A stretch of 44,274 nucleotides of DNA from Pseudomonadota bacterium (GTDB lineage Bacteria; Desulfobacterota; Binatia; Bin18). The stretch is taken from assembly GCA_005804965.1 (NCBI GenBank), contig SYOC01000108.1, positions 1-44,274 on the forward strand, written 5' to 3'. Below the pieces are notes generated by a model. That model made no database searches. It was not told the DNA's origin and saw only the letters and a list, made by a program, of their open reading frames with translations. Of this stretch, positions 1-44,274 are shown in pieces; the stretch's first letter is position 1; the number at the start of each line of letters is the position of its first letter. The translations under genes were made by a program, and so were the position numbers.

Positions 1-588
1 CAGTACGATAAATCCTAACCAAGAGGACACAGACAACGATGGCCTCGGCGATGCCTGCGATAGCACTATCGGCACTGAGCACTGCGGCACCTGTGTGGAC
101 GACAACGGCGACGGCCTCGTCGATCTTCTCGACCCGCAATGCGCTTCCGACCCGCTGGTCGTGAAAACCGGACGCTTACCCTTGCCTCCAGACCCGGCGC
201 GGTGATGCTCACGCTGCAAGGATCGTTCAGCGGCGCGGCAGGGCTCGTTAACCCGCCCGCTGAAGGCGTGACCCTCAACCTGACTGATACCGATGGGCAG
301 ATTACTTGCTTCACGCTTCCCCCCGGCCCCGGCTGGACCACCAAAGGCTCGCAGTGGACCTTCACGGACGATAAGACCGGCTCGCTGGGCGCACCGGGAG
401 CAAAAGAATCCTTGAGCCTCAGCTACAACGCCGGAACCGGTGTCTATTCATGGAAAGCCAAAGTGAGGAAGACCACGCTCAGCGATCCCGATGCCGGCAA
501 CGTGAGCACGGCCATAACCATCGGAGACAATGGGTTCCTGAACACTCAGGCCTGGAAGATCAAGGGGAGGAATCTGGTCACGCCATGA
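1..588 (+). pseudogene. 3' end of a thrombospondin type 3 (TSP3) repeat secreted protein, frameshifted; left edge outside window
   Basis: The reading frame entering at base 2 encodes a calcium-binding TSP3 repeat (NPNQEDTDNDGLGDACD) and then a DDNGDGLVDLLDPQC segment. It stops at 203-205. The downstream 130-residue C-terminal domain (GSFSGAAGLVNPPAEGVTL onward, ending KGRNLVTP) continues in another frame to 588. Compared with the paralogous copy at 8210-8798 on the other strand, one base is missing near 178-184, which explains the break. The protein family is extracellular, and the C-terminal domain is not one I can name. The near-identical inverted partner shows that the lesion is recent. 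The gene is either decayed or carries a sequencing indel. Its 5' part, with signal peptide, lies beyond the window. Confidence 0.8.
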
Positions 589-595
589 ATTGTAG

Positions 596-617
596 AGGCT
601 GGGTCTCGCCCCAGCCT
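596..617. repeat. Short palindrome of the CCGTAGGCTGGG repeat family
   Basis: An 8-bp perfect stem (AGGCTGGG/CCCAGCCT) with a 6-base loop lies 8 bases after the stop codon of the broken TSP3 gene and is followed by TACGG. It has no T-tract, so it is not a typical intrinsic terminator. The same motif recurs at 7748-7782, 8182-8197 and, in a longer form, at 37401, 38231 and 39152. The bases from 622 to 747 hold nothing else I can identify. Confidence 0.6.
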
Positions 618-747
618 ACGGACTGCCATGCGCCCCATTCCTCCTTCCAAAGACACCGGAATGAATCAGCCCGAACCACGCCTACAGATTGGCCGGGTTG
701 CCTCGTTCGACGGTTCAGCTTAGAACGACCTCTGAGGAGTGCATACG

Positions 748-993
748 ATGTCAGCACAGTGGATACAACGAATTGAGATCAACCCGCAGATCCTAGTAGG
801 AAAACCAGTCATCAAAGGAACTCGCATTTCTGTCGAACTCGTCCTCGAGGAGCTTGCCCACGGGGCAACACCCGAATATCTCGTGAGCGAGTACGACGTA
901 ACGGAAGAAGACATTCACGCCGCTCTCCTGTATGCCCGCGATTCCGTCGCTGGTGAGCAAGTTTTTGAGGAGAGACTGGCGGCAGGGAAGTGA
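748..993 (+). CDS. DUF433 family antitoxin-like protein
   Basis: This 81-residue protein has the typical DUF433 core: INPQILVGKPVIKGTRISVELVLEELAHGATPEYLVSEY, then a helical C-terminus. DUF433 proteins are small winged-helix-like proteins usually encoded directly before a DUF5615 (PIN-like) partner, and such pairs are regarded as putative toxin-antitoxin modules. The ATG at 748 is chosen because GAGGAG lies 9 bases upstream; a GTG at 739 is in frame but lacks spacing. Its stop overlaps the GTG start of the next gene (GTGA), which indicates translational coupling. Function is inferred from family and neighbour only. Confidence 0.85.
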   Translation: MSAQWIQRIEINPQILVGKPVIKGTRISVELVLEELAHGATPEYLVSEYDVTEEDIHAALLYARDSVAGEQVFEERLAAGK

Positions 994-1348
994 AAATTCT
1001 CGTCGACGCCAACGCACCCCGCAGCTTGGTCGAGGAGCTGCGTCAAGCTGGCCATGATGTCGCCTGGATTCAGGAGATCGACAAGGCTATGCCTGACCCG
1101 GATATCGTCGATCTTGCAGCTCGGGAGACCGGATCATCATCACAGCCGACAAAGGATTCAGCGCCTTAGTCTTCTATTCGGGCAAGCGCTGTCCAGGCAT
1201 AGTCCTCCTGCGCGTTCAGAATCTGGCCCATCGCAACCATAGGATTCTCTCGGTCTTCAATGAGCAAGGGAAAGACATCCGAGGAAATTTCTCTGTCATT
1301 ACCGACAATGCTGTTCGTATGAGAAAGATGCGGGACCCAGGAGAATGA
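990..1348 (+). pseudogene. DUF5615 PIN-like toxin candidate, frameshifted
   Basis: From the GTG at 990 the frame reads KILVDANAPRSLVEELRQAGHDVAWIQEI, the classic N-terminus of the DUF5615 PIN-like family, with the early Asp of the nuclease-like fold. After codon 46 (near 1128-1131) the match moves to another frame, which continues RIIITADKGFSALVFYSGK and later HRNHRILSVFNEQGKDIRGNFSVI to a TGA at 1346-1348. One missing base between 1125 and 1131 restores a single frame of about 119 residues. It is paired with the DUF433 gene just upstream by a GTGA overlap. As written the toxin partner is dead, unless the indel is a sequencing error. Confidence 0.8.
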
Positions 1349-1349
1349 A

Positions 1350-1510
1350 AGAACACGGTAGGGAATCCCATGAACGTCCAGGAACAGTCTTATGGCGGTT
1401 CTGCTCAGCGTAGAAGAGGAATCGTATGAATTTGCTTGGTGGCAGTATAGAAGTGCACGTCTACGTTTGTCACTTTGACGACCAAGCAACTGTTCATCGA
1501 GAACAATCAT
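1350..1510 (-). pseudogene. Remnant of a PIN-like partner of the second DUF433 gene
   Basis: The ATG at 1510 overlaps the stop of the DUF433 gene (ATGA) and begins MIVLDEQLLGR, the start typical of a DUF5615-related PIN-like family that follows this type of DUF433. After about 12 residues the similarity I can recall is lost. The open frame continues only as antisense of the neighbouring DUF5615 pseudogene. A short stretch in another frame (TIPLLR) may be a displaced fragment. It is best read as a decayed toxin partner whose 3' part was lost or overwritten where the two convergent pairs meet. The exact end is uncertain. Confidence 0.45.
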
Positions 1511-1794
1511 TGCACCGCCGATTCTAATTCGGGCAAGGCGTCAAGAAAGCGTTCGGTCATCAACTGTACGGCCTCGCGGATAGCGGCGTGCGAAACGCGA
1601 CCACAATAGCCTGCGACAATGTCTTCAAGCGATTCACCTGCGGCCAACCGCTCCGACGTTCCGGTCATTTCAATCCGCGTGTACTTGAATGTCGGTCGTC
1701 CCCCGCACACGCCAACGGCGCGGACGACGTGCTCGCCCAACGGATAATAACGATACGGCTCGCCACCGATGATTTCCGTGACCAGTTTCGCCAT
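1507..1794 (-). CDS. DUF433 family antitoxin-like protein, longer subtype
   Basis: This 95-residue protein carries GGRPTFKYTRIEMTG, then ERLAAGESLEDIVAGY, the conserved DUF433 winged-helix region, followed by a helical tail. The ATG at 1794 follows AAGGAG by 9 bases; in-frame upstream codons at 1818 and 1860 are less well placed. Its stop overlaps the start of the degraded PIN-like frame by four bases, so it was once the first gene of a two-gene module. It is the second DUF433 in 1.1 kb, in opposite orientation and of a different subtype from the one at 748, so it is not a simple duplication. An intact antitoxin without an intact toxin is an expected end state of such modules. Confidence 0.8.
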   Translation of the reverse strand: MAKLVTEIIGGEPYRYYPLGEHVVRAVGVCGGRPTFKYTRIEMTGTSERLAAGESLEDIVAGYCGRVSHAAIREAVQLMTERFLDALPELESAVQ

Positions 1795-1877
1795 CGCCCT
1801 TAACTCCTTGCGGCTCATTGTGAGCACTGTAGACTGAGATTCGGCTTCGTTTCCTCCCAATCTACAGTCCAGTCAGC

Positions 1878-3587
1878 CTATTGCGGCAGCGCAAACACGA
1901 CTAACGCACTCCCCTTGCTGGCCAGCGGGGGTTCGCCAGCGATGGTAGCGACGATACCGCCGCCGCCGCTAGGTATGGCGATGTATTGTCGTCCGCCGAT
2001 TTTATAGGAGGCCGGTTGTCCACGGACGGACCCACCCGTCTGGAACTTCCACAACACCTCTCCAGTCGCGTCGTTGAACGCCAAAGCAAGCCCTTCCTGA
2101 TTGCCGGTAAAGACCAGCCCTCCAGCGGTAGTGAGCGTGCCACCGATGAGCGGATAGGCTTCGGTGTGGCGCCATTTGACCGCGCCAGTCGTGGGGTCAA
2201 TAGCAGAGAAATGCCCGTACGATGACTGATCGTCGCCTTGGGACCCCTCCCAACCTCCGCCCCAGTAGGGAATGCCTTGGATGAACGTGGCCGCGGCTTT
2301 TTTCATCTGCATACAGCTTTCGATGACCGGGACATACATCAACTTGGTCTGTGGGCTATATGCCGCCGTGTATGAACTGTTCTTGCCGCCGGGAGCGCCT
2401 GGGCAGATCCACTCTTTCCCTTCAGGCTGGGGCACGAATTGCGGATCAACAATAGGCCGGCCTTTCTCATCAAGCCCTTTCGCCCAATTGAGCTTGTCCA
2501 CGTATTGTGAACCGTGCAGATACTGGCCGTTGGTACGGTCTAAAACATACATGAAGCCGTTGCGGTTGGGCTGCGCCAGCGCTTTCACCGTCTTGCCATT
2601 GCGTTCGACGTTGACCAGGAACAGATCGGTGTTGCCGTCGTAGTCCCACACATCGTGCGGCGTGAACTGGAAGTACCATTTGATCTCGCCAGTGTCAGGA
2701 TTCAAGGCGAGCACCGAATCAGTGTAGAGATTGTCGCCTTTGCGTACATCCCCGTTCCAATCAGGGGCAGCGTTGCCCGTCGCCCAATACAACACATCCT
2801 GCTCGGCATCGTAGGAACCAGTGATCCACGTCGGCCCGCCGCCGGTCTTCCACGAGTCTCCCTCCCAGGTTTCTACGCCTTTTTCGCCGGTTTGTGGGGT
2901 CGTGTAACGACGCCAACGGCGCTCGCCAGTGGCAACATCATAGGCATCAACGAAGCCACGAGCGCCATATTCGCCACCACCCACACCGACAATGACTTTC
3001 CCTTTGACCACGAGCGGTGCCACGGTTGCACTGAACCCGTTGGCGTATTCTTCGATCTTTACATTCCACGCCACGGCGCCGGTCTTGCGATCGAGCGCCA
3101 CCAGCCGGGCGTCGAGCGTCGCCATAAACACTTTGTCGTCAGCGATGGCCACACCGCGATTGGTGGGACCGCAGCACACACGCATGTCGTCTGGGAGGGA
3201 ATGATCGTACTTCCAGATGGCATCGCCGGTGACGGCATCCAAGGCGTACAGGTGATTGTACGAGGCAGTTAAGTAAAGAATACCGTCGGCAATGATCGGC
3301 GAGGCTTCGAGTTGCCCGGGAATGCCGGTCTGAAAAATCCAGGCCGGTGCGAGCTTTTTGATATTCTGGCGGTTGATGTCTTTCAGCGGGCTAAAGCGCC
3401 AACTTTCATAGTTGCCGCCATACATGAGCCACGCCGAGGGATCGTTCGGGCCTTTGAGCAGGCGTTCCTGGGTGACGGGTTTGAGATCATAAGTTTTCTG
3501 ACCGTTCTGCGCCTGCGCATTGCCGTGCAGCGCGAGCGTCAGAAAAAGCGCGGGGGAAAGTCCACGCCAAAGCCACTGCTGTCGCAT
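1878..3587 (-). CDS. PQQ-dependent alcohol dehydrogenase, predicted lanthanide type
   Basis: This 569-residue periplasmic quinoprotein oxidises primary alcohols with pyrroloquinoline quinone and passes electrons to a cytochrome c. It has a Sec signal peptide (residues 1-26, ending NAQAQ) and an eight-bladed propeller with repeated W-docking motifs (DAVTGDAIWKY, DRKTGAVAWNV, NPDTGEIKWYF). The vicinal disulfide pair is C138-C139. Metal ligands are E206, N272 and the catalytic D315 in HDVWDYDGN. D317, two residues after the catalytic Asp, is the extra ligand of XoxF/ExaF/PedH-type enzymes; Ca2+-type MxaF has Ala there. No cytochrome domain is fused and no xoxG/xoxJ genes are adjacent. It appears monocistronic, with the DUF433 gene 83 bases downstream. 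The substrate is unknown. Confidence 0.9.
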   Translation of the reverse strand: MRQQWLWRGLSPALFLTLALHGNAQAQNGQKTYDLKPVTQERLLKGPNDPSAWLMYGGNYESWRFSPLKDINRQNIKKLAPAWIFQTGIPGQLEASPIIADGILYLTASYNHLYALDAVTGDAIWKYDHSLPDDMRVCCGPTNRGVAIADDKVFMATLDARLVALDRKTGAVAWNVKIEEYANGFSATVAPLVVKGKVIVGVGGGEYGARGFVDAYDVATGERRWRRYTTPQTGEKGVETWEGDSWKTGGGPTWITGSYDAEQDVLYWATGNAAPDWNGDVRKGDNLYTDSVLALNPDTGEIKWYFQFTPHDVWDYDGNTDLFLVNVERNGKTVKALAQPNRNGFMYVLDRTNGQYLHGSQYVDKLNWAKGLDEKGRPIVDPQFVPQPEGKEWICPGAPGGKNSSYTAAYSPQTKLMYVPVIESCMQMKKAAATFIQGIPYWGGGWEGSQGDDQSSYGHFSAIDPTTGAVKWRHTEAYPLIGGTLTTAGGLVFTGNQEGLALAFNDATGEVLWKFQTGGSVRGQPASYKIGGRQYIAIPSGGGGIVATIAGEPPLASKGSALVVFALPQ

Positions 3588-3659
3588 AAAGGGTCCTCCT
3601 TCGAGTTTATGGTGGGCAACTGTAGCAGGTTGTTGCGAGCGGCTGTAGAGGCGGAAAGA

Positions 3660-5387
3660 TTATGCCGCCTGAGCGGGCGTCACCCGCACGAGTTTTTGCG
3701 CACCAAGGATATCCTGCAACGCCAACCAGATTTCGCGCTCGGTTTCGGCTTCGGCTAGTTGCTGACGCGCACTGGCACTTGTCATGCCACGTGCCAGTGC
3801 AGCAAGACATTGCAGTTGCAGTCCTTCATCTGCCACCGGCGTGAGTAAAAGAAAAACAAAATGGACGGGTCGCCCGTCTGGAGTATCCCATTCCACGCCA
3901 GCTATCGACCGACCAAAGGTCAGCACCGGCTTCGTTAAGGTCTCAACCCGTGCGTGTGGGATAGCAAGGCCGTTCTCCAAACCCGTGCCCATCAACTCCT
4001 CACGTTTGCGCACGGCAGAGACCAGGGTGTCGAGGTCTGGCACGCCGTCATGGTCTTCAACTGCCTGAGCAAGTTCGCGCATCACCTCCCAGCGGGTTGT
4101 GCCGCGTAAGCGAGGAAGAACAGCCCGGCGCGAAAAAAACTCGAGGATGGGGACTTCACGACGACGTTGGATGGACCACACCAAGCACGGGCCGACCAGC
4201 AGCGAAGACAGCAGGGCAGCAAATACGACAGCAACGAAGATCGGTGCTGTAAAAATGTGCTGCTCCAGAGCAATCCGCGCCAAAATAATTTCCATGACGC
4301 CGCCGGGCGTAAAGGCGATGCCGATCGACAGACGATCATCGCGCGACAGCGTCGTGCCCAACGTACCAACCCAAGCACCGAAGAATTTCCCGAAGAAAGA
4401 CACCACAGTGACGAAGATCACCAGCGTGAGATCAAAATTGCCCACGAAATCGAGATACAACCCAATCCCAGCAAAATAGAGAGGAACGAAAACGGCGTGT
4501 ACCATCTGGCTGAGAATCTGGCGAATCCGCTCCGACAGCGCACGCGACTCTCCAGCCATAATCCCAGCCAAAAAGAAACCGAAGAGGGCATTAAGCCCCA
4601 TCCATTGCGTTATCACCCCACAAAAGAGGCCGAGACAACAGACGAAAGTGAGAACAGCGCCTGGCTGCTGCGGCAGCGTCTGGGTAATAGCGGCGATGGT
4701 CCTGTCCACGAGGCGTCGCCCGAACGTAAGGCACAGGGCCGTAAACGCCAGCACAGTAAAAACAAAGAACACGACAGAATGCACGCCGAGCGCCGATTGC
4801 GTACCTAGGGCAAGCAGTAAACTAAAAATGATCCACGCCAGAATATCGTTGATGGCATAGCCGCAGAGCGTCAGGAGACCGAGATCACTTTTCACCAGAT
4901 CCAAATCGTGCAGCACCCGCGCCATCACCGCGATGGCGCTGATTGACATGGTCGTCGCAAGAAACAAGGCAAATACCACCGGTCGTTCTGGATCGGCCAG
5001 ATACTGTCCCGGCAGTTGCAGTGATAACAGAAATCCCAACACGAGAGGGACGAGCACGCCGATGATGCCGATTTTCAAAGCTGGTCCGCGTTGTCGCCAC
5101 GCCGCCGAAGCATCTACTTCAAGACCAGTCTCTAACAGCAGAAACAAGACGCCGAACCCAGACACGGTAGCGAGCATCACGCGTTGCAGCTCATCTTCTG
5201 GGAATACGGCTAGTTGGAGGGCAGGAAGAAAGCGGCCAAGCAACGTTGGGCCAAGGGCGATCCCCACGGCGATCTCGCCAATCAATGGTGGATGGCCCCA
5301 CCAACGTAAGAGTTCGCCAGCTCCGCGCGCAAAGCTGAGGAGCACCAACACCTGAAGGAGAAAAATGAGAAGCTGTTGTTCGCTCAT
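3660..5387 (-). CDS. CPA2-family cation/proton antiporter with C-terminal PTS EIIA domain
   Basis: This is a 575-residue inner-membrane protein. Residues 1 to about 400 form the 12-13 helix Na+/H+ or K+/H+ exchanger fold of the KefB/CPA2 type, starting SEQQLLIFLLQVLVLL and including GEIAVGIALGPTLLGR and FTPGGVMEIILARIAL. Residues of about 425-560 form a PTS fructose/nitrogen-type EIIA domain with the phospho-acceptor motif IPHAR (H478) and the preceding KREELMGTGLENG. In this family EIIA-like domains gate ion transport in response to phosphorylation, so cation efflux here may be tied to a nitrogen-PTS relay (inference). The ATG at 5387 begins at the expected N-terminus. The gene lies 72 bases upstream of the PQQ dehydrogenase on the same strand; whether they are co-transcribed is unclear. 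Confidence 0.88.
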   Translation of the reverse strand: MSEQQLLIFLLQVLVLLSFARGAGELLRWWGHPPLIGEIAVGIALGPTLLGRFLPALQLAVFPEDELQRVMLATVSGFGVLFLLLETGLEVDASAAWRQRGPALKIGIIGVLVPLVLGFLLSLQLPGQYLADPERPVVFALFLATTMSISAIAVMARVLHDLDLVKSDLGLLTLCGYAINDILAWIIFSLLLALGTQSALGVHSVVFFVFTVLAFTALCLTFGRRLVDRTIAAITQTLPQQPGAVLTFVCCLGLFCGVITQWMGLNALFGFFLAGIMAGESRALSERIRQILSQMVHAVFVPLYFAGIGLYLDFVGNFDLTLVIFVTVVSFFGKFFGAWVGTLGTTLSRDDRLSIGIAFTPGGVMEIILARIALEQHIFTAPIFVAVVFAALLSSLLVGPCLVWSIQRRREVPILEFFSRRAVLPRLRGTTRWEVMRELAQAVEDHDGVPDLDTLVSAVRKREELMGTGLENGLAIPHARVETLTKPVLTFGRSIAGVEWDTPDGRPVHFVFLLLTPVADEGLQLQCLAALARGMTSASARQQLAEAETEREIWLALQDILGAQKLVRVTPAQAA

Positions 5388-5510
5388 ACGATTCTACCCT
5401 CTTAGCTAGCAGCTTTTGCCGGGAAAAAGACAGAGCCTGGGACACTGCCGCAATTTTTGCTAAGAGTCGGAAGACCGCTTTGTTCGCCTATACTAAAAGG
5501 AGGAGTAGCA

Positions 5511-6281
5511 ATGCTACAAGTGTTTTCCATGCCCTGCGGATTTCTGGAGTTCGATACCACACTCTTTTTCCCCAATCGAGAGAAAGGGAAGAAGTTCATT
5601 ATCCCTGTCCCCAGCTACTTGATTACCCACCCCAAAGGCAACGTGGTGTTCGATACCGGCGTGCATTGTCAGGCGATTGAGGACCCGATGGCACGATTAG
5701 GCGAGATCTCTCGTATGTTCGTCAGCCACACCAAGCCGGGGGAAGAGATTGTGACCCAGCTCTCAAAATTTCAGCTCGCGCCCAAAGATGTGAAGTACGT
5801 CATCAACTCGCACTTTCACTTCGACCATTGCGGCGGCAACGAGTTTTTTCCTGACTCGACCATTTTCGTGCAAAAGAACGAGATGCACGCGGCACGCGAT
5901 CGCGAGCTGCGCAAGAAAGCGCTCTTCGATCCCAAGGATTTCGACCACAAGCTGCACTATCAGGAGGTCGATGGCGAACTCGACATTTTCGGCGATGGAT
6001 CACTGGTCATTATTCCCACGCACGGCCACACACCGGGACATCAGTCTCTCTGCGTGCGCGTGACGAAAGGAACTGAGGTCGTGCTCACCGGCGACGCCTG
6101 TTACACGAAAGCCAACATGGACGAAGATCTACTACCGTCAGTCGCCTACGACGAGGCGGAAATGTATCGCTCGCTCGGGAAGCTCCGTGACCTACGCGAC
6201 AAACAAGGCGCAACTATTATCTACGGACACGACCCGGACCAGTGGAAAGAAATTCCGCATGCGCCGAACGCATTAGCTTGA
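5511..6281 (+). CDS. Metallo-beta-lactamase fold hydrolase, N-acyl homoserine lactonase family
   Basis: This 256-residue protein has the dizinc motif SHFHFDHCGG (H101, H103, D105, H106). It also has a later metal His in HGHTPGH, the bridging Asp in LTGDACY and a C-terminal GHD. Length and motif order fit the AiiA/AttM lactonase family, which hydrolyses the lactone ring of acyl-homoserine lactones and sometimes other lactones. No signal peptide is seen, so it should be cytoplasmic. The ATG at 5511 follows AAAGGAGG by 7 bases; an in-frame ATG at 5457 has no such site. It is transcribed away from the antiporter gene (divergent, 123 bases) and converges with the CoA-transferase gene. Whether its substrate is a quorum signal cannot be told from sequence. 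Confidence 0.82.
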   Translation: MLQVFSMPCGFLEFDTTLFFPNREKGKKFIIPVPSYLITHPKGNVVFDTGVHCQAIEDPMARLGEISRMFVSHTKPGEEIVTQLSKFQLAPKDVKYVINSHFHFDHCGGNEFFPDSTIFVQKNEMHAARDRELRKKALFDPKDFDHKLHYQEVDGELDIFGDGSLVIIPTHGHTPGHQSLCVRVTKGTEVVLTGDACYTKANMDEDLLPSVAYDEAEMYRSLGKLRDLRDKQGATIIYGHDPDQWKEIPHAPNALA

Positions 6282-6302
6282 AACGGTTTCTATCGGACTG
6301 GA

Positions 6303-6358
6303 CCTGAAGCGAAGCAACGGAGAAGTACACGCGTTGCGTTACCATGCTCCGCTTCAGG
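6303..6358. terminator. Large inverted repeat between convergent genes, probable bidirectional terminator
   Basis: The 14-base arms 6303-6316 and 6345-6358 pair with one mismatch. An inner GCAACG/CGTTGC pairing offers an alternative fold. The element lies 21 bases after the hydrolase stop and 20 bases beyond the CoA-transferase stop, as expected of a shared terminator. It has no long T-tract on either strand, so it could also be a palindromic repeat element. Confidence 0.5.
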
Positions 6359-6378
6359 TAACCACATGCCCTGACAAC

Positions 6379-7572
6379 TCAAATAACCCCTTGCTCTTTC
6401 AGCCCGGCAAGCTCACGTGCGGAGAGCCCGAGGAGTTTGCCGTAGACGATATCGTTGTGTTGCCCCAACGTCGGGCTGGGATTTTCAACCACCGGCGCTT
6501 GGCCATCAAAGCGCAAAGGGCCACCAAGGACCGAGACTTTCCCTGCCGTGGGATGGATGATGTCTTGGATCGCCTTGCGTTCGCGCAGATGCTTATCATG
6601 CAAGACCTCTGGCACTGCTTGGACAATACCGCAAGTAATGTCCGCACTCGCGAACAGCTCCATCACCTCCTGTCGGGTGCGCTGCGACGTCCACTCTTCG
6701 ACAATCGCGTCAATCTCATCGCAGTTTTTCGAGCGGTCAGCATTGGTACGGAAGCGTGGGTCGTCAATCAGCTCTTCGCGCTGCATCACCCGACAGAGCG
6801 CCTGCCATTTCACTTCGTCCGCACAGAGCAAAAGAATGTAGCCGTCCTTGGCAGCGTAGGTGTTGTAAGGAGAAAAAGCCCGGCCTGGAGCGGTATTGCC
6901 GAAGCGTCCGGTCTTGCCGGTGGCGAGATAGTAGGAAAACTGCGTGATGATCGGACCTAACGCAGCATCGTACAGCGAAGTCTCCACAATCGTGCCTTTA
7001 CCGGTGCGTCCACGCATGTGGAGAGCAGAGAGAATCCCGGCACAGAGATGAATGCCGCCGAGGATATCGACGACCGGCGGGCCAGCTTTGACTGGCGGCT
7101 TATCTGGGTATCCAGTGGCGGCCATAATGCCAGCCATCGCCTGGATCACTGGGTCGTAGGCAGGATAATTACTGTACGGTCCAGTCAAGCCAAACCCGGT
7201 ACTGGTGGCATAGATCAGGCTCGGGTTCAGCTCTTTGAGCACCGAATACCCCAGTCCAAGATGATCCATCACACCGACGGCAAAGTTTTCAACGACAATA
7301 TCCGACTGCTTGGCCAGCTCCTTGAACAGCTCGCGTCCGCGCTCAGTTTTGAGATTGAGAGTCACACCCTTCTTGTTTGTGTTGAGCATAATGAACGGAT
7401 AGCTCTCATCGCTGCCACGCACCTTGAAAATCCGCCGCGCCATTTCCCCGGTTTTCGGTGGCTCCACCTTAATCACTTCCGCGCCCATCAGCGCCAGCAT
7501 CAACGTTGCGTACGGACCGTTATAGACGTGCGTAAGATCAAGCACGCGGATATCGTCCAATGGTTTGACCAT
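6379..7572 (-). CDS. CaiB/BaiF family CoA-transferase (class III)
   Basis: This 397-residue cytoplasmic enzyme transfers CoA between carboxylic acids through a covalent aspartyl-CoA intermediate. The nucleophile is D169 in PPVVDILGG, the same position as Asp169 of formyl-CoA transferase. The N-terminus (LDDIRVLDLTHVYNGPYATLMLALMGAEVIKVE) and the NTNKKGVTLNL segment are typical. Full length matches the family. No acyl-CoA dehydrogenase or hydratase genes lie beside it, so the acid substrate cannot be predicted. The ATG at 7572 has a purine-rich GAGGGA upstream. It is transcribed on its own toward the convergent lactonase-like gene. Confidence 0.92.
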   Translation of the reverse strand: MVKPLDDIRVLDLTHVYNGPYATLMLALMGAEVIKVEPPKTGEMARRIFKVRGSDESYPFIMLNTNKKGVTLNLKTERGRELFKELAKQSDIVVENFAVGVMDHLGLGYSVLKELNPSLIYATSTGFGLTGPYSNYPAYDPVIQAMAGIMAATGYPDKPPVKAGPPVVDILGGIHLCAGILSALHMRGRTGKGTIVETSLYDAALGPIITQFSYYLATGKTGRFGNTAPGRAFSPYNTYAAKDGYILLLCADEVKWQALCRVMQREELIDDPRFRTNADRSKNCDEIDAIVEEWTSQRTRQEVMELFASADITCGIVQAVPEVLHDKHLRERKAIQDIIHPTAGKVSVLGGPLRFDGQAPVVENPSPTLGQHNDIVYGKLLGLSARELAGLKEQGVI

Positions 7573-7747
7573 GCATTCCCTCCTCAGGCCAGCAGTCAGC
7601 GGTCAGCTATCAGGCTTAGGCGGAAAACACAACCGCTTTGCTGGTTCTCGCGAGGGGTCAATGCAGACGTACACTGTACGATGGAACTCTTCAGGAATCT
7701 CGCAGCAAGACCCAGCCAGCAGCCTGCAGCATCCCTGGTCGCCGCGA

Positions 7748-7782
7748 TGCTAGGATTCGACGCTGTCTCATACCAGCCTACG
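7748..7782. repeat. Dispersed repeat copy in the CoA-transferase upstream region
   Basis: The bases TGCTAGGATTCGACGCTG followed by TCTCATACCAGCCTACG match the repeat copies at 37401, 38231 and 39152 over about 35 bases with several substitutions. This 240-base intergenic stretch (7573-7811) also holds a CAGCAGTCAGCGGTCAGC low-complexity tract near 7589-7606. No gene is seen in it. Confidence 0.6.
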
Positions 7783-7811
7783 TGCTGGCAAGCCAGCAGT
7801 AGCGCTTGGCC

Positions 7812-8135
7812 TTATGCGGCCAAGAGCGCTTTCATCACGTCACGAGTTTCGAGCTCGCCCTCATCTGGCACTTGTCCTCGGAGAAACGGAAAGTGCCGGG
7901 AAAAGCTAATGACCGTAATCCCAACTGTCTCTTCCGTCGCAGGGTCGAGACGCAGCAAGAAATCCGTGTCCAATTCAATCGTCTTGGCCTTCCGTGGACG
8001 ATCAAAATAGAAATACATCACATCAGCCTCACGGTCGTAGTGGTAGCGCAATTTCTTCCTTTTCACCGGCCTCTTCCTTCGCTCGTCAGTGAGTTCGATC
8101 CGATGTCCAGAGCGATCTTGTATCGTCGTCGCCAT
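7812..8135 (-). CDS. DUF2283 domain protein
   Basis: This 107-residue protein has the compact DUF2283 signature, YHYDREADVMYFYFDRPRKA, and then IELDTDFLLRLDPATEETVGITVISF. DUF2283 proteins are small beta-rich proteins of unknown function, often found beside DUF4258 partners in toxin-antitoxin-like loci. No DUF4258 gene is adjacent here, so this is an orphan. A basic 20-residue N-terminal extension precedes the domain. The start at 8135 is the only in-frame ATG before the domain. It sits among other TA-type genes, which fits an accessory role, but no function can be assigned. Confidence 0.75.
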   Translation of the reverse strand: MATTIQDRSGHRIELTDERRKRPVKRKKLRYHYDREADVMYFYFDRPRKAKTIELDTDFLLRLDPATEETVGITVISFSRHFPFLRGQVPDEGELETRDVMKALLAA

Positions 8136-8181
8136 TGACTCTTTTTACCTCTCCCAGGAGAGAGGGGGAAAGTGCCGTAAG

Positions 8182-8197
8182 CTGGGTCTTGACCCAG
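8182..8197. repeat. Short palindrome of the CCGTAGGCTGGG family after the TSP3 gene
   Basis: A perfect 7-bp stem (CTGGGTC/GACCCAG) with a 2-base loop follows the TSP3 gene stop by 13 bases, in the same relative place as the hairpin after the paralogous copy at 596-617. The two copies of the gene therefore share their 3' palindrome as well. Confidence 0.5.
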
Positions 8198-8209
8198 TCA
8201 TCAGTTTCC

Positions 8210-8798
8210 CTACGGCGTCACCAGCTTCTTCCCTTTAGTCTTCCACGCCTGCGAATTCAGGAACCCATTGTCTCCGATGGATATGGCCGTGCTCACGTTG
8301 CCGGCATCGGGGTCGCTGAGGGTCGTCTTCCTCACTTTCGCTTTCCACGAATACACGCCGGTGCCGGCGTTGTAGCTGATACTTAGGCTTTCTTTCGCTC
8401 CCGGCGCACCCAGCGAGCCGGTCTTATCGTCGGTGAAGGTCCACTGCGAGCCTTTGGTGGTCCAGCCGGGGCCGGGGGGAAGCGTGAAGCAAGTAATCTG
8501 CCCATCGGTATCAGTCAGGTTGAGGGTCACGCCTTCAGCGGGCGGGTTAACGAGCCCTCCCGCGCCGCTGAAGGAACCTTGGACCGTAAGCATCGCCGCG
8601 CCGGGTCTGGAGGTAAGCGGCAAGCGTCCAGTTTTCACGGTGAGCGGGTCGGAAGCGCATTGCGGGTCGAGGAGATCGACGAGGCCGTCGCCGTTGTCGT
8701 CCACACAGTTACCGCAGTTCTCAGTGCCGATAGTGCTATCGCAGGCATCGCCGAGGCCATCGTTGTCTGTGTCCTCTTGGTTAGGATTTATCGTACTG
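8210..8798. repeat. Inverted repeat partner of 1-588
   Basis: Bases 8798 down to 8210 on the minus strand match 1-588 almost base for base through the TSP3 repeat and C-terminal domain, with a one-base gap. The two copies are in opposite orientation, with 7.6 kb between them. Similarity reaches the window's left edge, so the true repeat may be longer. Confidence 0.85.
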
Positions 8799-9507
8799 AG
8801 ACAGTTGTCACACACGTCACCCACGCCATCACCATCCGCGTCGTTTTGATCAGGATTAGCTAGGATAGGGCAGTTATCAGTTGTGTCAGGGATACCGTCG
8901 CCATCCCCAAACGTGGCAAGAGCCTCAAGAGCACTTGCTCTGGTATAATCATTGGCATCGAAGGATGCCTGCTCCAGCGCTGTTCTTATTTTTGACAGAG
9001 AGATCGGATCGTTTACCAGAGAAAAGTTAAGTGGCTCAAGCATTTTGTGCAACACCAGCACGGCAGCAGTCTTCACGTCATCTCTAGGGCTTTCCAACTT
9101 GGCAATTACTGGATCAAGAGCAGTCGTGCCAAATCTGGCTAATGCGCTTATCGCCATGTTCCCACTGTCGATAACCGATAGCAAAGCGTTGAGGCTACGT
9201 ATGTCGTTCAGGGCAGAGACCACGCCGATAAGATCACCGTGATAGGTGACATAATCTTCGCTCAAGCTCACACCGGAGATGAGTTGGTCCTGTGAGAAAT
9301 CGTTTTCTAGAGTTAAAAGATCGATGATCGCTATCTTGATTGGATCATTGGCGTAGCCAAACTGCCGTAGTTGATAGAACGCCTCTCTGCGAATTTCCGG
9401 ATCTAAATTCTGAAGCTGTGCAATCAAATCCTCTGAGGTTTGCGCGTGGCCCGATTTTCCAAGAGCGAGCAAAAAAGAAAGAAGAGACGTACTCTTTTTT
9501 TATACAT
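8210..9507 (-). CDS. Secreted HEAT-like/TSP3-repeat protein; apparent 1-base frameshift in the signal peptide
   Basis: The mature part has HEAT-like helical repeats (LIAQLQNLDPEIRREAFYQL onward), then three TSP3 calcium-binding repeats (DGDGIPDTTDNCP, DADGDGVGDVCDNC, DTDNDGLGDACD). It ends with the 130-residue C-terminal domain shared with 1-588. In the open frame the only start is a TTG at 9472, which gives a truncated leader. An ATG at 9507, with AAAGAGG upstream and 13 bases after the stop of the peptidase gene, would give a signal peptide of the form MYKKKSTSLL...GHAQ if the A7 tract (9495-9501) held eight A's. The protein is probably exported and binds calcium; its role is unknown. It forms an operon with the M15 peptidase gene. 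Confidence 0.75.
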
Positions 9508-9520
9508 ATGCACATCCTCT

Positions 9521-10812
9521 TTAACGTTGGTAAGGACCAGGAGTGAATCGCCAATCCGCATGGAAGCAATCTATGCCACAGGGTCCATTGCGAGGCTCAG
9601 TCCAGTCAGCACCACTTCTCAGAGCAGCCTGCTTCATTGCAGTCCACTCCTCCATTGTTCCTGTTTCGTTACGCAAATCAGCAGCATCTCCAAACATATG
9701 TCGGCTTCTTGTAGCTCCGCCGATATTTTGGTTGTGTTGGGGGTTTCGATAGGCACTGTTGATAATTCTTGGGCTTCCAAACTCCTCTCTCCATTTATCT
9801 AAACCATATCCAGATGACCTGAGAGCTAACAGTGGTGTTCTCAGCAAGGCCCAAGGGAACACGTTATGAACGTTCAACTCATCGAATGAGAAAAAATCGC
9901 TATGTGCAGTTTGGGTGAACTCGTCGCAATTTGGAATAAAAAAATCGCCAGAAGTGCCACCTATAATATGAAAATTTTCATACTGCATGATGATGTCGCT
10001 CCGTGCATCAGGGCAATTATCGCACCCATCCCCAAGCCCATCGCCGTCGGTATCTTCTTGGCCGGGGTTCTGTTGCTCGGGGCAGTTATCGGTATCATCC
10101 GGCACGCCGTCGCCGTCGGTGTCGGGCTCGCAGGCGTCGCCGATGCCATCTTGGTCCGCGTCTTCTTGCCCTGCGTTGACCATGTTCGGGCAGTTGTCGG
10201 TAGCGTCAGGAACTCCGTCCGCATCCGCATCGGGATCGCTGCTGGTTTTTGTCCAGGTGCCGTGTGCATAACTGGACGCCGTTTCTCCCCCACTAGCCCC
10301 GACGCCAACATTTGCATTTTCACACACTTGCAGGTTGACGCACTCGCTCCATAGGCGAAGCTGGAGATTTTGAGCACCAAAAATGACTTCATTCGTACCA
10401 GGATGGACTCTCGCCACGTCAATTCGCCAGCTAAGGACTTCCCCGTTCTGTATATTGAGGCCGCCGTTCATCCAGAATGTGGGATCCTCCGACGTGACCA
10501 TGTTTCCGTTAAATGAGAACCATATCCGCGGTGATGGCGTATGGCCATCGCCATCCGTATCGAAGGTTATCTCTCCCGTGATCGATCCAAGCGCATCGCC
10601 GTCCCAAAGCTCCCCAACACACGAGGAAAAATCTCCGACACATCCCGGAATCCAATCCACGTTCTCACTTTCATGAAGCGTAACACCCTGAAACGTATAG
10701 GTCGTATCCGCGTGTGCTGAACGGCGGCCGCCAGCAGGCCGAGAAGAACAAGAAGGAGAGGAAATTGTATCTTCGGCAAAAGCCACGAGCGGCCACGGCG
10801 CGTTGTGTGCAT
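9521..10812 (-). CDS. Secreted TSP3-repeat protein with C-terminal M15-type peptidase domain; frameshift near the signal peptide
   Basis: The ATG at 10812 follows AAGAGGACGAC and starts a signal peptide ([14 protein letters not shown], then [14 protein letters not shown]). The mature part ([14 protein letters not shown]) is in another frame; one extra base near 10720 would join them with an ideal AHA cleavage site. Next come a beta-rich region, three TSP3 repeats ([45 protein letters not shown]) and a Peptidase_M15-like domain. That domain has [27 protein letters not shown] and CFHADWRF, with the zinc-binding His/Asp/His pattern. Family members cleave peptidoglycan cross-links. It lies upstream of, and in an operon with, the HEAT/TSP3 gene. 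It is likely cell-wall active outside the cytoplasm, if expressed. Confidence 0.75.
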
Positions 10813-10828
10813 GTCGTCCTCTTCTTGA

Positions 10829-10899
10829 GTAGGGGCGAAGCATTTGCGATGACGACGCCCGATCTGTGCATATTCGGTTGGCAAATGCTTCGCCCCTAC
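10829..10899. repeat. Palindromic MITE-like element with 19-bp perfect inverted repeats
   Basis: The arms GTAGGGGCGAAGCATTTGC (10829-10847) and its exact complement (10881-10899) flank a 33-base centre. This sequence type is a common dispersed bacterial palindrome. It ends a few bases before the ribosome-binding site of the peptidase gene, so it forms that gene's 5' untranslated region or splits its promoter. Confidence 0.85.
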
Positions 10900-10960
10900 A
10901 TGCGGTGGTCGTTATTCCAGAAGCGTCGTTAATTATCAAGAGGAACGCGCGGGAATGTGC

Positions 10961-11024
10961 TCCTGGATTCCGGGTCTCGCGTTGCTCGCCGGGGATGACG
11001 AGTGTGGAGAAGCGTCATTCCTGC
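10961..11024. repeat. Direct repeat, left copy flanking the toxin-antitoxin cassette
   Basis: This 64-base element begins TCCTGGATTCCGGGTCTCGC. It matches 12102-12165 in the same orientation at 56 of 64 positions. The two copies enclose the RHH/MazF pair and the broken XRE gene. Confidence 0.75.
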
Positions 11025-11058
11025 CCTTCGGCGAAATCATCTTGCTGCTCATGGTTTC

Positions 11059-11087
11059 TTGACACTGCTCTCGTCCGGGACTACTTC
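11059..11087 (+). promoter_or_regulatory. Possible promoter of the RHH/MazF operon
   Basis: TTGACA at 11059-11064 is followed after 17 bases by TACTTC, a weak -10 candidate, 8 bases before the antitoxin ATG. If real, the transcript would be almost leaderless, which fits the lack of a clear ribosome-binding site. Confidence 0.3.
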
Positions 11088-11095
11088 TCCTCGTC

Positions 11096-11329
11096 ATGAA
11101 AACGGTTTCTATTCTGGTAGACGAGCAGTTGCTGGAACAAATGGACGCGGTAGCTCACGCCAGCCACCGCAAACGTTCGGACCTCTTCTGCGAAGCGGCG
11201 CAACATTGGCTTAAACAGCAACAGAGGCAAGCTCGTGTTCGTCAGGATCGTCGAGGATACCGGAAGCACCCAGTCGAACCGGACGAGTTCGGCCCACTCC
11301 TGCACGCGCAAGAATGGGAAGAATCATGA
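11096..11329 (+). CDS. Ribbon-helix-helix (CopG/MazE-like) antitoxin
   Basis: This 77-residue protein has an N-terminal RHH DNA-binding domain: KTVSILVDEQLLEQMDAVAHASHRKRSDLFCEAAQHWL, with a beta strand then two helices. A charged, probably disordered C-terminal tail (RQDRRGYRKHPVEPDEF) follows, which in such proteins wraps and blocks the toxin. Its stop overlaps the toxin start (ATGA), the normal arrangement in these modules. It is expected to bind its own promoter and repress the operon, together with the toxin. The start at 11096 gives the strand at the usual position. Confidence 0.85.
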   Translation: MKTVSILVDEQLLEQMDAVAHASHRKRSDLFCEAAQHWLKQQQRQARVRQDRRGYRKHPVEPDEFGPLLHAQEWEES

Positions 11330-11643
11330 AGCGAGGCGAGATCTGGAATTTCCGTTTCGACCGACCGGATAAACAACGGCCCGTCCTCATCCTGGCCCGG
11401 CAAACGATGATTGGAACGCTGCACACGGTTACGGTTGCCCCGCTGACCAGCACGATTCGTGGAGTGCCAAGCGAGGTTGTCGTGGGAACAGAAGTTGGTC
11501 TGAAACATCAGTCAGCGATCAATCTTCACCATATTGTTACCGTGCCCAAATCCGAATTGAAACGTTTCATCGGCACTGTGCCAGCCGACGTGCTCAAGCA
11601 AGTCAAAGAAGCGATGTTGTTCGCCTTGGGTTTCGACGACTGA
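11326..11643 (+). CDS. MazF/PemK family mRNA interferase toxin
   Basis: This 105-residue protein begins MKRGEIWNFRFDRPDKQRPVLILAR, the beta-hairpin and conserved Arg-Pro region of the PemK/MazF fold. It continues with TVTVAPLTSTIRGVPSEVVVG and the conserved KHQSAINLHHIVTVPKSEL segment. Toxins of this family cleave mRNA at short sequence motifs and stop growth until neutralised. The ATG at 11326 overlaps the antitoxin stop; an earlier in-frame ATG at 11314 lies inside the antitoxin gene and is less likely. This is the only complete toxin-antitoxin pair in the left accessory region. Confidence 0.9.
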   Translation: MKRGEIWNFRFDRPDKQRPVLILARQTMIGTLHTVTVAPLTSTIRGVPSEVVVGTEVGLKHQSAINLHHIVTVPKSELKRFIGTVPADVLKQVKEAMLFALGFDD

Positions 11644-11652
11644 ATTCTTTAT

Positions 11653-12010
11653 TTACACGGCGGCTCTATCGTCCGAGGATTTATTCTTGTGGTTCTTGGT
11701 TGAGACAAAGCGAATTTCCACCCGCTTATTGAGCGCTTCGGCAATACGCTTGAGCATGGCCATCGAGTGGCCTTCATAGTCGGCATCTTCTAACTGGCCA
11801 ATGACCGAGGCCGACGTGCCAGTCAGCTTGGCAAGCGCGCTGCGTGAGGCCCGCCTTGGTGCGCAAGGCGTAAATTTTCCGGGCAATCTCGTCTTCCACC
11901 CGCGCTTCTTCGAGCATCGCCAGCATCTCGGGTTTTCCTTCGAAATAGCGCCGGTGGAGAATTTCTACCGCATCCGTGGTGGGTTGTCGTTTGGGTGTTT
12001 TACTGCTCAT
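11653..12010 (-). pseudogene. XRE-family HTH antitoxin-like regulator, frameshifted
   Basis: From the ATG at 12010 (GAGGAACC upstream) the frame reads MSSKTPKRQPTTDAVEIL and then KIYALRTKAGLTQ, the first helices of an XRE helix-turn-helix. The rest of the domain (ALAKLTGTSASVIGQLEDADYEG, then RIAEALNKRVEIRFV) is in another frame. The shift falls near 11845, at a CGCGC run; two lost bases or one gained base would explain it. The region's length (358) fits that. The layout resembles HigA-type antitoxins, but no HigB/RelE gene is upstream, so it was an orphan or lost its partner. It converges with the mazF-like gene, 9 bases away. Confidence 0.75.
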
Positions 12011-12101
12011 GCTGGTTCCTCGATATCTTCCACCTCCGGCCGATGGTCTCAAATGCACGAACGGAAGTCAAACTGTTTGTAAAGGGATGGGCATGACTCA
12101 A

Positions 12102-12165
12102 TCCTGGCTTCCGGGTCTCGCGTGGCTCGCCGGAAATGACGAGTGTGGAGTGGCGTTATTCCCGC
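12102..12165. repeat. Direct repeat, right copy flanking the toxin-antitoxin cassette
   Basis: Second 64-base copy of the element at 10961-11024, with 8 differences, in the same orientation. From 12166 to 12303 I see no gene. Confidence 0.75.
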
Positions 12166-12303
12166 GAAAATAGCCTTGGATGTGAAAAATCTACCCGTAT
12201 GAGTACGAGGACACGGGAATGAACTACACCGTAGCGCTCGCGAAAAGGAGGTAGCCCGAGGCCACTTTCGGAAACCCGCACCGCCGTGTAAGTTCGCTGC
12301 CGT

Positions 12304-12399
12304 GGAGAAGGATAAGGCCCGGTGGCTTTACCGGTCTTCAAAACCGAGTTGCGTGGCGTAACGCTGCGCGGATGGTTCGACTCCATCCCTTCTCCGCCA
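12304..12399 (+). tRNA. selC: Selenocysteine tRNA, anticodon TCA
   Basis: This 96-base gene folds as a bacterial tRNA-Sec. It has an 8-bp acceptor stem (GGAGAAGG with CCTTCTCC) and an encoded GCCA end. The D stem is extended to 6 bp (AAGGCC with GGCTTT) around a 4-base loop. The anticodon loop CTTCAAA carries TCA at 12338-12340. A long variable arm (TTGCGTGGCGTAACGC) and a 5-bp T stem (GATGG/CCATC) complete the fold. The 8+5 stacking and the TCA anticodon distinguish it from tRNA-Ser. It lies 11 bases from the 3' end of selA on the opposite strand. A T5 run follows the CCA end by 4 bases. Together with SelA it shows that the host reads UGA as Sec in some genes. Confidence 0.97.
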
Positions 12400-12410
12400 C
12401 GTTTTTCGTC

Positions 12411-13808
12411 TCATTCACTGGCGTTGGGCACGAGGTCTTCAGCAACAAAGATCCCGCGAAGATCGAGGAGAAAGGCGTCACCGCGAATACGGCCAAGAAT
12501 GGGCGGGTTCGCCACACGAAACTGCCGTTCGATCGCTCCACCTGACAAGCTTGGATGGCGAATGACAATCGCACGGCTGGGCAGGTCCTCTTCAGGCAAG
12601 GCACCGCTACCAATCTGCGCCGCTGCATCTTCAACCGTCAGAAGAAATTCAGCTCCCAAATGAGCCTGTAACAAAGGCAAGGCTAGTGCTGCCATTGCAT
12701 CCATCTCTGCGCGTGGGCGAGTCAACCAGCGCAAGGTCGGCAGGTCCGCCAGCAAATGAGGAGATTGCCGATACAAGCGTAAGGTGCCGCTGAGGGCGGC
12801 CAGCGTGAGTTTGTCTGGACGCAAAGCGCGTTTCAGTGGATTTTTTTTGATGCGAGCGATCCACTCTTTGCGGCCAACGATAATCCCAGCTTGTGGCCCG
12901 CCCAGCAGTTTGTCTCCGCTGAATGTCACGAGGTCGGCTCCGGCGGCGACCCGCTCGGCCACCACGGGTTCTTTCGGTAAGCCGTACTCAGACAGGTCGA
13001 TCAACGCGCCGGCTCCGAGATCTTCCATGACTGGCACCTGCTGAGCGGCTCCCAATGTCACAAGGTCTTCGAGTGCCACGCCACTCGTAAACCCAACGAT
13101 GCGGTAGTTGCTGGGATGCACTTTGAGCAGGACGCCGGTGTGCAGATTGATCGCGTCGGCATAGTCGTGCAAATGGGTGCGGTTCGTGGTGCCGACTTCG
13201 CGTAAGACGACACCGCTTTTGCGCATCACATCAGGAATGCGAAACGAGCCACCGATTTCGATAAGCTCGCCGCGCGACACGATGCCTTCTTTACCTTCGG
13301 CGATGGAGTTGAGCGCTAACAACACGGCGGCAGCGTTATTGTTGACGACCGTCGCTGCCTCGGCACCGGTAAGCGCCAATAGGTCATCTTCAACGATCTG
13401 GTCACGATCTCCGCGACCGCCCTCGTCGAGTGCATACTCCAACGTGACCGGTGAGGTCGCGGCACGCACGACTTCGTCTACTGCGGCTTTCGCTAGTAAC
13501 GCCCGCCCGAGATTTGTATGCAGCACGGTTCCCGTGGCATTGATGACGGAACGCAACGGACTCCGTCCAGTCTTATGCAGATGCCCAACAATCCGGCGCA
13601 GGATCACCTCTTCCTCCACTGCGATAGTCTCGCTGCCAGAGAGAATCTCTCGTCGCGTCTCAGCGAGCACGGCACGCGCAGATTCCACGACATAGGCATG
13701 ACGATAGCATTGCAACGCCGGCACAAGCATCGTGGACTTGAGCAGTTTTTCTATTGAAGGCAAAGTGCGCAACTGCGCACTTGTCGCATCATTCACCGCA
13801 GATTTCAT
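12411..13808 (-). CDS. selA: L-seryl-tRNA(Sec) selenium transferase
   Basis: SelA converts Ser-tRNA(Sec) to Sec-tRNA(Sec) with selenophosphate and PLP, acting as a cytoplasmic ring-shaped decamer. The protein is 465 residues, close to the 463 of E. coli SelA. The N-terminal tRNA-binding helices (LRTLPSIEKLLKS) precede the aminotransferase fold with VINATGTVLHTNLGRA, GRGDRD, and the PLP lysine K300 in TFSGDKLLGGPQAG. The ATG at 13808 gives the family N-terminus; in-frame upstream codons lack similarity. No selB or selD is in the window, so the usual selAB operon is split. Divergent from the esterase gene by 82 bases and tail-to-tail with its tRNA substrate gene. Confidence 0.97.
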   Translation of the reverse strand: MKSAVNDATSAQLRTLPSIEKLLKSTMLVPALQCYRHAYVVESARAVLAETRREILSGSETIAVEEEVILRRIVGHLHKTGRSPLRSVINATGTVLHTNLGRALLAKAAVDEVVRAATSPVTLEYALDEGGRGDRDQIVEDDLLALTGAEAATVVNNNAAAVLLALNSIAEGKEGIVSRGELIEIGGSFRIPDVMRKSGVVLREVGTTNRTHLHDYADAINLHTGVLLKVHPSNYRIVGFTSGVALEDLVTLGAAQQVPVMEDLGAGALIDLSEYGLPKEPVVAERVAAGADLVTFSGDKLLGGPQAGIIVGRKEWIARIKKNPLKRALRPDKLTLAALSGTLRLYRQSPHLLADLPTLRWLTRPRAEMDAMAALALPLLQAHLGAEFLLTVEDAAAQIGSGALPEEDLPSRAIVIRHPSLSGGAIERQFRVANPPILGRIRGDAFLLDLRGIFVAEDLVPNASE

Positions 13809-13890
13809 AATGCTCAGCACCTTGGCATAGCACCTTGCCCCTTGCAACTGGGAAAGGGGGATTGTAGCTTTGACCAGGGCCAGGAGGGAC

Positions 13891-14991
13891 ATGATGACGA
13901 CTTCAGCAGAACACTATGCCGCCGCGATCCACCAACAGGAACCTGTACTCCTCTCGTTTCTGCGCACCTTCGAGGCATTGCAGGAAAACCTGCACTTTCT
14001 GAAGATCAAACAGCACAAACAAGAGTTGTTTGATGCGCTGGGTGATCTGTTCCCGCCACTCAACGCGACGCTGGAGGCACTGACTCCGCCGCCGGGACAG
14101 GAACAGTTTCATCAGCAGTGGCGCGAAGCGTTAGCCCAACTCGAAGATGCCTATACCTCGTTCCTTACTGGCTCGGAAGCGAATTTCTTCGTCGCCTATT
14201 TTCAGAGTCGGCGGGCGTTTTCGCAGGGTAAATATCAACTCTATCCTCTACGCGGCCAACTCCCGACTCTGCAACAGTATTGGGTGTTGCCAGAAGATAC
14301 TGCTCGCGTGGCGGCTTTGGACACGCCAGTCGCAGGGGTCTCCGTTGCTACAGGTATCATGCACCGCCCGGCCACCAAGGAACACGGTGAATATTCGCTG
14401 TACGTGCCGGAGAATTACGATCCAGCGCGGCGGTGGCCGTTGATTGTCGCCCTACATGGCGGACATGGACGCGGCGACGATTATCTACTGACGTGGCTCA
14501 GGGCAGCAAAGAGCCGAGGCTATATCGTGCTGTCGCCCAAATCGCTCGACCAAACGTGGTCGTTGATGCAGCCGGGCGTCGATATCCGTTCGATCTTGTC
14601 TATGGTGGAAGAGCTGCTAGATGACTATGCGATTGATACCGGGCGGTTGTTCGCTTCTGGGCTGTCGGATGGTGGCACGTTCAGTTTCGCCCTGGGTCTG
14701 AGTTGCCCGAAGCTCTTTGCCGGGATTGCGCCCATCGCGGCGGCAGGAGAGTTGGTTGCGCTCTTCGATTTAGAGCAAAGCAAGCATTTGCCGGTGTTCA
14801 TGGTCCATGGCGTGAAAGATTTCATCTTCCCTGTGGCAATGGCACAGCGCACGCATAAACTCCTCTCGGAGTCCGGCTTCAATGTCACTTACAAGGAGCT
14901 GCCAGAGTGGGGACATGCCTATACGTACTCGATCAACGAGACGCTGGTCCTCCCCTGGTTCGACAGCTTGCCGTCGCGCACGCACTCCTAA
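13891..14991 (+). CDS. Phospholipase/carboxylesterase-like alpha/beta hydrolase
   Basis: This 366-residue cytoplasmic protein has a helical N-terminal part (about 1-150) without a family I recognise. An alpha/beta-hydrolase domain follows: GEYSLYVPENYDPARRWPLIVALHGGHGRGDDYL supplies the oxyanion-hole HGG. The nucleophile Ser is in SGLSDGGTFSF, the acid Asp in MVHGVKDFIFP, and the His in EWGHAYTYS. This triad order fits the esterase/phospholipase (PF02230-like) family. The ATG at 13891 follows AGGAGGGAC; a second ATG is adjacent at 13894. It is divergent from selA with an 82-base gap, and 44 bases before glmU. The substrate is unknown, and the N-terminal half may be a regulatory or binding module. 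Confidence 0.78.
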   Translation: MMTTSAEHYAAAIHQQEPVLLSFLRTFEALQENLHFLKIKQHKQELFDALGDLFPPLNATLEALTPPPGQEQFHQQWREALAQLEDAYTSFLTGSEANFFVAYFQSRRAFSQGKYQLYPLRGQLPTLQQYWVLPEDTARVAALDTPVAGVSVATGIMHRPATKEHGEYSLYVPENYDPARRWPLIVALHGGHGRGDDYLLTWLRAAKSRGYIVLSPKSLDQTWSLMQPGVDIRSILSMVEELLDDYAIDTGRLFASGLSDGGTFSFALGLSCPKLFAGIAPIAAAGELVALFDLEQSKHLPVFMVHGVKDFIFPVAMAQRTHKLLSESGFNVTYKELPEWGHAYTYSINETLVLPWFDSLPSRTHS

Positions 14992-15035
14992 AAGTATCGC
15001 GCGATGAACACAGTGTGGGATAGTACGGAAGAGTT

Positions 15036-16427
15036 ATGGAACAATTCGGAGTGGTGGTTCTGGCGGCGGGATTGGGGAAACGGATGCGTTCCGCGCAAGC
15101 CAAAGTGTTGCATCGCTTGGCTGGCCAACCGTTATTAACGCGCGTGCTCAACGCGATCCAACGTCTTCATCCCGATATGCTGGTCGCAGTCGTTGGCCAT
15201 CAAGCCGACGAGGTGCAGCGCCAGTGTGGCACAGCCGGCGCGGCTTTTGCCTTGCAGAAGGAACAGCGTGGGACGGGCGATGCCGTGCGTGCAGCCCAGC
15301 CGCACTTTACACATTTTCACGGCAATATCTTGATCGTCTGTGGTGACACCCCGCTGCTGACGACCACGACGCTCGCGCAGTTCGTCCAACAACATCGCGA
15401 GCGGCAGGCTACGCTGTCCGTTCTCACCATTCGCCTTGATGATCCCGCCCAATACGGTCGTGTGATCCGCACATCGGACGGCCAAGTCCGTAAAATCGTC
15501 GAAGCACGCGATGCGACTGCGGCAGAACGCGCAGTGCAGGAAATCAATACCGGCATTTATTGCGTGCGTTCTGACTTTCTCTTCTCGGCCTTACAACAGC
15601 TTCAGCCGCAGAACGCTCAAGGAGAATACTACTTGACAGATATCGTAGCGCAGGCGGTGACCATGAACCTGCCAACCTACGCGGTGCTCACGCATGACCC
15701 GAACGAAGTAGGCGGTATCAATTCTCGGGAGGATCTCGCCATGATGGAAAAAGCGCGACAAATTCAGCTCCGCCAACAGTGGATGGCGGCGGGTGTCACT
15801 TTGGAAGACCCGGACACGGTGTATATCGAGGAAGACGTCACTATCGGCCAAGACACAGTCATCGGCCCCAACACGCAGCTCCGAGGCAAAACCACCATCG
15901 GCGAGCGTTGCCGCATCGACGGCAGCGCGTATATTCTGGACAGCACCATCGGCAACGATGCCCACGTGCGTTTCTCTGTCGTCTTGAACGAGAGCGAACT
16001 CGGGGACCACTCCGATGTCGGTCCGTTCGCTCATTTGCGCGGCGGCACCGTGCTAGCTCCGCGAGCCGAGATCGGCAACTTTGTCGAAGTCAAAAAATCG
16101 CGGATCGGCGAGCACACCAAAGCGAAGCATCTCGCCTACATCGGCGACGCGGAAATTGGTCGCGACGCGAATATCGGCGCTGGTACTATCACCTGCAATT
16201 ACGACGGATTTCACAAACACAAGACCACGATCGGCGACCGCGTGCAGGTCGGGTCCGACACCACGTTGGTCGCTCCCATCACCATTCATGACGATGTGTA
16301 CATCGCCACCGCCACCACCGTACGACACGACGTACCTGCTGGTGCACTCGTTTTCAACGCGCGCCAAGAACACGTGCGAGAGGGGTGGACAGCGGCAAAA
16401 AGAGCAAAAGAGGCTGAAAAGAAATAG
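15036..16427 (+). CDS. glmU: Bifunctional UDP-N-acetylglucosamine pyrophosphorylase / glucosamine-1-phosphate N-acetyltransferase
   Basis: GlmU makes UDP-GlcNAc, the precursor of peptidoglycan and LPS, from glucosamine-1-phosphate in two steps. The 463-residue protein has the uridyltransferase domain first (VVLAAGLGKRMRSAQAKVLH, nucleotide-binding, and VCGDTPLL). From about residue 250 the left-handed beta-helix acetyltransferase follows, with hexapeptide repeats (TIGQDTVIGPNTQL), the active-site region AHLRGGTVLAPRAEIGNFVE and KHLAYIGDAEIG. Length and both domains are complete. It sits 36 bases upstream of glmS on the same strand, which is the classic glmUS pairing, so the two steps are probably co-expressed. 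Confidence 0.97.
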   Translation: MEQFGVVVLAAGLGKRMRSAQAKVLHRLAGQPLLTRVLNAIQRLHPDMLVAVVGHQADEVQRQCGTAGAAFALQKEQRGTGDAVRAAQPHFTHFHGNILIVCGDTPLLTTTTLAQFVQQHRERQATLSVLTIRLDDPAQYGRVIRTSDGQVRKIVEARDATAAERAVQEINTGIYCVRSDFLFSALQQLQPQNAQGEYYLTDIVAQAVTMNLPTYAVLTHDPNEVGGINSREDLAMMEKARQIQLRQQWMAAGVTLEDPDTVYIEEDVTIGQDTVIGPNTQLRGKTTIGERCRIDGSAYILDSTIGNDAHVRFSVVLNESELGDHSDVGPFAHLRGGTVLAPRAEIGNFVEVKKSRIGEHTKAKHLAYIGDAEIGRDANIGAGTITCNYDGFHKHKTTIGDRVQVGSDTTLVAPITIHDDVYIATATTVRHDVPAGALVFNARQEHVREGWTAAKRAKEAEKK

Positions 16428-16463
16428 ACTCATTCAACCCAACAAACCCAAAGGACTCCCATC

Positions 16464-18305
16464 ATGTGCGGTATCATCGGCTACATCGGGCATAGAGAAG
16501 CGGCACCGGTCCTGCTCAAAGGACTGCAACGCCTCGAATATCGGGGCTATGACTCGGCGGGAGTTGCTATCTTTGCCAACGGCGGTTCGCGAGACGGTAT
16601 TCTCGTCCGCCGTTCGGTAGGAAAATTGACCAATCTCGACCGGCTGTTACAAGACCAGCCGGTACACGGCTCCATCGGTATGGGCCACACGCGCTGGGCC
16701 ACGCATGGACGCCCGTCGGAAGAAAATGCGCACCCACACCGCGCTGGAAAGATCGTGGTCATCCATAATGGCATCATCGAAAACTACCTCGATCTTCGTC
16801 ACAAACTACAAGCGAAAGGCCGTACTTTCAATTCAGAAACCGACACCGAGGTCATTTCCCACTTGATCGACGACTATATCCAGCAGGGATTGTCTTTCAC
16901 CTTGGCTACACGTGCAGCGCTGAAACAACTGGAAGGTGCGTTCTCTATTGTCGTCCTGTGCGAGGATGAGCCGGGCAAAATTCTTACGGCAAAAAACGCG
17001 ACGCCGATCGTAATCGGCCTCGGAGAGCATGAAAATTTTGTTGCTTCTGATGTCCCAGCATTGCTTGAATACACGCGCAAAGTCACTTTCCTCGAAGACG
17101 GCGAGATGGCAGAAGTGACACGGGAGTACGTTACCCTCTCCGATTTTCAGGGGCAGCCCATCGAACGCGAACCACGCACCATCGAATGGGACACTGTCAC
17201 CGCCCAGAAAAGTGGCTACAAACATTTTCTGCTCAAGGAAATTCACGAACAGCCGCAGGCCATTATTGACACCATGCGCGGGCGCATCCTCCCCGAGGAA
17301 AGCGATGTTTCGCTCGGCGAGTTCGATGAGCATAGCGAGTTGTTAAATTCCATCCAACGGATCGCGCTGGTTGCCTGCGGCACGGCATGGCATGCCTGTC
17401 TGGCGGGGAAATTTTATCTTGAGGAACTAGCCCGCATTCCAGTGGAGGTCGATTACGGTAGCGAATTTCGCTATCGCAACTCCCCGCTGGAACGGCACGC
17501 TGCCATCCTTGCCGTTTCCCAATCTGGCGAAACTGCGGATACGCTTGCCGCTCTCGAAGGCGGTAAGAGCCTCGGGCTCCCGGCTTTAGCTATCTGCAAT
17601 GTCGTCGATGCCTCGATTCCCCGACGCTCCGACATCGTGCTGTACACGCATGCTGGACCAGAGATCAGCGTCGCTTCGACCAAAGCGTTCACGACCCAAC
17701 TCACCGCGCTCTACCTTCTGTCCGTCTACCTGGGGCGACGGCGCGGCGTGCTCGACGAAGGACGCGGGCGACAACTGATTGACGATCTTATCAACCTCCC
17801 GGCGCAAGTGCAGGAGATCCTCACAAAAACCAAGCACATCGAAAAAATCGCCAAGAAATACGGACATGCGAAGGATTTTCTCTATCTTGGACGCGGAGTG
17901 AACTACCCCATTGCCCTGGAAGGTGCCTTAAAGCTCAAAGAGATCTCGTACATTCACGCCGAAGGCTACCCTGCCGGAGAGATGAAGCACGGGCCGATCG
18001 CATTGATCGACGAAGAAATGCCGGTCGTGGTGCTATTGCCGAAGGACCCGGTCTACGCAAAAACCCTGAGCAACATGAAAGAAGTTGAAGCGCGCGGCGG
18101 GCGCATTATCGCCATTACCGACGCCCCCTCGCCTGAGCTAGAAGACATCGCCTGGGAAGTCATCCAGGTACCGACCACCAATCACCTACTGATGCCCATT
18201 CTGCTGACGATCCCTTTGCAGCTTCTCGCCTATTACAGCGCAGTTTACCGCGATACAGATGTCGACCAGCCGCGCAATTTGGCGAAGAGCGTAACGGTCG
18301 AGTAA
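16464..18305 (+). CDS. glmS: Glutamine-fructose-6-phosphate aminotransferase
   Basis: GlmS converts fructose-6-phosphate and glutamine to glucosamine-6-phosphate, the entry to amino-sugar synthesis. The 613-residue protein starts MCGIIGYIGHREAAPVLL, with C2 as the glutaminase nucleophile after Met removal. The class II amidotransferase loop TRWATHGRPSEENAHPH follows, and two SIS isomerase domains come after about residue 290 (VACGTAWHACLAGKFY, SQSGETADTLAAL). It ends with the diagnostic LAKSVTVE. It directly follows glmU. No glmS ribozyme features are seen in the 36-base gap, which is too short for one. Confidence 0.98.
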   Translation: MCGIIGYIGHREAAPVLLKGLQRLEYRGYDSAGVAIFANGGSRDGILVRRSVGKLTNLDRLLQDQPVHGSIGMGHTRWATHGRPSEENAHPHRAGKIVVIHNGIIENYLDLRHKLQAKGRTFNSETDTEVISHLIDDYIQQGLSFTLATRAALKQLEGAFSIVVLCEDEPGKILTAKNATPIVIGLGEHENFVASDVPALLEYTRKVTFLEDGEMAEVTREYVTLSDFQGQPIEREPRTIEWDTVTAQKSGYKHFLLKEIHEQPQAIIDTMRGRILPEESDVSLGEFDEHSELLNSIQRIALVACGTAWHACLAGKFYLEELARIPVEVDYGSEFRYRNSPLERHAAILAVSQSGETADTLAALEGGKSLGLPALAICNVVDASIPRRSDIVLYTHAGPEISVASTKAFTTQLTALYLLSVYLGRRRGVLDEGRGRQLIDDLINLPAQVQEILTKTKHIEKIAKKYGHAKDFLYLGRGVNYPIALEGALKLKEISYIHAEGYPAGEMKHGPIALIDEEMPVVVLLPKDPVYAKTLSNMKEVEARGGRIIAITDAPSPELEDIAWEVIQVPTTNHLLMPILLTIPLQLLAYYSAVYRDTDVDQPRNLAKSVTVE

Positions 18306-18340
18306 CTCGGCAGCAACCGAACGTTCCAGCGGAGATGCGC

Positions 18341-18736
18341 ATGACCGCAGACCTGCAACAGTTGCTGACCGAGCTGACGCATACCCCGTCGCTCATTTGC
18401 ACGGTGGGACGCAACGAGGCCATCGGTGAGCTAATGTTGCGCAAGCCACCGCAGAACGTCGCTTTTGCTGGAGACTGGGCGGCCATAGAGTGCGAGAATT
18501 GGCATTTGCACGTCAACCTCGCCACGGTCAAGCAGGTACGGTTTATCGAGGAGCGTGGTCATGGCGGGTCCGTCAGCCCAGTCGCAATCTTCGAGGATGC
18601 GCAAGGGCAATCGGTCATGCGCTTCTATTTCCCGCATGCCAGCCACACGCACACCACATACACGGCGGAGGAATTGGAGCTGTTCGGTGGGTTCAAGGAA
18701 CGGTACGAACAGCCCCAAAACCTAATCGCTACTTAA
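18341..18736 (+). CDS. Small protein with ChuX/HutX/HemS-like heme-utilisation fold (tentative)
   Basis: This 131-residue protein has the strand pattern WAAIECENWHLHVNLATVKQVRFIEE, followed by VAIFEDAQGQSVMRFYFPHASH and EELELFGGFKERY. This resembles one repeat of HemS/ChuX-type heme-binding proteins (the 'V..FL/D..G....R.Y.P...' pattern). Members bind or traffic heme in the cytoplasm. The assignment rests on motif resemblance only. The ATG at 18341 has GGAG 6 bases upstream; the ATG at 18335 is too close to it. It follows glmS by 35 bases on the same strand, and its 3' end overlaps the convergent HpaB-family gene by 8 bases. Confidence 0.5.
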   Translation: MTADLQQLLTELTHTPSLICTVGRNEAIGELMLRKPPQNVAFAGDWAAIECENWHLHVNLATVKQVRFIEERGHGGSVSPVAIFEDAQGQSVMRFYFPHASHTHTTYTAEELELFGGFKERYEQPQNLIAT

Positions 18737-20171
18737 TGCCCGCGACTTCGCGGGCATAATCAGCGGCGGTTTTGAAATCGTACTCGCGATAGGTCTGGAG
18801 CTTCTCGGCTTCCAGCGAACCCTCGGCATGCACCGCCAACACTTCCTGATAGCCACCGAAATCCGAGGCGGTCAGGTCGGAAATCAGGTTCATCATACGC
18901 AGACGATGCTCGGTCGGGATACCTTTTTTGCCGCCAAGATATTTCTTTAAGAACGGCCCGGTCGCTTCACTGCGCCAATCTTCCACACTCGGCCCGGTCA
19001 CGAGTAACCCGCCGCTCACATCTTGCACCATCTGCACGGCGTCGTGATAGTTCGAGGCGAATTGATATTTTGCTACGTTGGTGAACAATACATTGGGAAT
19101 GGCAATCCCCGGAGGCGTCACGACACAGTTTTGCGCGGCGGCAATAATCAACCCTTGCACCGTGGCATGATACGCGGCCAGTTCCGTCAATTTCTCACGA
19201 ATGTGCCCAGCATTCTCAATGCCGTTATACTCAGCAATAGCACGCGCGGAGCCAGCCAACATCTCCAGCAACGGCAGCTTGTAGGAGACGGCAGTGAAGC
19301 GGTGAAACTTCACAAACGTGAGCGCTAAGAACCCGGCGGCGTCGGTTTCGCCACACATGAAGACGCGGTCCCACGGCACGAAGACATCGTCGAAAACGGT
19401 GATCGTCTCCATCATTTTGTGTTTGGCGCTGATGGGATATTCAAACGGGTCTTTCTTGAAACCGCCGTAGGAGCTGGCGATCAGCTTCAACCCTTTGGTA
19501 TTGGCAGGAACAGCGAAGGCCACGGAATAGTCTTCGTCACCGGCTTTCATGGCGCGTGTCGGCAGGACGATGACTTCGTCAGTATTGGTCAACACCGAGG
19601 TGTGGATCTTTGCTCCTCGCACCACAATGCCGTCGGCACGGCGCTCAACAATGCGCAGATAGTAATCAGGGTGTTCTTGCCCCTGCGGACCAAGGCCACG
19701 ATCACCTTTGACATCGCTCTGTGCCACGGCGACACCGTAGTCGCGGTCACGACACATGCGATGGTATTTCTCCACGCGCTCTTTGTATTCTGGCTTACCG
19801 CGCTTGGCCATTTCTTCGGCAACAACGTGCAGAGCGTAGAGCGCATCCGTGCCGATTTCTTTGATGAGAATGACGAGGGTTGCACCTTCGCGCGTGCTAG
19901 AGGCAATCAATTGGCTGCGCTTCAGCAAATCTTCGGTGTTCTGTGGAAGATGATAATAGCGCGAATACTGGTCTCCGGTCTGAGGGTCGGTCATGACAGC
20001 TAAGTCCCGGTACTTGGGATCTTCGGCCATGTGGTAATCAATGCAGGCGTGGTCCACCGCGATCCCGATGATTGGATGAGTGGTGACATCCTCGACTTTC
20101 TCTCCGCGATAATAAACTTCACGCCCGTCTTTTAAGCTTGCCTTGTATTGTTCCGCTGTACGCAGCCCCAT
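18729..20171 (-). CDS. 4-hydroxyphenylacetate 3-hydroxylase (HpaB) family flavin protein
   Basis: This 480-residue cytoplasmic protein of the HpaB/4-hydroxybutyryl-CoA dehydratase superfamily starts RTAEQYKASLKDGREVYYRGEKV, typical of the family. Family motifs DYGVAVAQSDVKGDRG, VVRGAKIHTSVLTNTDEVIVLPT and FDDVFVPWDRVFM are present. The segment that carries the cysteine pair in 4-hydroxybutyryl-CoA dehydratases (ILIKEIGTDALYAL here) has no Cys. The His in KFHRFTAVSY is not followed by the iron-sulfur Cys, so it should be an FADH2-using monooxygenase-like member and not the dehydratase. The ATG at 20171 follows GAGGAGACAGTC. No flavin reductase (HpaC) gene is nearby, so the substrate and the partner reductase are unknown. 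Confidence 0.85.
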   Translation of the reverse strand: MGLRTAEQYKASLKDGREVYYRGEKVEDVTTHPIIGIAVDHACIDYHMAEDPKYRDLAVMTDPQTGDQYSRYYHLPQNTEDLLKRSQLIASSTREGATLVILIKEIGTDALYALHVVAEEMAKRGKPEYKERVEKYHRMCRDRDYGVAVAQSDVKGDRGLGPQGQEHPDYYLRIVERRADGIVVRGAKIHTSVLTNTDEVIVLPTRAMKAGDEDYSVAFAVPANTKGLKLIASSYGGFKKDPFEYPISAKHKMMETITVFDDVFVPWDRVFMCGETDAAGFLALTFVKFHRFTAVSYKLPLLEMLAGSARAIAEYNGIENAGHIREKLTELAAYHATVQGLIIAAAQNCVVTPPGIAIPNVLFTNVAKYQFASNYHDAVQMVQDVSGGLLVTGPSVEDWRSEATGPFLKKYLGGKKGIPTEHRLRMMNLISDLTASDFGGYQEVLAVHAEGSLEAEKLQTYREYDFKTAADYAREVAGIK

Positions 20172-20273
20172 GACTGTCTCCTCGTAAAAAAGTGGGCAGA
20201 GTATATCCGCTGCCACCCGCGCATGTCCACTCCACGGCCCTTTCTGGCCTAGCCGAGCGGGGCATCTGTCGTG

Positions 20274-22022
20274 TTAGATCACCAGCTCCAGCTGGATAAT
20301 GAAATTATCGCGATCGCGCAGGAAACCAATGCCGTTAAATTGCCCGTCGATGAAGTTGTATTGCAACAGCAAGCGGAACGGATCGCGCGTCAAGGTCACT
20401 CCGGGTTGCAGAACGAAAGCGCCTTGCCAGTCGTAGAAAAAGTTTAACGCCGGCGACACCACGCCCGAGCGATACGAAGTCGAGACTGAGAGGGTGTTAA
20501 TGATCTGGTACGGGTCCAAGTTCACGAAGGCTTGGTTCTTGCGATGGGGATCACGTACGGCAGCGGCAGCATGGCCAAAGCCAAAATCGGGCGAGACCGA
20601 TTGCAACGAGGTGTCATTAAAATCGAGGATATGGGTACCGAAGGCTTGTGCGCTGATGAGAAAGGATTGGGTTGGGTTCAAGAAACGGATGTAGCGATTG
20701 ATGTCGATCCCTAGTGACCAACGCACGACATCGGAACGATCAATGTCGTTCTTGTAGTAGAGCAACGGTTTTTTCGTGACAGGATTGACGCCGACTTGAC
20801 GATAACCAGGCGTCACTTTTCCGGTAAGTGCCGGGCCCAGAAGTTGGTTCGGCGCGGAGTTCAAGAAAAATGGCTCGGCATAGAAATAGGCCAATTCGCT
20901 GCGCACCACGGCAGATAACTGCGGCACACTAAAGCTGAGCGTGCCACCGCTAATCTGCATTTTGGGAAACCACTGATTGGCATGAAAATGATCGACCAAG
21001 AACCGCGAGGTCTTTCCCTCAGAGACGGCAGTTTCAAACTCACCGAGGTCGATCGGCGGACTGCCTGCCCTGGTCGGCACCACGATCCGCAAGGTCGGCG
21101 CGTCGAGATAGGTATAATAATGCGCGATGCTAAAGGTAAAATCTCCGATGACTCCAAGGATACGTCCACCGCCGCGTGCATCGGTGAAATTACGTGCTGG
21201 TTTCTTCACAAATCCGTTGATCCCAGGAGGGTTCGGCGTCGCCCAGGGCGAACCAGCAGGCACACTCTCAGCGACTTTGTCGTCAAGCGCGACGTAGCCC
21301 TCAACATCAATTTCCGAAAATGGGCCTTGGCTACCTAAACCGTAGATGACGCGCAGCATATCGAGGGGCACTCGGCGTTCGTCGAGCGGGACGAGGAACC
21401 CACCGAAGCTCGCATCGAGAGGATTGATCTGATCCAGCAACCGAAACACATCGGTTTCGCCCCAGGAAAGATTCTGGCGACCGATGCGCAGGAACAAAGG
21501 ACCTTTGGTGTAGTCCACGTAAGCTTCGAATAAACGATGGCGATGACGCAGTCGCTGGCGCGTGCGGAGTTTATCGCCTGCCGAGTTACGCACGAATCTC
21601 TCGCTAAACACGTCCGGTCCATAGTCCCACACGCCGTCGTATTCCCCACGATAGGTCATAAAGTAGTCCATATCGTCAGGAGCGAGAAGGCGAAGCGGCG
21701 CTAGTGGAACCTGTAAGAACGACAGCAGCCCATCGTAGCGTCCGTGGATCAACTCAGTGAGGTTGTGCCGCATCTCCATCTGGATGAAGGTACGGTTCTG
21801 CAGCATGTTCCAGTCGTTAAACGGTGTACGTAAACGTGTGTTGTCTGCTGCACTTTGCGTTGCGAACCCAGTCCGGTTATAGACCCGACCATTAAAACGT
21901 AAGGTTTCCTCTTTATCAAGGAAAATTGCATTGGCGCGTGTCGGCACCAAGCACATAGCGCATAACAGGCTCAGACCCGCCCACTGCCACCAGCGAGCTC
22001 GATTTCTCGGGTGTCTGTCCAT
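20274..22022 (-). CDS. DUF1302-family outer-membrane protein
   Basis: This 582-residue protein has a cationic N-terminus and a signal peptide ending about LVPTRANAIF. A beta-strand-rich body follows, with the DUF1302 hallmarks IGRQNLSWGETDVFRLLDQINP and DERRVPLDMLRV. It ends in LQYNFIDGQFNGIGFLRDRDNFIIQLELVI, an aromatic/aliphatic alternating C-terminal strand typical of outer-membrane barrels. DUF1302 proteins often neighbour MMPL/RND exporters, YCF48 proteins and DUF1329 lipoproteins; here the RND genes are 4 kb away with an ABC operon between. The ATG at 22022 follows AGGGGAG. It probably provides an outer-membrane channel or binding protein for hydrophobic substrates (inference). Confidence 0.8.
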   Translation of the reverse strand: MDRHPRNRARWWQWAGLSLLCAMCLVPTRANAIFLDKEETLRFNGRVYNRTGFATQSAADNTRLRTPFNDWNMLQNRTFIQMEMRHNLTELIHGRYDGLLSFLQVPLAPLRLLAPDDMDYFMTYRGEYDGVWDYGPDVFSERFVRNSAGDKLRTRQRLRHRHRLFEAYVDYTKGPLFLRIGRQNLSWGETDVFRLLDQINPLDASFGGFLVPLDERRVPLDMLRVIYGLGSQGPFSEIDVEGYVALDDKVAESVPAGSPWATPNPPGINGFVKKPARNFTDARGGGRILGVIGDFTFSIAHYYTYLDAPTLRIVVPTRAGSPPIDLGEFETAVSEGKTSRFLVDHFHANQWFPKMQISGGTLSFSVPQLSAVVRSELAYFYAEPFFLNSAPNQLLGPALTGKVTPGYRQVGVNPVTKKPLLYYKNDIDRSDVVRWSLGIDINRYIRFLNPTQSFLISAQAFGTHILDFNDTSLQSVSPDFGFGHAAAAVRDPHRKNQAFVNLDPYQIINTLSVSTSYRSGVVSPALNFFYDWQGAFVLQPGVTLTRDPFRLLLQYNFIDGQFNGIGFLRDRDNFIIQLELVI

Positions 22023-22132
22023 AACTCCCCTTCTTCCCACATGTCTTCGACTCTCCGCGCTCAATGCGTCAGAGGCAGGGGGAAGCTATATGAGAAGACC
22101 GGCGGAGTAAAGAGGAAATTAAATAGGGAGTT

Positions 22133-22196
22133 GAGATAGAGACGGAGGTTTGAGGGAGCGAGGAGAAAGATTGGGATGGAGAGGTTTCTCTATCTC
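22133..22196. terminator. Purine-rich inverted repeat downstream of the DUF4340 gene
   Basis: The arms GAGATAGAGA (22133-22142) and TCTCTATCTC (22187-22196) are exact complements in the 203-base gap between the DUF4340 and DUF1302 genes. Around them lies a purine-rich tract (about 22100-22186) and then a pyrimidine-rich one. It could terminate the ABC operon or be low-complexity sequence. Confidence 0.35.
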
Positions 22197-22225
22197 TGTC
22201 TCCCTTCTCTGCCTCTTTTGCTCGA

Positions 22226-22762
22226 TTAACTCGTCGGGAGCGCGGCTAAGAAAAGCTTACGCATGTCCCAAATGATCACAGAGCCGACCAACACGATCTG
22301 CGGGGCTTCGTTGATCTGCGCATAGAGGCTGGACTGCACAGGGTTATTCTTGCCGAGCGCTAAGGTTCGGGGACTTTCACCCTCGATTTGCATCGACACT
22401 TGAGCGACTGGGGGTTTCAGACCAAATTCCTCGCCAAGCCGAGGATCTCCATCGACTTCGCCTAAATGCAGCAGCTTATGCAGATTGGCCAGAAAATCGT
22501 CAACTGCATCTTGCCGCAGAGGGATACCACTCGTCGGTTCTATCCAGCCTTGGGGGGTGCGCTGACACACTAATTGCTTTCCCTCGAAAGCGACGGTCAG
22601 CCGTGTGACTTTATCCGAAAGGAAATCGAGCACCGGACGGTCAGGCTTCCTTGCAGCATCTGACCCGAGCACTTTCTTTTCAGGTGCCGTCACATAGGCG
22701 TAGCCGCCCAGAAGGCAAGCCAACAGTCCCAGGACTACAACGCGACGCGTTTCCCCACTCAT
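22226..22762 (-). CDS. DUF4340 domain membrane-anchored protein
   Basis: This 178-residue protein has one N-terminal membrane segment (RRVVVLGLLACLLGGYAYVTA). A periplasmic DUF4340 domain follows, with the features DFLSDKVTRLTVAFEGKQLVCQRTPQGWIEP and LGKNNPVQSSLYAQINEAPQIVLVGSVI. DUF4340 proteins regularly follow GldG-like proteins in ABC operons. It is the last gene of the operon and its ATG overlaps the stop of the GldG gene (ATGA), so it should be made in step with it. The domain function is unknown; it likely acts at the periplasmic face of the transporter. Confidence 0.8.
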   Translation of the reverse strand: MSGETRRVVVLGLLACLLGGYAYVTAPEKKVLGSDAARKPDRPVLDFLSDKVTRLTVAFEGKQLVCQRTPQGWIEPTSGIPLRQDAVDDFLANLHKLLHLGEVDGDPRLGEEFGLKPPVAQVSMQIEGESPRTLALGKNNPVQSSLYAQINEAPQIVLVGSVIIWDMRKLFLAALPTS

Positions 22763-24168
22763 CCTTTTTGCCTCCGACGAGCAAACACTGCCATACCGAG
22801 CAGAAACACAGCCACAGGTTCGAGCACCACCATCACCCAAAAGAAAAGCCGCGATTGTCCAGCGGTCATGTATAAACTTTGTTTCGGAGTGGAGCCTCGT
22901 TTCGACACCGGCGCATTAGGCGTACGCCCCAAGGCCACAAGCTCCTGGCGGCCAACAATCCAACTGACCGTGTTCATGAAGAAATCGACATTGCCTGGGA
23001 CGCGCACATAGAAATTATTGACGAAGTCCGAGTCGCCCAATACCACAACTTTCCCAGCTTTTTCACCTTCGCCAACTGTGGCGACAGCAGCAACAGGAAA
23101 TGGACCACGCTCGTCTTCACCGCTCTTGAACGCCAGTTCATTCCGTTCTGCACGTTCTTTGCTCTTCACAATCCAACTCGTATCGCTGGAAAACGCGAAC
23201 GCTTGAGCCTTCCCTCCCTCTTGCACTCGCACAGGCTGCACCACCGGAAGCATCGGCTCTCCGCGCGGTTGGCGCGGAAAAACTTCTTTGGAGAAATTCG
23301 CGATCATCGGCATCAGGGGCTCACCACCTGCCACTTGGTTCTGATCGTCAACAACGACAGTCTCTTCCATCTTGAACCCGAACTGTGACAGATACCCAGA
23401 AAGAGCCGGCACAGTATATGGGTCGAGCATAAAAATAATGTGACCACCGGCCTGGAGGTAGGTGGTCATAGCATCAAGTTCTCCCGGGCTTAATTCTCCT
23501 TTGGGACCGGCGACGATGATCAAACTAGCATCAGAAGGGATCTTCCGCACTGTCAAAAGCGGGAGCGGACGCACTCGGTAATTTTCGGTCTCTAACACTT
23601 TCCGTAACACACCATAGCCAGAGCGTTCTTCAGGCTCGACCGGATCGTTCTCCCCATGGCCAACGAGGAAGTAGAGCGTCTTCTCTGACTGCACGACTCG
23701 TAACAGCGCGTTGAGCAAGCGTTCTTCGTCTGCCAAAGGAAGAGTGAGACGATTATCCTCGGTCTCAACGACGGTCGTCCCGTAGGCAGTCACACCATAG
23801 CGTTGCGCCAACCCTGGGGCGCGATCAAGGTCGAAGAGTTGGTACGAAAAGAACGACGACTCTTGCGTCATGAGGTCGAGCAGCTCGCCATGTTTTTCTC
23901 GCTCGCCCCGCCGGTAGAAGACCGTAGCTTGCACGGGTTTATTCAACGCGTGCAGCGCCTGCGAAGTCATTTCCGAAAGGCTGTATTTCTTTTCCGGTGT
24001 AAGGTCGAAGCGCGTGTTCGCCCGAGTGACCAAGGCCTCAATGGCAATGATCAGCACAAGGAAGAAAACAACTTCCAGGCCGAGTAAGATGAATCGCTTC
24101 GTCGACTCACGGCTCAACCAACCGACTTCTGCTGGTGAGGAAGAAGGCACTATCGCATCCCGCGCCAT
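22759..24168 (-). CDS. GldG-like ABC transporter auxiliary component
   Basis: This 469-residue protein has an N-terminal helix (RFILLGLEVVFFLVLIIAIEALV) and then the GldG extracytoplasmic domain. Its markers are TRANTRFDLTPEKKYSLSEM, VFYRRGEREKHGELLDLM, LYFLVGHGENDP and IIFMLDPYTVPALSGYLSQFGF. A C-terminal membrane helix (LFFWVMVVLEPVAVFLLGMAVF) precedes a basic tail. In Bacteroidetes GldAFG supports gliding. Outside that phylum homologous operons (annotated 'gliding motility-associated' or NosY-like) occur without gliding. It overlaps the permease gene by 19 bases and the DUF4340 gene by 4. No other gliding genes are seen, so gliding is not claimed. Confidence 0.85.
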   Translation of the reverse strand: MARDAIVPSSSPAEVGWLSRESTKRFILLGLEVVFFLVLIIAIEALVTRANTRFDLTPEKKYSLSEMTSQALHALNKPVQATVFYRRGEREKHGELLDLMTQESSFFSYQLFDLDRAPGLAQRYGVTAYGTTVVETEDNRLTLPLADEERLLNALLRVVQSEKTLYFLVGHGENDPVEPEERSGYGVLRKVLETENYRVRPLPLLTVRKIPSDASLIIVAGPKGELSPGELDAMTTYLQAGGHIIFMLDPYTVPALSGYLSQFGFKMEETVVVDDQNQVAGGEPLMPMIANFSKEVFPRQPRGEPMLPVVQPVRVQEGGKAQAFAFSSDTSWIVKSKERAERNELAFKSGEDERGPFPVAAVATVGEGEKAGKVVVLGDSDFVNNFYVRVPGNVDFFMNTVSWIVGRQELVALGRTPNAPVSKRGSTPKQSLYMTAGQSRLFFWVMVVLEPVAVFLLGMAVFARRRQKG

Positions 24169-24893
24169 TTACGCGACTCCAAAGATTGCAAGGTAAGATA
24201 CAAAAAGAAAACGGTCGCTAGCAGGAAGAAAACGACATCTTGCGAGTTGATGACGCCCTTTGAAAAGTCCTCAAAGCGATCAAAGAGCGAGAACCGGCTG
24301 ATCGTACCGATCATCTGTGGTCCGACCGCCTCTTCATTCCATGTTAGAAACCAAAAGAACACTAAGACGCCATACGTGGACATGGCACATACAACTTGGT
24401 TCTCGGTCAAAGAGGAGATGAAAGTGCCACACGCAATGAAGGTAGCACCAAGAAGGATCACGCCCAAATATCCTGCCAGTGGCGGCCCCCAGGCAAAGTT
24501 ATGCACGGTCGAGAGCATCAGCGGGTAGAGCAACGTCCCGAACACCATCAGCACAAAAACGAGGAGACATGCCAAAAATTTCCCGAGCACAATCTGGACA
24601 TCGGTCAGGGGATAGGTCCACAGGAGTTCGAGGGTCCCGAGCTTTTTCTCTTCAGCAAATAACCGCATGGTCAACAGCGGTAGGATCAACAGCGTCACGA
24701 AGCGCACGTCTTGGAAATAGTACGCCCACAACGAGGCAGTGATGTCCATGAAATCGCCGAAGAGATCGTAGAAGACCATGTCGGTGTAGAAGAAATAGCC
24801 GGTCAGCAGCAGAAATGCTGTCGCCAGAGAATAAGCGATGAATGATCCGAAGTAGAGGCGAAGCTCTTTCTTAAAAACGCACAGGGATTTCAT
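24150..24893 (-). CDS. GldF-like ABC transporter permease
   Basis: This 247-residue integral membrane protein has about six predicted helices. The start CVFKKELRLYFGSFIAYSLATAFLLLTG and the segment LPLLTMRLFAEEKKLGTLELLWTYPLTDVQIVLGKFLAC are hallmarks of the ABC-2/GldF permease family. It is the second gene of the operon, 48 bases after the ATPase gene and overlapping the GldG gene. It forms the transmembrane pathway with the upstream ATPase. The substrate is unknown. Confidence 0.88.
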   Translation of the reverse strand: MKSLCVFKKELRLYFGSFIAYSLATAFLLLTGYFFYTDMVFYDLFGDFMDITASLWAYYFQDVRFVTLLILPLLTMRLFAEEKKLGTLELLWTYPLTDVQIVLGKFLACLLVFVLMVFGTLLYPLMLSTVHNFAWGPPLAGYLGVILLGATFIACGTFISSLTENQVVCAMSTYGVLVFFWFLTWNEEAVGPQMIGTISRFSLFDRFEDFSKGVINSQDVVFFLLATVFFLYLTLQSLESRKWRGMR

Positions 24894-24941
24894 ACACGTA
24901 TGGCAGCATCAAATGAGAAGGTTCAGGAGAGCAAGTCCTCT

Positions 24942-25901
24942 TTACAGCGCCGCCTCAAGCCGACGGTCTTCGAGGCGGATCAATTGAAGATACATATCCT
25001 CCAAAGTCGGCTCTAACGAGCGAATTTCCAGTAAGCCCCAGCCTTGGTCAAGAATAGCCTTGCTGACTTGTTTGCGGATATCTTCACCTTGATAGTCAAG
25101 AACGAACGCCAATGATGCCGTGTCGCTACTCGTACGCCGCAGGCTTTCGACACCAGGAAACGATTGCAGGAGGCCAGAAACTGGAGCCTCTGGTCCTTCG
25201 AGGTCCACACGGATTTGGCGGGTCCGCTGGAGTTGCGCACGGAGATTAGCCAGTGACTCCGAAGCCAAAATCTTGCCGCGATCAATCACAATGACGCGGT
25301 CACAGACTGAACTTACCTCAGAGAGAATGTGGGTAGACAGGATGACCGTTCGCTCTGAACCTAAATCGCGGATGAGGCGACGAATCTCGACGACTTGTTC
25401 TGGGTCGAGGCCAATGGTCGGTTCGTCGAGGATAAGCACCTGTGGCTTATGCAGCAGCGCCTGCGCAATCCCCACACGTTGCCGATAGCCTTTCGAGAGA
25501 TGGCCAATCACACGATCTTTGACGCGGTCGAGTCCACAGGCGTCGATAACGCGGGCCACTTCACTCTTCCGCGACATGCGTGGGACGTCTTTGGCCTCGG
25601 CCACAAAATCGAGAAAACTGCGGACCGGAAGGTCCGGATAGACAGACACGCGTTCAGGGAAGTAACCAATCATCTGGCGGACCTGAAACGACTGCGAGAC
25701 GACATCGAATTGCCCGACAGTGGCCCGTCCAGACGTAGGTGGGAAGAAACCAGCAAGAATCCGCATGGTCGTGCTTTTGCCGGCACCATTCGGACCAAGG
25801 AAGCCAACCACTTCGCCGCGAGCAATCGAGAATGAAATATGATCGACCGCAAGGATCGGCCCGAACCGTTTCGTGACATTTTCGACTTCGATCATACTCA
25901 T
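24942..25901 (-). CDS. ABC transporter ATP-binding protein, GldA-like
   Basis: This 319-residue ATPase has Walker A GPNGAGKST (36-44), signature LSKGYRQRVG, Walker B VLILDEPTIGLD and a switch His in LSTHILSEV. The C-terminal 90 residues form the extension typical of ABC-2 and GldA ATPases. It energises the GldF-type permease encoded downstream. It is the first gene of the ABC operon, starting after two terminators that isolate it from the RND genes. The ATG at 25901 is used, with a purine-rich GGGAG 10 bases upstream; an alternative is 25895. Confidence 0.93.
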   Translation of the reverse strand: MSMIEVENVTKRFGPILAVDHISFSIARGEVVGFLGPNGAGKSTTMRILAGFFPPTSGRATVGQFDVVSQSFQVRQMIGYFPERVSVYPDLPVRSFLDFVAEAKDVPRMSRKSEVARVIDACGLDRVKDRVIGHLSKGYRQRVGIAQALLHKPQVLILDEPTIGLDPEQVVEIRRLIRDLGSERTVILSTHILSEVSSVCDRVIVIDRGKILASESLANLRAQLQRTRQIRVDLEGPEAPVSGLLQSFPGVESLRRTSSDTASLAFVLDYQGEDIRKQVSKAILDQGWGLLEIRSLEPTLEDMYLQLIRLEDRRLEAAL

Positions 25902-25970
25902 CGTGCCATAACTCCCTGCCGACTAGATTTATTCCAGATGACGACAGAAGGCAAATCCGTCCGCACAAAT

Positions 25971-25996
25971 AAAAAGGGCGACGCACGCGCCGCCCT
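25971..25996 (-). terminator. Rho-independent terminator upstream of the GldA-like gene
   Basis: On the minus strand GGGCGGCGCGTGCGTCGCCC folds as an 8-bp stem with one G-T pair and is followed by TTTTT (25975-25971). It ends transcription from the RND genes, before the ABC operon starts at 25901. Confidence 0.75.
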
Positions 25997-26025
25997 CATT
26001 TCGATGTGAAGGAGCAAGGATAGAG

Positions 26026-26050
26026 AAAGGGGGCAGTTCATGCCCCCTTT
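26026..26050. terminator. Second, symmetrical terminator after the RND gene
   Basis: The perfect 10-bp arms AAAGGGGGCA (26026-26035) and TGCCCCCTTT (26041-26050) with a 5-base loop lie 28 bases after the RND stop. With the element at 25971 they form a tandem pair. Confidence 0.65.
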
Positions 26051-26078
26051 CGGCCTCGCAGCAACACCAGCATCAAGA

Positions 26079-28574
26079 TCAGGTGCGGAGTTCCATACTG
26101 ATGTCGTGCCGGGTTGCCCACCAGTGTTCGCCCGCTGCCACGATAAGAGCAAGCGCCCCCAACGTCAACAAGTCAGCGTAATCGAAGTAGTAGAGCACGA
26201 TAGCAGGAACGAACGTCAGGGTGAGCACCACCATCATCGCATTGTTGGGTAATGGGAAGCGTGGTTTCAACAAGGAGACAATACCAGGAATAAACGCCAA
26301 GGCACCGACAATATGGAAGAAGAGCAACATCACCAGCAAAATCGTCATTTCCGACTGAAACTTCATAGGGAAGAAAATCCAGAACAACACCCCCATGGTT
26401 AAAGTCGAGCCGGTAAACATGATGGCCTTCCCGGTGGTCATGAGCGCTTCCTCGATAGCGCGATCGTGATCGCCGTGACGCTGAAATTCCTCGATGATCC
26501 GCGAAAGGACATAGTAGCCATAATCAACGCCAATACCGATGCCTACCGCTGCAACCGGCAAGGAATTAATGTTGGCGTCGATGCCCATCCAATACATAAC
26601 AGCTTCGGACAAAGGTTGAGACACGATCGACGGAATCATCACGATCAACGCCCCCACCACCGAAGCATAAGTCAACACGCTGAGCACGAACACGGACACC
26701 ATCACTAAGATCAAGTTCCATTTATACGACCATTCCACTTCTTCGTTTACCGCCGCCAATATCCCGAGGAGCCCACCTGCTAAACGGAACTGGATATTCT
26801 CGACCGGGTTCTCCTCAATGAATTGCCGTGCCATAGAGATCGATCCGACCACGGTCTCGTGGTTGTAGTCCTTATAATAGACGGTGATGGTAGCGTTCTG
26901 GGAGTTCTTGTCCAAGAAACGGTCAAGATCATCCGATCCCAAGGTGTTGAGAAACTGGAAGAAGATATTGCCGATGTCACGCGGGTTATCCGGCAAGATC
27001 GCCCACTTCGGGATGCCTTCCTGAAACATTTGGTAGAGACGGCGCGCCATAGTGGTAATGGTAATGCTGCCGCCCACTAGTTTTTGCTGCTCCATGAAGC
27101 GTTGAAACTTCTCTAGGGTAGTCAGCACGTTGGGGTCTTTGATCACTCCCTCCTCTGCACCCTCGGCCAGAATCACCAGTTGCGAGGCACCGACGAACTT
27201 CTCGTTGATGCGGTCATACGACACATTGTAGTCGTGAGAATCGTAGAGCAGGGCTTTGCCGATCGACACATCGCCAATTTTTAGGTAGCGCGAGTACGTC
27301 ATGCCCAGCACCATGAATCCAGCAAAGATTGCGATCAGGGCATGGCGATACCCGCCTTGACTGATCTTCACCATGAAGCGGTTAATGGTGTTGTAGAGAT
27401 GATCGGAAAAGCGCGTGCCTGCTTTGGGATCATCTTTTGGCGGCGGCAGGAAAGACAAGATGATAGGGTGTAAGGTCACCACGCTAATCGCAATAGTCGA
27501 GACCCAGAAGCACGTCACATAGGCAATCTTTTGGATCACCGGAATACGCGCGACAGCGAGCGTCAGAATAGCGAAGGCGTCGGTGGCGATAGAGACAAGC
27601 GCTGGGCTAAACAAGCCCACATAGGAGTTCATGATCGCCTCACGCTTGTTCCCCACCTGGTGATACTCCTCGTGGTAGCGTTCCATGGACTGCACCGAGT
27701 GGGAGAGGGCACGGGCGGTAATAAGCACGAAAATCACGAGCACGAGGGGATCAAGGTTAAAGCCAAAGTAGCCAGCGAACCCCAATGCCCACCATGAACT
27801 CAACAGTCCAGACCCTAAGGGCACGAGGACCCCGGTGGCGGTGCGGAAATAGAACCAGAGCAAGACAATGATGACGAGGATGGAGAGAAAGATGATTCCG
27901 TAAATATGATTTTTATAACTGAAGACCCATGAATACAGCATGGGAAACCCAGCTACATAGACCTTGTGCTGTCCATCGGCTTCTACGGTTTGGCGAATCT
28001 TGGTAATGCGGTCGTGGAGGTTGCTGAAGTCCACGCCCTCCTCCCAGAAACCGGCGGAGATCAGCGCCGCGACGTTATCTCGCGAGACAAAGAAGCCATG
28101 CACGCCTTCGTTCGTATATACGGCCTTTTTAATCGCCTTAACGTCATCCTCCGTTTTTGGCGGCCCCGGATACATAATGGGATAAGCGGTGATGATGGCA
28201 CCCTTGATCTGAATGTTCTTCATCTTTGGGTGCGTCAACGAGAACAGTTGGTATGGGTTCACTCCAGCCGTCTCCAGCATTTGCAACGTCGCCCAATTGA
28301 TCTTATTCAAGGTATCGACGTTGAAAATATCGCCCTCTTTCTTCTCAATCGACATAACCAGCACATTGGCAGTGCCGAACATACGTCGATATTTCTGGTA
28401 CAACTGAATGTATTCGTGTCCTGGCGGATAAAGATCGAAGAAGTTCGTGTACACACGCATATTCAGCGATTGCCAGCCAAGGAAGAGAGTCAGGATCGTC
28501 AGCAAGGCAATAATAGACCAGCGGAAATTCAGCAGAAAACGAAGATAGGCTTCCATCCAACTACGTGGCAACAT
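26079..28574 (-). CDS. MMPL/RND family exporter, second of a tandem pair
   Basis: This 831-residue inner-membrane transporter of the HAE2/HpnN-like RND branch has two six-helix halves with large periplasmic loops. It starts MLPRSWMEAYLRFLLNF. The first loop has YTNFFDLYPPGHEYIQLYQ. Helix 4 carries LITARALSHSVQSMERYHEEY. Helix 10 carries GIGIGVDYGYYVLSR with D684-Y685, the acidic pair used for proton coupling in MMPL proteins. Related exporters move lipids, hopanoids or other hydrophobic molecules. It is exactly the length of the paralogue 54 bases upstream and about four-fifths identical by eye. It ends the cluster, followed by two terminators. The ATG at 28574 is supported by alignment with the twin. 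Confidence 0.92.
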   Translation of the reverse strand: MLPRSWMEAYLRFLLNFRWSIIALLTILTLFLGWQSLNMRVYTNFFDLYPPGHEYIQLYQKYRRMFGTANVLVMSIEKKEGDIFNVDTLNKINWATLQMLETAGVNPYQLFSLTHPKMKNIQIKGAIITAYPIMYPGPPKTEDDVKAIKKAVYTNEGVHGFFVSRDNVAALISAGFWEEGVDFSNLHDRITKIRQTVEADGQHKVYVAGFPMLYSWVFSYKNHIYGIIFLSILVIIVLLWFYFRTATGVLVPLGSGLLSSWWALGFAGYFGFNLDPLVLVIFVLITARALSHSVQSMERYHEEYHQVGNKREAIMNSYVGLFSPALVSIATDAFAILTLAVARIPVIQKIAYVTCFWVSTIAISVVTLHPIILSFLPPPKDDPKAGTRFSDHLYNTINRFMVKISQGGYRHALIAIFAGFMVLGMTYSRYLKIGDVSIGKALLYDSHDYNVSYDRINEKFVGASQLVILAEGAEEGVIKDPNVLTTLEKFQRFMEQQKLVGGSITITTMARRLYQMFQEGIPKWAILPDNPRDIGNIFFQFLNTLGSDDLDRFLDKNSQNATITVYYKDYNHETVVGSISMARQFIEENPVENIQFRLAGGLLGILAAVNEEVEWSYKWNLILVMVSVFVLSVLTYASVVGALIVMIPSIVSQPLSEAVMYWMGIDANINSLPVAAVGIGIGVDYGYYVLSRIIEEFQRHGDHDRAIEEALMTTGKAIMFTGSTLTMGVLFWIFFPMKFQSEMTILLVMLLFFHIVGALAFIPGIVSLLKPRFPLPNNAMMVVLTLTFVPAIVLYYFDYADLLTLGALALIVAAGEHWWATRHDISMELRT

Positions 28575-28628
28575 AACGACACACCTTTACAACATACCTC
28601 TTTGGGACTGCTCGAAACTCGGCTCTTG

Positions 28629-31124
28629 CTAGATACGCAGCTCCATGCCGATATTGTGTCGCGTCGCGTAGAGATGCTCTCCGACTCCAACGACCAGTGC
28701 AAGAATACCCAGCTCCAACAAGTCTGCCATATCGAAGTAATAGAGTATCCCAGAAGGGATAAAGATCGCTAATAACACAATGACCATGACTTTCGGTGGC
28801 AGCGGGAAGCGCGGCTTCAACAACGAAATCATGCCGGGAATGAACGCTAAAGCTCCAACCACATGCAAGAAGAGCAGCAACGTCAAAAGAATCGCCATCT
28901 CCGATTGAAACTTCATCGGGAAGAAAATCCAGAAGAACACGCTCACAGTCAGCGTCGTTCCAGTAAACATAATCGCTCGGCCTGTGGTCATCAGCGCTTC
29001 TTCAATGGCTTTTTCGTGATCGTTGTAACGCTGGAATTCTTCCACGACGCGCGAGAGCACATAGTAGCCGTAGTCGATACCAATACCGATACCGACGGCT
29101 GCGACCGGCAGCGAATTGATATTGGCATCGACGCCCATCCAGTACATGATGGCTTCAGATAGCGGTTGCGCCACAATCGAGGGAATCATCACAATCAGCG
29201 CCCCAACCACCGAGGCGTAGGTCAACATGCTCAACACAAAGACCGTGACCATCACTAAGATGAGATTCCATTTGTACGACCATTCTACTTCTTCGTTGAC
29301 TGCCGCGAGGATACCGAGGAGACCACCGGCGAGGCGAAACTGGATATTTTCCACCGGGTTTTCGTCGATGAACTGCTGGGCACGCCCAATCGAGCCGACT
29401 ACTGTCGCGTGGTTATAATCCTTGTAGTACACGGTGATGGTCGCGTTCTGTGACGTTTTGTCGATGAAACCGTCGAGATCATCTGCACCAAGCGTGTTCA
29501 GGAACTGATAGAAAATGTTCCCTACATCGCGGGGATTGTCAGGAATGATCGCCCACTTGGGAATACCCTCCTGAAACATCTGATAGAGCCGACGAGCCAT
29601 TGTGGTGATGGTAATCGACCCACCCACAAGCTCTTGTTGCTCCATGAAACGTTGGAATCGCTCGAGGGTTTGCAAAACTTGCGGGTCCTTAATGACGCCC
29701 TCTTGCTTGCCCTCAGCCAGAATCACCAACTGCGAGGCACCAACGAACTTTTCGTTGATCTTATCGTACGACACATTGTAATCGTGTGTCGCAGACATCA
29801 GCGCCTTCCCAATCGAAACATCGCCAATTTTGAGATAGCGCGAGTACACCATGCCAATGGCCAAGGCAATAGAGAACGACGCCAAGACGATATAGCGATT
29901 ATTTCCCTGACTGATAGCCACCATTGCCCGGTTGATGGAGGTATAGAGCTTGTCGGAAAAGCGCGTACCAGCTTTCGGGTCGTGCGGCGGCGGTGGGATG
30001 TAATAAAGGATAATCGGGTGGAGCGTCACCACACTGATAAAGATAGTAAAAATCCAGAAACTAGAAACGTAGGCGAGCTTTTGGATCAAGGGAATATGGG
30101 CAAGCGCCAACGTGAGGGTCGCAAACCCATCCGCCGCGATCGACACAATGGCAGGGCTGAACAACCCCAGGTATGAGGACATGATCGCTTGCTGCTTGTC
30201 TTGCAGGCGGTGATATTCCTCATGATAACGCTCCATCGATTGGACGGAATGCGAGAGGGCACGGGCAGTAATGAGGACCAGCACCACTAGGACCAGCGGG
30301 TCAAGGTTGAAGCCGAAACGCCCAGCTAAGCCCAACGCCAGCAAAGAACTGAGCGCACCCGAAAAGAGCGGCACCCATACTCCCGTGGCAGTCCGGAAAT
30401 AAAACCACAGCATCGCCAAAATAATGACGGCAGTGATGCCGATAACACCGAGGATGTAATTCTTGTAGCTGAACACCCAAGAATAGAGCATCGGAAAGCC
30501 GCTGATATAGACGGTGTGCTTGCCGTCTTTCTCGATTTCCTCACGAATACTCTGCATGCGTTCATACAAGTTGCGAAAATCGACCCCCTCCTCCCAAAAT
30601 CCAGCAGTAATTAATGCCGCAGTATTGTCTTGAGCGACATAAAACCCATGTACCCCTTCGTTGGTGTACACCGCTTTTTTGATAGCTGCGATGTCATCCG
30701 GGGTTTTGGGTGGCCCAGGGTACATGATGGGATAGGCAGTGATGATGGCACCGCGGATGCGAATATTCTTGACTTTTGGGTGCGTCAGCGAGCGAATTTG
30801 GTAGGGGTTCACGCCAGAAGTCTCTACAACTTTTAGCGTTGCATAGTTGACTTTACTGATGGTATCGACATTAAAGATGTCGCCCTCTTTGCATTCGATC
30901 ATCAGCATGAGCACGTTGGCGGTGCCGAACATGCGGCGATATTGCTGATACAACTGGATGTAAGGATGGCCCGGAGGGTACAGATCGAAGAAGTTGGTGT
31001 ACACCCGCATTTGCGTGGCGTAGTACGCAGCATAAATGGTGGCAATAGTGACGAGGCCGATAATGAGTATGCGAAATTTGAGGAGAAAGTTGATGTACGC
31101 TTCCATCCAACTGCGCGGTAGCAT
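28629..31124 (-). CDS. MMPL/RND family exporter, first of a tandem pair
   Basis: This 831-residue twin of the next gene starts MLPRSWMEAYINFLLKFR and has the same periplasmic YTNFFDLYPPGHPYIQLYQ. Its helix 4 motif is ITARALSHSVQSMERYHEEY and its helix 10 motif GIGIGIDYGYYVLSR (D684-Y685). Both twins also share GGSITITTMARRLYQMFQEGIPKW in the second periplasmic domain. The ATG at 31124 lies behind AGGAACCCTCC-type spacing and matches the twin's start; a frame extension to 31169 is not needed. It follows the YCF48 gene by 81 bases on the same strand. RND exporters can work as homo- or heterotrimers, so a mixed complex of the twins is possible (inference). Confidence 0.92.
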   Translation of the reverse strand: MLPRSWMEAYINFLLKFRILIIGLVTIATIYAAYYATQMRVYTNFFDLYPPGHPYIQLYQQYRRMFGTANVLMLMIECKEGDIFNVDTISKVNYATLKVVETSGVNPYQIRSLTHPKVKNIRIRGAIITAYPIMYPGPPKTPDDIAAIKKAVYTNEGVHGFYVAQDNTAALITAGFWEEGVDFRNLYERMQSIREEIEKDGKHTVYISGFPMLYSWVFSYKNYILGVIGITAVIILAMLWFYFRTATGVWVPLFSGALSSLLALGLAGRFGFNLDPLVLVVLVLITARALSHSVQSMERYHEEYHRLQDKQQAIMSSYLGLFSPAIVSIAADGFATLTLALAHIPLIQKLAYVSSFWIFTIFISVVTLHPIILYYIPPPPHDPKAGTRFSDKLYTSINRAMVAISQGNNRYIVLASFSIALAIGMVYSRYLKIGDVSIGKALMSATHDYNVSYDKINEKFVGASQLVILAEGKQEGVIKDPQVLQTLERFQRFMEQQELVGGSITITTMARRLYQMFQEGIPKWAIIPDNPRDVGNIFYQFLNTLGADDLDGFIDKTSQNATITVYYKDYNHATVVGSIGRAQQFIDENPVENIQFRLAGGLLGILAAVNEEVEWSYKWNLILVMVTVFVLSMLTYASVVGALIVMIPSIVAQPLSEAIMYWMGVDANINSLPVAAVGIGIGIDYGYYVLSRVVEEFQRYNDHEKAIEEALMTTGRAIMFTGTTLTVSVFFWIFFPMKFQSEMAILLTLLLFLHVVGALAFIPGMISLLKPRFPLPPKVMVIVLLAIFIPSGILYYFDMADLLELGILALVVGVGEHLYATRHNIGMELRI

Positions 31125-31205
31125 TGAGGAACCCTCCTTCTTCAGATCAAGATGCGAATGCAGGCGCACTTCCCGAATGGAAGCACGCCCGAAGAATGCT
31201 CTCGA

Positions 31206-32189
31206 TTAATTCTTCTTAAAACGAGCAGCAAAATCGACGGTCTTCCCCTGCGTTGTGAGGACGAGCCCGTTTGATCCCCCAATGACGCCAAGTGCGCCTT
31301 GCTGCACCGTCGATACTCCCATCATCCAATACAATGAGAGTTCTTCTGGCGAATCGACGAGGCTCCAATTTTTCCCACCATCAGAAGAAGTGAGAATGAC
31401 CCCTTCATCTCCCACCGCCCATCCAGAGTTCCCATCGATGATGACCCCATAGAGTGCCGTCTGTACCGGGCTCTCATACGGTTTCCACGACTGTCCGCCG
31501 TCCGCGCTTTGCAGGATTGTGCCGTCCATACCGACCACACATCCCCAGCTATCGTCGGCAAAACTCATCCCCAAGAGCGTCGCTTCGGTTCCGGTATCTT
31601 TCTTCTGCCATGACGCACCAAAGTCTTCACTGACGAGCAACGTACCACGCTCACCCGAGATCCAGGCCTTCCCTGAACTGCTCATCTGCACGCTGTAGAG
31701 GAACACGTCTTCACCGGGAGACTTGTTCTCCCACGTTTTCCCACCATCCGCCGTCACTAACACCGCACCGTAATCGCCAACTGCGATGCCGTGTTGCGCA
31801 TCAACGAAGGTAATATTGAAGAGGTGATAGGTTGAGCCACTGATTTGCTTTTCCCATTTGACGCCGCCATCCACAGTATGGAGGATGAGGCCCGACTTCC
31901 CAGACACCCAACCTTCTTTTTCGCTAATGAACCGCACCCCGTACAAGGGGTCAATAACGCCGCCATCTTGCTTTTCCCAACGCTTACCACCGTCTTTGGT
32001 GTGGTAGATCGCACCAAAGCTTCCTACCGTCCAAGCTTCAGTGGCAGAAAACATATGTACAGCATACAAGTGGTCACGAATCGGGGCACTATCCTGAGCA
32101 CGTAGCTCTCCCGATTGCCAAACGACAGTACCTACTAAGACAATGATTCCTACCCATAACCTCCAGGGTCGGATTCTTCCCATGTGCAT
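31206..32189 (-). CDS. Secreted YCF48/BNR-repeat beta-propeller protein
   Basis: This 327-residue protein has a signal peptide (RLWVGIIVLVGTVVWQSGELRAQ) and at least six YCF48/BNR repeats with Asp-box-like motifs (DGGKRWEKQ, DGGVKWEKQ, DGGKTWENK, DFGASWQKK, DGGQSWKPY, DGGKNWSLV). It forms a periplasmic propeller. YCF48-like proteins are commonly encoded next to MMPL/RND exporters and DUF1302/DUF1329 proteins in proteobacterial export clusters. The ATG at 32189 follows AAAGGAGGGAG; the longer frame from 32222 is unlikely. It is the first gene of the RND cluster and divergent from a third RND paralogue, sharing a 190-base promoter region. Confidence 0.85.
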   Translation of the reverse strand: MHMGRIRPWRLWVGIIVLVGTVVWQSGELRAQDSAPIRDHLYAVHMFSATEAWTVGSFGAIYHTKDGGKRWEKQDGGVIDPLYGVRFISEKEGWVSGKSGLILHTVDGGVKWEKQISGSTYHLFNITFVDAQHGIAVGDYGAVLVTADGGKTWENKSPGEDVFLYSVQMSSSGKAWISGERGTLLVSEDFGASWQKKDTGTEATLLGMSFADDSWGCVVGMDGTILQSADGGQSWKPYESPVQTALYGVIIDGNSGWAVGDEGVILTSSDGGKNWSLVDSPEELSLYWMMGVSTVQQGALGVIGGSNGLVLTTQGKTVDFAARFKKN

Positions 32190-32269
32190 GACGGAACTCC
32201 CTCCTTTGCCGGATGCAAACAAGCGTGCTCACTCTCTTAGACTAGGGAGAAAAGGCTTGTCAACGGCGG

Positions 32270-32314
32270 CGTTACATGAACGCCCGTCCCACCAGAGGGT
32301 AAATTCATGTAACG
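32270..32314. promoter_or_regulatory. Pair of operator-like half sites between divergent YCF48 and RND genes
   Basis: CGTTACATGAA (32270-32280) and its perfect complement TTCATGTAACG (32304-32314) are 23 bases apart. Each copy is itself a near-palindrome centred on CATG (GTT-ACATG-AAC). Their place in the 189-base divergent gap suits a dimeric repressor controlling both directions. A weak -10 candidate for the rightward gene is TATAGT at 32345-32350. No regulator gene is adjacent. Confidence 0.6.
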
Positions 32315-32378
32315 GAATGACTCGCCCCATTCACGAAGGGATGGTATAGTAGCCGCGCATCGGCTGATGGAGGGGATT

Positions 32379-34643
32379 ATGTTTGCTCGTGCAAGCCTTT
32401 TCATGGCGCGTCGTCGCCTACTCACCTGTGTCTTGTGTCTCATCTTGGTGCTCCCTGCCGCCTGGGCGGCACGGCCGGCAGCATTCTCATCAAAATTGTC
32501 CAACTACTATCCGGCGCACCACCCCCACGTCAAGCTTTACCAAGAATTCACAGACATGCTCAAGATGACGAACACCGTAGTCATCACCGTGACTGTGCGC
32601 GAGGGCACGATTTTCACCTCGGGGACACTCGACAAAGTGCACCGCCTCACGGTCAGCCTTCTCGAAACGAGGGGAGTGAACCCGTTCGAGGTGATGTCGC
32701 TCACGCATCCGCGCCTGAAAAACATTAGCGTCCGCAGTGAAGGCATCAGCGTTTTGCCAATTATCGAGCATCCCGAACAGCCGCAGACGCCTGAGCAGCT
32801 CTCGCAGATCAAGAATGCGGTCTACACCAATTTGGGCATACGCGGCGTCTATGTTGCGCCGGACGAAAAAACCGCACTGATCCGCGCTGGCTTTTGGGAC
32901 GGCATGGCCGAGCCACGTGCCGTGCTCGCTCGCTTACAGACACTGGTAGAGAAAGAGCGCGACACGAACACCGACATCGACGTCACGGGCAATCTCGTCC
33001 TCGCAGCGTGGCTCATTGAAGCTGCCCCGCGCTTTCTTTTACTGCTTCTGGTGAGCGCTATAGCTATCCTCATCGGGACTCGAGTGGCAACAGGACTATG
33101 GAGCTGTGCCGTGACAGTGCTCGCCGTCAACCTCTTTGGCGCGGCGTGGGGCTTCGCCCTGCTCGGTCAGAAAGGCCTTGCCTTCGACCCGCTCGCGTTG
33201 ATCGCGCTTTTTGCCCTGGGGATACGTGGCGTGACTATCGCGATAGCGTGGGCGTCTCATCTCACGCGCGTGCACGGCTTAATCGCCACCCCGTTCGCTC
33301 CAGAGGCTCACCGCGATCTCGTCATTGAACGGACAGCAGCTACGCTGGGCCGTCCACTAATGACAGCGCTCTGTATCGACGGGATAGCGCTGTTTACCTT
33401 GACCCGATCAGATGTCCCTGCGCTCCAATCTCTTGGCTATCTCGGGGTGGGATGGATGCTGGGCCTCTTCTTGTCGCTTTGGACCGTATTACCGCTATGG
33501 TCGAGCTTCGTCTCTCTGCACAAATCCACCACTGCCTGGGGAGCCCGCCTTGTCGCACCGTGCGCATCTTTTCTGCAGACCATCAGTCGCCAACCGGCGG
33601 TTCCTTCCGTCGTTATTGCATTCCTCCTCCTGCTTGGCGGTCTGGCAGTTATTCAACTCCAGGCTGGGAAAACTATGTGGGGCACCTCGCTTTTTTATCC
33701 TACCCATCCTTTCAATCGCGCGACTTCGTTGGTCAACCGTAAGTTCATTGGCGGTAATCAACTCATCGTAATTGCTCATGCTCCAGGAGAAGCCGCTTTT
33801 CGCGACCCCCGGGCATTGCGGGCACTCGACCATTTTCAGCACTATATGGCAGAAGACGCCCAGTTCGCTGGCTCCATGGCCATCACCAGTCTGGCAAAAT
33901 CCGTCACCCGCATGTTCCATGAAGATGTCCCCAAATGGGAAATCATCCCCGACGACATGGATTCCACTGGCCAAATTATTTTTCGCATCATCTCCTCTGC
34001 GGCTACTCCTGCCGAGGTGGAGCGATTCCTTTCGACGGACTTCCGTACGACAGCGGTCTCGTTCTTCTATCGAGATTATTCGCCCGAGATCATGGATCGC
34101 ATTCTCAATCGAGCACGAACCTTCATTACTCAGCACCAAAACGGCGACAATGGCCTCGTCCAATTCCGCGTGGGAGGTGGTATTCTCGGCGTTCTCTCAG
34201 CCGTGCATTCCGCAGTCGAGGGTACGTATTGGCGCTTTGCCGGGGCACTCTTCCTGCTCGCGGCGGTGGGCGGACTCATCGCTGGCACGTCGCTGCGCTC
34301 CATGGCGAAGGTGGCACTGGCCGTCATGCTTTCCCAAGGTGCTCTCCTCAGCTTGTTCTGGCTCGCAGGTATCGACCTCAACATGTATACCCTCCCTGCC
34401 CTCCTCGTCGGGGCTGGTGCGATTGTGCTTCCGACCATACTCACAGTCGCCAGGGACACCAACGCGCCGATGTCCTTCGCACCTTTGACTGCAACAAGTG
34501 TCGTGATTGTAGCGGCTGCGGCAATCTGGCTAGTGTCTCCGCTACGTTTGCAAGCAGACATGGGCTTGTTCTTTATCGGACTAGCTGTGGTCATGACCGG
34601 CATTCCAGTGTTGCTCGCTTCGCGCTCTCGGGAAGCCGCGTAG
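32379..34643 (+). CDS. Divergent third MMPL/RND paralogue lacking the membrane Asp
   Basis: This 754-residue integral membrane protein is homologous to the twin RND exporters through matching landmarks: NYYPAHHPHVKLYQEF, EVMSLTHPRLKNISV, GSMAITSLAKSVTRMFHEDVPKWEIIP and FRVGGGILGVLSAVHSAVE. It is 77 residues shorter. In helix 10 the twins have GIGIDYGYY, and here the line reads GAGAIVLPTIL, so L684 replaces D684 and a Pro replaces Y685. About 25-30 residues of the following cytoplasmic segment are missing. The helix 4 ARALSHSVQ motif is also changed. Proton coupling is therefore probably lost (inference). The ATG at 32379 follows GGAGGGG. It may be a partner or regulator of the twins, or a decaying copy; the frame is intact with no stops, which argues for selection. 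Confidence 0.85.
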   Translation: MFARASLFMARRRLLTCVLCLILVLPAAWAARPAAFSSKLSNYYPAHHPHVKLYQEFTDMLKMTNTVVITVTVREGTIFTSGTLDKVHRLTVSLLETRGVNPFEVMSLTHPRLKNISVRSEGISVLPIIEHPEQPQTPEQLSQIKNAVYTNLGIRGVYVAPDEKTALIRAGFWDGMAEPRAVLARLQTLVEKERDTNTDIDVTGNLVLAAWLIEAAPRFLLLLLVSAIAILIGTRVATGLWSCAVTVLAVNLFGAAWGFALLGQKGLAFDPLALIALFALGIRGVTIAIAWASHLTRVHGLIATPFAPEAHRDLVIERTAATLGRPLMTALCIDGIALFTLTRSDVPALQSLGYLGVGWMLGLFLSLWTVLPLWSSFVSLHKSTTAWGARLVAPCASFLQTISRQPAVPSVVIAFLLLLGGLAVIQLQAGKTMWGTSLFYPTHPFNRATSLVNRKFIGGNQLIVIAHAPGEAAFRDPRALRALDHFQHYMAEDAQFAGSMAITSLAKSVTRMFHEDVPKWEIIPDDMDSTGQIIFRIISSAATPAEVERFLSTDFRTTAVSFFYRDYSPEIMDRILNRARTFITQHQNGDNGLVQFRVGGGILGVLSAVHSAVEGTYWRFAGALFLLAAVGGLIAGTSLRSMAKVALAVMLSQGALLSLFWLAGIDLNMYTLPALLVGAGAIVLPTILTVARDTNAPMSFAPLTATSVVIVAAAAIWLVSPLRLQADMGLFFIGLAVVMTGIPVLLASRSREAA

Positions 34644-34693
34644 CCGCGCCGACATACTGACTCGGTTCTGGACAAGTGCTAGCATCACTGCCC

Positions 34694-36364
34694 ATGAACC
34701 TGATTAGTGAACTGAAAGCCATCCAAGACCGGCATGGATATTTGCCGGAAAGCGAACTGCGCACCTTTTCCCAACGGGCCACCGTCCCGCTCTACCAGAT
34801 CCAAGCGGTGGCCAGTTTTTACCCCCATTTTCGTACCCAACCACCACCGAAGCTCGACATCAAAGTCTGCCGGGACCTCTCTTGCCACATGGCAGGAGCA
34901 CAACGTCTCCAACAAACGGTGCAACAACAGGCTGCATCAGCCGAGAGTTGTATTGTCACTGGCGTCTCTTGCTTGGGGCGATGCGACCAAGCGCCGGCAC
35001 TCGCCATCAACGACACTATTTACGCGGGAGTGGACGAATCACTTTTCCAACGTCTCTTCGTCGCTTTTCAGCAAGGTACAACACCCGACAACACGCTCAT
35101 ACAGCGCGGATCGACGGTCTTTACTATCGATCCGTACGCTCAAACTGCCGACAGATTCAGCGCACTACGTCAAATGCTCGCGACTGGCAATGTCACTGCC
35201 GTGATCCAGACCCTCAAAGATAGTGGTCTCCGTGGCATGGGCGGAGCCGGATTCCCCACCGGCCTCAAGTGGGAAATCGTCCGCAACGCCACCGGTAACG
35301 AGAAATACCTCGTCGTCAACGCCGACGAAAGCGAACCCGGCACTTTCAAAGATCGCTTCTTGATGGAAAAATTTCCCCATCTGTTGCTCGAAGGCATCCT
35401 GCTTGGGGCTGCGGTCGTTGGAGCAAGCAAAGCCTTCATCTTCATTCGCCACGAATACCCCGACCAAGAACACAAGATCGAGCAAGCCTTGGCCGACGCC
35501 CGCGCTCAAGGAGCGGTCGGCAACCGCATCTTTGGCTCTGAGTTTTCGTGCGACATCGAACTCTTCGTCAGTGCCGGTGGCTACATCTGCGGCGAAGAAA
35601 CCGCGTTACTTGAGGCCCTCGAAGGCAAACGTGCCGAGCCGCGCAACAAGCCGCCGTTTCCCGGCACGCATGGCTTGTGGGGTAAGCCGACGCTGATTAA
35701 TAACGTCGAAACGCTCAGCATGATTCCCGGCATTTTGCAGCGCGGCGCGGATTGGTTCAAAGCGCAGGGCAGAAGCAACAACGGACTGAAATATCTGGGC
35801 TTGAGCGGACACGTCGAACGCCCTGGGGTCTACGAAGTGCCGCTCGGGCTCTCGGTGGAAGAATTTATTCGCGATTACGGCGGCGGGGTCAGCACTGGAA
35901 AAAAGCTTAAAGCCTTTTCTCCCGGCGGCGCGTCGTCGGGGTTTTTGCCAGCCTCTATGACCAATGTGGCGTTGGACTTTCAGGCACTGACCCAAGTCGG
36001 TTCGATGCTCGGGTCCGGTGCCGTCGTCGCTTTGGCCGAAGGTGTCTGCATGCTCGACGTCGCCCTCAATGTTGTGACCTTCTTTCGCAACGAATCGTGC
36101 GGCAAATGCGTCCCTTGCCGAGTGGGCAGCGACAAAATCGTGCAGATTCTCACCCGCGCCACACAAGGCCAAGCCACGACCAGCGAGATCGACTTGATCG
36201 GAGAACTCGCAGAAACCATGCAGCTCACCTCGATTTGCGGGCTGGGTCAGGCGGCGCCGCTACCCATCACTTCGGCGCTCAAATACTTTGGTGATGAGAT
36301 CATGACGCATTTGACGCAAAAGCGGTGTCCGGAGGGCGTGTGTTTTCGAGGGACTGGGGGTTAG
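34694..36364 (+). CDS. NuoE-NuoF fusion, NAD-linked diaphorase subunit of formate dehydrogenase
   Basis: This 556-residue protein has an N-terminal thioredoxin-like NuoE domain with C59, C64, C93 and C97 for a [2Fe-2S] cluster. A NuoF domain follows with GLRGMGGAGFPTGLKWEI (NAD/FMN), NADESEPGTFKDR and YICGEETALLEALEG. Its [4Fe-4S] motif is ESCGKCVPCRVGS with a later Cys in ICGLGQ. It transfers electrons between NAD(H) and the iron-sulfur chain of FdhA-type subunits. The ATG at 34694 is used. The catalytic partner is at 41542, 5.2 kb away; the mobA-like and AOR genes lie between. No frameshift is seen. It could equally serve the AOR-family protein. Confidence 0.9.
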   Translation: MNLISELKAIQDRHGYLPESELRTFSQRATVPLYQIQAVASFYPHFRTQPPPKLDIKVCRDLSCHMAGAQRLQQTVQQQAASAESCIVTGVSCLGRCDQAPALAINDTIYAGVDESLFQRLFVAFQQGTTPDNTLIQRGSTVFTIDPYAQTADRFSALRQMLATGNVTAVIQTLKDSGLRGMGGAGFPTGLKWEIVRNATGNEKYLVVNADESEPGTFKDRFLMEKFPHLLLEGILLGAAVVGASKAFIFIRHEYPDQEHKIEQALADARAQGAVGNRIFGSEFSCDIELFVSAGGYICGEETALLEALEGKRAEPRNKPPFPGTHGLWGKPTLINNVETLSMIPGILQRGADWFKAQGRSNNGLKYLGLSGHVERPGVYEVPLGLSVEEFIRDYGGGVSTGKKLKAFSPGGASSGFLPASMTNVALDFQALTQVGSMLGSGAVVALAEGVCMLDVALNVVTFFRNESCGKCVPCRVGSDKIVQILTRATQGQATTSEIDLIGELAETMQLTSICGLGQAAPLPITSALKYFGDEIMTHLTQKRCPEGVCFRGTGG

Positions 36365-36407
36365 GGGCTGGGGGTTGGTCAAACGCACAATCGAACAGAG
36401 AGTTATC

Positions 36408-37373
36408 ATGTCTTACCAATCCCCAATCCCCAATCCCCAATCCCTGCCCCCTGCCTCTGCCATCATCCTCGCCGGAGGCAAAAGCTCTCGCATGGGTCAG
36501 CCCAAAGCCTTGCTGCTCTTCGATGGCGAGCCGCTTATCGTGCATCTCGTCCGCATTTTGCGAGACGTCTTCTCTGATATCGTGATCGTTGCCGCGCCGG
36601 AACAGGAACTGCCACCTGTTGTAGCGACGCTGGTGCGCGATAGCGTCGCGTATCAAGGACCAGTTGGTGGGATTTACTACGGACTGCAAGCCGCACGCGA
36701 AGAACTCTGCTTCGTCACTTCCTGCGACGCGCCGTTCCTCAATCTCGACCTTGTAGCTTTTCTTCTTGCGCTGGCGACTGAGCATGATGTTGTCGTCCCT
36801 TACTGGGAAGAACGTCTCCAGCCGCTGTTCGCCGTCTATCGCCGCAGTGTAGCCCCGCTGTTGCGGCAACAGCTCGAACGCGGCGAACTGCGCCCCATCT
36901 TTTTGTACGACAAGGTTCGCACTCACAAGGTCTCGCCAGAGGAGATCCAGTCCTTCGACCCCGAAGGACTGAGCTTCCGCAACCTGAACAGCCCAGAGGA
37001 GTATCAAGAGGCATTGGTGCTGTGGCACGATAGACAGAGACGGGAGACAGCGACAGAGAAAAGAAACTCGGCTCCCTCTGCCTCCAGCTCGCATCTCTCT
37101 CTCACCGTCGAGCTGCTTGGCGTCGCTCGGCTGAAAGCTCAAACTGCCACGGTTTCCCTCGCGCTCCCCGTGGGTGCCACAGTGACCGATGCCTTTGTCT
37201 CCTTAGCTGAGATCTGTCCCGCCTTAATCGGCAGTACACTCTCTGCCGATGGGCGCACCCTACTTCCCGGGTACGCCTGTAATCTCAATGGTCGCGAATT
37301 TATCAAAGACATGCAGACCGTGCTGACCAACGGCGATCACATTCTCATTCTTTCGAGCGATGCCGGAGGGTGA
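36408..37373 (+). CDS. MobA-MoaD fusion: molybdopterin guanylyltransferase plus small sulfur-carrier domain
   Basis: This 321-residue protein joins two cofactor enzymes. Residues 18-210 are MobA-like: AIILAGGKSSRMGQPKALL (GTP loop), GPVGGIYYGL and TSCDAPFLNL. MobA attaches GMP to molybdopterin. A linker rich in Ser/Ala follows, then MoaD/ThiS-like residues of about 231-321, with LTVELLGVARL, and ending in the free C-terminal GG that carries the thiocarboxylate for dithiolene formation. It lies 43 bases after the diaphorase gene. The residues 4-12 (QSPIPNPQS) are coded by a heptamer repeat, so the native start may be close to the GTP loop. The ATG at 36408 is the only good upstream start. Confidence 0.85.
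   Translation: MSYQSPIPNPQSLPPASAIILAGGKSSRMGQPKALLLFDGEPLIVHLVRILRDVFSDIVIVAAPEQELPPVVATLVRDSVAYQGPVGGIYYGLQAAREELCFVTSCDAPFLNLDLVAFLLALATEHDVVVPYWEERLQPLFAVYRRSVAPLLRQQLERGELRPIFLYDKVRTHKVSPEEIQSFDPEGLSFRNLNSPEEYQEALVLWHDRQRRETATEKRNSAPSASSSHLSLTVELLGVARLKAQTATVSLALPVGATVTDAFVSLAEICPALIGSTLSADGRTLLPGYACNLNGREFIKDMQTVLTNGDHILILSSDAGG
36416..36443 (+). repeat. Heptanucleotide tandem repeat (CCAATCC)x4 at the start of the MobA-MoaD gene
   Basis: Four perfect copies of CCAATCC start 8 bases after the A of the ATG at 36408. Unit length 7 is not a multiple of three, so gain or loss of one unit would shift the frame. A G-rich tract at 36354-36378 (GGGGG, TTAGGGG, CTGGGGG, TTGG) is partly complementary and could pair with it. 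Confidence 0.85.
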
Positions 37374-37400
37374 GATAGCATCAGCAGTCTGCGCCGGTTT

Positions 37401-37439
37401 TGCCAGGATGCGGCGTTGCCTCATCCAAACCGATGGTCC
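37401..37439. repeat. Dispersed repeat copy, right region
   Basis: The 39 bases TGCCAGGATGCGGCGTTGCC followed by TCATCCAAACCGATGGTCC match the copies at 38231-38278 and 39152-39200. It lies in the gap after the MobA-MoaD gene and marks the left side of the accessory insert. Confidence 0.7.
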
Positions 37440-37481
37440 TTCTGAACCGTAACCTAGCCGCAGTCGAGTATAGCGTGCTTG

Positions 37482-37781
37482 TTAGGCGTCAGGTCGCCTC
37501 GCCCTCGTTTCGTGCTTTTCTTCCGTTGCTTCCTTACTCCCGCCCTCGCCTTTGATTCTTCGCTCCAACTCTGTGCGGCTGACCATCTTTTGTCTGCGCC
37601 GCGTTTCGATCAACGTCCAGAACTTGTCACTGCTTCCGAGTTGTAACTGTTCTTCGTCTAGCCCTTCGACGCCTACCACGAGCGCCACAGGCTTCCCTTT
37701 GCGGGTCACAATTACCTGCTGGCGGCGGGCATCTTTGATACAGCCTTCCAAGGTGGTGTGCTCAAGCTCAACGGTCTTCAT
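37482..37781 (-). CDS. Phd/YefM-type antitoxin
   Basis: This 99-residue protein has an N-terminal prevent-host-death domain: MKTVELEHTTLEGCIKDARRQQVIVTRKGKPVALVVGVEGLD. A charged C-terminal tail of about 50 residues follows, the kind that binds and masks the toxin. The start overlaps the stop of the toxin gene by four bases, so here the toxin gene comes first. Toxin-first order is less usual for Phd antitoxins but seen in some RelE-type loci. It probably represses its operon with the toxin. Confidence 0.8.
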   Translation of the reverse strand: MKTVELEHTTLEGCIKDARRQQVIVTRKGKPVALVVGVEGLDEEQLQLGSSDKFWTLIETRRRQKMVSRTELERRIKGEGGSKEATEEKHETRARRPDA

Positions 37782-38077
37782 AGGATTTCCTCTGTCGTTC
37801 TATGTGGCGGTTTATGACGAATCGCCCGAATCTTGACGAGGGAAGTCTGTTCATCCACATCGTAGAAGATCCGATATGCTCCCAGACGCAATTCCCACAC
37901 TGGTTCAATATACGCCCAGGGCGGAATCAAACTAGGCAGAGGCTTCCTGTGTCTCGTCTTCTTGGTCGGTTCGTATGTGAGCCGTTCTTCGAGTTGGTCC
38001 AAGATCTGGTTACGGTCGTAGGGACGCAAGCGTGCTAAATCGTCAGCAATGCCTTCAGCGTATTCAATGCGATACAT
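37778..38077 (-). CDS. RelE/ParE-family toxin
   Basis: This 99-residue protein begins MYRIEYAEGIADDLARLRPYDRNQILDQLEERLTYEPT and continues PVWELRLGAYRIFYDVDEQTSLVKIRAIRHKPP, the RelE/ParE fold with its conserved central R-L-G-x-Y-R-I-F-Y-D strand. Such toxins cleave ribosome-bound mRNA or poison gyrase. The ATG at 38077 is preferred because the domain starts there; the longer frame to 38188 adds unrelated residues. It is paired with the Phd-type gene (ATGA overlap). It sits in an insert splitting the formate dehydrogenase/AOR locus. Confidence 0.85.
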   Translation of the reverse strand: MYRIEYAEGIADDLARLRPYDRNQILDQLEERLTYEPTKKTRHRKPLPSLIPPWAYIEPVWELRLGAYRIFYDVDEQTSLVKIRAIRHKPPHRTTEEIL

Positions 38078-38230
38078 ACTTACAGCTTGCGTCCACTGAT
38101 GAAAACGAAGGTCATGGCAGCAAAGAAGCAGCTCGTCGGGGCAGTCTTCTCTAGCCCACCCAACCACGCGGCTGCTTCGGGCCGCCACCTATGAGACGTT
38201 TAAGGTTCAACCGTATCCGTAGGCAGGTTT

Positions 38231-38278
38231 CTCCTGCTCTGCTGGGATTCGGCGTTGCCTCATCCGAGTCTATGGTCC
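38231..38278. repeat. Dispersed repeat copy, right region
   Basis: The bases CTCCTGCTCTGCTGGGATTC, then GGCGTTGCCTCATCCGAGTC, then TATGGTCC align with 37401-37439 and 39152-39200. It sits between the HEPN-like gene (ends 38300) and the toxin gene. Confidence 0.7.
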
Positions 38279-38299
38279 TCTTTCCTTGCCTGATGTCGC

Positions 38300-38911
38300 T
38301 CACTCGTAGGCACCGTACAGCTCATCATAGAACTCCATTTCGAGATCAAGATCAGCGTCAAGAAGACCAGCGATATCTCGAAGGGTTTCCGAGACTTTGC
38401 TCAGCTGGGTTCCGAAATGAGAAAGGTTGAACTGTCGTAGCTCATCTGGAAACGGGAACGTAGCTGCCTTGTTCATGGGATAACGAAATAGATCCGACGA
38501 CGGGTCCAACCGCGCGAGTTCTTTGATGACTTCTTCTATATCGCGACGATCACCGGAGGCGACTGGGACCGAGCGTTCTCGTAACACGCGATTACACTCT
38601 CCCCATATCGTGTCGAGACGATGGTGGGTGGGTGGCGCGATCGACTCGCGCCGCAAACGCTGGCCGACGAGGACAATGTACTTGAGTCTGAGTTCAAGGT
38701 GATGGCGATAGAGGAACACGACAGGATAGATAAGCGCGTTGCACTCTCCAAGTGTCAGCGTCTCGGTCTTTGCGATCAGCAGCTCGGCTGCGAGTCGGTA
38801 GCCATCGGCATACATCCACCAGCCGTCCCCCCGGTTGTGCACGTATAGATCACGGGATGGATCCTCTCCAGGTTCAAAGAGTGACTTCCGCGTTGGTGCT
38901 TTCTTCCCCAT
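38300..38911 (-). CDS. Hypothetical all-alpha protein, HEPN-like
   Basis: This 203-residue protein is rich in helices. It has GDGWWMYADGYRLAAELLIAK and the motif YPVVFLYRHHLELRLKYIVLVGQRL, which resembles the membraneless HEPN-like proteins with a conserved R-x-x-x-E/H patch found in defence and toxin-antitoxin loci. The catalytic RxxxxH pattern is not complete here, so a nuclease activity is not claimed. The ATG at 38911 follows AAGGAC. It lies in a toxin-antitoxin insert. It might alternatively be an abortive-infection-type protein; I cannot place it in a named family with certainty. Confidence 0.6.
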   Translation of the reverse strand: MGKKAPTRKSLFEPGEDPSRDLYVHNRGDGWWMYADGYRLAAELLIAKTETLTLGECNALIYPVVFLYRHHLELRLKYIVLVGQRLRRESIAPPTHHRLDTIWGECNRVLRERSVPVASGDRRDIEEVIKELARLDPSSDLFRYPMNKAATFPFPDELRQFNLSHFGTQLSKVSETLRDIAGLLDADLDLEMEFYDELYGAYE

Positions 38912-39051
38912 CGGTTCGTCCTTACGCAATCTTGGCCTAACGATGCCGTAGAAAAAGTCTCTTTTGAAAAATTTAACCCTTAAAAACAAAGGACTTTCTG
39001 GCGCGAAAATTCACAATCCTGGAACTTTCCTACGGCCCCAACGCACAAACT

Positions 39052-39063
39052 GGGGGGGGGGGG
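39052..39063 (+). repeat. Poly-G tract of 12 bases
   Basis: A run of 12 G's lies about 140 bases upstream of the HEPN-like gene start (C12 on its coding strand). The flanking bases are not G-rich. Such tracts can slip during replication; it is also a typical place for assembly or sequencing error. Confidence 0.9.
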
Positions 39064-39151
39064 CGGCCCAAACGTATCCGTTCGAGTTTATTCCAAGCCA
39101 CAAACGGGCGGCGGTCAGGTGCAAATCAATCGAGCGGAGACTCGGCGATTT

Positions 39152-39200
39152 TCTCTTGCTCTGCCGAGATTCAGCGTTGCCTTATCCCAGCCTACGGCCC
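39152..39200. repeat. Dispersed repeat copy, right region
   Basis: TCTCTTGCTCTGCCGAGATT, then CAGCGTTGCCTTATCCCAGC, then CTACGGCCC matches the copies at 37401 and 38231. Its reverse complement can fold GCTGGGAT against ATCTCGGC with two wobble pairs. It touches the 3' end of the lipoprotein gene. Confidence 0.7.
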
Positions 39201-39421
39201 TATGGTGATGCAAGTACCCCGGCAGCAATTGTTGCCTTCCGTTGCCTGTATGCGTTTTCGGCGTTTTGTTTCAGTGTCAGGTACTCAGCCGTTGTGATCT
39301 TTCCTGTTTGGTACGATTGTTCGATCTCCTGCAATTGGTTCTGGTATGCCATGCGACTCGAGCTGACACAACCCGCACACAAGATCGCCGTGACCGCCAC
39401 AGAACAGACAATGACTTTCAC
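39200..39421 (-). CDS. Small lipoprotein with a SHOCT-like C-terminus
   Basis: This 73-residue protein starts VKVIVCSVAVTAILCAGC, a lipobox (LCAGC) signal sequence with lipidation expected on the Cys at the end of that segment. The mature part reads LQEIEQSYQTGKITTAEYLTLKQNAENAYRQRK, close to the short SHOCT oligomerisation motif (LxxLYxxGxIxxxEYxxxKxxLL). The GTG start at 39421 follows GGAGGAGCTATC. It is likely anchored in a cell membrane. Its function is unknown, and such small lipoproteins are common near envelope genes. Confidence 0.65.
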   Translation of the reverse strand: MKVIVCSVAVTAILCAGCVSSSRMAYQNQLQEIEQSYQTGKITTAEYLTLKQNAENAYRQRKATIAAGVLASP

Positions 39422-39733
39422 GATAGCTCCTCCTTCCAATTCTCTCCTCGTCACCGAACCACTATCGGGCCAATTCGCCTTGCCAACCTGCTATTAGGCG
39501 GGTTGGCAGGCAGTTCTACAAAACTGGGCCTTTCTCCCACCTCTCCCGTCCCATGCTGGAGACTCCATAAGCTTGCCTCGACAAGAAGTCAACAGCTCAA
39601 GCTTCTCGACGAAGGATGTCGCCGCTACTACGATCTTCTCCCAGGTCTTGCAGGTTGAACGACTCCCCAACCGAACACCGAAAGACTCTCGCTCCCCCTT
39701 TCACTTACAGCCCTCACCTTCTAGTCTGTAGGC
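39422..39733. other. Intergenic stretch without recognisable gene
   Basis: These 312 bases separate the small lipoprotein gene from the AOR gene. Apart from the lipoprotein's ribosome-binding site at 39422-39433 and short pyrimidine runs near 39529-39550, I see no gene, repeat or clear promoter. Confidence 0.6.
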
Positions 39734-41527
39734 ATGTACGGATTTCATGGTCGCTTGCTCCATGTCGATCTCTCTACCGGTGCATACGCTTGGCGAGATG
39801 TAGCTGAGACTCAGCTCCGCCAAGTGCTTGGCGGGATCGGTCTTGGAACGCAGTTGCTGTACGAGTATGCGCCGCCTCGGGTCGATCCATTTGCACCCGA
39901 GAATCCGCTGATTTTCACCAGCGCTCCGCTGGTCGGCACTGGGCTGACCACGACGGCGAAATTTGCCGTCGTCACCGCCTCGCCGCTCACCGGGTTTATC
40001 GCCGATTCGTTGTCGTCGAGTTTCTTCGCTTTGGAACTCAAACGCGTCGGGATCGATGCTCTCGTTATCACTGGCGCAGCGTCCGCGCCGGTCTTTTTGC
40101 GGGTGACTGACGACTCGGTTGAGATACGCGACGCTTCTCATCTCTGGGGTAAAAGCCCGTACGAGACTGAAATAGCGATCCATCAGGAACTGTCGGACCG
40201 AGACATGCGCGTCGCGGCTATCGGCGTCGCCGGGGAACAACGCGTGCGTTACGCTACCATCAGCAATGAAGGTCGTCACGCTGGACGCGGTGGCGTCGGT
40301 GCGGTGATGGGAGCCAAAAAGCTGAAAGCCGTCGCCTTACGCGGACGCACGCGCGTGCGCGTCGCCAACCCGGCCCGTGTCGAGGCCATCGCCGATGCAC
40401 TACGCCACAAAAGCCTCGGCTCGCTAACCGCCAAATATCGTGAAATCGGTACGGTGGCGAATCTTGCGGTATTCAACCGTTTGGGCGTCCTCCCTACCCA
40501 CAATTTTCAACAAGCGACGTTCGCACACGCCGACGCGCTGAGCGGCGAAAACCTGCTGACGAATTCGTTCAGTCGCGTCCAAGGCTGCGCTTCATGTACG
40601 ATCCGTTGCGAGCGCCTCTTCAAAGCGCTTAACGGTGAGGAACAACGCCTCGAATACGAGACCTTGTTCGCGTTAGGGCCGCTGTGTGGCATCGACAACC
40701 CCGAAGCGGTTCTGCAAGCTGCTCAGCGTTGCGATCAGTATGGAATCGACACGATTAGCACTGGCGGCACTATCGCCTGGGCAATGGACTGCGCAGAAAA
40801 AGGCTTGCTGCCCGAAGCCCAACGTCTAGGATTACGGTTCGGCGACGCCGAAGCGCTGTTGGCAGCAATCGACGTTATCGCTACGCGAAGCGGTCTTGGC
40901 GCGCTCCTGGCCGAAGGCTCACGACACGCGGCGGCATTGGTCGGTAAAGAGGCTGAGTATCTCGCCATCCATGTGAAAGGGATGGAATTGCCTGGCTATG
41001 AACCGCGCGGTCTCCAGACTATGGCACTGGGTCTGGCCGTCAGCCCGCGCGGCGCATGCCACAACCGCTCGGGCGCGTATGAAGCGGACTTTTCTGGACA
41101 GGTTGACCGCCTCCACTCTGATTCGCAACGCGGGGTGCTGGTAGCCGCGTCAGAAGATTTTTCTGCGGTGTTGGACTCGCTCATCGTGTGCAAGTTCCTG
41201 CGTAAATGTTTTACCGACTTCTACCCAGAAGCCGCCGACTTGCTCGCCAGCGTGACCGGATGGGATTTTTCGGCTACAGAGTTGCAGCGCGTCGGCGAAC
41301 GTATTAACACGCTGAAAAAACTGTTCAACGTGCGCCAGGGCTGGCAGCCTGAAGATGACACCCTCCCGCCCCGACTCTTACAAGAACCGCTCGCGACTGG
41401 CGTGGGCCAAGGTACCCTTTTGACTTCTGCGGAATTGCACGAAATGATTCAGGGGTATTATCGAGTTCGCGGCTGGGACGAGCAGGGATTCGTTCCAGAA
41501 GAAAAATTGCAGGAATTAGGTTTGTAG
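39734..41527 (+). CDS. Aldehyde:ferredoxin oxidoreductase (AOR) family tungsten/molybdenum enzyme
   Basis: This 597-residue protein starts MYGFHGRLLHVDLSTG, typical for AOR family enzymes. It has the pterin-binding LTTTAKFAVVTASPLTGF region and RHAGRGGVGAVMGAKKLKAV. The [4Fe-4S] ligands are C285, C288 and C292, with the fourth Cys in SLIVCKF. AORs interconvert aldehydes and carboxylates using a bis-pterin metal centre and a low-potential electron carrier. No small AorA-type ferredoxin gene is in the window, but the next gene begins 14 bases later and carries N-terminal iron-sulfur domains that could serve. The length is the family standard. Whether tungsten or molybdenum is bound cannot be told. 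Confidence 0.88.
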   Translation: MYGFHGRLLHVDLSTGAYAWRDVAETQLRQVLGGIGLGTQLLYEYAPPRVDPFAPENPLIFTSAPLVGTGLTTTAKFAVVTASPLTGFIADSLSSSFFALELKRVGIDALVITGAASAPVFLRVTDDSVEIRDASHLWGKSPYETEIAIHQELSDRDMRVAAIGVAGEQRVRYATISNEGRHAGRGGVGAVMGAKKLKAVALRGRTRVRVANPARVEAIADALRHKSLGSLTAKYREIGTVANLAVFNRLGVLPTHNFQQATFAHADALSGENLLTNSFSRVQGCASCTIRCERLFKALNGEEQRLEYETLFALGPLCGIDNPEAVLQAAQRCDQYGIDTISTGGTIAWAMDCAEKGLLPEAQRLGLRFGDAEALLAAIDVIATRSGLGALLAEGSRHAAALVGKEAEYLAIHVKGMELPGYEPRGLQTMALGLAVSPRGACHNRSGAYEADFSGQVDRLHSDSQRGVLVAASEDFSAVLDSLIVCKFLRKCFTDFYPEAADLLASVTGWDFSATELQRVGERINTLKKLFNVRQGWQPEDDTLPPRLLQEPLATGVGQGTLLTSAELHEMIQGYYRVRGWDEQGFVPEEKLQELGL

Positions 41528-41541
41528 AGGAAAACGTGCAT

Positions 41542-44274
41542 ATGCCGACACAAGAGACCGCTCTGTTGACGTTGACGATAGATGGCCGCAGCATTACCGT
41601 CCCTGAAGGCACAACGATTTGGGATGCGGCGCGGCAGCTCGGGATTACCATTCCGGTGCTGTGTCACGACCCACGGCTCACCCCGGTGGCGGTCTGCCGC
41701 GTGTGTGCAGTAGATGTCAAAGGTGCGCGCGTGGCGCAAGCCGCCTGTATCCGCCAAGTCGAAGCTGGCATGGAAGTCACTACGCATTCTGACCGCATCG
41801 AACGCGCGCGCAAAATGCTGGTGGAATTGCTGCTCGCTGACCATCCTACCCCCTGCGCCAAACAGCAAAGAAACGGCAATTGTGAACTGGAACTGCTGGG
41901 GGCAGCCTATGGGTTGCTACCCCAGGCTCCCTCTCCCCAAATGGAAGAAGGACCACATGAGGGAGTCCGTTTCCGGCCTCACATCAGCGACAACGGCCAC
42001 GATCCATCCTCGCCGGTCATTGCCGTCGATCATAACGCCTGCATCCTTTGTGACCGCTGCATTCGTGGCTGCGACGATATCCAAAACAACGAAGTCATCG
42101 GACGCACAGGCAAAGGCTCCCACGCGCATATTGGGTTCGACCTGAACCTACCCATGGGCAATTCCACCTGCGTGTCGTGTGGTGAGTGTGCGTCCGTCTG
42201 CCCGACGGGAGCGTTGTTCGATAAGCCGGTCACCATTGACGTGGCCCGCTCGAAAACCCACGCCGTCGATTCCGTCTGTCCGTACTGCGGTGTCGGGTGT
42301 GCCATCACCTATCACATTAAAGACAACAAAATCGTGCAGGTCAGCGGACGCGAAAGCCCGGTCAATCATGGCCGGCTGTGCGTCAAAGGCCGCTACGGCT
42401 TCGATTACACTTCGCATCCGCAACGTCTGACGGTTCCGCTGATTCGACGGGCTGAGGCTTACCCCAAAGGAGCGCTGTCCGAGGATGTACGCGGCGAAGA
42501 CGGTCAGTGGAAACGCAAGCCCGGCGGCATTGTCGATTATGCTGAGGTCATGCCAGCCTTTCGCGAAGCCACTTGGGAAGAGGCGCTTGATCTCGTTGCC
42601 TCGCGCCTCAAAGGCATCCGCGACCAACACGGTCCGGGTGCGTTGGCTGGGTTCGGTTCGGCCAAATGCTCGAATGAAGAAGCGTACCTCTTTCAGAAAC
42701 TGATTCGCACTGCATTCGGCACTAACAACGTGGATCACTGCACGCGCCTGTGCCACGCTTCATCAGTTGCCGCCCTGCAAGAGACCATCGGCTCAGGTGC
42801 AGTCTCGAATGTGTTTGGCGATGTGCAATATGCTGATGTCGCCGTCATCATTGGCTCGAATGCGACGGAGAACCATCCAGTTGCCGCCACTTTTTTCAAA
42901 CAAGCCGCCGACCGTGGCACGGCACTGATCGTCATCGACCCTCGTCGCCCAGCCCTGGCCGACCACGCCCAACATTACATCCGTTATAAGCCAGGTACCG
43001 ATGTCGCATTCTTGAACGGCTTGATGCACGTCATTATTGCTGAAGGGATGACGAACCCTGAGTTCATCGAAAAGCGCACGGAAAATTTTACAGCGCTGAA
43101 AGAAGCGGTTGCCCACTACACGCCCGAACTCGTCGAGCAGCTCACCGGCGTACCGGCAGAGCAAGTCCGCACTATCGCTCGCGTCTACGGCAAAGCCAAG
43201 AACGCGATGATCTTCTGGGGCATGGGCATCTCACAGCACACGACCGGCACAGATAACGCCCGTTGTTTGATTTCCCTGTGCTTAATGACCGGCAACATTG
43301 GCCGTCCCGGCACGGGGCTGCATCCCTTGCGTGGGCAAAACAACGTGCAGGGCGCATCGGATTCAGGGCTCATCCCGATGGTCTACACCGATTACCAACG
43401 GGTCGATAATCCCACCGTCCGCGCTAAATTCGAGAAAGCTTGGGGACTTGCACTTGACCCCAAGCCTGGACTCACGGTGGTCGAGATCGCACATGCTGCC
43501 CTCCACGGCACGATCAAGGGCATGTACATGATGGGAGAAAACCCGTTCCTCAGCGACCCCAACATCAACAAAGTGCGCAAAGCGCTCTCTAATTTGCAGT
43601 TTCTGGTCGTACAGGACATCTTTCTTACCGAGACAGCAGAGTTCGCTGATGTCATCCTGCCAGCATCGAGTTTTCCCGAAAAAGACGGCACCTACACCAA
43701 CACCGACCGGCGCGTTCAGCGCGGACGCAAGGCCATCGACTCGCCGGGACAAGCGCGTGCGGACTGGCAAATCATCTGCGATATCTCGACACGAATGGGC
43801 TACCCTATGCAGTACAATTCGCCAGCAGACGTGTTTCGGGAACTCGCCTCACTGTCGCCGAACCTGGCGGGTCTCAGCTACGAGCGCTTAGGTACAACTG
43901 GCGAACTGTGGCCGTGTCCGGACCCAGACCAACCTGGGCAGTCCGTCATTTTCGTCGAGGATTTTCCCACGGGGAGAGGCAAATTCGTTCCTGCCGAATT
44001 TGCTCCAGCCAAAGAACTCCCAGATGCCGAGTATCCTTTGGTGCTCAACACCGGGCGGGTGCTGGAACATTGGCATACCGGCACCATGACGCGCCGCTCC
44101 AAGGCCCTCGACGCCATCGAACCCGAAGCCTTCGTCGAGATTCACCCAGAGGATCTATATGCACTCGGTGCGCAAGATGGCGATTTTGTGCAGGTGAGTT
44201 CACGCCGTGGCGCAATCGCACTCAAAGCTCGCATTGGCATACGCACTCAGAAAGGCAGCGTCTTCATTCCCTTC
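41542..44274 (+). CDS. fdhA: Formate dehydrogenase catalytic subunit (FdhA), Cys type, truncated by window end
   Basis: At least 911 residues are open, with no stop to the window edge. The order of domains fits an NAD-linked formate dehydrogenase. [2Fe-2S] ferredoxin ligands are C41, C52, C55 and C69. A His-Cys cluster segment follows (H101, C105, C114; the usual second Cys is Q108). Two [4Fe-4S] motifs come next (C167/170/173/177 and C210/213/216/220), then the cofactor-proximal cluster (C246, C249, C253, C280). The active site reads VDHCTRLCHASS with C404-H405: Cys where the Sec homologues have U. The ATG at 41542 follows GAGGAAAACGTGCAT. It oxidises formate, or reduces CO2, with the NuoEF-like partner at 34694. 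The gene is at the end of the cluster and its 3' part is not seen. Confidence 0.9.
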   Translation, partial: MPTQETALLTLTIDGRSITVPEGTTIWDAARQLGITIPVLCHDPRLTPVAVCRVCAVDVKGARVAQAACIRQVEAGMEVTTHSDRIERARKMLVELLLADHPTPCAKQQRNGNCELELLGAAYGLLPQAPSPQMEEGPHEGVRFRPHISDNGHDPSSPVIAVDHNACILCDRCIRGCDDIQNNEVIGRTGKGSHAHIGFDLNLPMGNSTCVSCGECASVCPTGALFDKPVTIDVARSKTHAVDSVCPYCGVGCAITYHIKDNKIVQVSGRESPVNHGRLCVKGRYGFDYTSHPQRLTVPLIRRAEAYPKGALSEDVRGEDGQWKRKPGGIVDYAEVMPAFREATWEEALDLVASRLKGIRDQHGPGALAGFGSAKCSNEEAYLFQKLIRTAFGTNNVDHCTRLCHASSVAALQETIGSGAVSNVFGDVQYADVAVIIGSNATENHPVAATFFKQAADRGTALIVIDPRRPALADHAQHYIRYKPGTDVAFLNGLMHVIIAEGMTNPEFIEKRTENFTALKEAVAHYTPELVEQLTGVPAEQVRTIARVYGKAKNAMIFWGMGISQHTTGTDNARCLISLCLMTGNIGRPGTGLHPLRGQNNVQGASDSGLIPMVYTDYQRVDNPTVRAKFEKAWGLALDPKPGLTVVEIAHAALHGTIKGMYMMGENPFLSDPNINKVRKALSNLQFLVVQDIFLTETAEFADVILPASSFPEKDGTYTNTDRRVQRGRKAIDSPGQARADWQIICDISTRMGYPMQYNSPADVFRELASLSPNLAGLSYERLGTTGELWPCPDPDQPGQSVIFVEDFPTGRGKFVPAEFAPAKELPDAEYPLVLNTGRVLEHWHTGTMTRRSKALDAIEPEAFVEIHPEDLYALGAQDGDFVQVSSRRGAIALKARIGIRTQKGSVFIPF

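Follow-up and report, generated by a model that had tools for sequence, protein, structure and literature searches.

A conserved clade of AmeD-type RND homologues without proton-relay residues in a family of Candidatus Binatota

Proteins of the RND superfamily are usually read as proton-driven pumps, and a locus in which one of three RND genes lacks residues of the proton relay raises the question of whether such a gene is kept and, if so, what its product does. The window analyzed here, a stretch of 44,274 nucleotides with 55% GC, comes from a 4.66 Mb genome in 440 contigs whose family, of uncultured bacteria, lies within Candidatus Binatota. A contig search found the same locus in records WTHE01000183.1 and JACQEL010000526.1.

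On the minus strand, the gene for a YCF48-like (AmeC-like) periplasmic protein (31206..32222; PF14870, E 9e-38), a conserved neighbor, is the first of an operon that continues with two AmeD-like HAE3/MMPL RND transporters, twin B (28629..31169, with an ATG at 31124; PF03176, E 1e-31) and twin A (26079..28574; PF03176, E 3e-33, and motifs). These are followed on the same strand by a GldA-like ABC transporter ATPase (24942..25901; PF00005), a GldF-like ABC-2 permease (24150..24893; TIGR03518, E 9e-43, below cutoff) and a GldG-like ABC auxiliary protein (22759..24168; PF09822), all three assigned to this locus by synteny as well, then by a short protein that is presumably DUF4340-like, a DUF1302 (AmeA-like) outer-membrane protein (20274..22064; PF06980, E 3e-27) and HpaB. 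The third RND gene (32379..34643) lies on the plus strand, divergent from the YCF48-like gene, with a NuoEF-like fusion and MobA downstream of it.

The third protein and its relay site

The 754-codon frame of the third gene is open from end to end, as a preliminary description of this DNA had stated, with a further in-frame ATG at 32367. By sequence homology its product belongs to the RND superfamily and to the AmeD-type HAE3 proteins within it, aligning with the twins in phmmer over residues 8-682 (E 1e-97 and 1e-93). The scan of window proteins returned no Pfam or NCBIfam match for it, and the Pfam MMPL model PF03176, which the twins match at 110-116 bits, recognizes none of the seven members of the clade formed by this protein and its orthologues (hereafter the third clade), even at E 1. 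AlphaFold2 models built on a seven-row alignment reached a pLDDT of only 49 for the third protein and 63 for twin B, and were therefore used for gross fold and not for residue geometry. The best 50 Foldseek matches of the third model are all RND, MMPL, Patched or NPC1 proteins (E to 1.6e-12, at pLDDT 49 and TM-scores of about 0.4-0.5). The twins and, as far as its low-confidence model indicates, the third protein resemble in fold and topology MmpL3, MmpL4/5 and HpnN, MMPL/HAE RND proteins of solved structure.

A three-way MAFFT alignment places Asp684-Tyr685 of the twins (GIG(V/I)-D684-Y685-GYY; Asp684 codons at 26523-26525 in twin A and 29073-29075 in twin B) opposite Leu684-Pro685 of the third protein (AIV-L684-P685-TIL; codons at 34428..34433), bearing out the replacement first reported in the preliminary description. 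There is no Asp or Glu in TM10 of the third protein or of the four other full-length orthologues, so that the loss of the Asp is independent of the exact placement of the alignment. AmeD-like proteins carry an Arg-x-x-Ser-His motif in TM4, and the twins have an Asp-Tyr pair in TM10 only; the charged core relay residue that this pair would lead one to expect in an AmeD-type protein is missing from the third clade. Its full-length members have lost His287 in TM4, Asp684, Tyr685 and Tyr688 in TM10, and Gln290, and as judged from these alignments the loss of relay residues runs throughout the clade. Two residues common to the twins, their relatives and the third clade are kept, namely Arg283 in TM4 (codon 33225..33227, the adjoining Ser-His and Gln being gone) and Asp334 in TM5 (codon 33378..33380), both invariant in full-length third-clade members and almost invariant among ordinary AmeD proteins.

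Asp684 of the twins aligns in phmmer with both D256 and D645 of MmpL3 (positions counted from the alignment), and the Asp-Tyr pair of the twins matches these residues with their adjoining Tyr; simulation work has described D256 and D645 as key to proton translocation (PMC10466384). MmpL3 carries Asp-Tyr in both TM4 and TM10, two helices that are free of acidic residues in the third clade.

The third protein is also shorter than the twins, by less in the relevant region than had been thought. From the Asp column to a conserved Trp in TM11 it has 33 residues against 48 in the twins, which makes the TM10-11 segment 15 residues shorter and the earlier figure of 25-30 missing residues an overestimate; all five full-length third-clade members lack part of this segment. 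The overall difference of 77 residues (754 versus 831) was correctly given, but it mostly reflects a twin-specific C-terminal extension, since after the Pro743 column the twins have 69 residues, most relatives 12-46 and the third protein 12. The extension itself, of about 40 residues, apparently forms one or two extra helices and is missing in most AmeD-like relatives.

A conserved clade under purifying selection

Orthologues of the third gene occur in 7 of the 16 genomes of the host's family (window genome included), at 82, 60, 54, 51, 48 and 48% identity to the window protein, the 60% and 54% copies being cut by contig ends. The frame is intact in five genomes from three genera, and the two partial copies, from two more genera, are open as far as they go. 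Six sequences, the window's among them, cover the relay site and read L, L, P, L, L and I there; none carries the Asp that the preliminary description had suggested looking for. The other distinct AmeD-like relatives covering the site have Asp in 59 of 60 cases and Asn in one, and given this near-invariance its absence from every covering third-clade orthologue is not a matter of chance.

The orthologues form a monophyletic group (SH-aLRT 100) whose stem, at 2.48 changes per site, is so long that the placement of the clade among AmeD proteins is uncertain. A profile search across the phylum, covering 395 genomes and scoring two candidates in each, found no other clade without the relay; outside the third clade all its matches have Asp save one with Asn, and a four-row profile scan of genome contigs recovered two of the orthologues already found. 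The protein with Asn in place of the relay Asp is a lone AmeD-like RND protein in a distant genome (L061; G206:C96:17252-19498), encoded in a YCF48-RND-DUF1302 operon that no other RND gene adjoins.

The position of the third gene is fixed. Wherever enough contig surrounds it, in six genomes, it is divergent from YCF48 and the twin(s); the ABC genes follow beyond the twin(s) where the contig extends, and the genes downstream of the third gene itself vary. All 7 family genomes with close twins (at least 76% identity) have it and all 9 others lack it, which makes a strong association but, with relatives from one genus among the genomes and several of them incomplete, no count of independent events. 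One genome (G009) keeps the ABC genes with neither twins nor third gene beside them. Synteny and co-occurrence thus support the tie to the export cluster that had been proposed from the window sequence.

In the divergent intergenic region (32223..32378), a six-locus alignment reveals conserved elements on both sides, promoter-like by resemblance to consensus: TTGTCAAC...CTTAGACTA for the operon and TATAGT/TATACT before the third gene. Between the YCF48 and third genes the window also holds a perfect 11-bp inverted repeat (32270-32314; CGTTACATGAA / TTCATGTAACG, with the arms 23 bp apart). We considered it as a conserved shared operator and dropped the idea, as the repeat is missing from the orthologous intergenic regions.

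The third gene is under purifying selection and is not decaying. Its dN/dS is 0.096 (95% CI 0.074-0.121) for the G000/G001 pair, where a high dS of about 1.1 makes the ratio approximate, and 0.184 (CI 0.127-0.263) for G002/G007, where dS is 0.15 and unsaturated. With values this far below 1, and upper bounds that refute neutrality, the suggestion that the gene is probably kept is well founded. Selection on the twins is tighter (dN/dS 0.026-0.074; 0.07 against 0.18 for the third gene in G002/G007).

Inverted constraint in the third clade

Within the third gene, constraint is concentrated outside the membrane. Periplasmic domain 1 (residues ~28-212; 32460..33014) is strongly constrained, with a dN/dS of 0.070, and periplasmic domain 2 (residues ~420-612; 33636..34214) is the most constrained part at 0.035, against 0.173 for the C-terminal membrane part, the least constrained, and 0.44 in a 31-codon relay stretch of TM10-11. 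Likewise, the window protein is 64% identical to its G005 orthologue in periplasmic domain 1 and 38% in TM2-6.

Ordinary AmeD proteins show the reverse. For distant third-clade orthologues, periplasmic minus membrane identity is 0.17-0.23, whereas AmeD control pairs at 40-62% identity give a mean of -0.157 and a maximum of +0.044 (n=877, the pairs sharing sequences and so not being independent). Among 29 disjoint nearest-neighbor control pairs, four are slightly positive, at no more than +0.046. One comparison calls for care: twin A of the window against its G001 orthologue gives +0.107, the same as the third gene in that species pair, a bias due mostly to turnover of hydrophobic helices at the periphery. 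Because twin A shows a similar bias at higher identity, the case for an inversion in the third clade is carried by the deeper comparisons, in which G001/G005 gives +0.205, G001/G002 +0.188 and G005/G002 +0.187 with no need of the window genome. In these, the periplasmic domains are conserved and the membrane domain drifts, inverting the pattern of ordinary AmeD proteins. Twin A differs from its orthologue in the same genus (L038:12558-15116) mainly in peripheral membrane helices, at a periplasmic identity of 0.90 and a membrane identity of 0.79, twin B being nearly unchanged.

A possible role beside the twins

The relay-less clade is real and conserved, and its function can be approached through what it has kept. 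We propose that the third protein is a clade-specific RND pseudo-transporter, serving the proton-coupled twins next to it as a non-motor partner, a reading to which we give about an even chance. It fits best because it accommodates a relay-free and drifting membrane domain, periplasmic domains under selection, and a strict association with intact AmeD-type pumps. In this model, the gene would descend from an AmeD-type (HAE3) RND transporter that lost its relay, and with it presumably proton coupling and transport; the 12-helix domain would now serve mainly as an anchor, leaving the work to the two periplasmic porter domains. The protein may associate physically with the twins in one envelope export system that also takes in the products of the YCF48, DUF1302 and GldAFG-like ABC genes. 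It would there be either the subunit without drive in an RND assembly of mixed composition or a subunit for docking or for handling substrate, and the substrate of such a system is probably a lipid or hydrocarbon. A stronger version, in which the locus encodes a natural heteromeric RND exporter with one subunit class permanently relay-less and worked by its neighbors, so that motor and substrate handling reside in separate genes, is conceivable but doubtful.

It is also conceivable that the third protein still transports with altered energetics, through the Arg283-Asp334 pair, another ion or as a passive conduit. The retention of both residues throughout the clade, and almost without exception among ordinary AmeD proteins, leaves room for such coupling, and the RND fold with both porter domains appears to be kept in the model. 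However, His287, Asp684, Tyr685, Tyr688 and Gln290 are all gone, and the TM10-11 stretch is the least constrained of the protein, the opposite of what a coupled helix bundle would lead us to expect; we regard this explanation as rather unlikely. The strong constraint on the periplasmic domains would suit a ligand sensor derived from a pump, acting as receptor or regulator of the export cluster outside any shared complex, as would the fact that the gene has a conserved promoter-like element of its own, pointing away from the operon. However, the window protein has no cytoplasmic signaling or DNA-binding domain among Pfam and NCBIfam models and a cytoplasmic TM10-11 segment shorter than that of the pumps, making this role quite improbable.

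Decay or an assembly artefact is hardly credible. The third gene does evolve faster than the twins and stands on a long stem branch, but intact frames in five genomes and open partial copies in two more genera, a dN/dS significantly below 1 and a fixed locus led us to reject it. Having given up the relay with its periplasmic domains still under selection, the third clade offers a natural example of separation of function, in which one could test whether the periplasmic domains of RND proteins do work by themselves and whether motor and non-motor subunits can combine in one RND assembly. The clade is also a warning that homology to an RND pump does not amount to an active pump.

MdtB2C of Escherichia coli, a heterotrimeric RND pump, belongs to the HAE1 family. 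It combines two unequal RND paralogues, of which one serves in proton relay and the other chiefly in binding substrate, with relay mutations mattering more in MdtB, and offers a precedent for unequal subunits (PMC4338810). Unlike the present locus, MdtB2C has a membrane fusion protein, the relay networks mutated there exist in both subunits, and no clade-wide relay loss is described (PMC4338810). A search of the open-access literature found no description of a relay-less RND clade. The oligomeric states reported for MMPL/HAE proteins count against the partner reading, MmpL3 having been described as a monomer and HpnN as a dimer.

The closest counterpart to the whole locus is AmeABCD of Castellaniella defragrans, implicated in monoterpene export, in which the HAE3-type RND protein AmeD accompanies DUF1302 AmeA and YCF48-like AmeC (PMC6394551). 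The twins, YCF48-like and DUF1302 genes of the window correspond to these, an RND, a YCF48-like and a DUF1302 gene lying together in one locus; the Pfam scan of window proteins turned up no DUF1329 (AmeB) gene. The description of AmeABCD includes a single RND protein, with neither a relay-less second RND nor GldAFG-like ABC genes (PMC6394551). The GldA/GldF/GldG-like ABC set (20274-25901 in the window) adjoins AmeD-type RND genes in several of the family's genomes.
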